Positions 1 to 64,000 of a DNA stretch of 64,000 nucleotides are shown here, piece by piece. This DNA is from Burkholderia pyrrocinia (lineage in GTDB: Bacteria; Pseudomonadota; Gammaproteobacteria; Burkholderiales; Burkholderiaceae): assembly GCF_018417535.1 (NCBI RefSeq), contig NZ_CP070978.1, forward strand, positions 1,984,001 through 2,048,000, in the 5' to 3' direction. Below the pieces are notes generated by a model. It was not told the DNA's origin, made no database searches, and worked only from the letters and a program-made list of their open reading frames with translations. The translations under genes were made by a program, and so were the position numbers. Within the stretch, counting starts at the first letter, position 1; the number at the start of each line of letters is the position of its first letter.

Positions 1-163
1 GATTCGATGCGGTAATGACGGGTGCTCCTTGCGATCTGGCTTGACGCCCGGTGTCGGCGTTGTCGTGGCGGCACAATAAATGAGCGCATTCCGCACCGCA
101 AGCGTCCGACCGGTGATCCAAACGATTGTTAACGTTTGGATCGCCACGCCAGCCCGCCCCTCC

Positions 164-1093
164 TTATTCCTCGCCCTTGCGCTCGACACTCCACGTATGG
201 ATCGGCCGATGCCCCGGCCGCTCCCATTCGGGCGGCATCCACAGGTGCTTCAGCCGCTGCCGAACCGGCCCCGGCGCGAACACGTCGCGCCACATGTCGA
301 CGAACTCGTGCAGGTTCAGTACAACAAAGTTGTACGAACGAATCTGCTGCGTGATGCCGTAGTCGACCGGCTCCGTCTCCTCGACATACGTGCCGAACAT
401 CCGGTCGAAGACGATCAGCACGCCGCCGTAGTTCCTGTCGATATAACGCGGATTGCGGCCGTGATGCGCGCGATGGTTCGACGGCGTGTCGAACACGTAC
501 TCGAACCAGCGCGGCAGCCGCCCGATCGCTTCGGTATGCACGAAATACTGGTACGCGAGATCGACCGCGAGCAGGAACAGCACGACCGCGGGCGGGATGC
601 CGAGCCAGACCGGCGGCAGGTAGAACAAGAACACGCCGACGAATGCGTTCAGCAGCGACTGCCGCATCGCCGTCGTGAAGTTCATCACTTCACCGCTGTG
701 ATGCGGCACATGCGCGGCCCAGAACCAGCGCACGCGATGCGACGTGCGATGAAACCAGTAGTAGCAGAACTCGACGACGACGAAGATCGGCACGATCGTG
801 ACGCCGTTCACCGGCACGTCGAACAGCCGGTGCCGGTAGACCCACGCGAAGATCGCCCCCGTGAACAGGAGCCCCATCACGGTTTCGGCCACCTGATAGC
901 CGGCGCCGAGCGACAGGTTCGCGACGACCTCCTTCCAGCGAAACGGCGCGCGGCGGCCGCGCCTGGTCGCCACCGCGTATTCGATCGCGAACGCGATCAG
1001 GAAGACCGGCGTCATGCCGATCAGCAGCACCTGCTTCCAGTCCACGTCGTTACCCAGGAACGCATGGAGCCACGTCATCAACTCGGTCGGCAT
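164..1093 (-). CDS. Sterol desaturase / fatty acid hydroxylase family membrane protein
   Basis: This 309-residue integral membrane protein belongs to the fatty acid hydroxylase superfamily, whose members are di-iron oxygenases acting on lipids. It carries the expected histidine clusters: HRTSH about residue 117, HVPHH shortly after, and NHRAHH about residue 190. Hydrophobic segments flank these clusters. The start is the ATG at 1093. It is divergent from an AraC-type regulator with about 94 bp between the starts, so that regulator is its probable controller (inference). The lipid substrate cannot be read from the sequence. Confidence 0.87.
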   Translation of the reverse strand: MPTELMTWLHAFLGNDVDWKQVLLIGMTPVFLIAFAIEYAVATRRGRRAPFRWKEVVANLSLGAGYQVAETVMGLLFTGAIFAWVYRHRLFDVPVNGVTIVPIFVVVEFCYYWFHRTSHRVRWFWAAHVPHHSGEVMNFTTAMRQSLLNAFVGVFLFYLPPVWLGIPPAVVLFLLAVDLAYQYFVHTEAIGRLPRWFEYVFDTPSNHRAHHGRNPRYIDRNYGGVLIVFDRMFGTYVEETEPVDYGITQQIRSYNFVVLNLHEFVDMWRDVFAPGPVRQRLKHLWMPPEWERPGHRPIHTWSVERKGEE

Positions 1094-1187
1094 GTTCGCA
1101 GCCTCGATCGGGAACTGCCGGGCAGTATCGTCGCGCGCGGGTCGGCTCGCGTTGACACTTGCCGACGATTACTTGACACTTTCCGCC

Positions 1188-2234
1188 ATGCCCGCCGCCT
1201 CTCCGCTCTCGACCCAGCGCGTCTACTACTCGAGCACGTACGTGCGGCTGCTGTTCGACTATCTGTCCGGGCAGGGCAAGGACGCGACGCGCGTGCTCGG
1301 CGAGGTGCGCCCGCCCGAGGACGATCGCGGGCTGACGCTGTATGCGAGCGCTCACTGGCGGCGCCTGCTCGAACGCGCGGTCCGCGCGCTCGACGATCCG
1401 CTGCTCGGCCTGCACGTCGGCCAGCGGATCACGCCCGCGCATCTCGGCGCGCTCGGCTATGCGCTGCACGCGTGCCGCGACGCCGGCGCCGCGCTCGCGC
1501 GCTGGCAGCAGTACGAACACCTGATCGCGAACGTTGCGCGCATGGAAGTGCGGGTCGAGGCGACGTCGGTCGCGATCGAATGGCACGATGCGCCCGAACC
1601 GCTCGGCCCGCTCGTCGACGAAGTGGCACTGACCGCCGTCGTCCAGTTCGCGCGCAATATCACCGGCACGCGCGACGGGCCCGACGAAGTCTGCTTCGTG
1701 CATCCGTCGCCCGGCGACGAACAGCCGTATGTCGACTATTTCGGCTGCCCGGTGCGGTTCAGTCAGCCGGTGAACCGGCTCGCGTTTCCGTTGCACCTGC
1801 TCACGCAGCCGTTGCGCCAGCCGGACGACGCGCTGCTGCAGATGATGGAGCGCGAGGCAAGCGCGCTGCTCGCCGAGCTGCGGCAGACGGACGACCTCGA
1901 ACAGTCGGTGCGCGAAGCCGTCGCGCGCTTGCTGACGCAAGGTGACGCGAGCATCGAGCAGATCGCATCGGACCTGCATGTGTCGTCGCGCACGCTGCAT
2001 CGCCGGCTTGCCGAACTCGGGCTGAACTTCCGGATATTGCGCGAGGACACGCGGCGGCGGCTCGCGATCGACCATCTGAACGATCCGCGGCTGACGCTCG
2101 CGGAAGTCGCCTGGCTGCTCGGTTATTCGGAACACAGCGCGTTTACGCGTGCCTTTCGGCGCTGGACCGGTGAATCGCCGCGGCAGTGGCGCAGCCGGCG
2201 GCCGGTGCGGACAGCAAGCGTCGCGCGAGGATGA
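1188..2234 (+). CDS. AraC family transcriptional regulator (arabinose-binding-like N-terminal domain)
   Basis: The product is 348 residues. Residues 1-250 resemble the OruR/ArgR-like ligand domain found in many Burkholderia AraC proteins. The C-terminal 100 residues hold two helix-turn-helix motifs, including IEQIASDLHVSSRTLHRRL and the second-helix signature AEVAWLLGYSEHSAFTRAF. The open frame extends upstream to 1014, but the ATG at 1188 is preferred because it begins the conserved domain and leaves a normal divergent promoter gap to the sterol-desaturase-like gene. It probably regulates that gene and itself (inference). Confidence 0.9.
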   Translation: MPAASPLSTQRVYYSSTYVRLLFDYLSGQGKDATRVLGEVRPPEDDRGLTLYASAHWRRLLERAVRALDDPLLGLHVGQRITPAHLGALGYALHACRDAGAALARWQQYEHLIANVARMEVRVEATSVAIEWHDAPEPLGPLVDEVALTAVVQFARNITGTRDGPDEVCFVHPSPGDEQPYVDYFGCPVRFSQPVNRLAFPLHLLTQPLRQPDDALLQMMEREASALLAELRQTDDLEQSVREAVARLLTQGDASIEQIASDLHVSSRTLHRRLAELGLNFRILREDTRRRLAIDHLNDPRLTLAEVAWLLGYSEHSAFTRAFRRWTGESPRQWRSRRPVRTASVARG

Positions 2235-2308
2235 GCGGCTGGCGCAGAGGCGCCGTCGACGAACTCGCGTGCGCCCGCGCGGTCGAACATGCATCGCCGG
2301 AGATTCCC

Positions 2309-2617
2309 ATGAAACGCGTTACCGCCTTCGCTGTCCTGACCCTGCTTGCCGCCGTCAGCTTGCCGGCAGCCGCCGGCGCACCGTCATCCGGCGCCAACGC
2401 ACCGGTTCCAGTTCAAGCGCATGCGAAAAATTGCGTTCCGTCCCGGGACGCCACGCAAGACGCCCGCTCCCCGTCAAAGGCACCGCCGATCCGCGTGTGC
2501 GTCGGCGATTCCGATACCCAACTGAACCTGCCGTGGTTCCTGACCGATGTGCTCACCGCGGTGGACACGCACCAGTCGCCCGGCGATCTGCTTCACAAGA
2601 TGCGCAACGATTTCTGA
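2309..2617 (+). CDS. Small exported protein of unknown function
   Basis: This 102-residue protein opens with a clear Sec signal peptide: MKR, a hydrophobic core, and a likely cut after PAAAGA about residue 24. The mature part contains two cysteines (in AKNCVPS and IRVCVGD), which could pair in the periplasm. The C-terminus is charged (LLHKMRNDF). The ATG at 2309 was chosen over an upstream in-frame ATG because it starts the signal peptide. It follows the AraC gene by 74 bp in the same direction. I do not recognise the family. Confidence 0.6.
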   Translation: MKRVTAFAVLTLLAAVSLPAAAGAPSSGANAPVPVQAHAKNCVPSRDATQDARSPSKAPPIRVCVGDSDTQLNLPWFLTDVLTAVDTHQSPGDLLHKMRNDF

Positions 2618-2652
2618 ATCGCGGCCGGTGCGACGCGCCGGCGCCGCATCGA

Positions 2653-2949
2653 TCATTCAACGGCAGACCGCTTCAGCACCTGCATCAACGTGCCCGCGAT
2701 ACCGGCCCGCATACCGGGGTCGGCAATGCGCTCCTGCAGCGACACCAATGCCTGTCGTTCTCCTTTCGAAAGCAGTCCGTTTGCCCCGCGGATCGCGTCA
2801 TGGCGCGGCGCACCGCGCGACGCGAGTGCGCGATCGAGCAGGTAGTTGCCGATCCGTCCGTTCGCTGAAATCCGGATCCACGGCGAGCCGCCGTCGGCCA
2901 CGGCGGCACCATCGGTCACGACGACCGTGGGCGCCGGTTTTTCTTTCAT
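2653..2949 (-). CDS. Small hypothetical protein
   Basis: This 98-residue soluble protein has no signal peptide or membrane segment. After a proline/valine-rich N-terminus there is a stretch around SPWIRISANGRIGNYLLDRA and a helical C-terminus (SKGERQALVSLQERIADPGM). The ATG at 2949 is preferred over the GTG just upstream because a GGAG lies seven bases before it. It converges on the small exported-protein gene. I do not recognise the family. Confidence 0.5.
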   Translation of the reverse strand: MKEKPAPTVVVTDGAAVADGGSPWIRISANGRIGNYLLDRALASRGAPRHDAIRGANGLLSKGERQALVSLQERIADPGMRAGIAGTLMQVLKRSAVE

Positions 2950-3114
2950 CACGAAACTCCGGCATGACGTGCAACCGGACCGTGCAGCGGCCGCTCGCGC
3001 GTCGGCCGCGAATCGCCGGAAACGGCACCTTGCGAAAATATTTCCTGTCGAGACACAATCACAAAACTACACCATTTGTTGAATAACAATATTTCGTAAT
3101 CCGGCGTCAGACCT

Positions 3115-3195
3115 TATACTTGCCGCGCACCATCCTCGTGCCAAGAGAAGGTGTCTTTCAACCCGGCCGCACGACCCTGCGGCCGGGGTTTTTTT
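3115..3195 (+). ncRNA. Candidate small RNA between convergent/divergent genes
   Basis: A -10-like TATACT lies at 3115-3120. A strong intrinsic terminator follows only about 70 bases later, and no reading frame fits between them. The predicted transcript would run from about 3127 to 3195 and includes an unpaired purine-rich stretch (CCAAGAGAAGGTGTC) before the terminator stem. The -35 region is poor (TTTCGT with a 17-bp spacer). A short leader ending in attenuation is unlikely because the next gene begins 240 bp downstream. This is inference from sequence layout. Confidence 0.4.
3162..3195 (+). terminator. Rho-independent terminator
   Basis: A perfect 10-bp stem (CCCGGCCGCA at 3162-3171 and its complement at 3178-3187) closes a six-base loop. 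It is followed by a run of seven T residues at 3189-3195. This is one of the clearest intrinsic terminators in the window. Confidence 0.85.
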
Positions 3196-3434
3196 CGGTG
3201 TGCTACGTCGATATACATGCGCAACAGGCACATGTTATGGAAGCGGGCCTCCGGATGAACGGCCGATCGCGACGGCGCTGCGCCCATGCCCCTCGCGACC
3301 GTCGAATCGATTAGCATCGCGATATCGGCGCACGCGCCGTATTGCCTGACCGGGCATGACGCATGCTCGCCGTTTGCGCATCGATCGGTTCGACTTGCGT
3401 CTCCATACGAACAACACCAAAGGCAACCGCGGGA

Positions 3435-5009
3435 ATGTCGGCGCTCACGCCAGGCTCGAAGCCAGTTTTCCAGCGCAGCGGCGTGTGGCCGCGGGTTGTC
3501 TTGTTCGTTGCTGTAATCGTTTGCGTGCTCGTGCCCGCGTTCGCGATCATGCTCGCCGATCGCTACGCGCGCGATGCCGTCACCGCGCATGAACGCGTCG
3601 TCGCGAACGACATCGTGGCATCGATGGACCGCATCCTGGACGGCGTTCACCTGCGACACGCTGACGAACTGAACGCGCTCGTCGGGCGACCATGCGCGAC
3701 GATATTCCGGACACTGGCCGAAGTGGGCACTCGCCTGCGCTACCTGCGTGCCGTCGGACTGGTGAACGACGGCCGCGTCACCTGCTCGTCGGCGCTCGGT
3801 GCGATCGACGTGCCGCTCGACGCGTACATGCGCGAGCGGGAGCCTGAGCCGGGATCGACGATCATCACGCTGCTGCGCCAGACGCCGTTTCAGCATGGCA
3901 TCCCGGTGCTGTCCGTGTTTCGCGCCACCGCGCGCGGCGCGGGCGTCCTCTACCTGATCGAGGGCGACTATGTGGCCGACGCGCTCTCGCAAAGCGCCCG
4001 ATTCGGCGTGGAAACCGCCACGCTGTCGATCAAGGGTTCGGGCCGTCTCGACCAGCACGGGAAGTTCGCGCCGGAATCGGAGCCGGCCCCCGCGGGCGGC
4101 AACGCGATCGCATCGCACCGCTGGCCGTTCACGGTGTCGGTTGCCGCATCGGCGCACTACGCGTCGCAGGTCCGGCGCCACGATCGGCTGATCTGCATGA
4201 CGATCGTCTTGCTCGCGGATGGCCTCGTGATGGCCGCCTACCTGCTGGCGATGGCGCCGCGGCGACTGTTGCTGAAGGCCGTTCGACACGCGCTCAAGCA
4301 CAACGAATTCCATGTCGTATACCAGCCGATCGTCGATGTGCAGACGCGCAGGACCGTCGGCGTCGAGGCGCTGCTGCGCTGGAACCATCCGAAGTGGGGG
4401 GCCATCGGCCCGGCCGTGTTCATCCCGGAGGTGGAATCGAGCACGGTTCTGCCGAAGGTGACCGAATTCGTGCTGCGCACCGCCGTGTCCGAACTGACCG
4501 CGCTGACGCCATCCGTGCCGCTGCGCATCGCCGTGAACATCGCGCCGAAGGATCTCGAACGTGCGCGGTTCGTGTCCGTCGTCGAAGAAGCGATCCGCGC
4601 GCTGCCGCCCGGCTTTACGCTGGTGCTCGAAGTCACCGAGCGCATCCTGCTCGAAAAGAACGCACGGACCACCGAGATTTTCCAGGCGCTGCGGTCGAAA
4701 GGCGCGAAGTTCGCGATCGACGATTTCGGCACGCATCACAGCAATCTCGACATGCTGTCGCGCTTTCCGTTCGACTACGTGAAGATCGATCGGCAATTCG
4801 TCGCACAACTGAACGACGGCGGTGCGCGGTTGATCGAGGGGATCGCGGCCGTCGCGCACCACTACGACCTGAAGATCATCGCCGAGGGCGTGGAGACGGA
4901 AGCGCAGCACAGTGCGTTGCACGCGGTCGGGATTCAGTATGCGCAGGGCTATCTGTATCAGCGGCCGCAGCGTGCGGAGCATTTGAAGCGCGATTTCGCG
5001 TGGGCGTAG
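3435..5009 (+). CDS. Membrane-bound cyclic-di-GMP phosphodiesterase (CSS-motif/EAL)
   Basis: The 524-residue protein has an N-terminal membrane helix (about 16-38), a periplasmic CSS-motif domain (VTCSSALG about residue 118), a second helix about residue 255, and a C-terminal EAL domain (about 275-520). The EAL domain keeps the key motifs: GVEALLRW, the LEVTERIL glutamate, DDFGT, KIDRQF and AEGVET. The glycine after DDFGT is replaced by histidine. CSS-EAL proteins hydrolyse c-di-GMP and are thought to respond to periplasmic redox signals. The ATG at 3435 begins just before the first membrane helix; an upstream ATG at 3363 adds residues without domain character. Confidence 0.9.
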   Translation: MSALTPGSKPVFQRSGVWPRVVLFVAVIVCVLVPAFAIMLADRYARDAVTAHERVVANDIVASMDRILDGVHLRHADELNALVGRPCATIFRTLAEVGTRLRYLRAVGLVNDGRVTCSSALGAIDVPLDAYMREREPEPGSTIITLLRQTPFQHGIPVLSVFRATARGAGVLYLIEGDYVADALSQSARFGVETATLSIKGSGRLDQHGKFAPESEPAPAGGNAIASHRWPFTVSVAASAHYASQVRRHDRLICMTIVLLADGLVMAAYLLAMAPRRLLLKAVRHALKHNEFHVVYQPIVDVQTRRTVGVEALLRWNHPKWGAIGPAVFIPEVESSTVLPKVTEFVLRTAVSELTALTPSVPLRIAVNIAPKDLERARFVSVVEEAIRALPPGFTLVLEVTERILLEKNARTTEIFQALRSKGAKFAIDDFGTHHSNLDMLSRFPFDYVKIDRQFVAQLNDGGARLIEGIAAVAHHYDLKIIAEGVETEAQHSALHAVGIQYAQGYLYQRPQRAEHLKRDFAWA

Positions 5010-5273
5010 CGGCGTTGCTGCCGCTGCGGGCGGCCATCATGCCGCATGCCGCGCGCTCAATCCTGCGCGACCGCCGCCGGCTCGATGCCGGACGCTTCCG
5101 GGCGATGCCCTCGCCGCGCGGAAATCGCCCGTCCTGCCGCCTCCGGCAGGCATTATGAACAGTTCAGTCAACAAGTCGATATCGATCCCCCATTTTGTCC
5201 GTGCCCGCCTCCGGCACGGCCCCCGCCCAAGCGCTAAAATCCGCCGCCTGGGCATCCACGACGAGCAAGCGTT

Positions 5274-7658
5274 TTGACGAAGTTCGAGCAGGGTTTCATC
5301 CTCACCCGCCACTGGCGGGACACCACGACCGGTATCGAGATCGAGTTCTGGCTGGCAACCGAACACGGTCCGCGCCGCGTGCGGTTGCGCCCGCAGGAAG
5401 CCGTCGCGTTCATTCCGGCCGAACAGCAGGCGCTCGCGGAACGCGCGCTGGCCGGCGAGCGCGATGCGGAACTGCGCCCGCTCGCGCTGCGCGACTTCCG
5501 CCAGCGCTCGGTCGTCGGCCTCTATTGCCGGCGCTATCGCCATCTGTCCGGGCTCCAGAAGCGCCTCGCGGCGGCCGGCGTCGACGTCTACGAAGCCGAC
5601 GTGCAGCCGCCCGACCGCTACGCGATGGAGCGCTTCATCACGGCCCCCGTGCAGTTTCGCGGCCAGCCCGGCCGCGACGGCACGCTGACCGGCGGCGAGC
5701 TGAAACCCGCGACCGGCTACCGCCCGGTGCTGCGCTGCGTGTCGCTCGACATCGAGACCAGCGTCCACGGCGAACTGTATTCGATCGCGCTCGAAGGCTG
5801 CGGGCAACGGCAGGTCTACATGCTCGGGCCGCCGAACGGTGACGAAAGCGGTGCCGCGGGCGCCGTCGACTTCCGCCTCGACTACTGCGACAGCCGGCCC
5901 GCGATGCTCGCGCGGCTCAACGACTGGTTCGACGAACACGATCCCGATGCGGTGATCGGCTGGAACCTCGTGCAGTTCGACCTGCGCATCCTGCACGCGC
6001 ATGCGGAGCAATACGGCGTGCCGCTGAAGCTCGGGCGCGGCGGCAGCGTGCTCGACTGGCGCGCGCACGGCCAGCAACCCGACCACTTCTTCGCGGGCGC
6101 GGCCGGTCGCCTGATCCTCGACGGCATCGACATGCTGAAATCCGCGACGTGGACGTTCCCGTCGTTCAGCCTCGAATACGTGTCGCAAGCGCTGCTCGGC
6201 GAAGGCAAGTCGATCGACAATCCTTACCAGCGGATGGACGAGATCCAGCGCCGCTTCGACCACGACAAGCCGGCGCTCGCGCGCTACAACCTGAAGGACT
6301 GCGAGCTCGTCACGCGCATCTTCGACAAGGCCGACCTGCTGTCCTTCGCGCTCGAACGCGCGAGCGTCACGGGCCTGGCTGCCGATCGCACCGGCGGCTC
6401 GGTCGCGGCGTTCACGCACCTGTACCTGCCACGCATGCACCGGCTCGGCTATGTCGCGCCGAACCTCGGCGACGTGACGGGACAAAACAGCCCCGGCGGC
6501 TTCGTGATGGATTCGCGCCCCGGGCTGTACGACTCGGTGCTCGTGTTCGACTACAAGAGCCTCTATCCGTCGATCATCCGCACGTTCCTGATCGATCCCG
6601 TCGGGCTGATCGAAGGGCTCGCGAACCCCGGCGACGACGCATCGGTGCCCGGTTTTCTCGGCGCGCGCTTCTCGCGCACCGCGCACTGCCTGCCCGATGT
6701 CGTGCGCCGCGTATGGGAAGGCCGCGACGACGCGAAGCGGCAGCGCAACGCGCCGCTGTCGCAGGCGCTGAAGATCATCATGAACTCGTTCTACGGCGTA
6801 CTCGGCTCGACGGGCTGCCGGTTCTTCGACCCGCGCCTCGCGTCGTCGATCACGATGCGCGGCCACGAGATCATGCACCGCACGCGCGAGCTGATCGAAG
6901 CTCAGGGTTACGAAGTGATTTACGGCGATACCGATTCGACGTTCGTGTGGCTCGGTCGCGCGCACGACGACGACGAAGCCGGACGCAAGGGCCGCGCGCT
7001 CGTCGAGCATGTGAACCGCTGGTGGCACGCGCACCTGCGCGATCAATTCGGGCTCGAAAGCGCACTGGAGCTGCAGTACGAGCGGCATTACCGCCGGTTC
7101 CTGATGCCGACCGTGCGCGGCGCGGAAGAAGGCAGCAAGAAGCGCTACGCGGGCCTCGCGGCAACGGCCGACGGCGGCGAGGACCTCGTCTTCAAGGGGC
7201 TCGAAACGGTGCGTACCGACTGGACGCCGCTCGCGCAGCAGTTCCAGCGCGAGCTGTACCGGCGCGTGTTCAGGCGCGAGCCATACCAGGATTTCATTCG
7301 GGACTACGTGCAGCGCACGCTCGCCGGCGAATTCGACGACCAGCTCGTCTACCGCAAGCGCGTGCGCCGGCCGCTGCGCGAGTATGAGCGCAACGTGCCG
7401 CCGCATGTGCGTGCGGCGCGGATCGCCGACGAGTTCAACCACGCGCAAGGCCGGCCGCTGCAGTACCAGCGCGGCGGCTGGATCAGCTACGTGATGACGA
7501 CGGCCGGCCCCGAGCCGCTCGAAACGATGCGCTCGCCGATCGACTACGCGTTCTACCTGAGCCGCCAGTTGCAGCCGGTCGCCGATGCGATCCTGCCGTT
7601 CCTGCGGGACGATTTCGAACGCGTCATCTCCGGGCAGGGGCAGTTGTTTCAGGAATAA
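5274..7658 (+). CDS. polB: DNA polymerase II (family B)
   Basis: The 794-residue product matches the length of E. coli Pol II. It carries the exonuclease I motif SLDIET (about residue 160), an exonuclease II region around DPDAVIGWN, the polymerase A motif DYKSLYPSI (about 426), the B region KIIMNSFYGVLGS, and the C motif YGDTDST (about 550). It is a proofreading repair and translesion polymerase. The frame opens with TTG at 5274, and no ATG lies upstream in frame near the conserved MTKFEQGF start. I did not find a convincing LexA box upstream. Confidence 0.95.
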   Translation: MTKFEQGFILTRHWRDTTTGIEIEFWLATEHGPRRVRLRPQEAVAFIPAEQQALAERALAGERDAELRPLALRDFRQRSVVGLYCRRYRHLSGLQKRLAAAGVDVYEADVQPPDRYAMERFITAPVQFRGQPGRDGTLTGGELKPATGYRPVLRCVSLDIETSVHGELYSIALEGCGQRQVYMLGPPNGDESGAAGAVDFRLDYCDSRPAMLARLNDWFDEHDPDAVIGWNLVQFDLRILHAHAEQYGVPLKLGRGGSVLDWRAHGQQPDHFFAGAAGRLILDGIDMLKSATWTFPSFSLEYVSQALLGEGKSIDNPYQRMDEIQRRFDHDKPALARYNLKDCELVTRIFDKADLLSFALERASVTGLAADRTGGSVAAFTHLYLPRMHRLGYVAPNLGDVTGQNSPGGFVMDSRPGLYDSVLVFDYKSLYPSIIRTFLIDPVGLIEGLANPGDDASVPGFLGARFSRTAHCLPDVVRRVWEGRDDAKRQRNAPLSQALKIIMNSFYGVLGSTGCRFFDPRLASSITMRGHEIMHRTRELIEAQGYEVIYGDTDSTFVWLGRAHDDDEAGRKGRALVEHVNRWWHAHLRDQFGLESALELQYERHYRRFLMPTVRGAEEGSKKRYAGLAATADGGEDLVFKGLETVRTDWTPLAQQFQRELYRRVFRREPYQDFIRDYVQRTLAGEFDDQLVYRKRVRRPLREYERNVPPHVRAARIADEFNHAQGRPLQYQRGGWISYVMTTAGPEPLETMRSPIDYAFYLSRQLQPVADAILPFLRDDFERVISGQGQLFQE

Positions 7659-7868
7659 GGGCGCGTCGCACTTCTCCACGAATTGCCATGCAACATCGAG
7701 CCGGGCCGCCGGCGATCGAAACATCCAGGGTGCGTAGCGTTGCTCGCCGTTGCCCTGACGACCACGCCTCCGATACGACGCGGGCACGGAACCGGAAGCC
7801 GAGGGCGCGCCCATCCAGCTAAAATACCGGTCTGCTGCGCCTCCTGCCGCGGCCGGAGGACATCAATC

Positions 7869-8996
7869 ATGACCGCACGTCGCGGAGCCGCGGTCGTCAT
7901 CGCGCCCAGCCACGAGACAGCCAGCCTGTCGAAAGCCCAGAAGACGTTCAATACGCTCGTCAAGCAAATCGAACAACGGCGCGAACGTCTCGGTGCGTGG
8001 GAAGCCGTCATGCCGGTCTTCCAGAAAAAATTCGTCGACGGGCTATTGCCGCTCGAACAGGCGTCGACGGCGTTGCGAATCAAAATGCTCCATCGGCTCG
8101 ACGACGCCTTCCTGCAGAAAGGATTGAGCAAGGCCGAGCAACGCACCCTTTCCGCGCTGATCGCCGATATGGCTCGCAACTTGCTCGACGTCAGCGACGA
8201 CGCGCAGTTGAAGGTCATCTACAACCGGCACTGCGCATCCGACCACGACAGCAACGCAGCGGCCGATCTCCAGCAGATGAAGGCGGAACCGGAGTCGATG
8301 CCCGGCGTTGAACCGGCAGACGATCTCGACACGCTGTCGCCCGACGAACTGATCGAGCGTGTGCAAGCCGAACAGGACGAACAGTTCAAGCGGGACATGG
8401 CCGCCCACGAGGCCCGCGAGGCACAGCGCGCCAAGCGCAAGAAATCGCCCAGGCAATCGGCCGCACAGGCCAGGCGCGAAGCCGAGCAGGCCGAATCGAG
8501 CCGGTCGATCCGCGAGGTCTATCGCAAGCTCGCCAGCGCGCTGCACCCCGATCGCGAATCCGATCCCCGGGAACAGGAACGCAAGACCGTGCTGATGCAG
8601 CGCGTCAACCACGCTTATGCGAAGGGCAATCTCCTGCAACTGCTGGAGCTGCAACTGGAGATCGAACAGATCGACCGGCACGCGATCGACGGCCTCGGCG
8701 AAGATCGGTTGACGCGCTACAACGGCATCCTGGAGGAACAGCTCCGCGAGCTGGATCAGGAGATCCTGCACGTCGAGACCGGTTTCCGGCGGACTTACGG
8801 CATCGCGCCTTCCGTCAAGCTGGCGCCCGATACCGTCGTCCGCATGCTTACGCGCGACATTGCCGCCATTCAGCGCAGCAACCACGACCTGAACGTGGCG
8901 CTGCGCGAGTTCGACGATCCGGAAAAGGTCAAGGACTGGCTGAAAGACGTGAAGCGCCGGCAGGCATCCTCCCGCTTCGACGACGATCCGTTTTGA
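7869..8996 (+). CDS. J-domain (DnaJ-like) protein of unknown partner
   Basis: This is a 375-residue, highly charged, helical protein. The J-domain lies in the second half, with the diagnostic HPD tripeptide at residues 226-228 inside SALHPDRES and flanking helices. It lacks the Gly/Phe and zinc-finger regions of DnaJ, so it is a type III J-protein expected to stimulate an Hsp70 ATPase. Residues 120-215 are acidic and alanine-rich, with coiled-coil character. The ATG at 7869 is preceded by a strong GGAGGA. It follows polB by 210 bp. Confidence 0.8.
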   Translation: MTARRGAAVVIAPSHETASLSKAQKTFNTLVKQIEQRRERLGAWEAVMPVFQKKFVDGLLPLEQASTALRIKMLHRLDDAFLQKGLSKAEQRTLSALIADMARNLLDVSDDAQLKVIYNRHCASDHDSNAAADLQQMKAEPESMPGVEPADDLDTLSPDELIERVQAEQDEQFKRDMAAHEAREAQRAKRKKSPRQSAAQARREAEQAESSRSIREVYRKLASALHPDRESDPREQERKTVLMQRVNHAYAKGNLLQLLELQLEIEQIDRHAIDGLGEDRLTRYNGILEEQLRELDQEILHVETGFRRTYGIAPSVKLAPDTVVRMLTRDIAAIQRSNHDLNVALREFDDPEKVKDWLKDVKRRQASSRFDDDPF

Positions 8997-9002
8997 GCGC
9001 GC

Positions 9003-9033
9003 ACGCGCTCGGCCCGTAGAACGCCGAGCGCGT
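9003..9033 (+). terminator. Hairpin downstream of the J-domain gene
   Basis: An 11-bp perfect stem (ACGCGCTCGGC at 9003-9013 and its complement at 9023-9033) with a nine-base loop lies seven bases after the J-domain stop codon. There is no T-tract, so it may slow or stabilise transcript ends rather than act as a standard intrinsic terminator. Confidence 0.45.
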
Positions 9034-9044
9034 ATCCGGCCTGA

Positions 9045-9134
9045 CTCGAGGATGTCGCGCACGAAGTCGGGTTCAGCGACGCGCACAACTTCCGGCGCGC
9101 GTTCAAGCGCTGGACGGGGCACGGGCCGAGAGAG
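9045..9134 (+). pseudogene. Remnant of an AraC-family regulator C-terminus
   Basis: Translation of this frame gives VAHEVGFSDAHNFRRAFKRW followed by TGHGPRE. This is the conserved second helix-turn-helix of AraC proteins (family pattern: A-x-x-x-G-F-x-x-x-x-x-F-x-R-x-F-K-R-x-x-G-x-x-P). A stop codon at 9042-9044 precedes it, and no N-terminal domain or start exists upstream, where the J-domain gene ends. It is a decayed fragment of a larger gene, left between the J-domain gene and the M20 hydrolase gene. Confidence 0.65.
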
Positions 9135-9175
9135 GGGAGCGCGCGGCGATGTAACGGCGCCGCACGCCGCCGCGG

Positions 9176-10447
9176 TTACGCAGCGCCCGCCAGCGAACGA
9201 TCGAGCGCGACGAGCGTCTGGTACAGCACGCGCGTGCCGTCGAGCAGCTGCTGCGGCTCGATCCATTCCTCCGGGCAATGGCTGCGGCCGCCCAGACACG
9301 GAATGAAGATCATCCCGATCGGCCCCGTCGGCGCGACATACACGGCATCGTGCCCCGCGCCGCTCGGCAGCCGCATGCTCGGATAACCGAGTTGCGTGGC
9401 CGCCTGCTCGACCGCGTCCATCACGAGCGGCTGGCAGTCGGTCGGCCGCGCGCGGCTCACGTGCTCCGCGCGCGCACTCAACCGCAACGCGTCGAGCCGC
9501 GCGGCCGCACCGGCCAGCAGCGCCTCGGGGAAATCGTCGAGCACCGCGTCGCTGTCGCTGCGCACTTCCAGCATCAGCTCGACGTGCCCCGGCACCGCGT
9601 TCGGCACATTCGGCGTCATCGCGATCCGCCCGATCGTCGCGACCACGTAGTGCGGGTTGCCCGACAGCGCCGACGCGCGCGCATGCGCGGCCTCGATCAG
9701 GTGCGCGGCACCGACGAGCGCGTCGCGGCGGATATCCATCGGCGTCGTGCCCGCATGATCGGGCTGGCCGGTCACGGTGATCAGCACGCGCCGGATGCCG
9801 ACGATGTTGGTCACGACGCCGATCGGCAAGCCACGCGTTTCCAGCACCGGGCCCTGCTCGATATGCAGTTCGACGAACGCCGCCGTGCTGCCCGGCGCAC
9901 GCAGCGGTTCGCGCAATGCATCGGGGTTGCCGCCGATCCGGCGCAATGCTTCGGCGAGCGTTTCGCCTTCGGCGTTCGTCGCGCGCAGCATGCCGGCATC
10001 GAGCACGCCCGACAGCGCACGGCTGCCGACGCACGAAATGCCGTAGTCGCTCGGCTCTTCCGACAGGAAGTCGATCACCTCGAATGGATGGTCGAGCACG
10101 ATCCCCTGCTCGTTCAGCGTATGCGCGACCTCGATGCCGGCCAGCACGCCGATGATGCCGTCGAACCTGCCGCCGCCGACGACCGTGTCGCAATGCGACC
10201 CCGTGACGAGCGGCTTCGTGCATCGGCCGCTGCCTGCGCGACGGCCGATCAGGTTGCCGCCCGCGTCCATCGACACCGCGAGCCCGGCTTCGGCGAACTG
10301 CGCGGCGAGCCATGCGCGCGCTTGCGCGAACAGCGGCGAGAATGCGCGGCGCGTCCACGGGACGTCGGGCCGCGTGAAGCGCGCCAGTTGCTCGACACGC
10401 GCGTTCAGGCGCGCCGCGTTCAATGGCGGGAAATTCGTCGGGTTCAT
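9176..10447 (-). CDS. M20-family N-carbamoyl-amino-acid hydrolase (AmaB/HyuC/AllC type)
   Basis: This 423-residue cytoplasmic metallopeptidase-fold enzyme hydrolyses N-carbamoyl amino acids or ureido acids. Family motifs are present: GSHCDTVVGGGRFDG (metal His-Asp), SEEPSDYG (catalytic and metal Glu), LHIEQGPVLE, SGAGHDA and GRSHCPEEW. The usual E-E-x-x-R-F stretch is replaced by EEPSDY, suggesting altered substrate choice. Its ATG overlaps the stop of the upstream cyclic-amidase gene as ATGA, so the two are translationally coupled. In this locus it most plausibly cleaves N-carbamoyl-glutamate to glutamate, CO2 and ammonia (inference). Allantoate amidohydrolase is the alternative. Confidence 0.85.
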   Translation of the reverse strand: MNPTNFPPLNAARLNARVEQLARFTRPDVPWTRRAFSPLFAQARAWLAAQFAEAGLAVSMDAGGNLIGRRAGSGRCTKPLVTGSHCDTVVGGGRFDGIIGVLAGIEVAHTLNEQGIVLDHPFEVIDFLSEEPSDYGISCVGSRALSGVLDAGMLRATNAEGETLAEALRRIGGNPDALREPLRAPGSTAAFVELHIEQGPVLETRGLPIGVVTNIVGIRRVLITVTGQPDHAGTTPMDIRRDALVGAAHLIEAAHARASALSGNPHYVVATIGRIAMTPNVPNAVPGHVELMLEVRSDSDAVLDDFPEALLAGAAARLDALRLSARAEHVSRARPTDCQPLVMDAVEQAATQLGYPSMRLPSGAGHDAVYVAPTGPIGMIFIPCLGGRSHCPEEWIEPQQLLDGTRVLYQTLVALDRSLAGAA

Positions 10448-11829
10448 GCTTGCTCCAATTGCTTCGTGGCCGGGCTGCCGTCATGCGGCCGCAGAAAGCG
10501 GCCCGTTCCAGCCCGATTGACGATCTGCTTGCCGTCGTAAGCCAACGCGCCTCGGCAGTAGGTGGCCGCAATGCGCACCGTGAATTCCATACCCTCGAAC
10601 GCGCTCCACTGCACGGCCGACAGGCTGCGCGACGGATCGAACGCGTAGCGCTCCGGCGTCAGGATCACGAAATCCGCATCCGCGCCGACGTCGAGCGAAC
10701 CCTTGCGATCGTCGAGCAGGAAGTGCCGCGCCGGATTCGTCGCCAGCAATGCCGCCACGCGGGTCGGTGCCAAACCGTGCTGCTCGCAGCCGGTCCAGAA
10801 CGCCGGCAGCAGCGTTTCGAGGCCCGGGCCGCCCGACGCATTGCGGAACACGTTCGGATCGCCCTTGCGTTCGAGCCCCCAGCTCACGTGATCCGACGAC
10901 ACGAACGTGCACTCGCCGCGCGCGATATGCGTCCACAGCCGTTCCTGCTCCGCGCGCGGCCGGATCGGCGGGTAGTGCTTCGTCTTCGCGCCGAAGCGTT
11001 TCGTATGCGTTTCGTGGTCGAGCATCAGGTACTGCACGCAGGTCTCGATGCTCGCGCGATGGCCGGCGCGCCGGTACATGTTGCACAGTTCGAAGCCGCG
11101 CGACGTCGACACGTGCACCGCGTGCGCGCGGGCGCCCGTTTCGGCGCCGATCTCGTAGATCAGCGCGGTCGCAAGGTTCTCGATCAGCGGCGGATGCGCG
11201 CGCAGGAACGCGTCCCAGCCCGTGTCGCCGGCTTCGATCATCCGCGCGATGTTCTTGCGCGTCATGTCCTGCATCTGGTTGTGCACGCCGCACGCGAGGC
11301 CCGACGGCGCGATCAGCCGGAATGCGTCGTGCAGCACGTCCTCCTCGACACGCGGGAACCGGCCGGGCGTCGCCTCGAACGTCGAGAACTTGAACGCGCA
11401 GACGCCGCCGTCGATCAGCCCGGCCGCCGCTTCGAGGCCGTGCTTCGCGTTGAGCGTGCCGTACAACGCGACGTCGACGTGGCAATCGCGCTCGGCCTCC
11501 GCGATCTTGCGGTCGAGCTGCGCGCGCGACGCGACCGGTTCCGGATCGTCGTACGGCATGTCGACCATCACCGTCACGCCGCCCGCGGCCGCCGCGCGCG
11601 ACGCATGGCCAAGCCCTTCCTGGTTCGCCTGGCTGGCCGCATGCACCTGCCCGTCGACGACGCCCGGCAGCACCCACTGCCCGCGCGCGTCGATCGTGTC
11701 GCGTGCCGCCGGCGGCACGCCCGCGCCGCGCGCCACGATCATGCCCTCCCGTATCGCGAGCCAGCCGTCGTCGACGACTTCGCGCGCATCGACCAACCGG
11801 CCGCGCACCACCTGCTCGAATTCGCTCAT
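10444..11829 (-). CDS. Cyclic amidase: dihydropyrimidinase/hydantoinase/allantoinase family
   Basis: The 461-residue amidohydrolase opens cyclic ureides such as hydantoins. Recognisable metal-site residues are Lys147 (carbamylated Lys in AFKFS), His183 (GVHNQ), His239 (VHVST) and Asp313 (SSDHVS). The N-terminal metal motif normally reading D-x-H-x-H is D-G-Q61-V-H63, so one ligand is replaced by glutamine. The start is the ATG at 11829, preceded by AGGAGGTGG; a possible ATG 15 bases upstream has no ribosome site. It is divergent from the LysR gene and coupled to the carbamoylase. It probably converts a hydantoin propionate to N-carbamoyl-glutamate here (inference). Confidence 0.83.
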   Translation of the reverse strand: MSEFEQVVRGRLVDAREVVDDGWLAIREGMIVARGAGVPPAARDTIDARGQWVLPGVVDGQVHAASQANQEGLGHASRAAAAGGVTVMVDMPYDDPEPVASRAQLDRKIAEAERDCHVDVALYGTLNAKHGLEAAAGLIDGGVCAFKFSTFEATPGRFPRVEEDVLHDAFRLIAPSGLACGVHNQMQDMTRKNIARMIEAGDTGWDAFLRAHPPLIENLATALIYEIGAETGARAHAVHVSTSRGFELCNMYRRAGHRASIETCVQYLMLDHETHTKRFGAKTKHYPPIRPRAEQERLWTHIARGECTFVSSDHVSWGLERKGDPNVFRNASGGPGLETLLPAFWTGCEQHGLAPTRVAALLATNPARHFLLDDRKGSLDVGADADFVILTPERYAFDPSRSLSAVQWSAFEGMEFTVRIAATYCRGALAYDGKQIVNRAGTGRFLRPHDGSPATKQLEQA

Positions 11830-11928
11830 CTCCACCTCCTGCATTTTTGATCACGAGCAGTTTAGGCAGCGCTCTGCCAGAATGTCTCATGCCGATTTAT
11901 CGCCCCCACATAACATGGAGTTAAGGCT

Positions 11929-12819
11929 GTGCGTCTGAACCTGCGCCAGATCGAGGTGTTTCGCGCCATCATGCTGACCGGCTCGATCAGCGGCGCCGCG
12001 AAGCTGCTGCACGTGTCGCAGCCAGCTGTGTCCCGGCTCATTTCGTATGCCGAGCAGCGGCTCGGTCTCGCGCTGTTCGAGCGCATCAAGGGGCGGCTCT
12101 ATCCGACGCCGGAAGCGCAGCGGCTGTTCGTCGAAGTCAATGCGGTGTACCAGGGCGTGCAGCGCGTCAACGAAATCGCGGAAGACCTGATCGAGAACCG
12201 GATGGGCCACCTGCGCATCGCGTGCAGCCCCAATCTCGGGCAATCGCTGCTGCCGCGCGCGATCGCGGCGTTCTACGAGCGCTTTCCCGACGTGCGCATC
12301 ATCCTGCACACGATGATCCCGAACGTGCTGCTGCAGGCCGTGCTCACGCAGCAGGTCGAGCTCGGCATCGCGTTCCTGGAGGACACGCACCCGAACGTCG
12401 AAAGCCAGCTCCTCTATGAAAACCGGATGGTCGCGGCCGTGCCCGCGTCGCACCCGTTCGCGCGGCGCAAGACGCTGGCCGTGCGCGATCTCGCGAACCA
12501 GCCGCTGATCGGTTATGGCAGCGACATTCCGCTCGGGCAACTGGTGCGGCGGCTGTTCAGCGACGAAGGCCTCGTGCCGCAGGTCAAGATCGAAGTGCAG
12601 CAGGCGCACGTCGCGTGCGCGCTCGCGCAGGCCGGCACCGGCATCGCGCTGATCGACGAGCTGACGGTCGCGGGGCCCGTGTGGCCGCAGATCGTCGTGA
12701 AGCCGATCGTGCCGACCATCGCCGCGCCGGTCAGCGTGCTGCATCCCGTGCTCGCGCCGCTGTCGCGCCTTGCGCACGAGTTCATCGACACGCTTCACGC
12801 GCTTTCCGCGGAGGCATGA
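11929..12819 (+). CDS. LysR-family regulator of the adjacent catabolic operons
   Basis: The 296-residue product has an N-terminal LysR helix-turn-helix (RQIEVFRAIMLTGSISGAAK, then LLHVSQPAVSRLI) and a typical effector-binding domain. It starts with GTG at 11929 behind GGAG. It sits between the divergent hydantoinase-carbamoylase pair and the downstream DUF917 operon, so it is well placed to control both. Family proteins respond to a pathway intermediate, which here could be a thiourocanate or hydantoin (inference). Confidence 0.9.
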   Translation: MRLNLRQIEVFRAIMLTGSISGAAKLLHVSQPAVSRLISYAEQRLGLALFERIKGRLYPTPEAQRLFVEVNAVYQGVQRVNEIAEDLIENRMGHLRIACSPNLGQSLLPRAIAAFYERFPDVRIILHTMIPNVLLQAVLTQQVELGIAFLEDTHPNVESQLLYENRMVAAVPASHPFARRKTLAVRDLANQPLIGYGSDIPLGQLVRRLFSDEGLVPQVKIEVQQAHVACALAQAGTGIALIDELTVAGPVWPQIVVKPIVPTIAAPVSVLHPVLAPLSRLAHEFIDTLHALSAEA

Positions 12820-12946
12820 GTTTCGTTGTCGAAATGGGCCGAAATCGTTGTCCAGCCTGCATTTCGCCGTTGAACCGGCGGCGGCGGATCGCCCCGTTCG
12901 CGATCCGTCGTTCAAGCATCACCGGGATTACCCTACGCTTAACATC

Positions 12947-12980
12947 GCGTTATGAAGTCTCCATAAAATAGCAATAACGC
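12947..12980. promoter_or_regulatory. Inverted repeat upstream of the DUF917 operon, possible regulator site
   Basis: GCGTTAT at 12947-12953 and its complement ATAACGC at 12974-12980 flank an AT-rich 20-base spacer in an otherwise GC-rich gap, about 100 bp before the DUF917 start. The size and location suit a regulator-binding site near a promoter, plausibly for the preceding LysR protein. No experimental support exists here. Confidence 0.35.
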
Positions 12981-13079
12981 TCAATATTCGGCGTCCCTAG
13001 AATCGTTTGGACAGTACCGCCACACAAGGCTTTCCGGCCGGCGCGTACAGCCCTTTTCCCCTCTCAGGACAAACGACAC

Positions 13080-14171
13080 ATGGGACGCATTCTGTCTTCG
13101 AAGGACGTCGAAGCCGCCGTCAAGGGCGGCTCGGTTTTCGCATGCGGAGGTGGCGGCTGGGCCGACCACGGCCGCGAACTCGGCACGCTCGCGGTCACGA
13201 TCGGCCGCCCCGAACTGGTTGCCATCGACGAATTGCCGGACGACGCGTGGATCGCCACGGCCGCCGCGATCGGCGCGCCGGGCGGCCTCACCGACTGGCA
13301 AATGCTCGGCGCCGACTACGTGAAGGCCGCACAGCTCGTGCAGGACGCGCTCGGCGCGCCGCTCGCGGGGCTCATCATCGGTCAGAACGGGATGTCGAGC
13401 ACGCTGAACGCGTGGCTGCCGTCCGCGCTGCTCGGCACCAAGGTGGTCGACGCGGTGGGCGACATCCGCGCGCATCCGACCGGCGACATGGGCTCGCTCG
13501 GTCTCGCATCGAGCACGACACCGATGATCCAGGCCGCGGCCGGCGGCAACCGCGCACAGCACGCGTATATGGAAGTGGTCGTGCGCGGCGCGACCGCGAA
13601 AGTGTCGCCGGTGCTGCGCAAGGCGGCCGACATGGCCGGCGGCTTCATCGCGAGCTGCCGCAACCCGATTCGCGCGTCGTACGTGCGTCAGCATGCGGCG
13701 CTCGGCGGCATCAGCCGCGCGCTCGCACTCGGCGAAGCGATCATCGACGCCGAGCGGCGCGGCGGCAGCGCGGTGATCGACGCGATCTGCGCGGCCACGC
13801 ACGGCGAGATCGTCGCGAGCGGCAAGGTCGAACGCAATACGCTCGAATACACGCGCGAGGCGTTCGACGTCGGCCTCGTCCATCTCGGCAGCGGCGCGCA
13901 GCGCGCGGTCATTCATGTGATGAACGAACACATGGCGGTGGACGACGCGCACGGCGAGCGGATCGCAACCTACCCCGACGTGATCACGACGCTCGATGCC
14001 GAAGGCCGCCCCGTCAGCGCGGGCCAGTTGAAGGAAGGGATGGAGATTCACGTGCTGCGGGTCGCGAAGGCGCACATTCCGCTGTCGTCGTCGGTGTTCG
14101 ATCCGGCGGTCTACCCGCCCGTCGAAGCGGCGCTCGGCATCTCGATCGCCGACTACGCGCTCGCGCGCTGA
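13080..14171 (+). CDS. DUF917 family protein (S-methyl thiohydantoin desulfurase-like)
   Basis: This 363-residue protein matches the DUF917 family, with a glycine-rich N-terminus (FACGGGGW about residue 20), an IGAPG segment, and GDMGSLGLASST in the middle. The family has recently been linked to S-methyl thiohydantoin desulfurase in ergothioneine-derivative breakdown; I rely on memory for that link. It is the first gene of a co-directional set and is followed 15 bp later by the urocanate-hydratase paralogue. It would remove the sulfur from a (thio)hydantoin propionate and hand a hydantoin to the amidase encoded across the LysR gene (inference). Confidence 0.8.
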   Translation: MGRILSSKDVEAAVKGGSVFACGGGGWADHGRELGTLAVTIGRPELVAIDELPDDAWIATAAAIGAPGGLTDWQMLGADYVKAAQLVQDALGAPLAGLIIGQNGMSSTLNAWLPSALLGTKVVDAVGDIRAHPTGDMGSLGLASSTTPMIQAAAGGNRAQHAYMEVVVRGATAKVSPVLRKAADMAGGFIASCRNPIRASYVRQHAALGGISRALALGEAIIDAERRGGSAVIDAICAATHGEIVASGKVERNTLEYTREAFDVGLVHLGSGAQRAVIHVMNEHMAVDDAHGERIATYPDVITTLDAEGRPVSAGQLKEGMEIHVLRVAKAHIPLSSSVFDPAVYPPVEAALGISIADYALAR

Positions 14172-14186
14172 ACGGAGGGCACGATC

Positions 14187-15836
14187 GTGAATCAGATGAC
14201 CCGCACCTTCGAAGTCACCTCCGGCAATACGCTGCGCTGCAAGGGCTGGCGCCAGGAAGCGCTGCTGCGCCTGCTCGAGAACGTGCTCGCCGTCGGCGAG
14301 GATCCCGACCAGTTGATCGTCTACGCGGCGCTCGGGCGCGCGGCGCGCGACTGGCCGTCGCACGACGCGATCGTGCGCACGCTGAAGACGATGGACGAGG
14401 ACCACACGCTCGTCGTCCAGTCCGGCAAGCCCGTCGCGCTGCTGCGCACGCATGCGAGCGCACCGCTCGTCGTGATGGCGAACTGCAACCTGATCGGCCA
14501 GTGGGCGAAAGCCGAGCACTTCTACGAACTGGAACGGCGCAACCTGATCTGCTGGGGCGGGCTCACGGCCGGCGACTGGCAGTACATCGGCTCGCAGGGC
14601 GTGATCCAGGGCACCTACGAGATCTTCTCGCGGATCGCCGAGCGCCATTTCGACAACGACCTGCGCGGGCGCTTCATCCTGACGGCCGGCCTCGGCGGAA
14701 TGGGCGGCGCGCAACCGCTCGCGGGCCGGATGGCAAACGCGGCGACGCTCGTCGTCGAGATCGACCAGACGCGCATCGACAAGCGGCTGCAGATCGGCTT
14801 TCTCGAACGGCAGGCGCGCGATCTCGACGAGGCGCTCGCGCTGATCCGCGACGCACAGGCACGGCGCGAGCCGATCTCGGTCGGCCTGCTCGGCAACGCG
14901 GCCGACGTGTTCCCGGCGATCCTCGCGCGCGGCGTCGTGCCCGACATCGTCACCGACCAGACGGCCGCGCACGATCTCGTGTACGGCTACGTGCCGTCGG
15001 GCTACACGCTCGACGCAGTACGCGCGCTGCGCGACAGCGACCGCACGCAGCTGATGGACGCGAGCCGCGCGTCGATCGTGCGTCACGTCGAGGCGATGCT
15101 CGGCTTCAAGGATCGCGGCGCGATCGTGTTCGACAACGGCAACCTGATCCGCACGCATGCGAAGGACGGCGGCGTGGCGCGCGCGTTCGAGATCCCGGTG
15201 TTCACCGAGGCGTTCCTGCGCCCGCTGTTCTGCCGCGCGATCGGCCCGTTCCGCTGGATCGCGCTGTCGAACGACCCGAACGACATCCGCATCGTCGACG
15301 ACTACCTGCTCGAACACTTCCCGGACAACCGGATCGTCACGAACTGGATCCGGCGCGCCCGCGAATGCGTGCCGTTCGAAGGCTTGCCGGCACGGATCGC
15401 GTGGCTCGGCCACGGCGAACGCACGCGGCTCGCGCTCGCGGTCAACGCGATGGTGCGCGACGGCGTGCTGGCCGGGCCGGTCGCGTTCACGCGCGACCAC
15501 CTCGACGCCGGCGCGATGGCGCACCCGAACATCATGACCGAGAACCTGCGCGACGGCTCCGACGCGGTGGCCGACTGGCCGCTGCTCAACGCGATGATGA
15601 GCTGTTCGTCGATGGCCGATCTCGTCGCGATTCATTCGGGCGGCGGCGGCTACAGCGGCTACATGACGAGCGCGGGCATCACCGTCGTCGCCGACGGCAG
15701 CGCGGCGGCGAACGAGCGGCTGACATTGTCGATGACCAACGACACCGCGCTCGGCGTGATCCGCTACGCGGACGCCGGCTACGAAGAAGCGCTCGACGAA
15801 GCGCAACGCAAGCAGATTCCGCATATCCGGCTGTAA
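14187..15836 (+). CDS. Urocanate hydratase paralogue, probable (S-methyl) thiourocanate hydratase
   Basis: The 549-residue product is a HutU-family, NAD-dependent hydratase. It retains LTAGLGGMGGAQPL (dinucleotide site), WIYIGSQG-like WQYIGSQGVIQGTYE, and the catalytic-cysteine segment RPLFCRAIGPFRW with Cys349. It departs from true HutU at several usually invariant places: SGDP is SNDP, and the terminal glycine-rich loop reads HSGGGGYSGYMTSAG. It starts with GTG behind GGAGGG. With DUF917 immediately upstream and a histidase-fold lyase downstream, a sulfur-substituted urocanate is the likely substrate. Ordinary urocanate remains possible, but no hutH, hutI or hutG genes accompany it. Confidence 0.83.
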   Translation: MNQMTRTFEVTSGNTLRCKGWRQEALLRLLENVLAVGEDPDQLIVYAALGRAARDWPSHDAIVRTLKTMDEDHTLVVQSGKPVALLRTHASAPLVVMANCNLIGQWAKAEHFYELERRNLICWGGLTAGDWQYIGSQGVIQGTYEIFSRIAERHFDNDLRGRFILTAGLGGMGGAQPLAGRMANAATLVVEIDQTRIDKRLQIGFLERQARDLDEALALIRDAQARREPISVGLLGNAADVFPAILARGVVPDIVTDQTAAHDLVYGYVPSGYTLDAVRALRDSDRTQLMDASRASIVRHVEAMLGFKDRGAIVFDNGNLIRTHAKDGGVARAFEIPVFTEAFLRPLFCRAIGPFRWIALSNDPNDIRIVDDYLLEHFPDNRIVTNWIRRARECVPFEGLPARIAWLGHGERTRLALAVNAMVRDGVLAGPVAFTRDHLDAGAMAHPNIMTENLRDGSDAVADWPLLNAMMSCSSMADLVAIHSGGGGYSGYMTSAGITVVADGSAAANERLTLSMTNDTALGVIRYADAGYEEALDEAQRKQIPHIRL

Positions 15837-15866
15837 TTCCGTCCCGCACGACGACAGGAGATCGAA

Positions 15867-17189
15867 GTGAAGCAAACCGCGGTTCCCCTCGACACGGCCA
15901 CGGCCGTGTCGCCCCCCGCTTCGAGCGCCGGGCGCGCCATCGCCGCGGCCTCGATCGGCAACGCGCTGGAGTGGTACGACTTTTCCGTCTACGCGTTCTT
16001 TGCCGTGTATATCGCGCAGAACTTCTTCCATCGCGGCGACACGGGCACCGAGCTGGTCGAGGCGTTCATGGCGTTCGGGATCGGCTTCATCGCGCGGCCG
16101 CTCGGCGCGCTCGCGATCGGCGTGTACGGCGATCGCGCAGGCCGCAAGGCCGCGCTGACGCTGACCATTCTCGTGATGGCAGCCGGCACCGCCATCATCG
16201 CGTTCGCGCCGCCGTTCACCGCGATCGGCGTCGGCGCGCCGCTGCTGATCCTGTGCGGCCGCCTGCTGCAAGGCTTCTCGGCCGGCGGCGAAGTAGGCGG
16301 CGCGGCGGCGTTCCTGATCGAGCACGCGCCGGCTGACCGCAAGGGCCGCTACGCGTCGTGGCTGCAGGCCAGCATGGCCGCATCGAACATCCTCGGCGCG
16401 CTGGTCGCCACCGGCGTGACGCTCACGCTGTCGCGCGAACAGATCGGCGACTGGGGCTGGCGGATTCCGTTCATCCTCGGTCTCGCGATCGCGCCGGTCG
16501 GCCTGTGGCTGCGCAAGACGCTCGACGAAACGCCGCATTTCCGCGCGGAGATGGCCCGTGCCGCACACGCACCGGCCGAACGCAAGACGCCGCTGCTGCA
16601 GGTCGTGCGCGACTATCCGCGCGCGCTCGTCGTCGGCACCGGGTTCTCGGTGCTGTGGGCCGTGTGCGTGTATGCGCTGGTGATCTACATGCCGACGCAC
16701 GTGCAGCGCGCGCTGCACTTCGACGGGCGCGACGCGTTCATCGCGTCGCTGGTCGGCAACTGCCTGATGGCCGTCACCTGCGTGTGCGCCGGGAGCTGGT
16801 CGGATCGCTTCGGCCGGCGCACGGTGCTCACGGCCGGCGCGGTGCTGATGCTCGTGTCGGTGTATCCGCTGCTGCGCTGGCTCGCCGACGTGCATACGCT
16901 CGCCGCGCTGATCACGGTGCAGAGCGCGTTCTGCGTGATGGTCGCGATCTTCACCGGCGTCGCGCCCGCCGCGTTGTCGGAGCTGTTCCCGACCCGCGTG
17001 CGCGCGACCGGCATGTCGCTGTCCTACAACATCGCCACGACGATCTTCGGCGGCTTCGCGCCCGCGATCCTCGCGTGGCTCACGCAACGGTCCGGCAACC
17101 CGTTCGCGCCTGCCTGGTATGTGATGGTCGCAAGCGTCATCGCGCTCGCGTCGATCGCCGCGCTGTCTTCCACGTCACGTCACGCCTGA
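15867..17189 (+). CDS. MFS transporter, metabolite:H+ symporter (ProP/ShiA-like)
   Basis: The 440-residue protein has twelve predicted membrane segments and the MHS subfamily signatures: NALEWYDFSVYAFFA near the N-terminus, DRAGRKAAL between helices 2 and 3, and LLQGFSAGGEVGGA in helix 4. The MHS family includes carriers for betaines, shikimate and dicarboxylates. It begins with GTG behind AGGAG, 30 bp after the hydratase gene. It would import the betaine substrate or the lyase product for the cytoplasmic enzymes (inference). Confidence 0.88.
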   Translation: MKQTAVPLDTATAVSPPASSAGRAIAAASIGNALEWYDFSVYAFFAVYIAQNFFHRGDTGTELVEAFMAFGIGFIARPLGALAIGVYGDRAGRKAALTLTILVMAAGTAIIAFAPPFTAIGVGAPLLILCGRLLQGFSAGGEVGGAAAFLIEHAPADRKGRYASWLQASMAASNILGALVATGVTLTLSREQIGDWGWRIPFILGLAIAPVGLWLRKTLDETPHFRAEMARAAHAPAERKTPLLQVVRDYPRALVVGTGFSVLWAVCVYALVIYMPTHVQRALHFDGRDAFIASLVGNCLMAVTCVCAGSWSDRFGRRTVLTAGAVLMLVSVYPLLRWLADVHTLAALITVQSAFCVMVAIFTGVAPAALSELFPTRVRATGMSLSYNIATTIFGGFAPAILAWLTQRSGNPFAPAWYVMVASVIALASIAALSSTSRHA

Positions 17190-17206
17190 ATTCGGAGAAC
17201 TGCTTC

Positions 17207-18841
17207 ATGCAACGCTTCCTCATGCGGAGCGCGGTCGCGCTCGCGCTTTTCGCCGCCGTCCCGGCCTTCGCGGACGTCACGCTCGACGGCCGTTCCGTCA
17301 CGCCCGAATCCATCGCGCGCATCGCCGACGGCGAAGCCGTGTCGATCGCACCGGCCGCCCGCCAGCGGGTCGTCGCCGCGCACGACGTGCTGCTGAAGGC
17401 CGCCGCGGCCGGCCAGCAGATCTACGGGCTGACGGTCGGCGTCGGCCTCAATAAAGACCGCGAGATGGTCGACGCGCACGGCAAGCTGAGCCAGGAGGTC
17501 ATCGACGCATCGACGCGCTTCAACATCGGGCTGATCCACGCACACTCGGGCAGCGTCGGCCCCGACATGAGCGTGCGCGTCGCCCGCGCCGCGATGGCCG
17601 CACGCCTGAACGCGATGCTCGACGGCGGCGCCGGCGTGCAGCCGGCGATCGTCGATGCGTACGCGCAATTCCTCAATCGCGGCGTCACGCCGGCGATGCC
17701 GGCGGACGGCTCGATCGGCGAAGCCGACATCACGATCCTGAGCCACGTCGGCCTCGCGATGCTCGGCGAAGGCGACGTGTACTACCAGGGGCGCAAGCTC
17801 GCCGCCGCCGACGCACTGAAGTCGGCCGGCATCGCGACGATCCGTCCGTACGGCAAGGATGCGCTCGCGATCCTCAGTTCCAACGCGTATTCGGCCGGCA
17901 TGGCAGCGCTGGCGCTCACCGACATGGCGCGTCTCGCGCAGGTGTCGAAGGTCGTGTTCGCACTGAGCCTGCAGGGGCTGAACGGCAACGTGTCGCCGTT
18001 CCGCGAGGACACGCTGGCACTGCGGCCGTTCCCGGCCACGCTGCGCGCCGGCTCGGCGCTGCGCACGCTGCTCGCGGGCAGCAGCCTGTGGAATCGCGAT
18101 CCGGACCGGCCGCTGCAGGATCCGCTCAGCTTCCGCTCCGGCGTCTACCTGCTCGGCGAAGAGGATCGCACCTACGACGAGGCGCGCGCGTTGCTGCAGG
18201 TCCAGCTCAATTCGAGCGACGACAACCCGGGCGTCGCGGTCGGCGTCACGCCGAAGTCGAACCGCGCGCAGGATACGGCCGGTTATGTCGACAGCGGCGG
18301 CGCGGTGCTGCCGAGCGCGAACTTCGAACCGCTGCCGTGGGTGCTCGCGTTCGAACAGCTCGGGCTCGCGCTTGGCCACAACGCGCTCGCGTCCGCGCAG
18401 CGCATCGTCAAGCTGAACGACCCGCACCTCACCGGCCTCGCCCGCTTCCTCGGCACCGAGGAGACCGTGCATGCGTTCGGCGCGATGGAGAAGCCGCCGA
18501 CCGCGCTCGCGATGACGGTGAAGTCGCTCGCGATGCCCGTGTCGCTCGACTACCTGCCGGTCGCCGGCGGCATCGAGGACGTCGCGACGAATGCGCCCGA
18601 AATCGTGCAGCGCGTGCAGAAACAGATCGACTCGAGCTACGCGCTGCTCGGCCTCGAACTCGTCGAAGCCGCGCAGGCGATCGACCTGCGCCAGCGCAAG
18701 CAGCCGTCGTTCACGCTCGCGCCGGCCACGCAGCCGCTCTACCGCGCGCTGCGCACGAAGGTCGCGTTCCTCGAGCGCGACCGCCCGCTCACGCCCGACT
18801 TCCGGGCCGCCGATACGCTGCTGCGCGCGTATCGCGACTGA
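17207..18841 (+). CDS. Exported histidase-fold lyase lacking the MIO motif, ergothionase candidate
   Basis: This 544-residue protein has a Sec signal peptide (MQRFLMRSAVALALFAAVPA, cut after AFA) followed by a complete aromatic-amino-acid-lyase domain. It retains IYGLTVGVG (the family Y-G-x-x-T-G-x-G), SLQGLNGN, QLNSSDDNPGV and FEPLPWVLAFE. The segment that forms the MIO cofactor, normally GSVGASGDLAPL, reads GSIGEADITIL at residues 168-178, so the Ala-Ser-Gly tripeptide is gone. Ergothionases share this fold but eliminate trimethylamine by acid-base catalysis. The likely reaction is (S-methyl) ergothioneine to (S-methyl) thiourocanate, here in the periplasm (inference). Hercynine is another possible substrate. 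Confidence 0.8.
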   Translation: MQRFLMRSAVALALFAAVPAFADVTLDGRSVTPESIARIADGEAVSIAPAARQRVVAAHDVLLKAAAAGQQIYGLTVGVGLNKDREMVDAHGKLSQEVIDASTRFNIGLIHAHSGSVGPDMSVRVARAAMAARLNAMLDGGAGVQPAIVDAYAQFLNRGVTPAMPADGSIGEADITILSHVGLAMLGEGDVYYQGRKLAAADALKSAGIATIRPYGKDALAILSSNAYSAGMAALALTDMARLAQVSKVVFALSLQGLNGNVSPFREDTLALRPFPATLRAGSALRTLLAGSSLWNRDPDRPLQDPLSFRSGVYLLGEEDRTYDEARALLQVQLNSSDDNPGVAVGVTPKSNRAQDTAGYVDSGGAVLPSANFEPLPWVLAFEQLGLALGHNALASAQRIVKLNDPHLTGLARFLGTEETVHAFGAMEKPPTALAMTVKSLAMPVSLDYLPVAGGIEDVATNAPEIVQRVQKQIDSSYALLGLELVEAAQAIDLRQRKQPSFTLAPATQPLYRALRTKVAFLERDRPLTPDFRAADTLLRAYRD

Positions 18842-19007
18842 ACGGCGCGCCGCCCTTCATTCGTTTCATCGCTTTACCAGCCGCCGCGATCGTCGCCCGA
18901 TCGCGGTGCGGGGTACGCACGTCCGGATGTTTGCACGCAGCCGGATCGACCCGCCGTTCGCCGTCTTTCAACGCCGTCTTCCAACCACCACGCACTGGAA
19001 CATCATC

Positions 19008-20108
19008 ATGAAAAAAATCCTGTTCGCGCTGCCGCTCGCGGCGGCCGCCACCGCGCACGCGCAAAGCAGCGTCACGCTGTACGGCATCGTCGAGGACGGC
19101 GTCGACTACGTGTCGAACGTGCAGGGCAAGCATCTCGTGCAGCTCGCGTCGGGCGTGACGGCCGGCAGCCGCTGGGGCGTGCACGGCACCGAGGATCTCG
19201 GCGTGGGCTTGAGCGCGATCTTCCGGCTCGAAAGCGGCTTCGACATCAACTCCGGCCGCCTCGGCAGCGGGCTCGCGTTCTCGCGCAACGCTTACGTCGG
19301 CCTGAACGACGCGAAGCTCGGCACGCTCACGCTCGGCCGCCAGTGGGACTCGATCGTCGACTACGTCGAGCCGTTCACGCTGAACGGCAACATCGGCGGC
19401 TATTACTTCGCGCACCCGAACGACATGGACAACACCGACAACGGCTTCCCGATCTCGAACGCGGTCAAGTACCGCAGCCCGACGATCGCGGGCGTCACGT
19501 TCGGCGGCCTCTACGCGTTCGGCGGGCAGCCGGGCCGGTTCTCGGACAACGCGACGTTCAGCGTCGGCGCGAGCTACGCGGCGGGGCCGGTCGGCTTCGG
19601 CATCGGCTACCTGCGGATCAACAACCCGGGCGTGTCGACGCAGGGCTACCAGAACTATCCGGGCTTCACGAACGCGATCTACGGCAACTACCTCGATGCG
19701 GCGCGCGCGCAGAAGGTGTTCGGCGTCGGCGCGTCGTACCAAGTCGTGCAGTGGCTGAAGGTGCTGGCCGACTTCACGAACACGAACTTCCAGCAGGGCA
19801 GCGCCGGGCACGATGCGACGTTCCAGAACTATGAGCTGTCGACGCTCGTCACGCCGACGCCGGCGGTGACGATCGGCGCCGGCTATACGTACACGACGGG
19901 CCGCGACCATGCGACGAACGCGGAGCCGAAGTATCACCAGTTCAACCTGAGCGTGGAGTACGCGCTGTCCAAGCGCACGAGCGTCTATGTGATGGGGGCG
20001 TTCCAGAAGGCGGCGGGCGATGCGCCGGTCGCGCAGATCGCGGGCTTCAATCCGTCGGGCAACCAGAAGCAGGCGGTCGGCCGTGCCGGTATCCGGCACG
20101 TGTTCTGA
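19008..20108 (+). CDS. Gram-negative porin (OmpC/Omp32 type)
   Basis: The 366-residue protein has a signal peptide ending AATAHA and the first-strand motif QSSVTLYGIVEDGVDYVSN. It also carries the usual burkholderial porin motifs SRWGVHGTEDLG, FSRNAYVGL, GRQWDSIVDYV and a C-terminal aromatic end GRAGIRHVF. It forms a trimeric outer-membrane channel. It lies 166 bp downstream of the lyase and in the same direction, so it probably admits the locus substrate into the periplasm (inference). Confidence 0.93.
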   Translation: MKKILFALPLAAAATAHAQSSVTLYGIVEDGVDYVSNVQGKHLVQLASGVTAGSRWGVHGTEDLGVGLSAIFRLESGFDINSGRLGSGLAFSRNAYVGLNDAKLGTLTLGRQWDSIVDYVEPFTLNGNIGGYYFAHPNDMDNTDNGFPISNAVKYRSPTIAGVTFGGLYAFGGQPGRFSDNATFSVGASYAAGPVGFGIGYLRINNPGVSTQGYQNYPGFTNAIYGNYLDAARAQKVFGVGASYQVVQWLKVLADFTNTNFQQGSAGHDATFQNYELSTLVTPTPAVTIGAGYTYTTGRDHATNAEPKYHQFNLSVEYALSKRTSVYVMGAFQKAAGDAPVAQIAGFNPSGNQKQAVGRAGIRHVF

Positions 20109-20192
20109 CGTTTCCCACGGCTGACGGCCGCGCGTCGCGCGTGCAGGCAGCCGATCCGCTCGCCTTCGCCTTCTCCACACAATTCGATCAGT

Positions 20193-21263
20193 ATGCCTAT
20201 CCATTCAACCCGGAACACCGGCCGGCGTCGCCGCCTTCTGTCGACCCTCGGCGCATCGCTGATCGCCTGCACGATCGCCGACGACGTCTCGGCCCAGTCG
20301 TCCGTATCGCTGTACGGTCTGGCCGACGTGTATGTCGGCACGCAAAAGAGCCTCGGCAAGCCGCGTGCGTATGCGATGAATTCCGGCGGCTTCACGACGA
20401 GCTTCTGGGGCATCGGCGGCCGCGAGGATCTCGGCGGCGGCTATGCGCTGCAGTTCGCGCTCGAAGCGTTCATGCGCCCGTCGAACGGCGGCGCCGGCCG
20501 CTTCAGCGGCGATACGTTTTTCGGCCGCAACGCGTATGTCGGCGTCGCGACGCCGTACGGCGCGCTGCGCGCGGGACGCAACACGACGCCGTATTACATC
20601 TCCGTCGTGCGCTTCAACCCGTTCTCGACGTCGTTCGGCTTCTCGCCGGCGCTAAACCAGATGTACAAGGGCGTATCGGGGCAAGGCCTCGTCGGCGACA
20701 ACGGCTGGAGCAATTCGATCCTGTATTCGACGCCCGCCGACCACGCGCTGCAGGCGAGCCTGATCTATGCGACGGGCAACGAGCCCGGTCACACCGGCGC
20801 GAACCAGTGGGGCGGCAGCGTCACCTACGACCGTCAACGCGCATTCAGTGCGACGCTCGCATTCCAGCAGGCGCGCTACGACCGGACACCGGGCGACCTG
20901 AACGCGTCCATCGCCGGCTTCACGCAGCAGGACGCGGTGTTGGCCGGTGTCGGCTACGACCTGAAGTTCGTGAAGTTCACCGCGTTCTACCAGTACGTGC
21001 ACGACGCGATCGACGGCGGCGGGCTCGGCACGCACAGCGGGCAGGTGGGCGCAGCGGTGCCGGTGGGCTTCGGCACGCTGCTCGCGTCGGTCATGGCCGC
21101 GAAAAGCCACGGCCGCGACCGCCCGTCGAGAACGACCTGGGCGCTCGGCTACGACTACCGGCTGTCGAAACGGACCGACGTCTACGTCGCGTTCATGCGC
21201 GACCGCGCGCGCGGATACGGGAACGGCGATTCGACCGGGCTCGGCCTGCGCACCGCATTCTGA
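20193..21263 (+). CDS. Second Gram-negative porin
   Basis: The 356-residue porin has an arginine-rich N-terminus, a hydrophobic core and a cut near DDVSA, then QSSVSLYGLADVYVG. It also has FWGIGGREDLGGGYALQF, GRNAYVGV and a terminal LGLRTAF. It is 84 bp after the first porin in the same direction, but the two are clearly diverged and not a recent duplication. It may serve the same uptake route or another one. The next gene is convergent. Confidence 0.9.
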   Translation: MPIHSTRNTGRRRRLLSTLGASLIACTIADDVSAQSSVSLYGLADVYVGTQKSLGKPRAYAMNSGGFTTSFWGIGGREDLGGGYALQFALEAFMRPSNGGAGRFSGDTFFGRNAYVGVATPYGALRAGRNTTPYYISVVRFNPFSTSFGFSPALNQMYKGVSGQGLVGDNGWSNSILYSTPADHALQASLIYATGNEPGHTGANQWGGSVTYDRQRAFSATLAFQQARYDRTPGDLNASIAGFTQQDAVLAGVGYDLKFVKFTAFYQYVHDAIDGGGLGTHSGQVGAAVPVGFGTLLASVMAAKSHGRDRPSRTTWALGYDYRLSKRTDVYVAFMRDRARGYGNGDSTGLGLRTAF

Positions 21264-21400
21264 GCCCGCACGCACCGGTGCGGCGCCACGATCGTGCGCA
21301 GACGCAGGCCGTGCATGTGGCGCGTGTGCTGGCGCAGGCGTTGCGCAGTTGATCTGCGATACCGAAAAAACACGAGACGCAGAGGCGCAGCCCGCCTGCG

Positions 21401-22306
21401 TCACTGCGGCTCGCCCATCCCGCCCATCAGCGCCATCAATTGTTCGCGCAGCCACCGGCTGCCCTGGTCCTGATCGGCGCTGCGATGCCAGTAGCAGAAG
21501 TAATCGAGGCCCGGCATCTCGAACGGCAGTTCGAGGATGCGGGCCGGATAGCGCTGCAGCAGCCGCAGCGGCGCCGTCAGCGCGAGATCGCCGCGCATCG
21601 CGATCAGCGGCGCGACCATGTAGTGCTGCACGCGCATCTGGATATTGCGGCGCAGCCCGAGGCGCGTCAGTTCCGCGTCGACGTGCCCGCTGCCCTTGCG
21701 GCGGCTCGACACGTGGATGTGCCCCATCGACAGGTAGTCGTCCATGGTCAGCGTGTCGCCCTTGAACGGGTGATCGTCGCGGATCATGCATGCGTAGCGG
21801 TCGCGCACGAGCAGCGCCTGGTGCAGATGCGGATCGCCAATCAGCGGCGCGTCGATCGCGATGTCGACCGAGCCGTTCGCGAGTGCCGTGGCCACTTCGC
21901 GGCGGTCCATCGTGTAGCTGCGCACGTGCATGCCGGGCGCTTCCCGCTGCAGCAGTTCGCCGAGCGCCGGCAACAGCAGCGCTTCGGTCAGGTCGCTCAT
22001 GCTGAGCCGGAACACGCGCGCCGACGATGCGGGATCGAACACGTCGCCTTCGTGCGCGCTCGAATCGAGCAACTGCAGCGCCTCGCGCACGCGGCCGACG
22101 ATGTTCTCGGCCATCGGCGTCGGCATCATCCCGGCCGGCGTGCTGACGAACAGCGGATCGTTCAGCGTCTTGCGCAGCCGCGCCAGCGCATTGCTGACGG
22201 CCGGCTGCGTGAGGTTCAGCACCTCGGCCGCCCGCGTCAGGTTGCGCTTGTTGTAGATCGCCTCGAATACGACGAACAGGTTCAGATCAATCTTCGAAAG
22301 GCGCAT
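21401..22306 (-). CDS. LysR-family regulator (NodD-like group)
   Basis: The 301-residue product has the helix-turn-helix LTRAAEVLNLTQPAVSNALA and a substrate-binding domain. The ATG at 22306 has a perfect AAGGAG upstream; the frame extends further but without domain content. It lies just downstream of, and in the same direction as, the acyl-CoA dehydrogenase operon (gap 100 bp), which it may regulate (inference). It converges on the second porin gene. Confidence 0.88.
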   Translation of the reverse strand: MRLSKIDLNLFVVFEAIYNKRNLTRAAEVLNLTQPAVSNALARLRKTLNDPLFVSTPAGMMPTPMAENIVGRVREALQLLDSSAHEGDVFDPASSARVFRLSMSDLTEALLLPALGELLQREAPGMHVRSYTMDRREVATALANGSVDIAIDAPLIGDPHLHQALLVRDRYACMIRDDHPFKGDTLTMDDYLSMGHIHVSSRRKGSGHVDAELTRLGLRRNIQMRVQHYMVAPLIAMRGDLALTAPLRLLQRYPARILELPFEMPGLDYFCYWHRSADQDQGSRWLREQLMALMGGMGEPQ

Positions 22307-22406
22307 CGCCGGATCTCCTTGCCGGCATCTTACGGCGTGCGCCTCTCGTTCGTCCATGCCGGCCCCGCGGGCTGCACCAGACGCGTTGCGCATCCCGGCG
22401 CGCCGC

Positions 22407-23651
22407 TCAACCGCGCGGCGGCGGCGTCAGGTACGGCGCGGTCGAGCCCGGCTCGCCGTCCTTGATCTCCATCCGCGCGATCGCCTGCAGATGCACCTCG
22501 TCCGGGCCGTCGGCGAAGCGCAGCGCGCGGCCCCAGGTCCACAGATCGGCGAGCGGCGTATCGGGGCTCAACCCCGCCGCGCCGAACACCTGCATCGCAC
22601 GGTCGCAGACGTCCGTATACACGGTCGGCACGAGCGCCTTGATCATCGCGATTTCCTTGCGCGCGGCCTTCGCGCCGACCTTGTCGATCATCCACGCGGC
22701 CTTCAGCACGAGCAGGCGCGCCTGGTCGATCTCGATGCGCGAGCGCGCGATCCATTCGCCGACCGTGCCGTGCCGGTTCAACGGCTTGCCGAACGCGACG
22801 CGCGACTGCGCTCGGTCGACCATCAGTTCCAGCGCGAGCTCGGCCGCGCCGATCGAACGCATGCAGTGATGGATGCGGCCCGGCCCGAGGCGGGCCTGCG
22901 CGAGCGCGAAGCCGCTGCCTTCCGCGCCGAGCAGGTTACGCGCCGGCACGCGCACGTTGTCGAACGTGATCTCGCAGTGCCCTTCCGGCGCGTGGTGATT
23001 GACCACCGTGATGTTGCGCACGATCGTCACGCCCGGCGTGTCGCGCGGCACGAGGATCATGCTCTGCTGCTGGTGCGACTCGGCATCGGGATCGGTCTTG
23101 CCCATCACGATGAAGATCTTGCAGTTCGGATGCGCGGCGTTCGTGATGAACCACTTGCGGCCGTTGATCACATACTCGTCGCCCACGCGCTCGATGCGCG
23201 TCGTGATGTTCGTCGCATCCGACGACGCCACGTCGGGCTCCGTCATCGCGAACGCCGAACGGATCTCGCCGCGCAGCAGCGGCAGCAGCCACTGTTCGCG
23301 CTGCTCGGGCGTCGCGAACATGTGCAGCAGCTCCATGTTGCCCGTGTCCGGCGCGTTGCAGTTGAACACCTCCGACGCCCAGCTCACGCGCCCCATGATC
23401 TCGGCGAGCGGCGCATATTCGAGGTTCGTCAGGCCCATGCCGGGCTCGTCGTCCTTCAGGTGCGGCAGGAACAGGTTCCACAGCCCCTCTGCCTTCGCGC
23501 GTTCCTTCAGCTCCTCCATGAACGACACGGGATACTGGCCCGCATGCACTTCCTCGTTCCACTGGCGGATGCGCGGCACGATGTGCGCGTCCATGAACGC
23601 GCGCACGCGTTCGCGCAGTTCTTCCACTTTCGGGGTGTAGCCAAAGTCCAT
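22407..23651 (-). CDS. Acyl-CoA dehydrogenase (ACAD11-like C-terminal type)
   Basis: The 414-residue flavoenzyme-fold protein has [15 protein letters not shown] (FAD and substrate region), [13 protein letters not shown] and [16 protein letters not shown]. The last of these is characteristic of the ACAD10/11-like subgroup found alongside APH kinases. Other motifs are RVAFGKPL and [10 protein letters not shown]. It would act on a CoA thioester in the cytoplasm. It is the last enzyme of a minus-strand operon with two SDR genes, an APH-like gene and a phosphatase gene. Confidence 0.9.
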
Positions 23652-23684
23652 GATCGACTCCTCGAGATTCCGGTTTCCGTTCGG

Positions 23685-24443
23685 TCAGAAGGCAGAGACA
23701 CCGCCGTCGACGGCGACGGCCTGCCCGGTCAGGTAAGTGTTTTCCTTCGCGCACAGCGTCAGCATCGTCGCGACGATTTCGGCGGGCCGGCCGAGCCGCT
23801 TCATCGGCGAGCCTTGCGCGAGAAAATCCTGGCGGTCGCCGATATCGCTGTCGGTAACCATCGGCGTCGTGCTGTAGAACGGGCACACCGCATTCACGCG
23901 GATGCCGTGGCGCGCGTATTCGAGCGCGGCTGTCTTCGTGAGCCCGACCACCGCATGCTTCGACGCCGCGTACGCGGCCAGCTTCGGCGCGCCGCCGAGC
24001 CCGGCCATCGATGCGACGTTCAGGATCACGCCTTCGCGCTGCGCGAGCATCTGGCGGATCTGGTGCTTCATCCCGAAGAACACGCCCTTCGCGTTCACCG
24101 CGAAGCTCAGGTCGAGATCGGCTTCGTCGGTGTCGATCAGCGCCTTCATCGGCGGCGCGATGCCCGCGTTGTTGATGCCGACGTCGAGCCGCCCGAAGCG
24201 CGCGGCGGCCGCGTGCACCAGCGACGCGACGTCCGCCTCGATGCGCACGTCGCAGCGCTGCGCGATCACGTCGGCGCCGGCCGCGCGCAGCGGCGCGGCC
24301 ACGCGTTCGAGCGCTTCGCCGTTCAGGTCGCCGAGCGCCAGCCGCGCGCCCATCGCGGCCAGCTCGCTCGCAAGCAACGCGCCGAAGCCGCTCGCGGCGC
24401 CGGTGATCATCACGGCCTGCCCGGCGTAGCTGTCGATTTTCAT
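23685..24443 (-). CDS. Short-chain dehydrogenase/reductase
   Basis: The 252-residue Rossmann enzyme has the nucleotide motif TGAASGFG, the NNAG motif, and catalytic Ser-Tyr-Lys visible in ASMAGLGG and YAASKHA. The PCFYST-like segment AVCPFYSTTPMV is typical of 3-hydroxyacyl-CoA type SDRs. It is close to the next SDR gene (7 bp between them) and upstream of the acyl-CoA dehydrogenase gene. Its likely role is oxidation of a hydroxyacyl-CoA (inference). Confidence 0.88.
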   Translation of the reverse strand: MKIDSYAGQAVMITGAASGFGALLASELAAMGARLALGDLNGEALERVAAPLRAAGADVIAQRCDVRIEADVASLVHAAAARFGRLDVGINNAGIAPPMKALIDTDEADLDLSFAVNAKGVFFGMKHQIRQMLAQREGVILNVASMAGLGGAPKLAAYAASKHAVVGLTKTAALEYARHGIRVNAVCPFYSTTPMVTDSDIGDRQDFLAQGSPMKRLGRPAEIVATMLTLCAKENTYLTGQAVAVDGGVSAF

Positions 24444-24450
24444 CCCGCGC

Positions 24451-25215
24451 TCAGATCGTCAGGCCGCCGTCGACGACGATGCATTCGCCGTTCGTATAGC
24501 TCGCCGCGTCCGACACGAGATACAGCACGGTGCCGGCCATCTCGCGCGGCTCCGCGTGGCGGCGCAGCGGGATCTTCGCCATCCAGTTCTCGTAGATGTC
24601 CTTGTCGGCGAACAGCGCGCCCGCGAACTTCGTCTTCGTGAGGCCCGGCAGCAGCGCGTTCACGCGGATGCCGAGCGGCCCGCATTCCTTCGCGAACGCC
24701 TTCGTCATGTTGACGACGGCCGCCTTCGTGATCGAGTAGATGCCCTGCCGGTCGCCCGGCTGCAGCGCATTCACCGACGCCGTGTTGACGATCGCGCCGC
24801 CGCCGTGCGTCTTCATCAGCTTGCCGGCCTCGACCGACATGAAGAAGTAGCCGCGGATGTTCACGTCGACCGTCTTCTCGTATGCCGCGAGATCGGTATC
24901 GAGGATGTGCCCGAAATACGGGTTCGCGGCCGCGTTGTTCACGAGGATGTCGAGTCGCCCGTGCTTGCCGCGGATGTGCTCGAACGTCGCGGCGATATCT
25001 TCCAGCCGCCCGACGTGGCAGGCCAGCGCCTCGGCGCGGCCGCCCGCCGCGACGATCGCGTCGGCCACGGCCTGGCAATCGTCGAGCTTGCGGCTCGACA
25101 CGATCACGTGTGCGCCCTGCTCTGCAAGCAGCTTCGCGATTTCCTCGCCGATGCCGCGGCTCGCGCCCGTCACCAGCGCGATCCTGCCGGTCAGGTCGAA
25201 CAGATTCGTTGCCAT
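24451..25215 (-). CDS. Short-chain dehydrogenase/reductase
   Basis: The 254-residue Rossmann enzyme has TGASRGIG, NNAA, NTASVNALQPG and the YSITKAA catalytic motif, and ends in CIVVDGGLTI. The ATG at 25215 is preceded by GGAGGAG; an ATG 18 bases upstream overlaps that site and is unlikely. It differs from the adjacent SDR in sequence and is not a simple duplicate. It belongs to the same acyl-CoA operon. Confidence 0.88.
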   Translation of the reverse strand: MATNLFDLTGRIALVTGASRGIGEEIAKLLAEQGAHVIVSSRKLDDCQAVADAIVAAGGRAEALACHVGRLEDIAATFEHIRGKHGRLDILVNNAAANPYFGHILDTDLAAYEKTVDVNIRGYFFMSVEAGKLMKTHGGGAIVNTASVNALQPGDRQGIYSITKAAVVNMTKAFAKECGPLGIRVNALLPGLTKTKFAGALFADKDIYENWMAKIPLRRHAEPREMAGTVLYLVSDAASYTNGECIVVDGGLTI

Positions 25216-25282
25216 GTTGTCTCGCTCCTCCATTGATGGATTGTCGTGTCGCCGCGCTACGATCCCGGCGATTTCAGCAATT

Positions 25283-26314
25283 TCAGCGATGCGCGTCGAT
25301 CACGCTCACGGCCAGTTCGGCCAGCCGGCCGGCCATTGCGCCGACGCGCAGCGCTTGCTCGCTCGACGCGTTGCCCTGCAGCGCGCGCGCCTTCACGCCC
25401 TGCGCGATCGCCGCGAGGCGGAAGAAACTGAATGCGAGGTAGAAATGCCAGTCGCGGATCGGCTCGATCCCGCGCAGTTCGCAATAGCGCGCGACGATCG
25501 CCGCTTCGTCCGGGACGCCGAGTTCGGCGCGATCCAGGCCCGCGATCCCGCGCACCTGCCCGCCGGACGGCAGCCGCAGGCACATGCAGAAATACGCGAG
25601 ATCGGCGAGCGGGTTGCCGAGCGTCGACAGCTCCCAGTCGAGCACGGCCTGCACGCGATAGCCGTCGCGCGCGAACATCAGGTTGTCGATCCGGAAATCG
25701 CCATGCACCAGCGCCGGCCGGCCCGTGTCCTCGAGGCACGCTTTCGGCAGCCAGTCGATCAGCGTCTCCATCGCGTCGAGGCGCTCGGTTTCGGCCGCGC
25801 GATACTGCTTCGTCCACACGCCGATCTGGCGCTCGAAGTAGTTGCCGGGGCGGCCGTAGTCGGCGAGGCCCACCGCGTCGACATCGACGTCGTGCAATGC
25901 GGCCATCGTCTGCAGCAGCGCGTCGTAACACGCCGCGCGATCGGCCTTCGGCAGTTCCGGCAGCGCGGGATCCCAGAAGATCCGACCGTCCTCGAAGCTC
26001 ATCACGTAGAACATGCTGCCGATCACGTCGCGGTCGACGCAGAGGTGATACGGACGCGCGACCGGCACCGCGGTGCCCGACAGCGCGGTCAACACGCGGA
26101 ATTCGCGGTCGACCGCATGCGCGGATTTCAGCAGTTCGCCCGGCGGCTGGCGGCGCAGCACGTAGCGGCCGCTCTTCGCGTGCAGCAGGAAAGTCGGATT
26201 CGACTGGCCGCCGGCAAACTTCTCCGTGTCGACCGGGCCTTCGAAGCCCGGCACGTGCGCTTCCAGATAGCGCGTGAGGCGGGCTGTATCGAGTTGCTGG
26301 GAAGGGTTCGTCAT
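25283..26314 (-). CDS. APH-family phosphotransferase (ACAD10/11-type kinase)
   Basis: The 343-residue protein has an aminoglycoside-phosphotransferase fold: GGQSNPTFLL loop, VLRRQPPG (ATP-binding Lys), catalytic VHGDFRIDNLMF, and the metal motif VLDWELSTLGNP. This subgroup matches the kinase domain fused to acyl-CoA dehydrogenases in animal ACAD10 and ACAD11, where it phosphorylates the 4-hydroxy group of 4-hydroxyacyl-CoAs. Here kinase and dehydrogenase are separate genes in one operon. Antibiotic resistance is unlikely. Confidence 0.85.
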   Translation of the reverse strand: MTNPSQQLDTARLTRYLEAHVPGFEGPVDTEKFAGGQSNPTFLLHAKSGRYVLRRQPPGELLKSAHAVDREFRVLTALSGTAVPVARPYHLCVDRDVIGSMFYVMSFEDGRIFWDPALPELPKADRAACYDALLQTMAALHDVDVDAVGLADYGRPGNYFERQIGVWTKQYRAAETERLDAMETLIDWLPKACLEDTGRPALVHGDFRIDNLMFARDGYRVQAVLDWELSTLGNPLADLAYFCMCLRLPSGGQVRGIAGLDRAELGVPDEAAIVARYCELRGIEPIRDWHFYLAFSFFRLAAIAQGVKARALQGNASSEQALRVGAMAGRLAELAVSVIDAHR

Positions 26315-26363
26315 CGTCGCGATCGTTCGTGAATGCGTGAGTGAGTGGGTACTTCGGCTTCGG

Positions 26364-27038
26364 TCAGCCGTAGGTCCGGAACGCGTGCCGTTCCGGATCT
26401 TCCAGATGCGGGATGCCGTTGAACGACGCCAGGTGGAACACGTCAGCGTTGAAGAAGAACTGCGACAGGCTGCTGTTGCGAATCTGCAGGTTCAGCGCGA
26501 TCGCGCTCGCGGGCGGCGCCGCAAGCACCTGCTGCACGGTCACCGCGATCGGGCCGCCGGAGCTCACCGCGAGCACGCGCTGGCCGCCGCCGTGGCGGAT
26601 CGCGTCGCGCGCCTCGGCGACGCGCTGCTGGAAGTGCGCCCAGCTCTCGGGGGCCGTATCGCCGAGCTTGTTCTCGGACCACAGCTGCAGCACCTGCCTG
26701 AGCGCACGGAAATATTCCTTCATCGAGCCGGCGGCGAGCCGCGCGATTTCCGGATAGTCGCTGGCCGCGGCCGCGAACAGCCCGTGAAAGTCGTATTCGT
26801 TCAGGCCCGGATGGCGGTCATACGACACGCCTTCGCGGCCCATCCCGCGCAGGATCGCGTCGACCGTCTGCGCGTGGCGGTTCAGCGTGCCGCAGATCAC
26901 GCGATCGAATGCGAGGCCCTGCCGCGCGAAGTATTCGCCGAGCCAGACGCCCTGCTGGTCGCCGGCCGCGGAAAGCCGGTCGTAGTCGTCGGTGCCGAAC
27001 GACGCCTGCCCGTGCCGTACCAGAAAGAGTTCAGCCAT
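26364..27038 (-). CDS. Histidine phosphatase (phosphoglycerate-mutase-like)
   Basis: The 224-residue protein begins with FLVRHGQASFG, containing the phosphohistidine RHG triad, and has VSSGGPIAVTVQQVL near its end as the second histidine-phosphatase region. It is the first gene of the minus-strand acyl-CoA operon, 49 bp before the APH-like gene. Its substrate in that context is not evident; it could act on a phosphorylated intermediate or CoA ester (inference). Confidence 0.82.
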   Translation of the reverse strand: MAELFLVRHGQASFGTDDYDRLSAAGDQQGVWLGEYFARQGLAFDRVICGTLNRHAQTVDAILRGMGREGVSYDRHPGLNEYDFHGLFAAAASDYPEIARLAAGSMKEYFRALRQVLQLWSENKLGDTAPESWAHFQQRVAEARDAIRHGGGQRVLAVSSGGPIAVTVQQVLAAPPASAIALNLQIRNSSLSQFFFNADVFHLASFNGIPHLEDPERHAFRTYG

Positions 27039-27225
27039 CGCATGCCCGCCAGATCAGAAGGATTCAGCATAGGGGGCCGACGGTTATTTTTAAAATTTAT
27101 TTGGTGAATCGATCGTCATTCACGATGCGAATTCCACATGGAGACCGCATGGATGCCGGCGAACCCATGACGGCAGGCCGGCTTATACTGCGCAACCGAC
27201 CCGAAGCCTGCCCGGAACCAAGCCC

Positions 27226-27432
27226 ATGCCGCATTCCCCGCCGAACGATCTGCCGCGCTATCGCCTGCTGACCGGCAAGGACGACGCCGTGTTTTGCCAC
27301 CGCGTATCGGACGCGCTGGCGCTCGGCTACCGTCTGTACGGATCGCCGGCGGCCACCTTCAACGGCGTCCATGTCGTCGTGGCGCAAGCGCTGCTCTGGC
27401 CCGACGAAGACGGGGCTGCTCCCGGCGCCTGA
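27226..27432 (+). CDS. DUF1737 family small protein
   Basis: The 68-residue protein reads YRLLTGKDDAVFCHRVSDAL, ALGYRLYGSPAATFNG, then VVVAQAL. This is the whole of the DUF1737 domain. It is cytoplasmic and of unknown function. It stands alone, divergent from the histidine-phosphatase gene and convergent with the fimbrial operon. Confidence 0.8.
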   Translation: MPHSPPNDLPRYRLLTGKDDAVFCHRVSDALALGYRLYGSPAATFNGVHVVVAQALLWPDEDGAAPGA

Positions 27433-27484
27433 TCGCACCGGACGGCACGCGGCAAAGAAAGCGCCGCCCCGCCCCCGACTTCGG

Positions 27485-28183
27485 TCAAAGACTGTCCGTT
27501 CCGCTTGCGCTCGCGTCCGGCGGGACAGAATTGCCGCGACACGTCGGATGCCCCGGAATCTCGACGACGCGCCCTTGCAGCGGCCGCGGCACGCCCGGAT
27601 ACACATTGAAGGGTTCGACGGCCTGCCCGTCCAACTTCGCGTCCTTCACTGCGTAGCGTACGGTTCCCGTCGCCGTCAGCCGCGCGCCGTACGCATCGCA
27701 CACGACGGACAATGCCTCTTTCCGGTTCTCCGGCATCTGCCGGACAAGCGCACTGAATCCCAGATTGACGACGATGCTCCCGGTCGCCTTCTGCTGCCCC
27801 TGCGGCATCACCTTGATCTCGGGTTTGACGTCCAGCCGATACACCGTCTCGTCCTGAACCGCCCGCAACGGCTTCAATGCAATGTTCTTGGTCTGCCCGG
27901 GCGCGAGCGTCAGCTTGAACGGAAATGCATAGAGCGCCGGCTTCGCGTCGTTGCCGACCGGCTCGAGTTTCTCGTCTTTCAGCGGCACGCCGGGATTGAG
28001 CAAGCGCGACAATGAAATGGTCACGTACTCGGGACGATCGCCGTTATTGACGATCTGCACGCTTGCCGTACCCGAATCGACCGAGATTTCCTTCGGAAAC
28101 ACGTCGATCGTCGCGAGGGCGACGCCTGGAATCAGCGCGGCGAGCGTGGCCGCACTCGGAAGAAAGAATGAACGCAATCTCAT
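27485..28183 (-). CDS. CS1-type fimbrial chaperone (third chaperone of the operon)
   Basis: The 232-residue exported protein has a signal peptide (RSFFLPSAATLAALIPGVAL, cut after ALA) and an Ig-like chaperone domain. Visible motifs are IDVFPKEISVDSGTASVQI, the LTLAPGQTKNIALKPL strand shared with the other two chaperones, and GFSALVRQMP. The ATG at 28183 starts the signal peptide; the frame extends upstream without coding character. It is the last gene of the fimbrial operon, separated from the minor-pilin-like gene by 195 bp and a hairpin. It probably protects a subset of subunits (inference). Confidence 0.8.
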   Translation of the reverse strand: MRLRSFFLPSAATLAALIPGVALATIDVFPKEISVDSGTASVQIVNNGDRPEYVTISLSRLLNPGVPLKDEKLEPVGNDAKPALYAFPFKLTLAPGQTKNIALKPLRAVQDETVYRLDVKPEIKVMPQGQQKATGSIVVNLGFSALVRQMPENRKEALSVVCDAYGARLTATGTVRYAVKDAKLDGQAVEPFNVYPGVPRPLQGRVVEIPGHPTCRGNSVPPDASASGTDSL

Positions 28184-28314
28184 GTTGGGGTCCAGTTGAG
28201 TCGGCACCCTGACAAGGCATGCCGGGACTGCCGCCGTGCGCAGGTTGTCATTCGCATGCGCGCACTCAGGGTTTGACGCAGACGACAATCAGAAACGGAA
28301 AATTGAAAGCACAC

Positions 28315-28334
28315 CGCCCGCAACACGGCGGGCG
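28315..28334 (-). terminator. Hairpin between pilin-like gene and last chaperone gene
   Basis: CGCCCGC at 28315-28321 pairs with GCGGGCG at 28328-28334 over a six-base loop. On the minus strand it is followed by a T-rich stretch (GTGTGCTTTCAATTTT). It may partly terminate transcription before the last chaperone gene. Confidence 0.4.
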
Positions 28335-28378
28335 ATGAGGAGCCGGGACGTCTCCGAGATCGGGAGAGACGACCGCCG

Positions 28379-28930
28379 CTATGGCTGTTTCACCACGATC
28401 GGTTCGAAAACCAGCGACAGTGTGCCCGTATAGGTACCGACCGTGCTCCTGAAATCGCCTTCCGGCGGATACGCGGAGACGGCGAGACGGTAATAGCCTT
28501 CGGAATCGACATTGGGCGACGGCGGCGCCGGGTTGTCGAACTCGATCGCCTGCCCAATGACGAGCGGCTTCTGGTCGGCGCCTTCCGCGCCGATGCTGAC
28601 CGCCGGCGTGCGGAACGCGAGCGTCGGCTTTGCCTGATTCCTGATATCCAGCGGCTGATCCATGCGGACCTGAAATCTGCCCGTCGTCGAGACCACACGC
28701 AGCCGTGCGTCCACCTCGTACGCAGTCTCCCAGCCGCCGAGCTGCTGCATCGTCAGGCCCTGCCCGAACCAGCCGCCCTTGTCGTCGGTGATGATCAGAT
28801 TGTTCGGGCGGACGACCTTGGCAGTAATCGCGCTCTGCGTCTTGCCCTTGACCAACAGGGTTTCCGCCGACGCGAACATCGGCAGGAACATCAGCGTCGC
28901 CAGCAATCCGCTCAGGATGTTTTTGCGCAT
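28379..28930 (-). CDS. CS1-type fimbrial subunit, second pilin
   Basis: The 183-residue protein has a signal peptide (LSGLLATLMFLPMFASA) and the CS1 pilin pattern of a beta-rich domain ending in YTGTLSLVFEPIV. The end matches the other pilin of the operon (YSGDLVMVFEPVA). It also shares the AKV/ITAQ-like start strand. It lies 8 bp after the tip adhesin gene. It could be a minor or alternative major subunit. Confidence 0.8.
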   Translation of the reverse strand: MRKNILSGLLATLMFLPMFASAETLLVKGKTQSAITAKVVRPNNLIITDDKGGWFGQGLTMQQLGGWETAYEVDARLRVVSTTGRFQVRMDQPLDIRNQAKPTLAFRTPAVSIGAEGADQKPLVIGQAIEFDNPAPPSPNVDSEGYYRLAVSAYPPEGDFRSTVGTYTGTLSLVFEPIVVKQP

Positions 28931-28938
28931 TTCGCCTC

Positions 28939-29955
28939 CTATGATTTCGTCACGACCGTGAACGACAGCACATCGTTGTAGTCGCCAGCGTCCACGGTCA
29001 TGTCCACCGAGGTCCTGAACGTCGGCACAAAGCAGGTGCGATAGTTGTTGTTCAACCTCACCGCGCTTGCGCTCGTATTTGGCAACCGGAACGTTGCGCT
29101 ACCGCTGTCCAGCGTCATGTCGTACGGAATCGTCTGGGACGGCTTGCTGGTATTCCTGAGCAGATACCGGTTACCCGAAACACCGTTCGCACTCGTCGCA
29201 TTGATCACGAAATTGCGATAGCCGTCGAGGCCCGTGTATGTGAAGCAAAGCTGCTGTGCCGCACCGGCGAGCGTCTTTTCGCCATTGCCTCGCGGCAATT
29301 CTCCGAGATTCCAGTCGGGTGCCGCCACATCTACCACGAGAGAGGGCGGCGGTTTTGGCGGCGGGACTTCGGGATCGATCACCTGACATGCGTTGGCAAT
29401 GCTGGCGTTGGTGACATAGGCCCCGCCGGTGATCTCGCCCACGTCGTCGCCGCTCGTATAGTTACCGGCACGAATGGAAATGCCGGGCCAATCCTTGATG
29501 GCGGCATTGTCGATCAAGACCTCGACTAGGGCCGCGTACGGCTCCTTGGTACCCCATTCCGGTGGCGTGTTCATTGACTTGGCATACATCATATAACCGT
29601 TGCCCACATAGGGGTACCCGCTCTGTATGCCATTCATCGTGACATACTTCGCTGCAGCACTGCTTGGCCGCATATTCCCCTTCGCATCATATGTATAGAT
29701 CAGGACGCCTCGAGACCGAAAGACGTAGTTCCCGGTGGTACCCTCTATCGATCGATAATTAAAGACCACCTGGATCGTACTGGTTCCGTCCCCGTTGTTT
29801 CTCCACAGGCACCCCCCATAGCTGTCGGTCACATTGGCGTACCGAAGTGACCAGTTGAACGCAAATGCATTGGACACAAGCACCATCAGACATGCACCCA
29901 ATAGGCAACCTCGCCATCGCCGAATAATTCCGAATTCTTTCATCGATCTCTTCAT
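28939..29955 (-). CDS. CS1-type fimbrial tip adhesin (CblD/CooD-like)
   Basis: The 338-residue exported protein has a signal peptide ending SNAFA and a two-part layout: an N-terminal receptor-binding half and a C-terminal pilin-like half. The linker is marked by the proline-rich PEVPPPKPPP about residue 205. The end, DAGDYNDVLSFTVV, is the CS1 minor-subunit donor strand. Family members cap the pilus and bind host targets. Its base composition is visibly AT-richer than neighbouring genes, suggesting separate origin or rapid variation. Confidence 0.82.
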   Translation of the reverse strand: MKRSMKEFGIIRRWRGCLLGACLMVLVSNAFAFNWSLRYANVTDSYGGCLWRNNGDGTSTIQVVFNYRSIEGTTGNYVFRSRGVLIYTYDAKGNMRPSSAAAKYVTMNGIQSGYPYVGNGYMMYAKSMNTPPEWGTKEPYAALVEVLIDNAAIKDWPGISIRAGNYTSGDDVGEITGGAYVTNASIANACQVIDPEVPPPKPPPSLVVDVAAPDWNLGELPRGNGEKTLAGAAQQLCFTYTGLDGYRNFVINATSANGVSGNRYLLRNTSKPSQTIPYDMTLDSGSATFRLPNTSASAVRLNNNYRTCFVPTFRTSVDMTVDAGDYNDVLSFTVVTKS

Positions 29956-30115
29956 TCCGATTAGGTCAATACGTCAAGCCTGACATCACCGAAAATGGCC
30001 TCTGCGGCCTGCGATGCATGCTTGACGATGCAATGACGCGGCATCGCATGCGCGATTGCATTCAGCCATTAGTCATCTCGATGGCACCGGCGCTCATCGT
30101 TTCGACAAGCCCGTA

Positions 30116-30598
30116 TTACTGCGCCAACGCCGCACGTTGGTAGATCACCACGCCATACCCAACCTTGACGAACAATGGGGCCGGCGCACCTTCGCTCTGT
30201 TCGGCATCGACAGCAATCCGCTCATTCGGCCGAAACGTGACTCGCCATACCTGCGTTTTCGAAGGCACAGCCAGTTGCTTCAGCCCGATTCGATATTTCT
30301 GCCCCGGCGCCAGCGTCAGACGCCCGGGCACCACCAGCAACGTGGGCCGCTGCACGTCGGCTACCGGTACCAGGTGCTCGGGGGAATCACCCGGATTGGT
30401 CAGCAGGTGCTGCTCGATATCCAGATAAAGCGGCGTATCGCCGACGTTCTCGACATACAGTTCGGCTGCCGGTTTCTCCGGCTCGAGCGTCACCTCCGTG
30501 CGCGACAGCTTCAGCACGCCGGCGGCCATGCTGCAGGTGCAGGCCAGCGCGGCCAGCATCCCGATTGCGGTGCGCGCTACGCGCATCATCACGGGCAC
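30116..30598 (-). CDS. Fimbrial chaperone, short single-domain form
   Basis: The 160-residue exported protein has a signal peptide (TAIGMLAALACTCSMAA) and one Ig-like domain with LKLSRTEVTLEPEKPAAELY and the LTLAPGQKYRIGLKQL strand seen in the other chaperones of the operon. It lacks the second domain present in the 228- and 232-residue chaperones. Its start overlaps the end of the preceding chaperone gene by about 10 bp. A 160-bp gap separates it from the adhesin gene. Confidence 0.78.
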   Translation of the reverse strand: MPVMMRVARTAIGMLAALACTCSMAAGVLKLSRTEVTLEPEKPAAELYVENVGDTPLYLDIEQHLLTNPGDSPEHLVPVADVQRPTLLVVPGRLTLAPGQKYRIGLKQLAVPSKTQVWRVTFRPNERIAVDAEQSEGAPAPLFVKVGYGVVIYQRAALAQ

Positions 30599-31275
30599 TC
30601 CAGCGTCTGCGGCTTGTCGTCGACACGCAACGTCATCCGCTTCGTCGCGAAATGCTGAGGCGTGCCCGGAAATACGGCGATCGTTTGCGCGGACGGTGCT
30701 CCGTCATACTTCACATCGGTGAAGACCTGACGCACATTGCCCGTGTTCTCGAGCGTCAGCCCGCCGCTTTCGCAACGGTGCGCCCAGCCCACGCGCTGCT
30801 TGCCCGGCGGCGGCATGTGCCGCACCAGCACGCCATAGCCGACGGATACCGACATCGGCGCGGTGATCTTGTCCTGCGGCGCGTCGTCCACCTTGAGCGA
30901 CCTGACCGGCACGATATAAAGCCGATACAGCGCTTCGTTCTCAGGTTCCGCGAGCGACTTGAGCGTGATCGCGCGCGTCTGGTTCGGGCCGAGCGTGAGT
31001 TTGTCCGGGCTCGCGAGCATGCCCGGATGCTGCAGATCGCCGAGGTTCTGCTTCTCCTCCGGCGTCTTGCCCGGATTCATCACTTTCTGCACCGAGATCG
31101 ACAGATAGAGCGGCGCGTCGCCCATGTTCTTCACGGTGACGTTCTGGTCGTGGTTGTTGAATACCTTGGTCGTGGCCGGCATCACCATCAACTCACCGTC
31201 GGCATGCGCCGGTTGAGCGGCGGCAAACAGCAGCGCGCACGCTATCGGAAGCGCGGTTTGCAAGTTCAGTTTCAT
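30589..31275 (-). CDS. CS1-type fimbrial chaperone (CblB/CfaA-like)
   Basis: The 228-residue periplasmic chaperone has a signal peptide ending QPAHA and a two-domain PapD-like fold: ELMVMPATTKVFNNHDQNVT, LYLSISVQKVMNPG, LTLGPNQTRAITLKSL and GYGVLVRHMPP. Two cysteines in the second domain (HRCESGG, LECP) may form a disulfide. It holds pilins for the usher. It is 33 bp after the usher gene. Confidence 0.85.
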   Translation of the reverse strand: MKLNLQTALPIACALLFAAAQPAHADGELMVMPATTKVFNNHDQNVTVKNMGDAPLYLSISVQKVMNPGKTPEEKQNLGDLQHPGMLASPDKLTLGPNQTRAITLKSLAEPENEALYRLYIVPVRSLKVDDAPQDKITAPMSVSVGYGVLVRHMPPPGKQRVGWAHRCESGGLTLENTGNVRQVFTDVKYDGAPSAQTIAVFPGTPQHFATKRMTLRVDDKPQTLECP

Positions 31276-31308
31276 GTCGTCAATTCCTGTAAATGGTTGA
31301 ATGCGCCG

Positions 31309-33564
31309 TCATTGGCAACGGAAGTCGTTTCCGCTGGCGTCCTTCAGGCTGCACGTGTAGCGATGCCCGTTCTGATCGAGCGTGATCTGCGGCAGCATTG
31401 TTTTGCTGACGATCGAGAACAGCCCGTTCGGATGCACCGTGTCGCCGGTTTCGATCACCTTCCCGCTTACCGGCTTGCCGTTCGTATCCTTCAGGAAGCC
31501 GCTGTACACCATGTTGATGTCGACCTTCGCCGATGCCGCGTAGACCTGGCCCGGGTGAGCCCGGACGATGTTCGCGGGCACCTCGACGTTCATGTCGAAC
31601 TTCTCGCTGTTGCTCATCACGCGCGCGAACGGCACGTCGCGATATGCATTGAGCGGCACCGCATACGTGCTGTTGCCGGCAACCGGGCTGCCTTCCACGT
31701 TGAACCCGTACTTCATGCCCTGGATGTTCGGCGTTTTCAACAGCATCGCGCTGCCGCTCGAGCTGTAACGGCCGAACGCAACGCCGTCCTTGCTGGCCGC
31801 GACCATGCCGCGGTAGTTGAAATCGACGTTGCCGCCGCCGCTGCTCTGGCCGAGGTTCAGCGATGCGTCGCCGCGCGTGCCGGAGCGCGTGCCGTAGACG
31901 TTCACGCCGTAATGGGTGCCGATCCGGTTCGCCGACAGGCCGACGGATGTCGTGCCGAAGCCGTCCTGGAAATCCTTGCGGACGTCGCCGCTGATCTGCG
32001 TCTGGCCACCGGAATGCGCGGCGCTGAAGCTCGCCTGCGCCTTGTCCAGCATCATCGTCATGTTGAAATACACGCCGTAGCCGCCGCTGCCCTGATAGCC
32101 GCCCTTCTGCACGCCAAGCGCGAACGTGCCCCACAGGCCGTTCGGCCGGTAGTTCCAGCGCGCCTCGGCCTGCTGCGATTCGCTGAACGCCGAGCGCTGG
32201 TAGTTGTAGCCGAACGTCACGCCGCGGAACGTGCGGCTATACGACACCGCCGTGCTCGGCTGGCCGACGTAGAAGCGCGATACCTCCGTGTTCTGGTAGC
32301 GGCTGACCATCAGGCTGCCGAGCGCCTCGCTCGCCATCGACAGGTTGACGTAGCCGCCCGTGCTGCGTTCTCCGCTCAACAGGCCGAGCGTGGGCGTGAT
32401 GTCGACGCCGCCCAGTTGCATCGGCCGCGTGATGTTGACTTCGCCCGCCCATTTGCCGCCCTTTCCGGCGAGCATCGACCCGTTCAGGTAGAACTGCTTG
32501 AAGTTCCGGCTGACCGCTGCCTCGAGCAGATAGCCGCCGCTGCCCATCTCCTTGCCGGCCGTCACATGCCACGCGTTGCCGCTGTTCGCGCCGAAATTGA
32601 GGTTGTTGACCTCGCGGGTTTCCCGGTTGACCACATTACCGTTCCGGTCGACGAGGCGGACCTCGACCGAGTAGTAGCCGCCCGGCAGATCGGCGAAGCT
32701 GATCTCGTTGCGGCCGAGCACCGCCGGCCGTTTGAGGATCTGCCGGCCATTCCGGTAGAACTCGTAGTTGCCTTCGGCCGATGCATAGAGGATCAGCGAA
32801 CCGGCTTTGCTGTCGACCTGCAGGTGGGTCTGGCTCCCGACGGTCACGAACTGGTCGAAGCTCGGCGACAGCAGCGTGTTGACCGTGCCGGCCGCGTAGT
32901 CGATATTGTTCTGCTTGCCCGCCCGCACGTAGGTTCGGGCAAAGTTCTTCTGCAGGTAGTACGACGACAGCCCCTGCTGGCTGCCGCTGGAATTTCGCGT
33001 TTCGGTACGGTTCGCGTACCAGCTCATGTAGCCGAAGCTCTGGAACGGAAGCCCGACATACGTGTTGCCGTTCACGTTGACCGCACGGTAACCGTCGGAC
33101 GCCGCCCGCAAGTCGATCGCCTGGTTGTTGACCAGCCCGAAACCCGTTTCCGGCGCGATATAGTCCTCGCGCGAATCGCGGATCGAGATCGACCGCTTCA
33201 GCTTGTCGACGGTAACGTAGTACCCGGCTATCAAGTCGTCGCAGCCCTTGCTGCAGCGCTTGTAGTCGAGCTGCGAGATCACGCTCCGGATGGTGTCGAC
33301 ATTTTCGGGCGAGATACCGTTTGCCGCATACTTGGCCGCGTCGAATTCAAGCGACGCGTCCTTTGACGAATAACTGATGAACCCCGGCAGCGTGCGCCCG
33401 TTGAAGGTTGCAACATAGTTCGCGCTATCGTCCAGTTCAGCCGCACTGAATCCTTCAGGCACGCCATACGTGACCTTTAGTTCTGCGAATGAGTGCGACG
33501 AAACAAAAAGAAATGCACCCAACCACAGCTTGTTGAAACGGAAAGGAGCTTGATAGGCGACCAC
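31309..33564 (-). CDS. Outer-membrane usher of alpha/CS1-type fimbriae (CfaC/CooC/TcfC-like)
   Basis: The 751-residue protein has a signal peptide (LWLGAFLFVSSHSFA), an N-terminal subunit-binding region beginning ELKVTYGVPEGF, and a cysteine pair (KRCSKGCDD about residue 98). A long beta-barrel rich in Gly, Tyr and Ser follows, with a plug-like insert DLPGGYYSVEVRLVDR. The C-terminus holds the small domain GFLKDTNGKPVSGKVIE. This matches the alpha-fimbrial usher group rather than FimD-type ushers. It starts with GTG at 33564. It secretes and assembles the subunits encoded on both sides. Confidence 0.87.
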   Translation of the reverse strand: MVAYQAPFRFNKLWLGAFLFVSSHSFAELKVTYGVPEGFSAAELDDSANYVATFNGRTLPGFISYSSKDASLEFDAAKYAANGISPENVDTIRSVISQLDYKRCSKGCDDLIAGYYVTVDKLKRSISIRDSREDYIAPETGFGLVNNQAIDLRAASDGYRAVNVNGNTYVGLPFQSFGYMSWYANRTETRNSSGSQQGLSSYYLQKNFARTYVRAGKQNNIDYAAGTVNTLLSPSFDQFVTVGSQTHLQVDSKAGSLILYASAEGNYEFYRNGRQILKRPAVLGRNEISFADLPGGYYSVEVRLVDRNGNVVNRETREVNNLNFGANSGNAWHVTAGKEMGSGGYLLEAAVSRNFKQFYLNGSMLAGKGGKWAGEVNITRPMQLGGVDITPTLGLLSGERSTGGYVNLSMASEALGSLMVSRYQNTEVSRFYVGQPSTAVSYSRTFRGVTFGYNYQRSAFSESQQAEARWNYRPNGLWGTFALGVQKGGYQGSGGYGVYFNMTMMLDKAQASFSAAHSGGQTQISGDVRKDFQDGFGTTSVGLSANRIGTHYGVNVYGTRSGTRGDASLNLGQSSGGGNVDFNYRGMVAASKDGVAFGRYSSSGSAMLLKTPNIQGMKYGFNVEGSPVAGNSTYAVPLNAYRDVPFARVMSNSEKFDMNVEVPANIVRAHPGQVYAASAKVDINMVYSGFLKDTNGKPVSGKVIETGDTVHPNGLFSIVSKTMLPQITLDQNGHRYTCSLKDASGNDFRCQ

Positions 33565-33619
33565 GCTGATTTCTTCTATGGAGGGGTGGGAGGGGCTGGC
33601 ATCGGGGGTTCTTCAGGAA

Positions 33620-33642
33620 GAGCCCCGATCGAATCGGGGCTC
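33620..33642 (-). terminator. Hairpin between major pilin and usher genes (probable attenuator)
   Basis: A perfect 10-bp stem (GAGCCCCGAT at 33620-33629 and its complement at 33633-33642) with a three-base loop lies 12 bp after the pilin stop. On the minus strand the following bases are TTCCTGAAG, a weak T-tract. Such hairpins commonly reduce readthrough so that pilin is made in excess of usher. Confidence 0.6.
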
Positions 33643-33654
33643 CATAAGGGACGG

Positions 33655-34182
33655 TTACGGTGCCGCTGCTGCGACCGGCTCGAACACCATCACGAGATCG
33701 CCGCTGTAGCTGCCGTTCGTGCTGTTCGTGCCGATCTGGGTCGGTGCGTCGACGTTGATCTTCAGGTTGTGGATTTCGTCGAAACCGCCGTTGCCCGCCG
33801 TCACTTGCGTGATCTTCTGGACCGCGCCGAAAGTGACTTCAGCATCGCCGCTGTTGCCGGACAGCGAAACCTTCGCGTTCTTCATTTCGTACCGGCCGCT
33901 CGACATCTTCAGCGGTTGCGCGAGCGAGACGTTGAAGTCGGCGTTCTTCGACCAGACGCGGACCGGCAGCGTCTTCTCGAACTTGGCTTGCGTGTAGTCG
34001 GTGGCGTTCAGTTCTTCCGTGCCGTACCAGGTCGAGCCGTCCGGCTTCGACACGAAAATGCCGTCGTTGATCTGGGCGGTCAGCGTGATCTTCTTCGATA
34101 CCGTATCGGCCTGTGCCGTATGTGCCATGCCGAACAGTGCCGTGGTGACGCCCATTGCCAGAACGAGTTTGCTGAGTTTCAT
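33655..34182 (-). CDS. CS1-type major fimbrial subunit (CblA-like)
   Basis: The 175-residue protein has a signal peptide (LVLAMGVTTALFGMAHTAQA) and a CS1 pilin domain starting DTVSKKITLTAQINDGIFVS and ending SGDLVMVFEPVA. No cysteines occur in the mature part, as expected for this class. It is the first gene of the minus-strand fimbrial operon and lies next to an AT-rich upstream region that should hold the promoter. I cannot tell from sequence alone whether this is the cable pilus of B. cenocepacia or a relative. Confidence 0.87.
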   Translation of the reverse strand: MKLSKLVLAMGVTTALFGMAHTAQADTVSKKITLTAQINDGIFVSKPDGSTWYGTEELNATDYTQAKFEKTLPVRVWSKNADFNVSLAQPLKMSSGRYEMKNAKVSLSGNSGDAEVTFGAVQKITQVTAGNGGFDEIHNLKINVDAPTQIGTNSTNGSYSGDLVMVFEPVAAAAP

Positions 34183-34345
34183 CGAATAATCTCTATTAAA
34201 AAAGATGGGTTTCTGAAATCGAACCGCGACGAGTTAATAATCAATCGAAATTCGATGTGTGTGAGATAAATCCCACTGACGCTAGTCTATGGACATTGCT
34301 GCCGGCGGAATATGGGACGAATTCGGAGTTACGCACCCAAACTGC

Positions 34346-34359
34346 TAGTACAAGTACTA
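34346..34359. promoter_or_regulatory. Short palindrome upstream of the major pilin gene
   Basis: TAGTAC, a two-base AA spacer, then GTACTA forms a perfect dyad in the AT-rich zone about 165 bp upstream of the pilin start. It could be an operator. Chance occurrence is possible at this length. Confidence 0.25.
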
Positions 34360-34630
34360 AAAATATAAATCCGTCGCCTTAAATCCATGATTGTTAAGTT
34401 GATTTAAAGAATTGTCCGAGTCGAGGTAAGCAGAACGCTTGTCTCGACGGATCGAACGCGCGTGGTTGCCGCGCCCGGGCGTCGAGTGCCAAGACGCCGG
34501 CTGCGGCAGGACGCGGTTGTCGCGTGGCGAGACGGCTTGTCGTGCCGCGCAGGCGCGTCCACGCGCATTCACGCATGCAACGCGCATGGAGCGGGACGCT
34601 CGGGATGGCGCGCGTGCCACGCGGCGCATG

Positions 34631-34648
34631 CGATGCGTCGACGCATCG
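34631..34648. promoter_or_regulatory. Perfect 18-bp palindrome
   Basis: CGATGCGTCGACGCATCG reads the same on both strands. It lies about 215 bp before the MFS start, embedded in related GCATGCG and GACGCATC sequences. It may bind a dimeric regulator. Confidence 0.35.
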
Positions 34649-34862
34649 AGAGGCTAGGGGCAAGGGAAAGCGCTACTGCACGGAACCTGCGGTCAACCGC
34701 GCCGCCACGGAACACGCCGATGCGCTCGGGCTGAAATGAATGCCTCAGGTTATCAACCGATCCAAAAGATTCATTGGACGGCCCCTCCCCGGCGCGCGAT
34801 GCTGGCTCCGCCAATCAACGCGGCGTCTGTGCAACGCCGCGCCCGGGCACGGAGCGAGACAC

Positions 34863-36137
34863 ATGCCTAACGATCACCGTCAACGGCGCCACACGCTGTG
34901 GCTGCTGTGCGCGCTGTCATTCATCCTCTACGTCGACCGCGTGAACCTCGCGACCGCGGCCGGCGCGATCAAGGCCGAACTCGGGCTGTCGAACACCGAA
35001 CTCGGTATCGCGTTCTCCGCGTTCGCGTATTCGTATGCAATCTGCCAGATCGGCGGCGGCTGGATCGCCGACCGGTTCGGCGCCCGCATCACGCTGATCG
35101 GCTGCGGGCTGATCTGGGTCGTGTCGACCTTCACGACCGGGCTCGTGCACAGTCTCACGCTCCTGTTCGCCGCGCGCCTGCTGCTCGGCATCGGCGAAGG
35201 CGCGACGCTGCCCGCCCAGGCCCGCGCGATCACGCACTGGTTCCCGCGCGAGCGGCGCGGCGTCGTGCAGGGCTTCACGCATTCGTTCTCGCGGCTCGGC
35301 AACGCGGTCACGCCGCCGATCGTCGCCGCGCTGATGACGTGGCTGTCGTGGCGCGCCGCGTTCTTCGTGATCGGCGCGGTGACGCTGGTGTGGCTCGCGT
35401 GGTGGATCGTCGGCTTCCGCGAGCACCCGCTCGGCGACGACGACGGCCGCGCGCGCGGCGCCGCCCGGCCCGTGCCGCCGGCCGGGCCCACGCCGTGGGG
35501 CCCGCTGTTCCGCCGGATGGCGCCGACCATCTTCGTCTATTTCTGCTACGGCTGGACCGCGTGGCTGTTCTTCACGTGGCTGCCGACGTTCTTCCTGAAC
35601 GGCCAGGGCCTGAACCTGAAATCGACCGCGCTGTTCGCCTCCGGCGTGTTCTTCGCGGGCGTCGTCGGCGACACGCTCGGCGGCTGGCTCTGCGACCGGA
35701 TCTACCGGAAGACCGGCAACCTCGCGCTGTCGCGCCAGAGCGTGATCGTGACGAGCTTCGCCGGCGCGCTCGTCTGCCTGCTGCCGCTCGCGTTCGTGCA
35801 TTCCACGGCCGGCATTGCGCTGTGCCTGTCGGGGTCGTTCCTTTGCCTCGAACTGACGATCGGGCCGATCTGGGCCGTGCCGAGCGACATCGCACCAACC
35901 CATGCCGGCATCGCCAGCGGGATGATGAACGCCGGTTCCGCGATCTCGGGGATCCTGTCGCCGATCCTGTTCGGTTATCTGGTCGACCACACCGGCAGCT
36001 GGACGGTGCCGTTCATCGGGTCGGTCGCGATGCTGCTGATCGGCATCGTCGCCGCGCTGCGGATTCGTCCGGATCGCACGCTGTCGGAATCGATGCCGTC
36101 GCTTGCCGATGCGCCAGCCGCGCCGTCGGCGCGCTGA
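34863..36137 (+). CDS. MFS transporter, anion:cation symporter (ACS) type
   Basis: The 424-residue protein has twelve predicted membrane segments. ACS-family marks are FILYVDRVNLATAA in helix 1, GGWIADRFGAR after helix 2, and GIGEGATLPAQARAI in helix 4. This group transports sugar acids such as glucarate, galactonate and hexuronates, or phthalate-like anions. The ATG at 34863 is preferred, with GGAG upstream and the first helix close behind. The closest catabolic genes are the sugar-acid operon 1.3 kb downstream, which also carries its own ACS carrier. Confidence 0.85.
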   Translation: MPNDHRQRRHTLWLLCALSFILYVDRVNLATAAGAIKAELGLSNTELGIAFSAFAYSYAICQIGGGWIADRFGARITLIGCGLIWVVSTFTTGLVHSLTLLFAARLLLGIGEGATLPAQARAITHWFPRERRGVVQGFTHSFSRLGNAVTPPIVAALMTWLSWRAAFFVIGAVTLVWLAWWIVGFREHPLGDDDGRARGAARPVPPAGPTPWGPLFRRMAPTIFVYFCYGWTAWLFFTWLPTFFLNGQGLNLKSTALFASGVFFAGVVGDTLGGWLCDRIYRKTGNLALSRQSVIVTSFAGALVCLLPLAFVHSTAGIALCLSGSFLCLELTIGPIWAVPSDIAPTHAGIASGMMNAGSAISGILSPILFGYLVDHTGSWTVPFIGSVAMLLIGIVAALRIRPDRTLSESMPSLADAPAAPSAR

Positions 36138-36160
36138 AGCGGCCCACAGCCGTGGCGGCC

Positions 36161-36268
36161 GTTTCGCTCGTTTCGCTCGTTTCGCTCGTTTCGCTCGTTT
36201 CGCTCGTTTCGCTCGTTTCGCTCGTTTCGCCCGTTTCGCCCGTTTCGCCCGTTTCGCCCGTTTCGCCA
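36161..36268 (+). repeat. Tandem repeat of 9 bp, 12 units
   Basis: Seven copies of GTTTCGCTC are followed by four of GTTTCGCCC and one ending GCCA, in perfect register. The tract begins 23 bp after the MFS stop. Unit length is a multiple of three, so it stays open in several frames, but no gene appears to use it. It is a candidate variable-number repeat. Confidence 0.9.
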
Positions 36269-36332
36269 TCACGCATCGTGCCGTTTCGCGATGCGTGATC
36301 GGCAAATCCGGCATACCCGACCAACCCTCCCT

Positions 36333-37277
36333 TCAATCGCCGTCGTCCTGAACGCCCTCCCGGTGAAACAGCGCGAGAAACTGCTGCGCGGGGATGCTGA
36401 GCGGCCGGTCGCGCCGCACGATGCTGCCGTACGACGGCAGCTTCTGCTCGAGCGCGTAGTCGATGATCGCGACGAGCCCGTGCTCCGCGTTGCGCTGCGC
36501 GACCGTCAGCGGAATCACGCCGAGCATCGTCGACCGGTCGACGAGGTTCATCGTCGTCAGGATCGAGCCCGTTTCGACCAGCCCGCGCGGCATCGGCTGG
36601 TGACGCGCATGAAACTCGCGCTCGACGACCTCGCGCGCCGGGCTGCCGGCCGGCTGCAGGATCCACGTGTAGTCGAGCAGCGCGTCGAATTCGACCGGCC
36701 CGGCGCCCGCGAGCGGATGGTCGCGGCCCGCGATGATCGCGAGCGCCTCGTCGTCGACCACGCGGAAGTCGCAATCGGTGCCCACGTTGCGGCCGATCAC
36801 CACTTCGAGCACGCCTTCGCGAAGCTGCGGCATCAGCCGGTCGCTCGTGTCCACCGCGATATCGATCGCAAGCAGCGGATAACGCGCCTTCAATTGCACC
36901 AGCGCCTCGGTGAGCCGCCCCGGCGACGCCGCCATGATGCTGCCGATCGCCAGCCGCCCCGCGCTGCCGAGCTGCAGTTCGCCGAGCTCGCGGTTCAGCG
37001 CCTCCATGCTGCCGCGGATCCCGCGGAAATAACCGAGCACGCGCTCGCCGGCCGGATTCAGCACGAGCCCGCGCCCGACGCGATCGAACAGCCGCTGGCC
37101 GAGCGCGCTCTCCAGTTCGGCCAGCATCTTCGTCGCGGCCGGCTGCGTGAGGCCCATCTGCCCGGCCGCCGCGCGCAGCGTCGAGCATTCGTCGACGGCA
37201 AGCAACAGCGCGATCTGCCGCATGCGTAGCCGGTTCAGCAACTGCGGGGTCGAGTCTCGTCTGTCGATCGAGCCCAT
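36333..37277 (-). CDS. LysR-family regulator of the sugar-acid operon
   Basis: The 314-residue protein has the helix-turn-helix RMRQIALLLAVDECSTLRAA, AGQMGLTQPAATKMLAELE and a LysR effector domain of the GalR/CbnR-like group often linked to sugar-acid operons. It is divergent from the pdxA2-like gene with a 169-bp AT-richer gap (GATTCATCAAGAGTTTTCAA), the expected shared control region. It probably activates the operon in response to the sugar acid or lactone (inference). Confidence 0.9.
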   Translation of the reverse strand: MGSIDRRDSTPQLLNRLRMRQIALLLAVDECSTLRAAAGQMGLTQPAATKMLAELESALGQRLFDRVGRGLVLNPAGERVLGYFRGIRGSMEALNRELGELQLGSAGRLAIGSIMAASPGRLTEALVQLKARYPLLAIDIAVDTSDRLMPQLREGVLEVVIGRNVGTDCDFRVVDDEALAIIAGRDHPLAGAGPVEFDALLDYTWILQPAGSPAREVVEREFHARHQPMPRGLVETGSILTTMNLVDRSTMLGVIPLTVAQRNAEHGLVAIIDYALEQKLPSYGSIVRRDRPLSIPAQQFLALFHREGVQDDGD

Positions 37278-37446
37278 TTTTGATTACTCCAGGTTATCGA
37301 TTCATCAAGAGTTTTCAATTTACCGACTCATTCCGTCTACCTAGCATGAACCCCATGACACGAACGGCCATGCGCCGCCACCGGAGACACAGCATGAACA
37401 CGAAACCGACCGCCGCCCGACGCGCAGCCCGCCACGGAGACGCCGC

Positions 37447-38493
37447 ATGACGACCGCCGCCACCCTGCCCGTCGTCGCGCTGACGCTCGGCGACCCCGCC
37501 GGCATCGGCGCCGAACTGATCGCGAAACTGCTCGCGCGGCCCGACGCGACGGCTCACGCGAATCTCGTGCTGATCGGCGACCGCTGGCTGTGGGAAGCCG
37601 GCCAGCGCGTCGCCGGCGTGCAGGTCGACGTCGAACCCGTCGCATCGCTGGCCGCGGTGCGCGGCCGGCCGTCGGCCGCGCGCGCCGCGTTCGTCGAAGT
37701 CGATACGGTCGCGCCCGCGCAGGTCGCGGTCGGCCAGGCCGGCGCGGCCGGCGGCCGTTCCGTGCTGAACGTGCTGAACTCATGCATGGACGCCGCGCTC
37801 GCCGGCGACATCGACGCGATCTGCTTCGCGCCGCTGAACAAGTACGCGATGAAGCTCGGTGGCCTGCAGCACGAAGACGAACTCCATCACTTTGCCGAAT
37901 ACCTCGGCGTGACCGGCTATTTCTGCGAATTCAACACGCTCGGCGAACTGTGGACCGCGCGTATCTCGTCGCATATCCCGCTGAAGAATGCGGCGGCCCA
38001 ACTGAGCATCGAGCGGATCGAACAGGCATCCGAACTGATCTACCGGTCGCTGCTCGCGAACGGCGTCGCCACGCCGAAGGTCGCGATCGCCGCGTTCAAT
38101 CCGCACGGCGGCGACGGCGGCAGTTGCGGCCGCGAGGAAGTCGACATCATCGAGCCAGCGGTGCGCAAGCTGCAGTCACGCGACTGGCCGACCGATGCGC
38201 CGTTCCACGGCCCGTTCCCCGCCGACACGATCTTCCTGAAGGCGCAGGCCGGCGACTACCAGGCGATCGTCACGATGTACCACGACCAGGGGCAGATCGC
38301 GATCAAGCTGCTCGGCTTCTCGCGCGGCGTGACCGTGCAGGGCGGGCTGCCGGTGCCGATCACGACACCCGCGCACGGCACCGCGTACGACATCGCGGGC
38401 CGCGGCACGGCCGACGTCGGCGCCACCTGGCAGGCGCTGCAGATCGCGTGCCGGATGGGCGCCGCGCGCCGCACTCCCGCCGTTCCGGCGTGA
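37447..38493 (+). CDS. PdxA-family phosphate-sugar-acid dehydrogenase (PdxA2-like)
   Basis: The 348-residue product is a homologue of 4-hydroxythreonine-4-phosphate dehydrogenase. It has [13 protein letters not shown] at the start, [26 protein letters not shown], and the metal/active-site [14 protein letters not shown] and [13 protein letters not shown]. The canonical first metal motif is altered to [15 protein letters not shown]. Paralogues called PdxA2 oxidise 4-phospho-D-threonate or erythronate, usually beside a DUF1537 kinase. No such kinase is present here. First gene of the sugar-acid operon. Confidence 0.85.
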
Positions 38494-38552
38494 CGGCCGC
38501 GCCGGCCGCCCGCCTTTCACACACGACAACATCGATTCTCGGAGACACCACC

Positions 38553-39725
38553 ATGAAAATCCGGTCCGTGCGCGCACGCGTATTCCAGTGGAAAGGAAAG
38601 ACCGTCCCGCCGCAGGGCAACTTCTGCTCGAACGCGATGGATTTGCTGTACGCGCCGCAGGAAACGATGAGCACGTTCCGCTTCCATGCGTGGACGGTCG
38701 TCGAAGTCGAGACCGACGACGGCATCGTCGGCCTCGGCAACGTCGCGCTCGCGCCGCACGTCGCGAAAGTCATCATCGACCAGTACCTCGCGCCGCTCGT
38801 GATCGGCCAGGACCCGTGGGACTACGAATACCTGAACCAGCGGATGTATCGCGCAACCCACGCGTGGGGCCGCAAGGGCATCGGCATGGCGGCGATCTCG
38901 GCGGTCGACATCGCGATCTGGGACATCCTCGGCAAGAGCGTCGGCAAGCCGGTGTTCAAGCTGCTCGGCGGCCGCACCAAGGAAAAGATCCCCTGCTACT
39001 ACTCGAAGCTCTACCGTACCGACCTGAGGGAAATGCAGGACGAGGCGCAGCGCTATCTGAAGGAGGGCTTCCGCGCGTTCAAGATGCGCTTCGGCTACGG
39101 GCCCGCGCACGGGCAACAGGGGGTGGTCGAGAACCTGAAGTCGGTCGCGGCGATCCGCGAGGTGATCGGCTACGACAACGACCTGATGCTCGAGTGCTAC
39201 ATGGGCTGGAATCTCGAGTACGCGAAGCGCATCCTGCCGAAGCTCGAGAAATACCAGCCGCGCTGGCTCGAGGAACCGGTGATCGCCGACGACATCGACG
39301 GCTACGCGGAGCTGAACCAGCTGACACGCATTCCGATCTCCGGCGGCGAACACGAGTTCTCGCTGTACGGCTTCAAGCAGTTGCTCGACCGCAAGGCCGT
39401 GTCGGTTGTCCAGTACGACACGAACCGCGTCGGCGGGATCACGATGGCGCACAAGATCAACGCGCTGTGCGAGGCGTACAGCGTGCCGGTGATTCCGCAT
39501 GCGGGCCAGATGCACAACTATCACCTGACGATGAGCACGCTCGCGTCGCCGATGAGCGAATACTTCCCGATGTTCGACGTCGAGGTCGGCAACGAACTGT
39601 TCTATTACATCTTCGACGGCGAGCCGGTGGCCGAGAACGGCTTCCTGCAACTGCGCGACGACGTGCCGGGCCTCGGCCTCACGCTGAAGACCGAATTCCT
39701 CGACCAGTTCGACATCGTGGAATGA
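38553..39725 (+). CDS. Enolase-superfamily acid-sugar dehydratase (mandelate racemase group)
   Basis: The 390-residue enzyme has an N-terminal capping domain and a C-terminal barrel. It has the Lys-x-Arg motif FKMRFGYG, metal-ligand carboxylates in LECYMGW, WLEEPV and SGGEHEF, and a catalytic histidine in [12 protein letters not shown]. The pattern is closest to L-rhamnonate dehydratase-like enzymes, which turn an aldonic acid into a 2-keto-3-deoxy acid. The ATG at 38553 follows GGAGAC. The exact sugar acid is not readable from sequence. Confidence 0.85.
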
Positions 39726-39733
39726 GGACGACC

Positions 39734-40651
39734 ATGAACGCACGCTACCAGGGCGTCTTTCCGGTCGCGCCGACGATCTTCGACGCGCACGGCGCGCTCG
39801 ATCTCGACGGCCAGCGCCGCTGCATCGACTTCATGATCGATGCCGGTTCGCAGGGCCTCTGCATCCACGCAAACTACTCCGAGCAGTTCGCGCTCGGCGA
39901 CGACGAACGCGAACTGATCACGCGCACCACGCTCGAGCACGTCGCGGGCCGCGTGCCGGTGATCGTCACGACGTCGCACTTCAGCGCGCGGATCTGCGCG
40001 GAACGCAACCGGCACGCGCAGGCGCTCGGCGCGGCGATGGTGATGGTGATGCCGCCGTACCACGGCGCGACGTTTCGCGTGCCGGAGGCATCGATCCGCG
40101 CGTTCTTCCGCGAGGTAAGCGACGGCCTCGACATCCCGCTGATGATCCAGGACGCGCCCGCAAGCGGCGTCGCGTTGTCCGCGTCGTTGCTCGCGACGCT
40201 CGCGCGCGAGATCGATGCCGTGTCGTACTTCAAGATCGAGACGGCCGGCGCCGCGTCGAAGCTGCGCGAGCTGATCGCGCTCGGCGGCGACGCGATCGAG
40301 GGGCCGTGGGACGGCGAGGAAGGCATCACGCTGCTTGCCGATCTCGATGCCGGCGCGACCGGCGCGATGACGGGCGGAGGCTATCCGGACGGAATTCGCC
40401 GGATCACCGACGCGTATTTCGCCGGGCGCCGCGATGAAGCGTGCGAGCAGTACGCGCGCTGGCTGCCGCTGATCAACTACGAGAACCGCCAGTCGGGCTT
40501 CCTGACCGCGAAGGCGCTGATGCTGGAAGGCGGGGTGATCGCGTGCGACCGGCCGCGCGCACCGTGGCCGGAATTGCATCCGCAGGTGCGTGCCGGGTTG
40601 CTCGACGTCGCGCGGAGACTCGATCCGCTCGTGCTGCGCTGGGGGCATTAA
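39734..40651 (+). CDS. DapA-family (class I) aldolase/dehydratase
   Basis: The 305-residue barrel enzyme belongs to the dihydrodipicolinate synthase family. The Schiff-base lysine is visible in VSYFKIETAG, and the N-terminal strand reads FPVAPTIFDAHGALDL. The usual Y-N-x-P motif is replaced by QDAPASG, so it is not lysine biosynthesis. It would cleave or dehydrate the 2-keto-3-deoxy acid made by the preceding dehydratase. It starts 9 bp after that gene. Confidence 0.85.
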   Translation: MNARYQGVFPVAPTIFDAHGALDLDGQRRCIDFMIDAGSQGLCIHANYSEQFALGDDERELITRTTLEHVAGRVPVIVTTSHFSARICAERNRHAQALGAAMVMVMPPYHGATFRVPEASIRAFFREVSDGLDIPLMIQDAPASGVALSASLLATLAREIDAVSYFKIETAGAASKLRELIALGGDAIEGPWDGEEGITLLADLDAGATGAMTGGGYPDGIRRITDAYFAGRRDEACEQYARWLPLINYENRQSGFLTAKALMLEGGVIACDRPRAPWPELHPQVRAGLLDVARRLDPLVLRWGH

Positions 40652-40847
40652 ACGTTCGGGCGCATGCGGTGTGCGCTTCACGGCTCCGGCCCGCGGGGCG
40701 CACGCCGCGCGGCCGGACAGACGTTCGCGCCGATGGGGAATGCGTACATGCGTTGCGCATCGGCGGTTAACCCCGTGCGGATTCGTCACGGCGTGACAGC
40801 GGTCCATCAGAAGATCGCTGCTGCAGATCAACAATATTGGAGACATC

Positions 40848-42140
40848 ATGAATTCGTTGACCCCGGCCACCCCGGCATACGAAGCCGGCGAAGCCATTCC
40901 GCGCCGCCGCTGGCTGCGCGTGATTCCGCCGCTGCTGCTCGCCTGCATCATTTCCTACATGGACCGCGTGAACATCGCGTTCGCGATGCCCGGCGGGATG
41001 AACGCCGAGCTCGGCATGGACGCGACGATGGCCGGTCTCGCCGGCGGCATCTTCTTCTTCGGCTACCTGTTCCTGCAGATTCCCGGCGGCCGGCGCGCGG
41101 CGCTCGGCAGCGGCAAGAAATTCATCGCGTGGTCGCTCGTGAGCTGGGCCGTGCTGTCGGTGCTGACCGGGCTCGTCACGCACACCTGGCAGTTGCTGGC
41201 GCTGCGCTTCCTGCTCGGGGTGGCCGAGGGCGGCATGCTGCCCGTCGTGCTCACGATGGTCAGCCACTGGTTCCCCGACCGCGAACGCGGCCGCGCGAAT
41301 GCGATGGTCATCATGTTCGTGCCGCTCGCCGGCATGATCACCGCGCCGCTGTCCGGCTTCATCCTCGCCGCGTACGACTGGCGTCACCTGTTCTTCAGCG
41401 CGGGCGCGCTGTCGCTGCTGTGCCTGGTCGCGTGGCTGCTGTTCGCCGACGACGGCCCGGAAACCGCGCGCTGGGTGTCGCCGCGCGAGAAGGCGTACAT
41501 CCTCGATGCGCTGCGCGACGAGCAGGAACGCAAGCGCGCGGCCGGCACGCCGGCCGCCGCATCATTCGGCGAGATACTGCGCAACCCGACGATCTGGCTG
41601 CTCATCGCGATCAACTTCTGCTATCAGGTCGGCATCTACGGCTATACGATGTGGTTGCCGACTCTGCTGAAAAACCTCACGCACGGCGGGATGGGAAAGG
41701 TCGGCCTGCTCGCGATGCTGCCGTATGTCGCGATGGTGATCGGGATGTTCGTCACGTCGTATTTGTCTGACCGAACCGGCAAGCGACGCCTGTTCGTGCT
41801 GCTGCCGCTCGTCGGCTTCGCCGCGTGCCTCGCGCTGTCGGTGCTCACGCACGCGTCGATGGCCGTGTCGTTCACGTTCCTGATCGGCTGCGGCTTCTTC
41901 CTGCAGGCGGCCGCCGGCGTGTTCTGGGCGATTCCGCCGAAGCTCTGCAGCGTCGAGACGGCCGGCAGCGCGCGCGGCCTGATCAATGCACTCGGCAATC
42001 TTGGCGGGTTTTGCGGGCCGTATGCGGTCGGCGTGCTGACCCAGCACGTGAGCTCGGCGGCCGGCGTGTACAGCCTGGCAGTTACGCTCGCGGTGGCCGG
42101 CCTGCTTGCGCTGACGCTGCCGAAGCGCTGCGAGGACTAA
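40848..42140 (+). CDS. MFS transporter, ACS family
   Basis: The 430-residue, twelve-helix protein has CIISYMDRVNIAFAMPG in helix 1, the helix-2/3 GGRRAALGSGKKF loop, and LLGVAEGGMLPVVLTM in helix 4, all typical of ACS carboxylate carriers. It lies inside the sugar-acid operon after a 196-bp gap, so it likely imports the operon substrate (inference). It is distinct in sequence from the carrier encoded at 34863. Confidence 0.88.
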   Translation: MNSLTPATPAYEAGEAIPRRRWLRVIPPLLLACIISYMDRVNIAFAMPGGMNAELGMDATMAGLAGGIFFFGYLFLQIPGGRRAALGSGKKFIAWSLVSWAVLSVLTGLVTHTWQLLALRFLLGVAEGGMLPVVLTMVSHWFPDRERGRANAMVIMFVPLAGMITAPLSGFILAAYDWRHLFFSAGALSLLCLVAWLLFADDGPETARWVSPREKAYILDALRDEQERKRAAGTPAAASFGEILRNPTIWLLIAINFCYQVGIYGYTMWLPTLLKNLTHGGMGKVGLLAMLPYVAMVIGMFVTSYLSDRTGKRRLFVLLPLVGFAACLALSVLTHASMAVSFTFLIGCGFFLQAAAGVFWAIPPKLCSVETAGSARGLINALGNLGGFCGPYAVGVLTQHVSSAAGVYSLAVTLAVAGLLALTLPKRCED

Positions 42141-42227
42141 GACGCGGCCTCGCGAACGCAACGAGCCCATATTTGCCGCAGCGCGATGCACGTGCCGCGG
42201 CAACCAATCGAAGGACGGAGATTCACG

Positions 42228-43175
42228 ATGAACGACATCCTGCTGCTGGTGCAGAAATGCGCCCATACCTTCAGTTTCTACGACCTCGACACGAAAGCCG
42301 CGCTCAAGCACATCGTGCTGCCGAACTTCCCGCACGAGTTCACCGTCGACGCGAACGACCGCTACGCGTACGTCGGCATCTTCGGGATCGAGACCGCGTG
42401 GTCGCTCGGCCATGAAGGCGACCACCGGATCGCCGAGATCGACCTCGTCGAGCGCACGCACACGCGCATGCTCGACCTGTGGCCGTACTACCGGCCGCAC
42501 GGCATGGCGAGCGACCGCGACGGCCGGCTGTACGCGATGAGCGAGGCGCACGACATGCTGCTCGTGTTCGACGAGCCGACCCGGCAGCCCGTGCCGAACA
42601 TGGCCGTGCCGTCCGGCGGCGTGAAGACGCACCTCGTGACGCTCACGCGCGATGCGAGCCGCGCGTACGGCGTGCACCTGCTGTCGAACACGGTCACGCA
42701 ATTCCATCCGCGCGACGCGACGGTCGCGCCGCGCGCGGTGATGCCCGGCCCGCGCCCCGAAGGCAACGCGCTGTCGGCCGACGAGCGCACGCTGTTCGTC
42801 GCAAATCGCGGCGACGACACGCTGGTCGAGATCGACACGGAGACGATGACCTGCGGGCGCCGCGTGAAGACGCGCAGCGATCCGAACCGCATCTACCGGA
42901 CCAGCGCGCCGGACGGCCGCGACCTGCTGCTGCTGACCAATTCGGGCGAACGGTCGATCTCCGTGTTCGATGCACGCCAGCTCGAGGAAATCGAACGCAT
43001 CGCGCTGCCCGCGAACCCGACCGCGCTGTCGTTCCATCCGTCGCGGCGCGTCGCCTACGTGTCGTTCCAGGACGACTACGTGCGCGAACTCGATCTCGAT
43101 ACCTGGCGTTTCGTCGGTGCGTTGGCGACGCTGCGCGAGCCCGATGCGTCTTACGTGCTCGCGGGAGCACGCTGA
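42228..43175 (+). CDS. YncE/lactonase-like beta-propeller protein
   Basis: The 315-residue protein has repeated beta-propeller blades (EFTVDANDRYAYVGIFG, PEGNALSADERTLFVANRGD, PTALSFHPSRRVAYVSFQDD), as in YncE or 6-phosphogluconolactonase-type proteins. No signal peptide is present, so it is probably cytoplasmic. The ATG at 42228 has AAGGACGGAG upstream. Next to a COG3618-type lactonase it may act on a sugar lactone or be a binding/isomerase partner (inference). Confidence 0.75.
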   Translation: MNDILLLVQKCAHTFSFYDLDTKAALKHIVLPNFPHEFTVDANDRYAYVGIFGIETAWSLGHEGDHRIAEIDLVERTHTRMLDLWPYYRPHGMASDRDGRLYAMSEAHDMLLVFDEPTRQPVPNMAVPSGGVKTHLVTLTRDASRAYGVHLLSNTVTQFHPRDATVAPRAVMPGPRPEGNALSADERTLFVANRGDDTLVEIDTETMTCGRRVKTRSDPNRIYRTSAPDGRDLLLLTNSGERSISVFDARQLEEIERIALPANPTALSFHPSRRVAYVSFQDDYVRELDLDTWRFVGALATLREPDASYVLAGAR

Positions 43176-43176
43176 T

Positions 43177-44136
43177 ATGCACGACGGATTGCCGCCCGAC
43201 GGCATGCCGGACGCGCTCGTCGATGCGCATCACCACCTGTGGCGGCTCGATGCGGGCGCGCACTATCCGTGGCTGCAGACGCACTACGATCCGGCGCGCT
43301 TCATGTTCGGCGATTACGCGGCGCTGTGCCGCGATTTCGGCGTGGACGAATTCCGGCACGCGGCGCAACGCGCGCCGATCGTCGCCAGCGTGCACGTCGA
43401 GGCCGAACGCGCACGCGACGAAGCACTGGCGGAAACGCGCTGGCTGCACGAGGTTGCGGCGGCGCACGGGTTGCCGTCGGCAGTCGTCGCGTGGGTCGAC
43501 CTGCTGGCCGGCGATGCGGACGAACGGCTCGCCGAGCAGGCCGCGTGGCCGCGCGTGCGCGGCGTGCGCTTCAAGCCGCGCACCGCATCGTCGCCGGATG
43601 TGCCCGTCGACGGGCCCGGCACGCTGCGCGATCCGCGCTGGCCGGCCGCGCTGGAACGCGTCGCCGCGCACGGCCTGAGCTGGGATCTGCGCGTGCCGTT
43701 CTGGCATCTCGGCGACGCGGCCGCGCTGCTCGCCGATGCGCCCGAGGTCGACGTCGTGCTCGAACACGCCGGGCTGCCGTGGGATCGCTCGGACGCGGGG
43801 CTCGCGCGCTGGCGCCATGGCATGGAAGCGCTTGCGGCATCGCCGCGCGTGACCGTGAAGATCTCCGAACTCGGCCTGCGCGACGCCGTGTGGAACGACG
43901 CGGAGAACGCGCGGATCATCCGCGACACGATCGCGATCTTCGGCCGGGAACGCTGCATGTTCGCCAGCAACTTCCCGGTGGCCGGCCTGCGCGTGTCCTA
44001 TCCCGCGCTGCTGCGCACGTTCGCCCGCGCGATGGCAAGCCTCGACGACGCGGCGCGCCGCGCGATCTGGCATGACAACGCGGTGCGGGTGTACCGGATT
44101 GCGCTCGACGAGCCATCCCGGCCGGCTCGCGGATAA
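43177..44136 (+). CDS. Amidohydrolase, COG3618 sugar-lactonase type
   Basis: The 319-residue metal-dependent hydrolase has the N-terminal LVDAHHHLWRLD motif, followed by HYPWLQTHY, GVRFKP and VVLEHAGLPW. The end has RCMFASNFPV, where an Asn stands beside the usual Asp position. The family includes L-fucono- and L-rhamnono-lactonases and 2-pyrone-4,6-dicarboxylate lactonase. It begins one base after the propeller gene stop, so the two are tightly coupled. It would open the lactone to feed the dehydratase (inference). Confidence 0.82.
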   Translation: MHDGLPPDGMPDALVDAHHHLWRLDAGAHYPWLQTHYDPARFMFGDYAALCRDFGVDEFRHAAQRAPIVASVHVEAERARDEALAETRWLHEVAAAHGLPSAVVAWVDLLAGDADERLAEQAAWPRVRGVRFKPRTASSPDVPVDGPGTLRDPRWPAALERVAAHGLSWDLRVPFWHLGDAAALLADAPEVDVVLEHAGLPWDRSDAGLARWRHGMEALAASPRVTVKISELGLRDAVWNDAENARIIRDTIAIFGRERCMFASNFPVAGLRVSYPALLRTFARAMASLDDAARRAIWHDNAVRVYRIALDEPSRPARG

Positions 44137-44246
44137 CGCTGCTTTCCGCGCCTTTCCCCATCCCGTCGATCGGGTATCGCGCCCGGCGCGGCCATCGACC
44201 AAGTGGCAGCGCGGTCGCGTATTCGACCCTTCGCGCGTAATCGTGC

Positions 44247-44277
44247 TTGACCCGGCCCTTGGGGTCGCCTTTATGCT
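44247..44277 (+). promoter_or_regulatory. MerR-type promoter with 19-bp spacer
   Basis: TTGACC at 44247-44252 and TATGCT at 44272-44277 are separated by exactly 19 bp, the over-long spacing typical of MerR-controlled promoters. A dyad GACCC ... GGGTC (44249-44253 and 44262-44266) lies in the spacer. It points at the MerR-like gene 36 bp further on, implying autoregulation. Confidence 0.7.
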
Positions 44278-44312
44278 GACCGCAACGAATCGACAGCAGA
44301 GAGAGGTGACGG

Positions 44313-45335
44313 ATGGGCACGTCCACGCCCCGTTTGAGCGCATCGGCGGCCGCCGCGCGGCTCGGCGTATCGGTCAAGGCGCTGCGGCTGTACGAACAGC
44401 ATGGCCTCGTGACACCGGAGCGAACACCGGCCGGATACCGCGCGTATGGCCCGGACGACCTCGCACGCGCCGCCGACATCGCGGCACTACGTGCGCTCGG
44501 CCTCAGCCTCGCGCAGGTGGCGAGCGTGCTCGATGGCGATGCATGCAGTCTGGACGACGCGCTGGCGGCTCACGAGGCGGCGCTTGACCACGGCATTCAG
44601 GATCTCGTGCGCAAGGTCGACAGGGTGCGCTCGATCCGCGCCGGCCTCGCACGCGGCAGAATGCCGGCCGACGGCGAACTGACGCGGCTGCTCGACGATA
44701 CCGGCGCCGGCGTAGCGTTCAGCCTGCCGTGGCCGTGGGGCGGCGAGTGGTTCGAGTGTCGCGATATCCGGCCGTTGAACTACATCATCGGCTCGCTGGG
44801 AAGCGGCAAGACGCGGCTGGCGCTTCGGCTGGCCGATTCACTGCCCGGCGCCGTGTTCGTGGGCCTCGATCGACTGGAAAACGATGACGCTGCCGCATGC
44901 GATTCGTTGCGCGTCGATCCGGAACTGAAGTCGCGTGTCGACCGCGCATCGGCCGTGCTTGTTGGCAACGGCGCAACGCCGTCGGCGGCGTTGACTGCGC
45001 TGCTCGTCAGTCTCGAAGCGGATGGCCCGCGCGCGCTGGTCGTCGACATGATCGAACAGGATCTCGACCGGCCCACGCAACAGACGTTGATCGCCCATCT
45101 GCGCGAACGCGCAACCGCCGGGATGCGGCCGCTGTTCCTGCTGACGCGCTCGTCGGCCATCCTCGATCTGTCGGCGGTCGGCCCGAACGAAACCATCATC
45201 CTGTGCCCGGCCAATCACAGCCCGCCGTCGCGCGTGGCGCCCTACCCGGGCGCACCCGGCTACGAAGCGGTTGCCACGTGTCTTGCGTCGCCCGGGATCC
45301 GGGAGCGAATCGCCCATCGGCCGGAAATGGCGTAA
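44313..45335 (+). CDS. MerR-type regulator fused to a P-loop ATPase domain
   Basis: The 340-residue protein has an N-terminal MerR winged helix (ASAAAARLGVSVKALRLYEQ, TPAGYRAYGPDDL, residues 8-70) and a dimerisation helix. From about residue 150 a nucleotide-binding domain follows, with Walker A GSLGSGKT at residues 160-167. A Walker B-like segment reads ALVVDMIEQD, and an LFLLTRSS strand follows it. A MerR protein carrying an ATPase module is unusual; metal- or drug-binding cysteines are absent. The ATG has AGAGAGGTGACGG upstream. Its target is probably its own promoter and a nearby gene (inference). Confidence 0.8.
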   Translation: MGTSTPRLSASAAAARLGVSVKALRLYEQHGLVTPERTPAGYRAYGPDDLARAADIAALRALGLSLAQVASVLDGDACSLDDALAAHEAALDHGIQDLVRKVDRVRSIRAGLARGRMPADGELTRLLDDTGAGVAFSLPWPWGGEWFECRDIRPLNYIIGSLGSGKTRLALRLADSLPGAVFVGLDRLENDDAAACDSLRVDPELKSRVDRASAVLVGNGATPSAALTALLVSLEADGPRALVVDMIEQDLDRPTQQTLIAHLRERATAGMRPLFLLTRSSAILDLSAVGPNETIILCPANHSPPSRVAPYPGAPGYEAVATCLASPGIRERIAHRPEMA

Positions 45336-45381
45336 GCCGTCATCCGTTCGCGGTGTCCGTGACATGCGAACGCATCGACCA

Positions 45382-46197
45382 TCACGACTCCAGCCGCCCC
45401 ATCCTGCGCGCCATCGCCGGGCTCACCGCATGCACCGGATCGAAACCGAAGAATTCGAGCACATGCCGCGCGACGTCGTCGCGATCGTTGTCCGCGCAGA
45501 TCATGTGGTAGCTGTTCTCCAGCACGATCCCGCGCGCGTCGGGCATCTTCTCCAGCAGGAAATCGGCCGAGCGCAGGCTCGTCAGCTCGTCCTCGCGCGC
45601 ATGCAGCACGAGCGTCGGACATCGCGTGTCGGCCGCGGCCTCGAGCGCCCAGTCGCGCATCCGGTCGACCTGCCGCACGCATGCGAGCGGCACCCACGCA
45701 TAGTGGAAACTGTCCTGCCGCTCGAACTTCTTCTTCACGATCGCGCGGATCGTCGCGTTCTTGATGCCGAACGGCTCGCCTTCCTCGACGCGCATCCGCT
45801 CGGCGACACCCGGCACCCGATACAGCACATGCCGCAGCGACCGGTACCACGGCGTCGACCAGCCGTCGATGAACACCGGCGCGGCCAGCAACGCGAGCCG
45901 GCCGCGCGCATGCTGCACGCGGTGGCACAGCAGCAGCGCGACCAGCGCGCCCATGCACATGCCCGCGACATGCAGCGTGTCGTAGTCGCGTTCCAGCGCG
46001 CGATACTGCTCGGTCACCGCGTCGAGCCACGCCTCCGCGCACACGCCGACCAGGTCCTCGGGGCGCGTACCGTGCCCCGGCAGCGTGATCATGTGCGGGT
46101 CGCTACCCGCGCGCCGCATCGCCTTGTGCAGCGCACCGAGATCGTATTGCGTGCCGCCGAGCCCGTGGATCAGCAGGACGCCCGTGCGGCCTGTCAT
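45382..46197 (-). CDS. Alpha/beta hydrolase with a cysteine nucleophile
   Basis: The 271-residue hydrolase has an oxyanion segment LLIHGLGGTQYDLG and a nucleophile elbow AGMCMGAL with Cys81 where Ser is usual. The acid is Asp203 (HAREDE) and the histidine is His231 (ENSYHMI). Fold and spacing are those of carboxylesterases or monoacylglycerol lipases, but a Cys-His-Asp triad resembles dienelactone hydrolase. It lies 13 bp downstream of the MASE1 gene in one operon. The substrate is unknown. Confidence 0.8.
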   Translation of the reverse strand: MTGRTGVLLIHGLGGTQYDLGALHKAMRRAGSDPHMITLPGHGTRPEDLVGVCAEAWLDAVTEQYRALERDYDTLHVAGMCMGALVALLLCHRVQHARGRLALLAAPVFIDGWSTPWYRSLRHVLYRVPGVAERMRVEEGEPFGIKNATIRAIVKKKFERQDSFHYAWVPLACVRQVDRMRDWALEAAADTRCPTLVLHAREDELTSLRSADFLLEKMPDARGIVLENSYHMICADNDRDDVARHVLEFFGFDPVHAVSPAMARRMGRLES

Positions 46198-46210
46198 GAC
46201 GCGTGTCCGC

Positions 46211-47503
46211 TCATTCGTCCGCCGGCCACACGCGCTCGATCTGCCAGACGCCCGCGACCACCGTCACGTCGACGTTCGAATCGAGCAACGGCGCGCCGTG
46301 ATCGGTGATCGTCTGCGTACCGCCGTCGCGCTGCACGACGCGCAACGACAGGGACGCGCGATCCTCGCCCGCGATCTCCGCATTCCAGTAGTCGCTCAGC
46401 GCAGCGCGGTCGCCCGGCTGCACGCGTTCGAGCACGAGCGGCACGCTCGCGATCTGCGCCGCATCGACGCCGACGCCGAACACGCGCTCGACGTCGCCGC
46501 TCCACTCGATCCGGCCCGACTCCGGATCGAGCACGTACGCGATCTGGCCGGCGCTCGCGAGCGCGAGCTCCATGTTGTTCTGCAGTACCGCCGCATGCTC
46601 GTGCACGCGTTCGCGCGTCGTCTTCAGCGTGCTCACCGTCAGCACCAGCAGCGACGCGACCGCCAGATAGAGCTGCGCCTCGAGCAGCGAGCTGCCGTAG
46701 TGCTCGTGGAACGACGCGAACGGGCCGTCGCCCTGCGCGGTCTGCTCGATCACGATCAGCGCGAGCACCAGCACCGACGACGAGCCCGTGCGGCCGCCGA
46801 GCAGCAGCGTCACCGCGACGGTCAGGAACAACGGGATATACGTGAGCGCGAAGCCGGCGCCCGTGCCGAATTTCTGCGACGTGTCGCCGTCGAAGATCAC
46901 CAGCGCGACGATCGCGAGCAGCACGAACGCGACGACGCCGAGCATCAGGTCAAAGCGCTCGTGATCGCCCGAACGGTGCGCACGGAAGCGCGACCACGAC
47001 GCGAGCACCGGCGTGACCAGCAGCACGCCGACGAAATCGGACGCGGCCCATACGGACCACACGTCGAAGAACGACGCGTCCTTGAGCGTTGCGTACCACG
47101 CCGCGCCGCCGATCGCGCCGACGACGCCCGCGATCAGCCCGGCGACGATCACCGAGCGCAGGAAGTACAGTCCTTCGAGCGAGAAGCGAACGCGCCGCAC
47201 GAGCCACACCGCGAGCGCGGCCGCGCCGACCTCGTCGACCGTGAACAGCGCCGCGTTGACCAGGCTGCCGTGTTCGATGCCGGTCAGCGCGAGCTGCGCG
47301 ACGAGGAACGCGCCGGCCAGCGTCAGCCATTCGCGCAGCGGCCGCAGCATGAACGCGCCGACCGTCACGCCGGCCGGCAGCCAGATATAGCCCGTCAGCC
47401 GGACGGGGCCGTTGAATTCGTGCGAGATGTAGCCGGTCGCGAGATACAGCGCCGCCCAGAGCAGCGCGGCGACGAGTCCCGGGCGGGAACGTTTGGTGTC
47501 CAT
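46211..47503 (-). CDS. MASE1-PAS membrane sensor protein without an output domain
   Basis: The 430-residue protein has an eight-helix MASE1 domain (about 1-300, including GYIWLPAGVTVGAFML and SDFVGVLLVTPVL). A short helix and a PAS-like domain follow (YVLDPESGRIEWSGDVERVF). MASE1 proteins usually continue into histidine kinase, GGDEF or EAL modules, but this one stops after the PAS domain. The ATG at 47503 is used, with AGGAA upstream. It could signal by protein contact or be a truncated sensor. Confidence 0.8.
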   Translation of the reverse strand: MDTKRSRPGLVAALLWAALYLATGYISHEFNGPVRLTGYIWLPAGVTVGAFMLRPLREWLTLAGAFLVAQLALTGIEHGSLVNAALFTVDEVGAAALAVWLVRRVRFSLEGLYFLRSVIVAGLIAGVVGAIGGAAWYATLKDASFFDVWSVWAASDFVGVLLVTPVLASWSRFRAHRSGDHERFDLMLGVVAFVLLAIVALVIFDGDTSQKFGTGAGFALTYIPLFLTVAVTLLLGGRTGSSSVLVLALIVIEQTAQGDGPFASFHEHYGSSLLEAQLYLAVASLLVLTVSTLKTTRERVHEHAAVLQNNMELALASAGQIAYVLDPESGRIEWSGDVERVFGVGVDAAQIASVPLVLERVQPGDRAALSDYWNAEIAGEDRASLSLRVVQRDGGTQTITDHGAPLLDSNVDVTVVAGVWQIERVWPADE

Positions 47504-47853
47504 CGAGGATTCCTGTGTGCTGCGCCGTGCGGGCAAGCGCGCCGCCGCTCGGAAGCGGCGGCGCGCCCGTGGCCGGCAGGTGCGCGATGTGCGAATGATA
47601 TGCGGACGGGTTGGGCGGTGGAATACCGGGAGCCGGAAGCGCGTTCGGGGCGCCGGCGCGCCCGCAAGCTGGCGATTGTGACCGGGAAAGTATCGGAAAA
47701 GTTCGTTGTTTGCCGGGCGCTATCAGGACAGGTCAGCGTGTCGTCTTGGCCGGACGGCCAAAATCGCGCGCAGCCGGTCGATCACGACTGACATGAAAGG
47801 CATCCGAAAGCGTTCGTTTCAGGTATCGTCCACGTCTCCAGCCAACATTCCGT

Positions 47854-48810
47854 ATGACCACACGCAATGGATACAGTACCGGCCTGGCCGATATCGGCCC
47901 CTTTGATGCCATGAGCCGATTTCGCGTCACGTACGACGGGCCCGCGCTCGAATCGTCCGAGATGGACGTGCGCGAACTTGCACCCGCGCTGCTTGCAATC
48001 GGCGATTTGCTCGACGCGTCGACCCGGGCGCTGTGCGGCGTTCAGGTTCGGCCGCAGGTGAACGTGCGCGGCAGCTTCAAGACCGGCAGCTTCGGCATCG
48101 ACTTCACGCTCGCGACATCGCTGCTCGGTCGGATGCGCGACATGCTGAGCGGCAACGAAGGCACGGCGCTCGCCAATGCGGTCACGATCCTGACCGCGCT
48201 CGGCATCGCCGCGCCCCGGGCAAGGAAGGGGCTCTTCGCCGTCCTCAAATGGCTGCGCGGGCGCGAGATCCGGCAAGTGCGGATGCAGGACCACACCGCG
48301 GTGCTGCACGTCGACGGCGACGAACTCGAGATCGACCTGCCCGTCCTCACCCTGCTGCGCGACGTCCGCGTTCGCAACGCAACCGCACAAGTCCTTGCGC
48401 CGCTCGCGCGTGAAGGCGTCGTGATTTTCGCGGCCGGCACCGATACGGAAGTCATCGAGACGGTCACCCGCAACGAGATCGCGTGGTTTCTCGCGCCCGA
48501 ACCAGCCGATGCGCTCCTTCTCGACGAACATCGAAAGATGGCGTTCTCGATCGTGTCGCTCGCGTTCAAGGACGACAACAAGTGGCGACTGTACGACGGC
48601 TCATCGACGATTCACGCGGCGATCACGGATACCCGCTTCCTGTCGCGCGTGAACAACAGCCAGATCAGCTTCAGCAAGGGGGACGTGCTCGTCTGCAATG
48701 TCCGAATGCAGCAGTGGCAAACCTCGGACGGCGCAAAAACCGAATACGAGGTCATGGATGTCCTCGAACATCGCCCGGCCGGCCTGCAGATTCAGTTGCC
48801 CGGCCTTTGA
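47854..48810 (+). CDS. Hypothetical protein
   Basis: The 318-residue soluble protein has no signal peptide. Two mixed alpha/beta halves are visible: RFRVTYDGPALESSEMDVRE, then NVRGSFKTGSFGIDFTL; and later ITDTRFLSRVNNSQISFSKG and VLVCNVRMQQWQT. A hydrophobic helix about residues 97-120 (GTALANAVTILTALGIAAP) could touch membrane. An alternative start is the ATG at 47911 (MSRFRV); neither has a good ribosome site. I do not recognise the family. Confidence 0.65.
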   Translation: MTTRNGYSTGLADIGPFDAMSRFRVTYDGPALESSEMDVRELAPALLAIGDLLDASTRALCGVQVRPQVNVRGSFKTGSFGIDFTLATSLLGRMRDMLSGNEGTALANAVTILTALGIAAPRARKGLFAVLKWLRGREIRQVRMQDHTAVLHVDGDELEIDLPVLTLLRDVRVRNATAQVLAPLAREGVVIFAAGTDTEVIETVTRNEIAWFLAPEPADALLLDEHRKMAFSIVSLAFKDDNKWRLYDGSSTIHAAITDTRFLSRVNNSQISFSKGDVLVCNVRMQQWQTSDGAKTEYEVMDVLEHRPAGLQIQLPGL

Positions 48811-48853
48811 TCCGCGTCGAAGGCCAAGCTCCCGACACAACCCGTCATCCATC

Positions 48854-49291
48854 ATGAAACCTGCGATCGATCTGCGTCCTGCCTCCCTGGAGGACCTCCC
48901 GTTCCTGCTGACCCTCCGCCGGCTCACGATGACCGAGCACCTGCAACGGGTCGGCGCACCGACCGACGATGAAGCGCACGACCGGCGCATCCGCGCGCAC
49001 TTCGAAGACGCGATGATCGTCTGCGAAGGCGCCACCGCAATCGGCTTGCTGAAGGTGACGCGTGCCGCGGGCGAATGGCATGTCCATCAGATCCAGATCC
49101 TCCCTGCCCGCCAGGGCCAGGGTATCGGCGAAGCCGTGCTGCGCGAATTGCTGAGCGACGCGGCACAAGCGCATGTGCCCGTGTCGCTCAGCGTGCTGCA
49201 CGGCAACCCCGCACGGCGGCTCTACGAACGGCTCGGCTTTCGCATCGCGTCGGAAACGGAAACGAGTGCGCGCATGGTCTGGCGCGCATGA
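48854..49291 (+). CDS. GNAT-family N-acetyltransferase
   Basis: The 145-residue protein has the GNAT core: ILPARQGQGIGEAVLRELL (acetyl-CoA loop R-x-x-G-x-G) and NPARRLYERLGFRI. It begins at ATG 48854, 43 bp after the unknown 318-residue gene. The acceptor is unknown. Confidence 0.85.
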   Translation: MKPAIDLRPASLEDLPFLLTLRRLTMTEHLQRVGAPTDDEAHDRRIRAHFEDAMIVCEGATAIGLLKVTRAAGEWHVHQIQILPARQGQGIGEAVLRELLSDAAQAHVPVSLSVLHGNPARRLYERLGFRIASETETSARMVWRA

Positions 49292-49313
49292 CGCCCGGCG
49301 TTGCGCCGCCGCA

Positions 49314-50171
49314 TTACTGCGTGATCTTCGCGTCCTTCAGCAGATTGCCCATCATCTGCGCACTCGCCTTCTCGACCGCAATCGCCTGCAATTGCTGCTG
49401 AAGCACCGGCTTGGCCGTCTCGAAGCCCGGCACCTGCGTCGGCCGCTTCGCATCCAGCTTCACGATCGCCCGCACGCCATCGACCGGGATCGAATCCGTC
49501 GTCGCCGCGCCGACCGTCAGCTTCGCGAGCGCCTGCGCGATCGGCAACGGCAATCCGCCCGTCTTGCCTTCCGCCGCCGGCGTATTGAAACTCACCCACG
49601 GCAGCTCGCCGCCGGCATCGCGGCTCGGCGCCATGCTGTACTGGCGCGCCAGCCCGTCGAACGACTTGCCCGACTTCAGCTCGCTCAGCACGGTCGCGGC
49701 CGTCGCCGGATCCTTGACGACGATCAGCCGCGGCTTGTACTCGTTCTTGCCGAGCGCCGCGACGAGCTCGTCGTAGCGCGCCTTGACCTGTTCGTCGGTC
49801 ACCGGCTCGGGCTTCACGTTGTCGCGCACGTACAGTTGCACCTCGGCATCCGCCTTCGCCTGCTGCATCGCCGCCTTGACCTCGGGCTTGTCCCCGTAGT
49901 TCGCCTTCTCGGCGGCCTGCTGAACCAGCACGCGCGTGATCAGTTGCTGCTTGATCGCGTCGCGAATCTGCGGCGAATCGGGCTGCCGCGACGCGCGCAG
50001 CACCGCATCGACGTCGGCCTGCGTGATCGCCGTGCCGTTGACGGTCGCGACGGTTGCCGTCGCGCCGGAAGGCTGCGACGCAGCCGCCGTCTGTGCGTGG
50101 ACGGGGCCGCTCAGCGCGCCCGCCAGCGCGGCAATCAGCAACAGGCGGTTCGGTATCGTTTTCATCTTCAT
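49314..50171 (-). CDS. Parvulin-type peptidyl-prolyl isomerase (PpiC/SurA-like)
   Basis: The 285-residue exported protein has a signal peptide (LLLIAALAGALSGPVHA) and an N-terminal helical chaperone region (VNGTAITQADVDAVL). A parvulin domain follows, about residues 140-240 (YKPRLIVVKD, FDGLARQYSMAPSRDAGGEL, GGLPLP). It assists folding of secreted or outer-membrane proteins in the periplasm. It converges on the GNAT gene. Confidence 0.88.
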   Translation of the reverse strand: MKMKTIPNRLLLIAALAGALSGPVHAQTAAASQPSGATATVATVNGTAITQADVDAVLRASRQPDSPQIRDAIKQQLITRVLVQQAAEKANYGDKPEVKAAMQQAKADAEVQLYVRDNVKPEPVTDEQVKARYDELVAALGKNEYKPRLIVVKDPATAATVLSELKSGKSFDGLARQYSMAPSRDAGGELPWVSFNTPAAEGKTGGLPLPIAQALAKLTVGAATTDSIPVDGVRAIVKLDAKRPTQVPGFETAKPVLQQQLQAIAVEKASAQMMGNLLKDAKITQ

Positions 50172-50524
50172 CGTTATGTCGCTTCGTGCTCAAGAAACGC
50201 GGCACGGGCTGCCGCGCAGGTTCGCCGCCACTGCAACACGCCGGCGCAACCGTTCAGTCATTCAGGTTCATCATCGCGAGCACCGGCAGCCTCCGCCCAT
50301 GCCGCTGTCATTGTGCACGGAACCGCGTTTGCGCGTCGGGAGGTTGGGGACGGCCGCCCAAGGCGGCGAGGCGCGCGTTGTGCGCGCCGTTCGTCACGCG
50401 CGCGGGAACGATCGCGGCGCGTGGAAATTCCGCGAAGCAACGTCGAAGTCGGTGGTTGCTTCGCGGGCCCGGCCGCTGGTCGCAGCGGCGACAGGCATGC
50501 TTCACCGGCACCGGCCGAACCGCA
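50172..50524. other. 353-bp intergenic region
   Basis: The stretch lies between the isomerase start and the end of the propeller gene. It is GC-rich with many short GCGCGC and CGGCGG runs. I see no gene. The only clear structure is the hairpin at 50431-50465. Confidence 0.6.
50431..50465 (-). terminator. Hairpin downstream of the exported propeller gene
   Basis: CGCGAAGCAA at 50431-50440 and its exact complement at 50456-50465 form a 10-bp stem with a 15-base loop. On the minus strand it is followed by GAATTTCC. It lies about 60 bp after the propeller stop and may end that transcript. Confidence 0.45.
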
Positions 50525-52459
50525 TCAAGGCGTCCACCGATACACGGTGATGCTGTTCCCCTTCACGTTGTTCTTCATCACCACATACTCGCCGTTCGAT
50601 CGGCGGTACGCGCGAATGCTGTACATCGCATCGATCGCGCTGCTGGTATCCACGGTCGCGGGGCTCGCGTTGACCAGCGTGGTGTCGAGCTTGCCGGTGG
50701 TGAGGTTGAACGCGTCGACGTTCGGCCAGAGCGGCCCGCTGCTGCTGAACCAGTAGCCGACGAACAGATGGTTGCCGGCCGCGTCGATCGATTTCGCGCC
50801 GCTGTGCGGCAGCGTGATCACCGGATCCGGCTTCGTCGTGTTGCCCGCGCTCCAGCCGTGATACACCTCGATGCGCGTGCCGATCGACGTCCAGTCGTTC
50901 GTCCCGATGGCGCCCTGCGCGAGCACCATCGTGTCGCTGTCCGCAAGGTAGACGATGCGGGTCAGCGGCTGGATGCTGGCGGGAACGCGGGTCCCGACGC
51001 CCGGCCCCCACGACGGCTTGCCGCTCGCGTCGAAGCCGGTCAGCGGGTAGTGGTAGATCGCGCCGGTCTTGTCGAGGCCGGCCCACACGCCGCCCTTGCT
51101 GTCGAGGCTGAACCCGCTCGTGACGCGCTGCGTCGTGTTGAACGCGGGGCCCGGAATCGATCCGTCCGGAATCGCGATATAGCCGTTCGCCGCGTTGAAA
51201 TGGAAGAAGTAGAAGACCGGCGGGTTCTGCCCCGCCGCGACGAGAATCCGGTTCGCGCCGACCGACGTGAGCAGCCCGAAATGCTCGTCGCGCTGCGTGT
51301 CGCTCATGTTGATGCGCGGATCCGACGGGTACGTGAACGGATCGACGGTGTTCGCGACGAACGTGCCGCCCGCGCTGCCGCCGTACACGTGCGTGCCGCC
51401 ATAGAACAGCGCGCCGTCCGTGACCGGGTCCGGCGCGGCGATGCCTTCGAAGTTCAGCGACTGCAGCGTCCAGCGCAGGCTGCCGGCGCTGCTGTACGCA
51501 TGAATGTCGGTGGCGCCGTTGCGGCCGAGATCCCAGCTTCCGCCCCACGGGTTGTTGAGCACATAGAGGTTGCCGGCGCCGTCCTTGCCGATCCCGGCGA
51601 CGCGCGTGAAGCGTTGCGCGCCGACCTGCCCCTTGATGCCCGTCGTCGTGTCGAGATAGCCGCCGCGCACGCCGAACGTGCCGGCCAGCGCGGGCCGGCC
51701 CGACACGGTGTAGCGCTTGATGTTCATGTCGGGGCCTTCGTCGCCCACCATGAGCTGTCCGGCCGCCGCATCGAAATACAGCGCCGACGGCTGCGACCCG
51801 GCCGGCATCCGGATCGTGTTCAGCAGCGCGCCGGCCGGGCTGAAGCCGACGACCGAGCCCGCGCTCTTCTGCGCGACCCACACGTTGCCCGCGCCATCCA
51901 CCGCGAGCGCGCCCGGCCCCGACACGTTGATATCCCGCTGCCAGACGCCGTCGGTGGTGAACACGCGCACGCGATTGCCGTAGAAATCGCTTGCATAGAG
52001 CAGCGAGCCGGCCGTCGCGAGCCCGGTGACGACGTCGATGCGCGGCTGGTTGGTTGCCGCGCTGATCTGGATGACGCGGTCGCGATACTTCGTCGCACGG
52101 TTGTACCGCCCGACCGCGCCGCTGCCGTAGGTCTTGCCGGGCTGCAGTGCGACGAACAGCGATGTCGCGTTGCCCGTGATCGCGCTGCCCTGGAATTCCG
52201 AATGCGAGCCCATCGAGCCGACGCTCTTGCCGTTCTGGTAGATCGCGACGCCGCCTTCATCTTCGTCCCACATCGAGGCCGTGTAGATGACGCCTTCGGG
52301 CGCGACCCACATCGAACGCGCGACGTTGCCGACGTGGGCCGCGAGCGTACCGTACGTGTTCGCCAGCCAGTCGGTGGTGTTGCCCGCGTGAGCGGTCGGC
52401 GCGATCGCGGCGATCGCGCCGGCAAGAAGCGCAGCCTGAATACGTTTTCCAGCGACCAT
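50525..52459 (-). CDS. Large exported beta-propeller (NHL-like) protein
   Basis: The 644-residue protein has a signal peptide (IQAALLAGAIAAIAPTAHA) and repeated propeller-blade motifs, such as GPGALAVDGAGNVWVAQKS, GIGKDGAGNLYVLNNPWGG and DSKGGVWAGLDKTGAIYHY. It lacks membrane helices and catalytic signatures. The ATG at 52459 has GGAG upstream. It is a periplasmic or secreted protein of unknown ligand. Neighbours give no clear pathway. Confidence 0.75.
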   Translation of the reverse strand: MVAGKRIQAALLAGAIAAIAPTAHAGNTTDWLANTYGTLAAHVGNVARSMWVAPEGVIYTASMWDEDEGGVAIYQNGKSVGSMGSHSEFQGSAITGNATSLFVALQPGKTYGSGAVGRYNRATKYRDRVIQISAATNQPRIDVVTGLATAGSLLYASDFYGNRVRVFTTDGVWQRDINVSGPGALAVDGAGNVWVAQKSAGSVVGFSPAGALLNTIRMPAGSQPSALYFDAAAGQLMVGDEGPDMNIKRYTVSGRPALAGTFGVRGGYLDTTTGIKGQVGAQRFTRVAGIGKDGAGNLYVLNNPWGGSWDLGRNGATDIHAYSSAGSLRWTLQSLNFEGIAAPDPVTDGALFYGGTHVYGGSAGGTFVANTVDPFTYPSDPRINMSDTQRDEHFGLLTSVGANRILVAAGQNPPVFYFFHFNAANGYIAIPDGSIPGPAFNTTQRVTSGFSLDSKGGVWAGLDKTGAIYHYPLTGFDASGKPSWGPGVGTRVPASIQPLTRIVYLADSDTMVLAQGAIGTNDWTSIGTRIEVYHGWSAGNTTKPDPVITLPHSGAKSIDAAGNHLFVGYWFSSSGPLWPNVDAFNLTTGKLDTTLVNASPATVDTSSAIDAMYSIRAYRRSNGEYVVMKNNVKGNSITVYRWTP

Positions 52460-52999
52460 GACTGATGCTCTCCTGAATGATGCAAACATTCACATGAGGG
52501 GTCGGCCGGCCAGATGGCTTGAAATCGGCGATGCGTAAATTCTTCCCCTGAATCATCTGGCGCAGTCAGTAATACGTGCGGCCTGCCTTCGATAATAAGC
52601 AGGGCGAGAATAGCGTTATATAAATCGAAAAAAATTGCGGGCCGCTCGCGCCATCGCGTTTTTCACCGATTCGGCTTCCTTCGATCGCATGGCCCGTGGC
52701 GCCTGCCCTGACGGCGTGCGCGGCTGTGCGACAGTGAATGTTCACTTGCACGCGTGATCGGGAATGGGGGAAATCGGCGGGATCAGGCTTTTCGCCTGCG
52801 GGAATATCGCCGCTGGTTCAACGACGACAGATTGAAACTGCGAATGCCGTTTCGGGAGAATCAGGAAAAAGCTACCGCATGCGATGCGGAATCATTGCCC
52901 CAAAACAAATCGCCGGCCTGAATCCGATTCGAATCCAGGCCGGCGATCGTCATTTACCGCGGAGCAGGCAACGCGCTGTTGCCGCCGCGATACCGCGCA
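52460..52999. other. 540-bp intergenic region between two minus-strand genes
   Basis: An AT-rich patch about 52590-52630 (ATAGCGTTATATAAATCGAAAA) is a likely promoter area for the propeller gene. The part near 52900-52947 holds the dctA terminator. I see no gene. Confidence 0.55.
52900..52947 (-). terminator. Rho-independent terminator for dctA
   Basis: A perfect 12-bp stem (ATCGCCGGCCTG at 52909-52920 and its complement at 52936-52947) lies 53 bp after the dctA stop. On the minus strand it is followed by ATTTGTTTTGG. Confidence 0.75.
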
Positions 53000-54301
53000 T
53001 CATGCCGATGCCGACGTCTCCGGCACCTTCACCTGCGTGACGCGCCCTCCGTCCGAATCGTCGTCACGCGGTGCGTCGAGCTGCCCTTCCCACTTCGCGA
53101 CCACGGCAGCCGCGATCGAGTTGCCGACGGCGTTGGTGGCCGAGCGCCCCATGTCGAGGAACATGTCGACGCCCATGATCAGCAGCAGCCCCGCCTCGGG
53201 CATGTTGAACTGGTTGAGCGTCGCCGCGATCACGACCAGCGATGCGCGCGGCACGCCCGCCATTCCCTTCGACGTCACCATCAGCATCAGCAGCATCGTG
53301 ATCTGCGTGCCCAGCGGCAGATGGATGCCATACACCTGCGCGATGAACAGCACCGCGAACGTGCAGTACATCATCGAGCCGTCGAGGTTGAACGAGTACC
53401 CGATCGGCAGCACGAAGCTCGAGATCTTGCGGTTCACGCCGAAGCGGTCGAGTGCGTCCAGCAGCTTCGGATACGCGGCCTCGGAGCTCGCCGTCGCGAA
53501 CGACAGCAGGAACGGTTCGCGGATCAGCCGGATCAGCGTGAACGCGCGCTTGCCGAGGAACGCCACGCCGGCGAGCGTCAGCACGCCCCACAGCAGCGCC
53601 AGCGCCAGATAGAAGCTCGCCATGAACTTCGCGAACGTGAGCAGGATGCCGAGCCCTTCGGTCGTGATCGTCGACGCCAGCGCCGCGAACACCGCGACGG
53701 GTGCGAACCACATCACCGCGCCCGTCACCTTCAGCATCACCTGCGCGAGATCGTCGATCACGCCGGTCAGGCGCTTGCCGGATTCGCCGAGCGCGGACAG
53801 CGCGGTGCCGAAGAAGATCGAGAAAACGACGATCTGCAGGATTTCGTTGTTCGCCATCGCCTCGGCGATCGACTTCGGCACCAGGTGGACCACGAAATCC
53901 TTCAGCGTGAATGCGCCCGTCTTCAGGTTGAGGGCCGCATCGGACGCCGGCAACGGCAGGCTCAGGTGGCTGCCCGGCTGCAGGATCGTCGCGGTCAGCA
54001 GGCCGAGCAGCAACGACGTGAACGACGCGATGAAGAACCAGCCGAACGCCTTGACGCCCACGCGGCCCACCGCGCTGCCGTCGCCCATCTGCGCAATGCC
54101 GACGGTCAGCGTCGCGAATACCAGCGGCGCGATGATCATCTTGATCAATCGCAGGAATACGTCGGACAGCAACGACACGTAACCGGCGACTTCCTTGGCC
54201 ATCTTCGGGTCGGGAAACGCGCTATGGCACGCGTAACCCACTGCGATACCAAGAATCATCGCGACGACGATGTACTTGGTAATGTTGTGCTTCTTCTTCA
54301 T
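53000..54301 (-). CDS. dctA: C4-dicarboxylate transporter (DctA family)
   Basis: The 433-residue inner-membrane symporter has LIKMIIAPLVFATLTVGIAQ, FATASSEAAYPKLLDAL (the serine-rich hairpin), SFNLDGSMMYCTFA and the SKGMAGVPRASLVV segment. These place it with the proton/dicarboxylate symporters for succinate, malate and fumarate. It starts at ATG 54301. No dctBD sensor pair is in the window. DctA is the best match; a glutamate carrier of the same family is less likely. Confidence 0.87.
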   Translation of the reverse strand: MKKKHNITKYIVVAMILGIAVGYACHSAFPDPKMAKEVAGYVSLLSDVFLRLIKMIIAPLVFATLTVGIAQMGDGSAVGRVGVKAFGWFFIASFTSLLLGLLTATILQPGSHLSLPLPASDAALNLKTGAFTLKDFVVHLVPKSIAEAMANNEILQIVVFSIFFGTALSALGESGKRLTGVIDDLAQVMLKVTGAVMWFAPVAVFAALASTITTEGLGILLTFAKFMASFYLALALLWGVLTLAGVAFLGKRAFTLIRLIREPFLLSFATASSEAAYPKLLDALDRFGVNRKISSFVLPIGYSFNLDGSMMYCTFAVLFIAQVYGIHLPLGTQITMLLMLMVTSKGMAGVPRASLVVIAATLNQFNMPEAGLLLIMGVDMFLDMGRSATNAVGNSIAAAVVAKWEGQLDAPRDDDSDGGRVTQVKVPETSASA

Positions 54302-54837
54302 TAGTAATCCAAATTACAAAGCGTGTGTTTCCAACGGCTGGAAAATCATTCGCGTCCGGCTGCGAATCGGAACTCACGTCGCAATGCGTGCGACAGGCCC
54401 GCTTCTGGCGGTCGCCAGAGCGGACAGGGGGGGCATTCTAACGCAAATGGCGCGCGAGCTTTCAATTCCGAAAGCAGGTGCAGGTTGATCTGCGTCCATT
54501 CAGCACCGGAAAAGCGGGTTTTGTCGCGATCCGGCCGAGCGGCTCCAGCGGCCATCACGTGCTTCGACCTTGACGTACATGCCGCCCGGGCCGTCCGACG
54601 ACGCCACCGGACGACGATCGCGACACATTCTCACAAAGATGCGCAGACCTCGACACTACCGCACGTAATCGCTATGTAATATTTGGAAATGGTTCGCGTT
54701 CCCGCAATGACCCGGCGCCAATGCGCACGACGAGTCGGGAATGCGGCGCCGCGTTCGGGTCATCGTTCCAACCAGGTCGAGTCGTTCGCTTCATAAGCAG
54801 TCCTTCCAATGAACGAACGGGAAAAATCAGCATCGTG
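54302..54837. other. 536-bp intergenic region between divergent dctA and the glycan operon
   Basis: This gap should hold promoters for both directions. It is of mixed composition, with ATGTAATATTTGG near 54673-54685. I see no gene, terminator or repeat of note. Confidence 0.5.
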
Positions 54838-55983
54838 ATGAACATTCTGTACACCAACTTCCACGGCGACTACGGCGGCGGCCAGGATACCTACGTCCGC
54901 GATCTCGCCGTCGCAATGAGCCGGCATCACCGCGTGACCGTTGCGTCGCCGGAGGGAAGCCGCCTGTCGCGATTGTTGAAGGACAGCCCGGACGTGGCCA
55001 TCTTCGACATGGAATTCAAACCGCGCTGGAACCGCCTGTGCCAGGAAATTGCCCGGCTGCGTCAGCGGATCGTCGCCGAGCGCTACGACGTCATTCACGT
55101 CAACGGGTCCGCCGATCACCGGCAGGTGATGCTGGCGCTGCTCGGGTGCCGATATCGGCCCGCGGTCGTGCTCACCAAGCACAACACGTATCGCGCCGAC
55201 AGCTTCGGCAACCTGCTGCGCGCACGGTTCGCGACGGACCACACCATCGCGGTCAGCGACTATGTCGCGGGCATGCTCGCGCTCCGGTCGCCGTATGGCA
55301 ACGTCACGGTCGTCAAGCACGGCGTGCGCCGGCAGGCTGCGGAACGACTGGCCAGCGACGAGATCCGCCGCCGCAAGGTGGCGCTGTTCGGGCCGTCCGG
55401 CGCGGATGCGATCGTGCTGGGCAGCAGCGCCGGCACCGCGCCGGAAAAAGGCTGGATGGACCTGATCGCGGCGCTGGGCCGCTTGCCCGAACCCGAGCGC
55501 GAGCGGTTTCGCGTGCTGCTGGTCGGCGCGGAGCCGTCCGGCGCGCAGCGCAAGCAGATCGCGCAACACGGCATGACGTCGCGCACGGCGTTCACCGGAC
55601 GGCTCGACGACGTATGGGCGCCGTTCTCGATCATCGACGTGTCGTTCGTGCTGTCGTACCACGAGAGCCTGTCGTACGCGTGCCGCGAAGCGATGTCGCT
55701 GGGCTGCCCCGCGATCGTGACGCGCGTGGGCGGCCTGCCCGAGAACGTCGAGCCGGGCGTGGACGGCTGGGTCGTTCCGCCGCGCGAGCCCGAAGCGATC
55801 GAGGAGATTCTGCGCGCGATCGTGCGCGAGCCCGGTTGCGTCCGGGCGATGGGACGCAGCGCGCGGCTGAAAGGCAAGCGCGAGTTCTCGTTCGACACCT
55901 TCGTCGATGCGACTTTGTCCGTCTATCAGAAATCGGTTCGACACAACCCGTATCGTTGGGTGACATCCTTGAGGTCCATGTAA
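54838..55983 (+). CDS. Glycosyltransferase family 4
   Basis: The 381-residue enzyme has the N-terminal acceptor domain start MNILYTNFHGDYGGGQDTYV and a C-terminal GT-B donor domain. The latter has APEKGWMDLIAAL and the E-x7-E motif in YHESLSYACREAMSLG. The family transfers sugar from a nucleotide-sugar to a lipid- or glycan-linked acceptor. The ATG at 54838 begins the conserved domain. It overlaps the next gene (TAATG), so the two are coupled. The sugar is unknown. Confidence 0.87.
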   Translation: MNILYTNFHGDYGGGQDTYVRDLAVAMSRHHRVTVASPEGSRLSRLLKDSPDVAIFDMEFKPRWNRLCQEIARLRQRIVAERYDVIHVNGSADHRQVMLALLGCRYRPAVVLTKHNTYRADSFGNLLRARFATDHTIAVSDYVAGMLALRSPYGNVTVVKHGVRRQAAERLASDEIRRRKVALFGPSGADAIVLGSSAGTAPEKGWMDLIAALGRLPEPERERFRVLLVGAEPSGAQRKQIAQHGMTSRTAFTGRLDDVWAPFSIIDVSFVLSYHESLSYACREAMSLGCPAIVTRVGGLPENVEPGVDGWVVPPREPEAIEEILRAIVREPGCVRAMGRSARLKGKREFSFDTFVDATLSVYQKSVRHNPYRWVTSLRSM

Positions 55984-56549
55984 TGGCCATGAATATCTGG
56001 AAGAAGTATTGGCGCCTGCGGATGCAGGAGTGCCCGTGCGACGTGCACTTCGTCGAATGGCTGGAATCCGTTCGCCTCAACGGCATCCGCATCTATCACT
56101 TCGGCACCGGCGGCCACCACCATGTCGGCGTGGAATGCGCGCGCCCGCACCTGAACAACGCGGTCTTCGGCGTGACGGCGTCGCCGAAGGAATACAAGTC
56201 GTATGTCGATCTCGTCACGCGGCAACCGGAGGTGAGCAAGACCTACCTGGCCTATTTCGGCGACATCTATACGAGCAACTCGGACCTGCTGCCGGCATTC
56301 GACGTCGTCACGCTGTTCCACCTGTGCGAATTCCGCGACGAGACGAACAGCCGCTACGGTGCGAAGACCGACGCGGAAGTGCTCGACCTGTTTGCACGCC
56401 ATACCGCACGCGAAGGTCACCTGCTGTTCTACAAGGGCTCGTCGGCCTACCGGAAGGCCGAACCGATCATCGCGCAATGGGCGGCGAATGCCGATTTCGT
56501 CGAGGTCGGCGACTTCAAGACCTTGCGGATTTTCCGCAAGGCCGCGTAA
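55983..56549 (+). CDS. Unknown protein in the glycan operon, methyltransferase-like fold possible
   Basis: The 188-residue cytoplasmic protein has an early glycine-rich turn (IYHFGTGGHHHVGVE) reminiscent of SAM-methyltransferase motif I. A following acidic strand reads DVVTLFHLCEFRDE. A histidine triplet in the putative motif I is unusual. It is coupled to the upstream glycosyltransferase and 22 bp before the deacetylase gene. I cannot confirm enzyme activity. Confidence 0.6.
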   Translation: MAMNIWKKYWRLRMQECPCDVHFVEWLESVRLNGIRIYHFGTGGHHHVGVECARPHLNNAVFGVTASPKEYKSYVDLVTRQPEVSKTYLAYFGDIYTSNSDLLPAFDVVTLFHLCEFRDETNSRYGAKTDAEVLDLFARHTAREGHLLFYKGSSAYRKAEPIIAQWAANADFVEVGDFKTLRIFRKAA

Positions 56550-56571
56550 CCTCCATTCTCGCGATCCGCCG

Positions 56572-57306
56572 ATGCTTCTGTCCGCCACACGCTTTCCGAT
56601 CCTGATGTATCACCAGATACGCCCGCTGCCGCCGCCGTCCGATCGGCTGCGCAGCCTGAGCGTCGCGCCCGACGCGTTCCGCCGCCAGATGACGCTGTTC
56701 AGGCGGCTCGGCTACCGCGGCCTGAGCGTGCGCGAACTGCAGCCGTATCTGCGCGGGGAGCGCAGCGGGAAAGTCTTCGGCATTTCGTTCGACGACGGCT
56801 TTCTCGACGTGCTGACGCAGGCGATGCCCGTGCTGGACGAGCTCGGGTTCACGGCGACCTGCTACTTCGTCGCCGGACGGTTCGGCGGCGAGAACGACTG
56901 GGATGCGGGCGCCGATACCGCGCGCTCGCCGCTCATGACGTGCGAGCACATGCTCGCGTGGCGCGATCACGGCCATGAAATCGGCTCGCATACGCTCGAT
57001 CACGTCGCGCTGTCGCGCGTGCCCGCGCACATGTCGGACCTTCAGGTAACTGAATCGAAGCGGCGGCTCGAAGCGTTGAGCGGCCGGCGCGTCGAATCGT
57101 TCTGCTATCCGTACGGCGAGCTGAGCGCGAGCGTCCGCGATCAGGTCGCCGCCGCGGGATACGGTAATGCGACGACGACCCGGCGCGGCTGCGCCGATGC
57201 GTCCGACGATCCGTTTCTGCTGCCGCGGGTTCCGGTGGCGGGTGGTGTCGGTGCGCTTCGGTTGTTGTTCAAATGCGCGCGGTGGCGGGTTCGGGGGCGT
57301 GGGTAG
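56572..57306 (+). CDS. Polysaccharide deacetylase (NodB homology)
   Basis: The 244-residue enzyme has the NodB motifs FGISFDDGFLDVL (catalytic and metal Asp pair), SHTLDH (two metal histidines) and FCYPYGELS. It removes acetyl groups from N-acetyl sugars of a polysaccharide. No signal peptide is obvious, so it may act on a lipid-linked intermediate in the cytoplasm. It ends the three-gene glycan operon. Confidence 0.85.
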   Translation: MLLSATRFPILMYHQIRPLPPPSDRLRSLSVAPDAFRRQMTLFRRLGYRGLSVRELQPYLRGERSGKVFGISFDDGFLDVLTQAMPVLDELGFTATCYFVAGRFGGENDWDAGADTARSPLMTCEHMLAWRDHGHEIGSHTLDHVALSRVPAHMSDLQVTESKRRLEALSGRRVESFCYPYGELSASVRDQVAAAGYGNATTTRRGCADASDDPFLLPRVPVAGGVGALRLLFKCARWRVRGRG

Positions 57307-57423
57307 CGTCGGGAACAGCGCTCGTGGCGTGGTGCTTCGACTTCGCTCTCTGACAAAAGCCAGCCTCTTGCTCATCGCAGTTCGATCCTGCGGCGAACAC
57401 TTCGGACAAGTGACCCGTCGCCC

Positions 57424-57639
57424 TCAACCAAATTGGGCGGTCAGCCATCCTTCAGCCCATTTGGTCGCGTATGCAACCGCGTCATCGCGCACATCGAAGC
57501 CAGCCAGATCACCGCTGGCGTGTACTTCCCGCTCACCTCCGTCCAGCAGAACCGTGGAGATCCTCACATGCGCGATGTACTCTCCGTCCGCCCTGCGGGG
57601 TGTCGGGTCGATTCGGAACCGTGTCGAATTGAAGAGCAT
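57424..57639 (-). CDS. Small conserved-type hypothetical protein
   Basis: The 71-residue protein has a compact alpha/beta pattern (YIAHVRISTVLLDGG, SGDLAGFDVRDDAVAYATKW). Proteins of this size and pattern are common in Burkholderia, but I know no function. It converges on the deacetylase gene. Confidence 0.6.
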   Translation of the reverse strand: MLFNSTRFRIDPTPRRADGEYIAHVRISTVLLDGGEREVHASGDLAGFDVRDDAVAYATKWAEGWLTAQFG

Positions 57640-58358
57640 GGGCTCCTCCCTGTTGGGTTACCGCGAGCCAGGCTGTCGCGGGAGCAGCACGAGAAAACGT
57701 CGGACATGAAGAAGTGCCGTAGTCCGGCCCGCCTCCTGACTGGATTCACGGCTCGCCATCCTGCCTTTTCCGTGTGGCACGCGACCCGCTACGAACATCA
57801 GGAAGGCATCCGCATCGACCTTGCAGCGATGGTCACGGACAGACCGGCGAATGAGGTGCAACCCGCAAGCGGAGATGGAAGCACGTTGCTCCGCAATACC
57901 TACGGAGCCACTCTCAAGCGATGGGACAAGAGGGGAGCGTCAGCACTATCGATGGTGCCCGGACGATCGATCACGGCGAGAGGCCCGATCGCATTCAGAG
58001 GGGCATGCTGAGCAATACGCTGGAATCGGCAATGGGTCATCCGATGGTTCGATGCTACGCCGTTCCATAAATTTGTATAGCGAAATTTCCAGCAAATGCC
58101 TGTCGCCGGAGCATGCCTTCGTACTGTCACGAGGTGTGAGTCGCAGCGACAGCGCGTATAGTGGGGCTAGCCTTACCGCCGGTTCCAGAAGACAGTTCGG
58201 CACTTGGGGGCGGCATCGTCCGGGCGGCGCATGGGCACCGATTCTCATGGTTGGCATCATGCAGCGTCGTCGACTTCGAAGCAGGCAGCGCTCGGGGAAT
58301 CGCGTTGACACGAGTTGGACCGGCTAACGTAAGCCCCTCTGAAGAAACCGCGCCACCC
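57640..58358. other. 719-bp region without a convincing gene
   Basis: Several short frames are open here but none has a ribosome site with good codon use. Composition is less GC3-biased than in neighbouring genes, and short AT patches occur (CATAAATTTGTATAGCGAAATTT near 58069). It looks like degenerate or regulatory DNA at the border between the glycan operon and the small-gene cluster. Confidence 0.5.
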
Positions 58359-58643
58359 ATGAAAATCGACCGCAGTTCCATTCCCCACTACCTCGTCCTT
58401 CGTGCCGGCTGGCCACCCTATGTGTTGAATGCAGACCGCCTGGTGCTCCGCCGCGACGCGAGCCCGCTGTTGCGCGCGTTCGCGCGAACCCGCGGAAGCT
58501 TCGCACATGTCGACGACGTCGCGTGGAACATCTTCTCCGACGCAGAGGGTCTTTCAGTGATCGAGCGTCGGGAAACGGGGTTCTTTACGTTGATCACCGG
58601 AACCGAGACCGAGCATCAGTTGCATTTGCTGGCAACCCTCTGA
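58359..58643 (+). CDS. Small hypothetical protein
   Basis: The 94-residue soluble protein begins MKIDRSSIPHYLVLRAGWPP. It contains ASPLLRAFARTRGSFAHVDD and ends with an LITGTETEHQLHLL strand. The ATG at 58359 is weakly preceded by GAAGAAA. The family is unknown. Confidence 0.5.
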   Translation: MKIDRSSIPHYLVLRAGWPPYVLNADRLVLRRDASPLLRAFARTRGSFAHVDDVAWNIFSDAEGLSVIERRETGFFTLITGTETEHQLHLLATL

Positions 58644-58757
58644 CGTTGCCGCGGGGACGGCGTACGGCCAGGGTCGACGAACGGCCGCGCCCGGGGATTT
58701 TTACGGAATGCTGATTTTCCCGGACGGTCACTTGTTCTGCCCCTCGGCCGAAAGCGC

Positions 58758-58786
58758 TTGACACAGGCCTCGACGAGGCGTACTGT
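58758..58786 (+). promoter_or_regulatory. Sigma-70-type promoter of the cold-shock gene with long leader
   Basis: A perfect TTGACA at 58758-58763, a 17-bp spacer, and TACTGT at 58781-58786 precede the cold-shock gene by about 140 bases. The resulting leader of roughly 130 nt is the length typical for csp mRNAs whose leaders act in cold response. Confidence 0.65.
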
Positions 58787-58925
58787 CAGTCGCTGAAGTA
58801 TTCAAGAAGCGCGATTGCTGTCCACCATTCACCGCGGCCTGCGGTATTCGTTGTCCTCTCCCTCCTTGATTATTTTTGCGTGCCCATTCGGGCGCATATG
58901 CTCGTCCATTTTCAGGAGATCTAAT

Positions 58926-59129
58926 ATGGATACCGGTACCGTCAAGTGGTTCAACGACAGCAAGGGCTTCGGCTTCATCACGCCCGACGCGGGTGGTGAC
59001 GATCTGTTCGCGCACTTCTCCGAGATTCGCGGCGATGGCTTCAAGACCCTCGCCGAAGGCCAGAAGGTCAGCTACGAGACCAAGAGCGGCCCCAAGGGCC
59101 TGCAGGCGTCGAACATTACCCCCCTGTAA
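58926..59129 (+). CDS. Cold-shock protein (CspA family)
   Basis: The 67-residue single-domain OB-fold protein has both RNA-binding motifs: KGFGFITP and DLFAHFSEI. It starts [10 protein letters not shown] and ends [10 protein letters not shown], as canonical Csp. It binds single-stranded nucleic acid and melts mRNA structure. AGGAG lies upstream of the ATG. It heads a run of small translation-related genes. Confidence 0.93.
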
Positions 59130-59379
59130 TTCCCGTAAGCCGTCAGCCTCGTTCATGGAGCGGCACGTAACTGCCGCTTCCCTGAATACGCATCTCCATC
59201 GCGCACGCCGCACGCCTCGATGCAAGCCCGACCGGGCCCGTCATTTCGCATCCGGACGTCGAGCATGCGCGTATGCAGATGCCCCAATACCCCTCGCAGC
59301 GCGCGTGTCCAGCCGCGCGTGCGCGATCGAACGGGTCCCGTTCATCTGATCGCGCAAGCGGCGCAGCAGGAGAACCCGC

Positions 59380-59532
59380 ATGACCAGAAATCAACCTCGC
59401 AGTAACAAGGTGCCTCCGCGAGCCAAGCCTGCGATGACGCTGCCCAAGTTCGGCACGGCATTGAACTGGGTGCCGCCCAAGTCTCCCACTGTCACGGAAT
59501 CGCGCCCGAAGAAGCGCACGCCTGCTCCGTAA
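59380..59532 (+). CDS. Very small basic protein
   Basis: The 50-residue open frame begins MTRNQPRSNKVPPRAKPAMT and ends in SRPKKRTPAP. It is rich in Lys, Arg and Pro, with AGGAG upstream of the ATG at 59380. It could bind RNA or the ribosome, given its neighbours. It is too short for firm identification. Confidence 0.5.
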   Translation: MTRNQPRSNKVPPRAKPAMTLPKFGTALNWVPPKSPTVTESRPKKRTPAP

Positions 59533-59676
59533 TCCGTAATAGCGAATCGAGCCAACCGCTGCGTTTCGAAGCGGCAGCCACCGCTGTCGTGCAACGTGTC
59601 GAAGCCAGTCGCGGTCCGGTAGTCACAACGGCCTTGCCTTCGAATGCAGGCAATCGCCTTGATTGGAGAAACTGGC

Positions 59677-59943
59677 TTGGCAAAAGAAGAGCTATTGGAA
59701 CTGGACGGCGTCGTCGACGAAGTTCTTCCGGACAGCAGGTTCCGCGTGACACTGGAAAACGGCGCGATTGTCGCCGCCTACGCATCGGGGCGCATGCGCC
59801 GCCACCGTATCAGGATCCTCGCAGGTGATCGGGTAAGGTTGGAGTTGTCTGTCTACGATCTGACCAAGGGCCGCATCAATTTCCGGCACAAGGACGACCA
59901 CGCATCGACCGCTTCGCCACGCAAGCGATTCGTGCGACGCTAG
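59677..59943 (+). CDS. infA2: Translation initiation factor IF-1, paralogue
   Basis: The 88-residue protein matches IF-1 throughout: [39 protein letters not shown] and [17 protein letters not shown]. The usual 72-residue length is extended by a basic tail ending [13 protein letters not shown] start at 59677 with GGAGAA upstream gives the standard N-terminus (initiator then AKEEL). An ATG 33 bases upstream has no ribosome site. IF-1 blocks the ribosomal A-site during initiation; this is probably the second genomic copy. Confidence 0.9.
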
Positions 59944-60278
59944 CCGGATCGCGGGCATCGTCGCGCAAACAAAGCGACGGTGTCGCCTCCGAACCCGTCG
60001 CAACCCGATACCGTGTGTCCGTGGGTCGCACCCGCGTGCGTTGTGGCGCGAAATCCGGAATAAGTTGGGCGCCCGACAAACGATGCGCGTATGATGGGTT
60101 TATCCGAGCGATCGCCAGCCCTCGGCCGCTCGCCCCTCCATCTACCCTCTTGCTGCATCGCCTCGCCTCCGCGCTGCAACGTTGTCCCTTTCACCCCACC
60201 GGCACGCCCTGCAACGGCGATACGGGCCGGTTGTGTTCGCCCATGCAATTCGCCGTGGCCGAACGCCAGGAGTTTGCT
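59944..60278. other. 335-bp intergenic region in the small-gene cluster
   Basis: No supported gene. A frame from 60015 runs into the next gene but lacks a ribosome site. A purine-rich AGGAG at the end serves the following small gene. Confidence 0.5.
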
Positions 60279-60563
60279 ATGAGCATGCACGTCTACCGTG
60301 GATTCGAGATATATCCACTGATTTACCCTCACGTACCGGCACCGAGCGGCAGTCCGCATAACTACGACGCCGGTTTCGACGCGGCAGTCAAGATTTGCCT
60401 TCGCGGCACCACCGACACGCTGACGCAGAGCCAGACTTTCAGATTGCGCGACAACTCTCCATTTGACAACGCCGGTGACGCACGTCGTGCTTCGCTGCGC
60501 TATGCAGAGAACATCATCGACGACAATCGCGATAAACAGGGCTTCTTTTCCAACGGGCCCTGA
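60279..60563 (+). CDS. Small hypothetical protein, Burkholderia type
   Basis: The 94-residue protein begins MSMHVYRGFEIYPLIYPHVP and contains YDAGFDAAVKICLRGTTD, DARRASLRYAENIIDD and a C-terminal FFSNGP. AGGAG lies seven bases upstream. The fold looks alpha/beta and cytoplasmic. Function is unknown, but it recurs in Burkholderia next to small stress genes by my recollection. Confidence 0.65.
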   Translation: MSMHVYRGFEIYPLIYPHVPAPSGSPHNYDAGFDAAVKICLRGTTDTLTQSQTFRLRDNSPFDNAGDARRASLRYAENIIDDNRDKQGFFSNGP

Positions 60564-60610
60564 CGCGACTCGTCAACGCAGCGCAATGCGTCGGCAATCT
60601 GGAGGACGAA

Positions 60611-60820
60611 ATGATCATCGACGAACTACTCGGTCTGGTCACGCGGCGCGAGGTCACCTGGACCGACGCCAACTTGCCCGCCGGAATGGCCGATTCGGCG
60701 CTGTGCCACCAACAAGAGCTGCAAATGTTCGTGGCGGTACGCGCGCTATCGATCGGAGCCGGATATTCGGAGTTCGAGTCCGACGAGATAGCGAGTGCCG
60801 TCATGACACGGCTCGGCTAG
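60611..60820 (+). CDS. Small hypothetical protein
   Basis: The 69-residue acidic protein begins MIIDELLGLVTRREVTWTDA and ends SDEIASAVMTRLG. A strong GGAGGA precedes the ATG. It sits between another small gene and S21. The function is unknown. Confidence 0.62.
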   Translation: MIIDELLGLVTRREVTWTDANLPAGMADSALCHQQELQMFVAVRALSIGAGYSEFESDEIASAVMTRLG

Positions 60821-60853
60821 TTTTCCGTTCAAACGCTCCCAAACAGGATCTAC

Positions 60854-61066
60854 ATGACAACAGTTACGCTCAAGGTCAACGAACCAATCGATGTCGCTCT
60901 GCGGCGATTCCGACGTAGCATCGAGAAAACCGGGCTGATTCGCGAGTTGCGCAGTCGCACCGGCTATGAAAAGCCCACGACGGAACGCAAGCGGAAGAAG
61001 GCCAGCGCCGTCGCCCGACAACGCTTGCGGGCGAAGCGCATGTTGCCGCCTCGCAAAATGTACTAG
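60854..61066 (+). CDS. rpsU: Ribosomal protein bS21, paralogue
   Basis: The 70-residue protein has the S21 pattern: [20 protein letters not shown] with the KTGLIRELR segment, and a Lys/Arg-rich tail ([13 protein letters not shown]). S21 sits near the anti-Shine-Dalgarno of 16S rRNA and affects start selection. Burkholderia carry several rpsU copies; this is an accessory one. It lies 33 bp after the 69-residue gene. Confidence 0.93.
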
Positions 61067-61075
61067 GAGCGCATC

Positions 61076-61303
61076 GTGTACAACATGCCGGGCGAAGAGC
61101 CGCCGTTTTTCCCGCTGACGAAATGCGAAGTCGATTTCGATCAGCAGAAAGACATGGTGACACTGCTGCCGAGCTTCTACGCCTTCGGATGCGAGTACAC
61201 CAGCCGCGGTTTTCTGATCGGGCGCGACGATGCGTTCAAACTGATTGCCGCGATCGAGAAGGCACTCAGCGTCCGGGGTGAGCCGACGCCGGCACACTCG
61301 TGA
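61076..61303 (+). CDS. Small hypothetical protein
   Basis: The 75-residue protein starts with GTG at 61076, behind AGGAG and 9 bp after the S21 stop, so the two are likely co-translated. It contains FPLTKCEVDFDQQKDMVTLL and SRGFLIGRDDAFKLIAAIEK. The function is unknown. Confidence 0.6.
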   Translation: MYNMPGEEPPFFPLTKCEVDFDQQKDMVTLLPSFYAFGCEYTSRGFLIGRDDAFKLIAAIEKALSVRGEPTPAHS

Positions 61304-62108
61304 GCATCGACAACCAGAAGATGGACTATGCGCGTCCGCACCAAGTACGTAGATTTGCTCTATTTCCTGGTTGCTCTGCAACTCGTCACCGAAAGGCAGA
61401 CGCGTGAGTGGCTGTCGCCCTTTCAGCTCGTCGAATCGCTGCAAGCATGGCTTATCGTCCATCGCGCGAAATGTGAGTGGCGCGATCGTGTCTGGATAGG
61501 CCATGCCTCCCTTCAGATAGCGAAGTCGGTCCGCCCGGTTGGCAACGCTGCATTTTCAGAATCGCTCCCAGGTGTGGCGAAAGACTCGACACTCCCTCCA
61601 CGAGACGCGCTCGCGGATCGGTCGAGTCTACGGAGGAAGTGCATCCGCTACCTTAGGGAGCAGGTCTGATCCCGGCATCACTCGATCGATCAGCAACTGT
61701 GCCGCTGGCTGCTGCTCAGCCATCCGAAGCGACGCTAAAAGCACGCCGCAACACGCGCTTCGATCCCGTACCCGCCCGCTGTGCACGCTTGCACGATATA
61801 CGCGGACACCTGGTACATCGCAGTTGGTCCGTTCAGCACAAGATTCGGCCGCGGCCGCCGACCTGAATCGACACGAGCCCCACTGCACGGCATCGTACCG
61901 ACTTCTTCTCCCCGCCGGTCCATGCTGGGTCGACATGCATGTATCGCCGTCGCCATCGCGCACGCGATCGCCGAATGACAGCTGCCGGCTGCCACGGCAC
62001 GGCACCGCCGCTTCCTTCGGCGATCGCTCCACCATCGATCCGACCCACCAGCCGCAACGGATTCGACGCGACTGGCCAACAACCCGCTCACCTTGCTCCG
62101 AGGGAACC
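61304..62108. other. 805-bp gene-poor region
   Basis: Open frames here (for example 61328-61669) lack ribosome sites and recognisable domains. The composition is mixed. The one interpretable piece is the Crp/Fnr remnant at 61673-61738, which suggests decayed genes. Confidence 0.5.
61673..61738 (+). pseudogene. Remnant of a Crp/Fnr-family regulator
   Basis: The frame reads RHHSIDQQLCRWLLLSHPKR and then a stop at 61736-61738. The run H-H-S-I-D-Q-Q-L-C-R-W-L-L is the conserved dimer-helix segment of Crp/Fnr proteins of the type found near photosensor-like regulators. A stop (TGA at 61667-61669) precedes it, so only about 20 codons survive. Confidence 0.6.
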
Positions 62109-62288
62109 ATGAGATATTACGAAAGCACGGCAATCGATCGACGCGATCAGGCAACCCGGCAACAGCAGCGCGACGACCTCGCCCGCGCCGACATCGAACG
62201 GGCCGACAAGCGTACGCAAAACGACGCCCGCATCGACTCCAATGCGGACAAGTGGCGCTACGTCCGTCCCGACCTTCAGGTGAAGTGA
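62109..62288 (+). CDS. Small, charged hypothetical protein
   Basis: The 59-residue protein begins MRYYESTAIDRRDQATRQQQ and continues with RDDLARADIERADKRTQNDA, a nearly pure charged helix. GAGGGAACC precedes the ATG. It probably forms a coiled coil. The family is not recognised. Confidence 0.5.
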   Translation: MRYYESTAIDRRDQATRQQQRDDLARADIERADKRTQNDARIDSNADKWRYVRPDLQVK

Positions 62289-62594
62289 ATGACGCGGCGC
62301 TGCTCCCGACGCAGGCGGCGGATGATATTCGCGCCTCGCGTCGTCGTGCGCGCGTCGCGCAGGATGCATCGCAGACGTTTCGGCGTCAGGCACACCGGCG
62401 CGGGCGGATCGAGAATTCTGCAACGGCCTTGATCCCGCGCTGCTCCGCACAACGACACCGCTCGGGCGACCAGGCCAGTCGTCCGGCGTGCCCAACCCAT
62501 ATCTGCGTAGCGTTTCCTCGTTCCGCGGTTCGGCCCGGTACGGCTCCGCGACACGGAGCAGCGCGGTCGCGAGCGACATGCGCCGTCTGCGTGG
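62289..62594. other. 306-bp intergenic region
   Basis: It lies between the end of the small charged gene and the end of the slipin gene. A minus-strand frame (start about 62579, MSLATALLRVAEPYRAEPRN) is open but has no ribosome site, and I do not call it. Confidence 0.5.
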
Positions 62595-63467
62595 TTATGC
62601 CGCTGTCTTGAGCGTCGGCGGCGATGTCGACTCCGTCACGTCATGCCCGGCCATTGCCAACGCCAGAACCGGGTTCAGGCTGTCCACCATCGAGCTCGGA
62701 ATCAGGATCGTGGCCCCGCGCTCCTTCGTCGTTTCATAGATGATGTTCATGGCCCGCAATTGAAGTGCGGCCGGGTGATTTTCATAGACTCGCGAAGCTT
62801 CGACGAATTTCGCCGCCACCTCGGCCTCTGCAGACCCGAGTATCACGCGCGCCTGCTTCTCGCGTTCGGCTTGCGCCTGCCGTGACATCGAATCCTGCAG
62901 CGCGACGGGGATCGCTACGTCCCGGGTTTCCACGGACCGTACCGTGATACCCCAATCTGCGGTTTTTCTGCCGATCTCCTCCGCCAGATGTGCATCGGCA
63001 GCTTTTCGATCGGAAAGCAGCGTGGCCAGCATCGATGAACCGATCATCTCCCGCAGCGAGGTTTGCGCGACGCGATCGATGGCCTGCCGGTAATCAGTGA
63101 TGGCGAGTGCCGCCTTCTGGGCGTCGTGTACGTGCCAGAAAATGATGGCGTCGACGTTGACCGGCACGGTATCCCTGGTAAGTGCCTCCTGTGCGTTGAA
63201 CGCAGTCGTTTGAATGCGCTCGTCGATCACTGCGACAACGTTGTCCAGTATCGGAATAATCATAAAAAAACCGGCACCCTTGACGCTCTGTAGTTTCCCG
63301 ACACGCAGGATCACAAACTTCTCCCAGACATTTGCCACTTTCACGGAGAGTGCGATAAGGACGGCGACGATGAAGAGGGGTAACGCGAGATACGGATTGA
63401 CCAAGGCGCCAACGGCTAGCGCGGCAAACAAGAAGGCGGCGGAAAGAAATAGTGTGACGGGGTTCAT
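62595..63467 (-). CDS. Slipin / SPFH-domain membrane protein
   Basis: The 290-residue protein has two N-terminal hydrophobic segments (about 5-45) and a stomatin/prohibitin (SPFH) domain: VILRVGKLQSVKGAGFFMII, VPVNVDAIIFWHVHDAQKAA, GSSMLATLLSDR and the SRQAQAEREKQARVI coiled region. Slipins form membrane microdomain scaffolds and are usually paired with a membrane protease, NfeD. No nfeD gene lies in the window. The ATG at 63467 begins the first membrane helix. Confidence 0.88.
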   Translation of the reverse strand: MNPVTLFLSAAFLFAALAVGALVNPYLALPLFIVAVLIALSVKVANVWEKFVILRVGKLQSVKGAGFFMIIPILDNVVAVIDERIQTTAFNAQEALTRDTVPVNVDAIIFWHVHDAQKAALAITDYRQAIDRVAQTSLREMIGSSMLATLLSDRKAADAHLAEEIGRKTADWGITVRSVETRDVAIPVALQDSMSRQAQAEREKQARVILGSAEAEVAAKFVEASRVYENHPAALQLRAMNIIYETTKERGATILIPSSMVDSLNPVLALAMAGHDVTESTSPPTLKTAA

Positions 63468-63847
63468 GGCGGCGCTCCATTCGATGATGCCGACTTCCGG
63501 CAAGCGTCGCGAAGCACGACACCCATTCGCCCGGTTGCCTTCTCGCGCCCAGGCATCAGCGGTTTGGGCGCTCGTCCTGAACGTGCGCCGGATTGCGATG
63601 CAAATCTGTACGGTGACGTACCCGGACAGGGCTACGGAGCGGCCGCGGTTGTGAGTGATACGCAAAGCCGGCGATATCGAATCTCAACGAGAGGCGCTCT
63701 CGCGCTCGTTGCGCCGATTTCCGGCAAGCCGCGATGCGAACCTGCCTGCATGAGGGCGGATCCCTGAAGATCGTTCTCTAGCGTACCGACACGCGTGGCC
63801 CCGGGACACACAATGATCGGTGTCATACAGGAATCCCGGAGCCGATC
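63468..63847. other. 380-bp intergenic region
   Basis: It lies between the divergent slipin and HicB-like starts. It should contain both promoters. No gene or repeat stands out, and no HicA toxin frame is visible before the HicB-like start. Confidence 0.5.
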
Positions 63848-64000
63848 GTGGAATACCCCATTTTTATCACCCGACAGGAAGGCTCAGGCTATCGCGGTTG
63901 GCTACCGGATTTTCCTGGCGTGGACGTGGAGGGCGACTCGTACAGCGAGCTGGCAAACGCCGCAAACGATCGGGTCGATGCACTGTATGACCAATGCGCG
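63848..64000 (+). CDS. HicB-like antitoxin-family protein, partial (runs off the window)
   Basis: From GTG at 63848, behind CCCGGAGCC, the 51 visible codons read VEYPIFITRQEGSGYRGWLP, then DFPGVDVEGDSYSELANAAN. The pattern Y-x(n)-D-F-P-G-x-x-x-x-G-D-x-x-x-E-A is the HicB-like RNase H-fold used by HicAB toxin-antitoxin antitoxins. The end lies beyond the window, so any DNA-binding tail or partner is unseen. Confidence 0.72.
   Translation, partial: MEYPIFITRQEGSGYRGWLPDFPGVDVEGDSYSELANAANDRVDALYDQCA

Follow-up and report, generated by a model that had tools for sequence, protein, structure and literature searches.

We think it likely that the nine genes at positions 9176-21263 of the Burkholderia pyrrocinia stretch analyzed here (64,000 nt, called the window below) form an ergothioneine utilization (Ert) cluster with a periplasmic first step, import of thiourocanate, and LysR control of both arms. 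We imagine that ergothioneine enters via the porins and that a Sec-exported, MIO-less lyase would split it into trimethylamine and thiourocanate in the periplasm, after which an MHS-like symporter would bring thiourocanate into the cytoplasm. There, thiourocanate hydratase would give thiohydantoin propionate, the thiohydantoin desulfurase would give hydantoin-5-propionate, and ErtD and ErtE would yield N-carbamyl-glutamate and then glutamate. The adjacent LysR protein would govern the two arms from two TAAC-N5-GTTA boxes. A sequence-only reading had reported the nine genes as occurring together, and ORF and Pfam analysis placed each of them as follows.

9176..10447, minus strand: ErtE, N-carbamyl-L-glutamate amidohydrolase, last step to glutamate (NF058540, 652.2 bits, cut-off 520; M20 Pfam)
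10444..11844, minus strand: ErtD, hydantoin-5-propionate amidohydrolase, a cyclic amidohydrolase (NF058538, 698 bits, cut-off 600)
11911..11923, plus strand: predicted LysR operator TAACATGGAGTTA, a T-N11-A box (TAAC-N5-GTTA) in the ertD/lysR divergent region
11929..12819, plus strand: LysR-type regulator, putative regulator of the cluster (Pfam HTH_1 and LysR_substrate; conserved beside the cluster)
12940..12952, plus strand: predicted LysR operator TAACATCGCGTTA (TAAC-N5-GTTA), upstream of the desulfurase gene
13080..14171, plus strand: thiohydantoin desulfurase, DUF917/S-Me-THD fold (NF058529, 609.5 bits, cut-off 440)
14187..15836, plus strand: thiourocanate hydratase, urocanase family (NF058530, 1051.7 bits, cut-off 930)
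15867..17189, plus strand: MHS-like MFS symporter, putative thiourocanate importer (TIGR00883, 396.2 bits, cut-off 443.45)
17207..18841, plus strand: candidate ergothionase (trimethylamine lyase), MIO-less, predicted to be exported (PF00221; best PDB match 6s7j; motifs)
17207..17272, plus strand: predicted Sec-type signal peptide (22 residues) at the lyase N terminus, with cleavage predicted at AFA/D (from sequence; conserved)
19008..20108, plus strand: porin (PF13609)
20193..21263, plus strand: porin (PF13609)
21401-22393, minus strand: second LysR gene, just beyond the cluster and not counted as a member

The lyase and symporter genes are placed between the hydratase and the porins, all in one direction. 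Across the genus, the hydratase exceeds the NF058530 cut-off in 14 of 65 genomes, and the lyase (E≤1e-150) is found in the identical 14 and no other. The grouping is therefore not due to chance, although shared ancestry partly accounts for the co-occurrence inside Burkholderia. By locus title, the set of enzymes, LysR, and MHS recurs in Burkholderia, Paraburkholderia, Caballeronia, Trinickia, Serratia, Pseudomonas gingeri, Pseudorhodoferax, and Raoultella; the Raoultella lyase is split in two pieces. Relatives of the first porin at 80% or more are found in Burkholderia, Caballeronia, and Paraburkholderia clusters; that the porins serve as the outer membrane entry route is an assumption.

The lyase (544 amino acids, ATG at 17207) has as its nearest PDB entry the Treponema denticola ergothionase 6s7j (272 bits; the next scores 173 bits). 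It passed no NCBIfam equivalog; among the matches listed, eight families all fell below their cut-offs, and the histidine ammonia-lyase model TIGR01225 gave 256.3 against a cut-off of 539.15. EAD replaces the Ala-Ser-Gly triad of the MIO, and Leu replaces the Tyr of QDPY; E-[AG]-D at the MIO place together with QDPL at the place of the HutH QDPY was found in 120/120 homologues among the matches listed. The genome has three PF00221 genes, namely, the window lyase, HutH, and a gene on C3. The C3 gene, used as a control, is nearer to histidine ammonia-lyases (best 286.6 bits, with just 171.4 for 6s7j) but likewise lacks the MIO triad and reads QDPL. Thus, loss of MIO with QDP-Leu is not in itself diagnostic. 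The window lyase combines the PF00221 fold, absence of the MIO triad, and 6s7j as nearest structure, and its substrate would thus be ergothioneine, judging from sequence.

Export of the lyase was assessed with a crude rule (a basic n-region, a hydrophobic core, and small-x-small before the mature start), applied to rows that are loci, some of them second copies from the same genome. The rule was positive for the window lyase and for 24 of the 25 ert-context loci, spanning Burkholderiaceae, Yersiniaceae, Pseudomonadaceae, Cardiobacteriaceae, and Raoultella, and for no row of the cytoplasmic enzymes used as controls (ErtB, 0/58; ErtC, 0/44; ErtD, 0/37; ErtE, 0/37). False positives amounted to 1/35 LysR rows, 4/38 MHS rows, one locus (L103) of the 14 that carry HutH or another ammonia-lyase, and the fragment L044. 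The one ert-context locus missed, L045, looks signal peptide-like by eye, as does the rule-negative 44% lyase of L026. Among the matches listed, 103 of 120 lyase homologues were positive, and several of the 17 negatives have other start choices. In three alphaproteobacterial loci (L124-L126), a stop codon lies 4 to 13 codons upstream of the lyase, leaving no room for a signal peptide; these make up our cytosolic-lyase set, from which L127, with an ambiguous start, was left out. It seems likely, then, that the window lyase resides in the periplasm.

If the lyase is exported, the importer should carry thiourocanate and not ergothioneine, a consequence that the sequence-only reading, which did see an exported lyase, had not drawn. 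The symporter matches TIGR00883 over the whole model, and this is its best-scoring subfamily; since the score is under the cut-off, the subfamily is not formally reached and "MHS-like" is the strict wording. An MHS gene (59 to 98% identity) adjoins the exported lyase in 26 of the 27 neighborhoods holding a lyase and a thiourocanate-type hydratase; the exception, L038, breaks the rule with a TRAP DctM gene. No MHS gene was found within 20 kb in the cytosolic-lyase loci L124-L126. Paracoccus denitrificans L146 joins the alphaproteobacterial core to an MHS gene (66%) and a lyase with a signal peptide, and a cytosolic spirochete lyase (L040) adjoins a BCCT betaine transporter. These pairings are consistent with thiourocanate as the cargo of the window symporter.

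An unlikely alternative is that the lyase is cytoplasmic, or its export incidental, and that the symporter imports ergothioneine itself. The solved Treponema ergothionase chain would fit this, as it aligns from query residue 26 and has no counterpart of the signal peptide, as would the relatedness of the MHS protein to the betaine transporter ProP, even though the score with the ProP model NF007927 (283.6 bits) is far under the cut-off of 544. One passage of a review also states that degraders must possess ergothioneine transporters (PMC7653990). This alternative is difficult to reconcile with rule-based signal peptides across the ert-context families and in zero rows of the four cytoplasmic enzymes, or with the absence of MHS from the three clusters whose lyase is clearly cytosolic. 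In addition, whole-genome PF00221 searches of five genomes of one genus (g11; G290 among them has a completeness of 89%) found no ergothionase-type lyase, yet all five retain the cluster and the MHS gene. Their clusters also hold relatives of the second porin (65 to 68%). Retention of MHS in lyase-less clusters is not invariable, since G606 has the hydratase but neither a nearby MHS gene nor an ergothionase-type lyase. A Thalassospira plasmid (21.6 kb read) shows the lyase-less pattern too, but with TRAP genes.

That leaves the specificity of the exported lyases themselves. Exported lyases of Cupriavidus, Janthinobacterium, and L094 have no hydratase within the stretch read, and sister exported lyases, 61 to 66% identical, lie close to HutU or have the same companion genes around them. 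In the tree, the HutU-linked sisters form their own clade (support, 100/100), which suggests a hercynine route there, and the ert-context lyases do not make up one clade; comparison of eight motifs between lyases in ergothioneine and HutU contexts gave no clean residue difference. The hydratase-less loci and the HutU-linked clade indicate that the exported family extends beyond ergothioneine. The window lyase might therefore act on another imidazole betaine, such as hercynine, with thiourocanate supplied by other cells. We find this improbable: besides the sister clade, it could draw on the five g11 genomes and G606, with thiourocanate genes and no ergothionase-type lyase, and on the two exported lyases of Comamonas L026, but within the genus the lyase is confined to the 14 genomes with the hydratase, and in the window it lies with MHS in a single run from hydratase to porins. 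A broader proposal, which we hold tentatively, is that the MIO-less exported family takes trimethylamine off imidazole betaines outside the cytoplasm, from ergothioneine in this locus and probably from hercynine in the sister clade. MHS-like or TRAP transporters would then take up the thiourocanate, which would in part be a public good, so that g11 would live on the thiourocanate of others.

The identities of the four cytoplasmic enzymes are set by curated models. The sequence-only reading of ergothioneine catabolism is borne out for four of the five enzymes by NCBIfam equivalog cut-offs and for the fifth, its "exported histidase-fold lyase" (PF00221 with an N-terminal Sec-type signal peptide by sequence), by the best solved relative. 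Its HutU paralogue is the thiourocanate hydratase, and the amidase and carbamoylase that it had finishing the route to glutamate are ErtD and ErtE. It was also right in taking the DUF917 protein as a desulfurase, but the label "S-methyl" is imprecise here, and the option of S-methyl-ergothioneine as the substrate was rejected on the NCBIfam cut-offs. Although the DUF917 protein falls in the Pfam S-Me-THD families, both S-methyl models miss their cut-offs (hydratase, NF058531, 764.5 against 880; desulfurase, NF058532, 278.8 against 450) where both thio models exceed theirs, placing the locus in the ergothioneine line. Moreover, the best PDB match of the hydratase is 7ned (816.6 bits), which we take to be a thiourocanate hydratase, ahead of 8q9u and 8q9v (610.7 and 609.9 bits), presumably S-methyl thiourocanate hydratases; breakdown of S-methyl-ergothioneine is thus very improbable. 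Ordinary histidine, hydantoin, or allantoin catabolism is scarcely credible and was rejected. In its favor, these families share homology with HutH, HutU, allantoinase, and allantoate amidohydrolase; the hydratase scores above the cut-off of the broad hutU model (704.7 against 375, lower than its NF058530 score); and ErtE clears TIGR01879 (374 against 204) and barely passes the broad allantoate amidohydrolase subfamily model NF006771 (401.6 against 399). Against it, the genome carries a separate HutH-HutU pair on C1, and the scores of the window enzymes exceed the cut-offs specific for ergothioneine but not that for allantoinase (268.4 against 357.85).

LysR regulons characteristically have a T-N11-A dyad in the regulated promoters. 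The pattern TAAC-N5-GTTA, derived from the alignment itself and then counted, precedes both arms in 28/28 aligned loci (chance expectation, about 0.06 of 28 for each region), and it matches the window at the two operators only, with 0.04 expected; an earlier dyad scan under a stricter rule had found the box in just 2/15 rows. Ert loci outside the 28-locus count include L087, L088, L026, L045, L016, and L092. Both regions carry sites in L087 and in L088, L026 has one in the sole region its contig holds, L045 has one in the ertD/lysR region only, and the region for the search is absent from L016. L018, with LysR, MHS, and lyase present, has no exact box. The adjacent LysR protein would probably recognize these predicted boxes. 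A whole-genome search also located a third TAACATNNNGTTA site on C1, about 140 bases before an SBF-like transporter family gene.

Ergothioneine is an antioxidant of fungi and bacteria, and trimethylamine is freed when it is broken down. Should the first cut take place in the periplasm, degraders would need no ergothioneine importer, trimethylamine would be freed outside the inner membrane, and thiourocanate could leak to neighbors. The locus offers a candidate thiourocanate transporter and a candidate regulator with a predicted box, and the signal peptide with MHS provides a marker to separate the two layouts in genomes.

Bacterial ergothioneine catabolism in five steps was reportedly described by Beliaeva, Leisinger, and Seebeck in 2021, and by curated model the window has the same enzyme classes. 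Since that pathway is already published, its core is of a known kind, and any novelty may lie in the layout; no description of a periplasmic lyase with MHS, of the LysR boxes, or of the lyase-less clusters was found in the openly searchable literature. Another bacterial use of external ergothioneine is that of Streptococcus pneumoniae, for which an ABC importer specific for ergothioneine has been described (PMC9732360); that system imports the intact molecule, whereas the nine window genes include no ABC gene. Closer to hand is the ergothionase of Burkholderia sp. HME13 (BAM63550/AB699692), probably of the same genus as the window, which has been used to turn ergothioneine into thiourocanate, with the readout at 311 nm (PMC11089744). 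Our guess that it is orthologous to the window lyase comes from the other two PF00221 genes being HutH and a gene nearer to histidine ammonia-lyases. With the Treponema denticola ergothionase (6s7j and 6s7q), its best solved relative, the window lyase has in common the lack of an MIO triad and the motif QDPLSFR; the solved Treponema chain is without a counterpart of the predicted signal peptide that the window lyase carries.

All nine genes named in the sequence-only reading were found in the window (C2:1984001-2048000 of an 8.54-Mb genome in three contigs). The genes for ErtE and ErtD run leftward; those for a LysR protein, the DUF917 desulfurase, the urocanase-family hydratase, an MHS-like symporter (MHS), the PF00221 lyase and two porins run rightward. 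A second LysR gene (window 21401-22393), whose nearest model, BsrA, is below cut-off, faces the porin end and was seen in the stretch of only a few relatives' loci.

NCBIfam release 20.0 holds models for the ergothioneine pathway and for its S-methyl variant; it names only ErtD and ErtE, and the letters A, B and C for lyase, hydratase and desulfurase are labels of this analysis. The substrate had been read as ergothioneine or S-methyl-ergothioneine. The first half of that claim stood, with cut-offs passed by the hydratase (thiourocanate hydratase, 1051.7; cut-off 930), desulfurase (thiohydantoin desulfurase, 609.5; 440), ErtD (698; 600) and ErtE (652.2; 520), while the second did not, since the S-methyl models failed (764.5 against 880; 278.8 against 450). 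The hydratase also passed the broad hutU model (704.7; cut-off 375), and ErtE was above the broader NF006771 (401.6; 399) and TIGR01879 (374; 204). The best solved relative of the hydratase is 7ned (816.6 bits), with 8q9u at 610.7 and 8q9v at 609.9; the structure files say "urocanate hydratase" only, and we take 7ned to be a thiourocanate hydratase and the other two to be S-methyl thiourocanate hydratases. The genome has one further urocanase-family gene, on C1 beside HutH and under the thiourocanate cut-off, and a whole-genome search found no second DUF917 gene.

The lyase matched eight NCBIfam families, all under cut-off (HutH, 256.3 against 539.15). Among solved structures its best relative is 6s7j, the T. 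denticola ergothionase, at 272 bits; a probable histidine ammonia-lyase comes second (173). The lyase's closest named relatives, at 97%, are from Burkholderia lata, B. sp. D-99, B. puraquae and B. cepacia. EAD occupies the position of the MIO triad (EGD in T. denticola), and QDPLSFR stands where HutH has QDPYSLR. Both E-[AG]-D and QDPL occur in 120/120 homologues listed, out of 1808 at E<=1e-20 from 8000 scored candidates. These motifs alone are not diagnostic, because a 531-aa PF00221 gene on C3 (L002:1372-2967; G000:C3:481968-483341) also lacks the triad and has QDPLSLR, although it scores higher with histidine ammonia-lyases (best 286.6 bits) than with 6s7j (171.4). That gene has GSVGYLTHMAH in place of the triad and no evident signal peptide, and it lies behind genes resembling amino-acid ABC transport. 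PMC13405746 describes ergothionase as lacking MIO and names Cupriavidus neocaledonicus, the species of L021, among carriers. G229, taken as the L021 genome, has two PF00221 genes, one HutH-like by score; the other encodes an exported lyase that shares 68-69% identity with that of the window.

The lyase begins with a predicted Sec-type signal, MQRFLMRSAVALALFAAVPAFA/DVTLDG. By a crude rule of this analysis, signal peptides were scored in the window lyase, in 24/25 loci of ert context (L045 was missed) and in 103/120 listed homologues; the rule was positive for none of the cytoplasmic enzyme rows (ErtB 0/58, HutU-type rows included; ErtC 0/44; ErtD 0/37; ErtE 0/37). Ergothioneine is probably cleaved in the periplasm and thiourocanate imported through MHS. 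If so, the ergothioneine transporter implied for degraders in PMC7653990 would be unnecessary here. Among the open-access matches listed, none placed ergothionase with a signal peptide or the periplasm and none treated thiourocanate transport, which is no proof of novelty; in PMC4621440, "ergothionase" and "periplasm" occur in unconnected passages.

Six peptides of the window lyase retrieved 45 loci (L numbers), a set biased to close relatives. Lyase and thiourocanate-type hydratase occur together in 27, comprising 25 of Burkholderia-like layout (one, L016, on a contig cut short), L026 (Comamonas) and L038 (Cardiobacteriaceae). MHS (59-98% identity) adjoins the lyase in 26 of the 27, and L038 has a TRAP DctM gene instead. 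Comamonas testosteroni (L026:5667-11581) carries two distinct exported lyases, 44% and 67% identical to the window's, separated by genes for a metallo-beta-lactamase-fold protein and a porin-like protein; MHS adjoins the 44% lyase, not the 67% one. Pseudomonas gingeri (L034, L035) has the set of enzymes, LysR and MHS; it is a mushroom pathogen, and mushrooms are rich in ergothioneine. The remaining 18 loci are L018, where a molybdenum hydroxylase gene accompanies lyase, MHS and LysR, and the following.

Remaining loci around relatives of the lyase
HutU-linked (5): L027, L029, L030, L032, L039
Lone lyases (5): L017, L019, L021, L022, L042
Distant or partial (7): L037, L040, L041, L044, L046-L048

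Each lone exported lyase has a weakly similar porin next downstream; the lone-lyase genomes in the family sample (G229, G273, G313) had no hydratase above cut-off. Two unrelated loci (L018:4805-11647, L040:2804-9723) have molybdenum hydroxylase genes in the vicinity of a MIO-less lyase, possibly marking another fate of (thio)urocanate. On Sinorhizobium meliloti pSymA, a 56% identical lyase (L143:8947-10557) has an apparent signal peptide, and no thiourocanate genes lie near it within the 19.6 kb read.

In family samples of 299 genomes, 18 had a hydratase above cut-off, 19 a lyase at E<=1e-100 and 13 both, if the two 299-genome draws are taken as identical. The hydratase is present in five genomes of a single genus (g11) in which PF00221 searches found no ergothionase-type lyase; their PF00221 genes score HutH-like (623-626 bits; exported lyases, 390-410), with one extra ammonia-lyase-like gene in G261. 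Their clusters retain LysR, porin and MHS (60-64%), and the slot separating porin from MHS, a likely place for a lyase, is taken by a UbiD-family gene. UbiD-family decarboxylase genes occur in lyase-less thiourocanate clusters of two distant lineages (L086-L090 of g11; L145:11644-13062).

By analogy with named plasmids bearing like clusters, we guess that the four genomes of L124-L127 and that of L128 are alphaproteobacterial. The MIO-less lyases of L124-L126 (29-30%) have a stop codon 4-13 codons upstream and so cannot carry a signal; no MHS lies within the 20 kb read. In Paracoccus denitrificans (L146) an alphaproteobacterial-type core is joined by MHS and by a lyase bearing a signal peptide, which suggests that the latter two move together as a pair. 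Thalassospira L145 (core, UbiD, TRAP) and Paracoccus aminophilus L144 (core, TRAP genes nearby) showed no lyase in the ~21.6 kb read, and in a spirochaete (L040) a cytosolic lyase adjoins a BCCT transporter. Two cases count against a simple lyase/MHS rule: in G606 (L128), hydratase, desulfurase and ErtD are accompanied by no MHS within 20 kb and the sole PF00221 gene is HutH-like, and L147 has neither lyase nor MHS in the stretch read. MHS so accompanies exported lyases, or no lyase in g11, and is unseen with three clearly cytosolic ones, in a small sample with several incomplete loci.

LysR proteins have boxes of the type T-N11-A. Alignment showed a dyad common to both intergenic regions:

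Predicted LysR boxes in the window
11911-11923, TAAC-N5-GTTA
12940-12952, TAAC-N5-GTTA

The window holds no other such site (2 found, 0.04 expected). Both regions have the box in 28/28 loci (base shuffling predicts ~0.06 of 28 for each region), namely the window and 27 relatives in plus orientation with both regions covered; the Burkholderia rows are near copies, and those of Serratia, Pseudomonas, Raoultella and g11 are not. It also lies upstream of 4/5 lone lyases (Cupriavidus L019, L021, L022; Janthinobacterium L042); the exact box was absent from L017, L018, the five HutU-linked loci and L124-L128. The stricter TAACATNNNGTTA has three sites in the genome, two of them in the window. The third (L129:3999-4011; G000:C1:3372698-3372710), ~140 bases upstream of an SBF-like transporter gene, is either chance or a third regulon member.

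HutU itself was seen in two of the five HutU-linked loci (L029 and L039, the latter with HutI and HutF) and in L148; L027 and L032 share ornithine-cyclodeaminase-like and MFS companions, and L030 has the former only. Exported MIO-less lyases, 61-66% identical, occur at L039:1629-11614, L148:6857-13350, L029, L032, L027 and L030, accompanied by an ornithine-cyclodeaminase-like gene, an MFS gene or both. They form one clade (support 100/100; the tree took in five of the six loci), and a route from hercynine to urocanate is probable for them.

A hydratase above cut-off was found in 14/65 genomes of the genus, in 1/399 of the order sample (the window's own) and in 6/398 of the phylum sample (own included); the cluster is an accessory trait. 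The ergothioneine pathway is already known, and the window's cluster is a well-conserved member. What appears new is the predicted periplasmic cleavage followed by import of its product, supported from sequence as a variant of the known pathway, together with the predicted box, the lyase-less relatives and the HutU-linked relatives.
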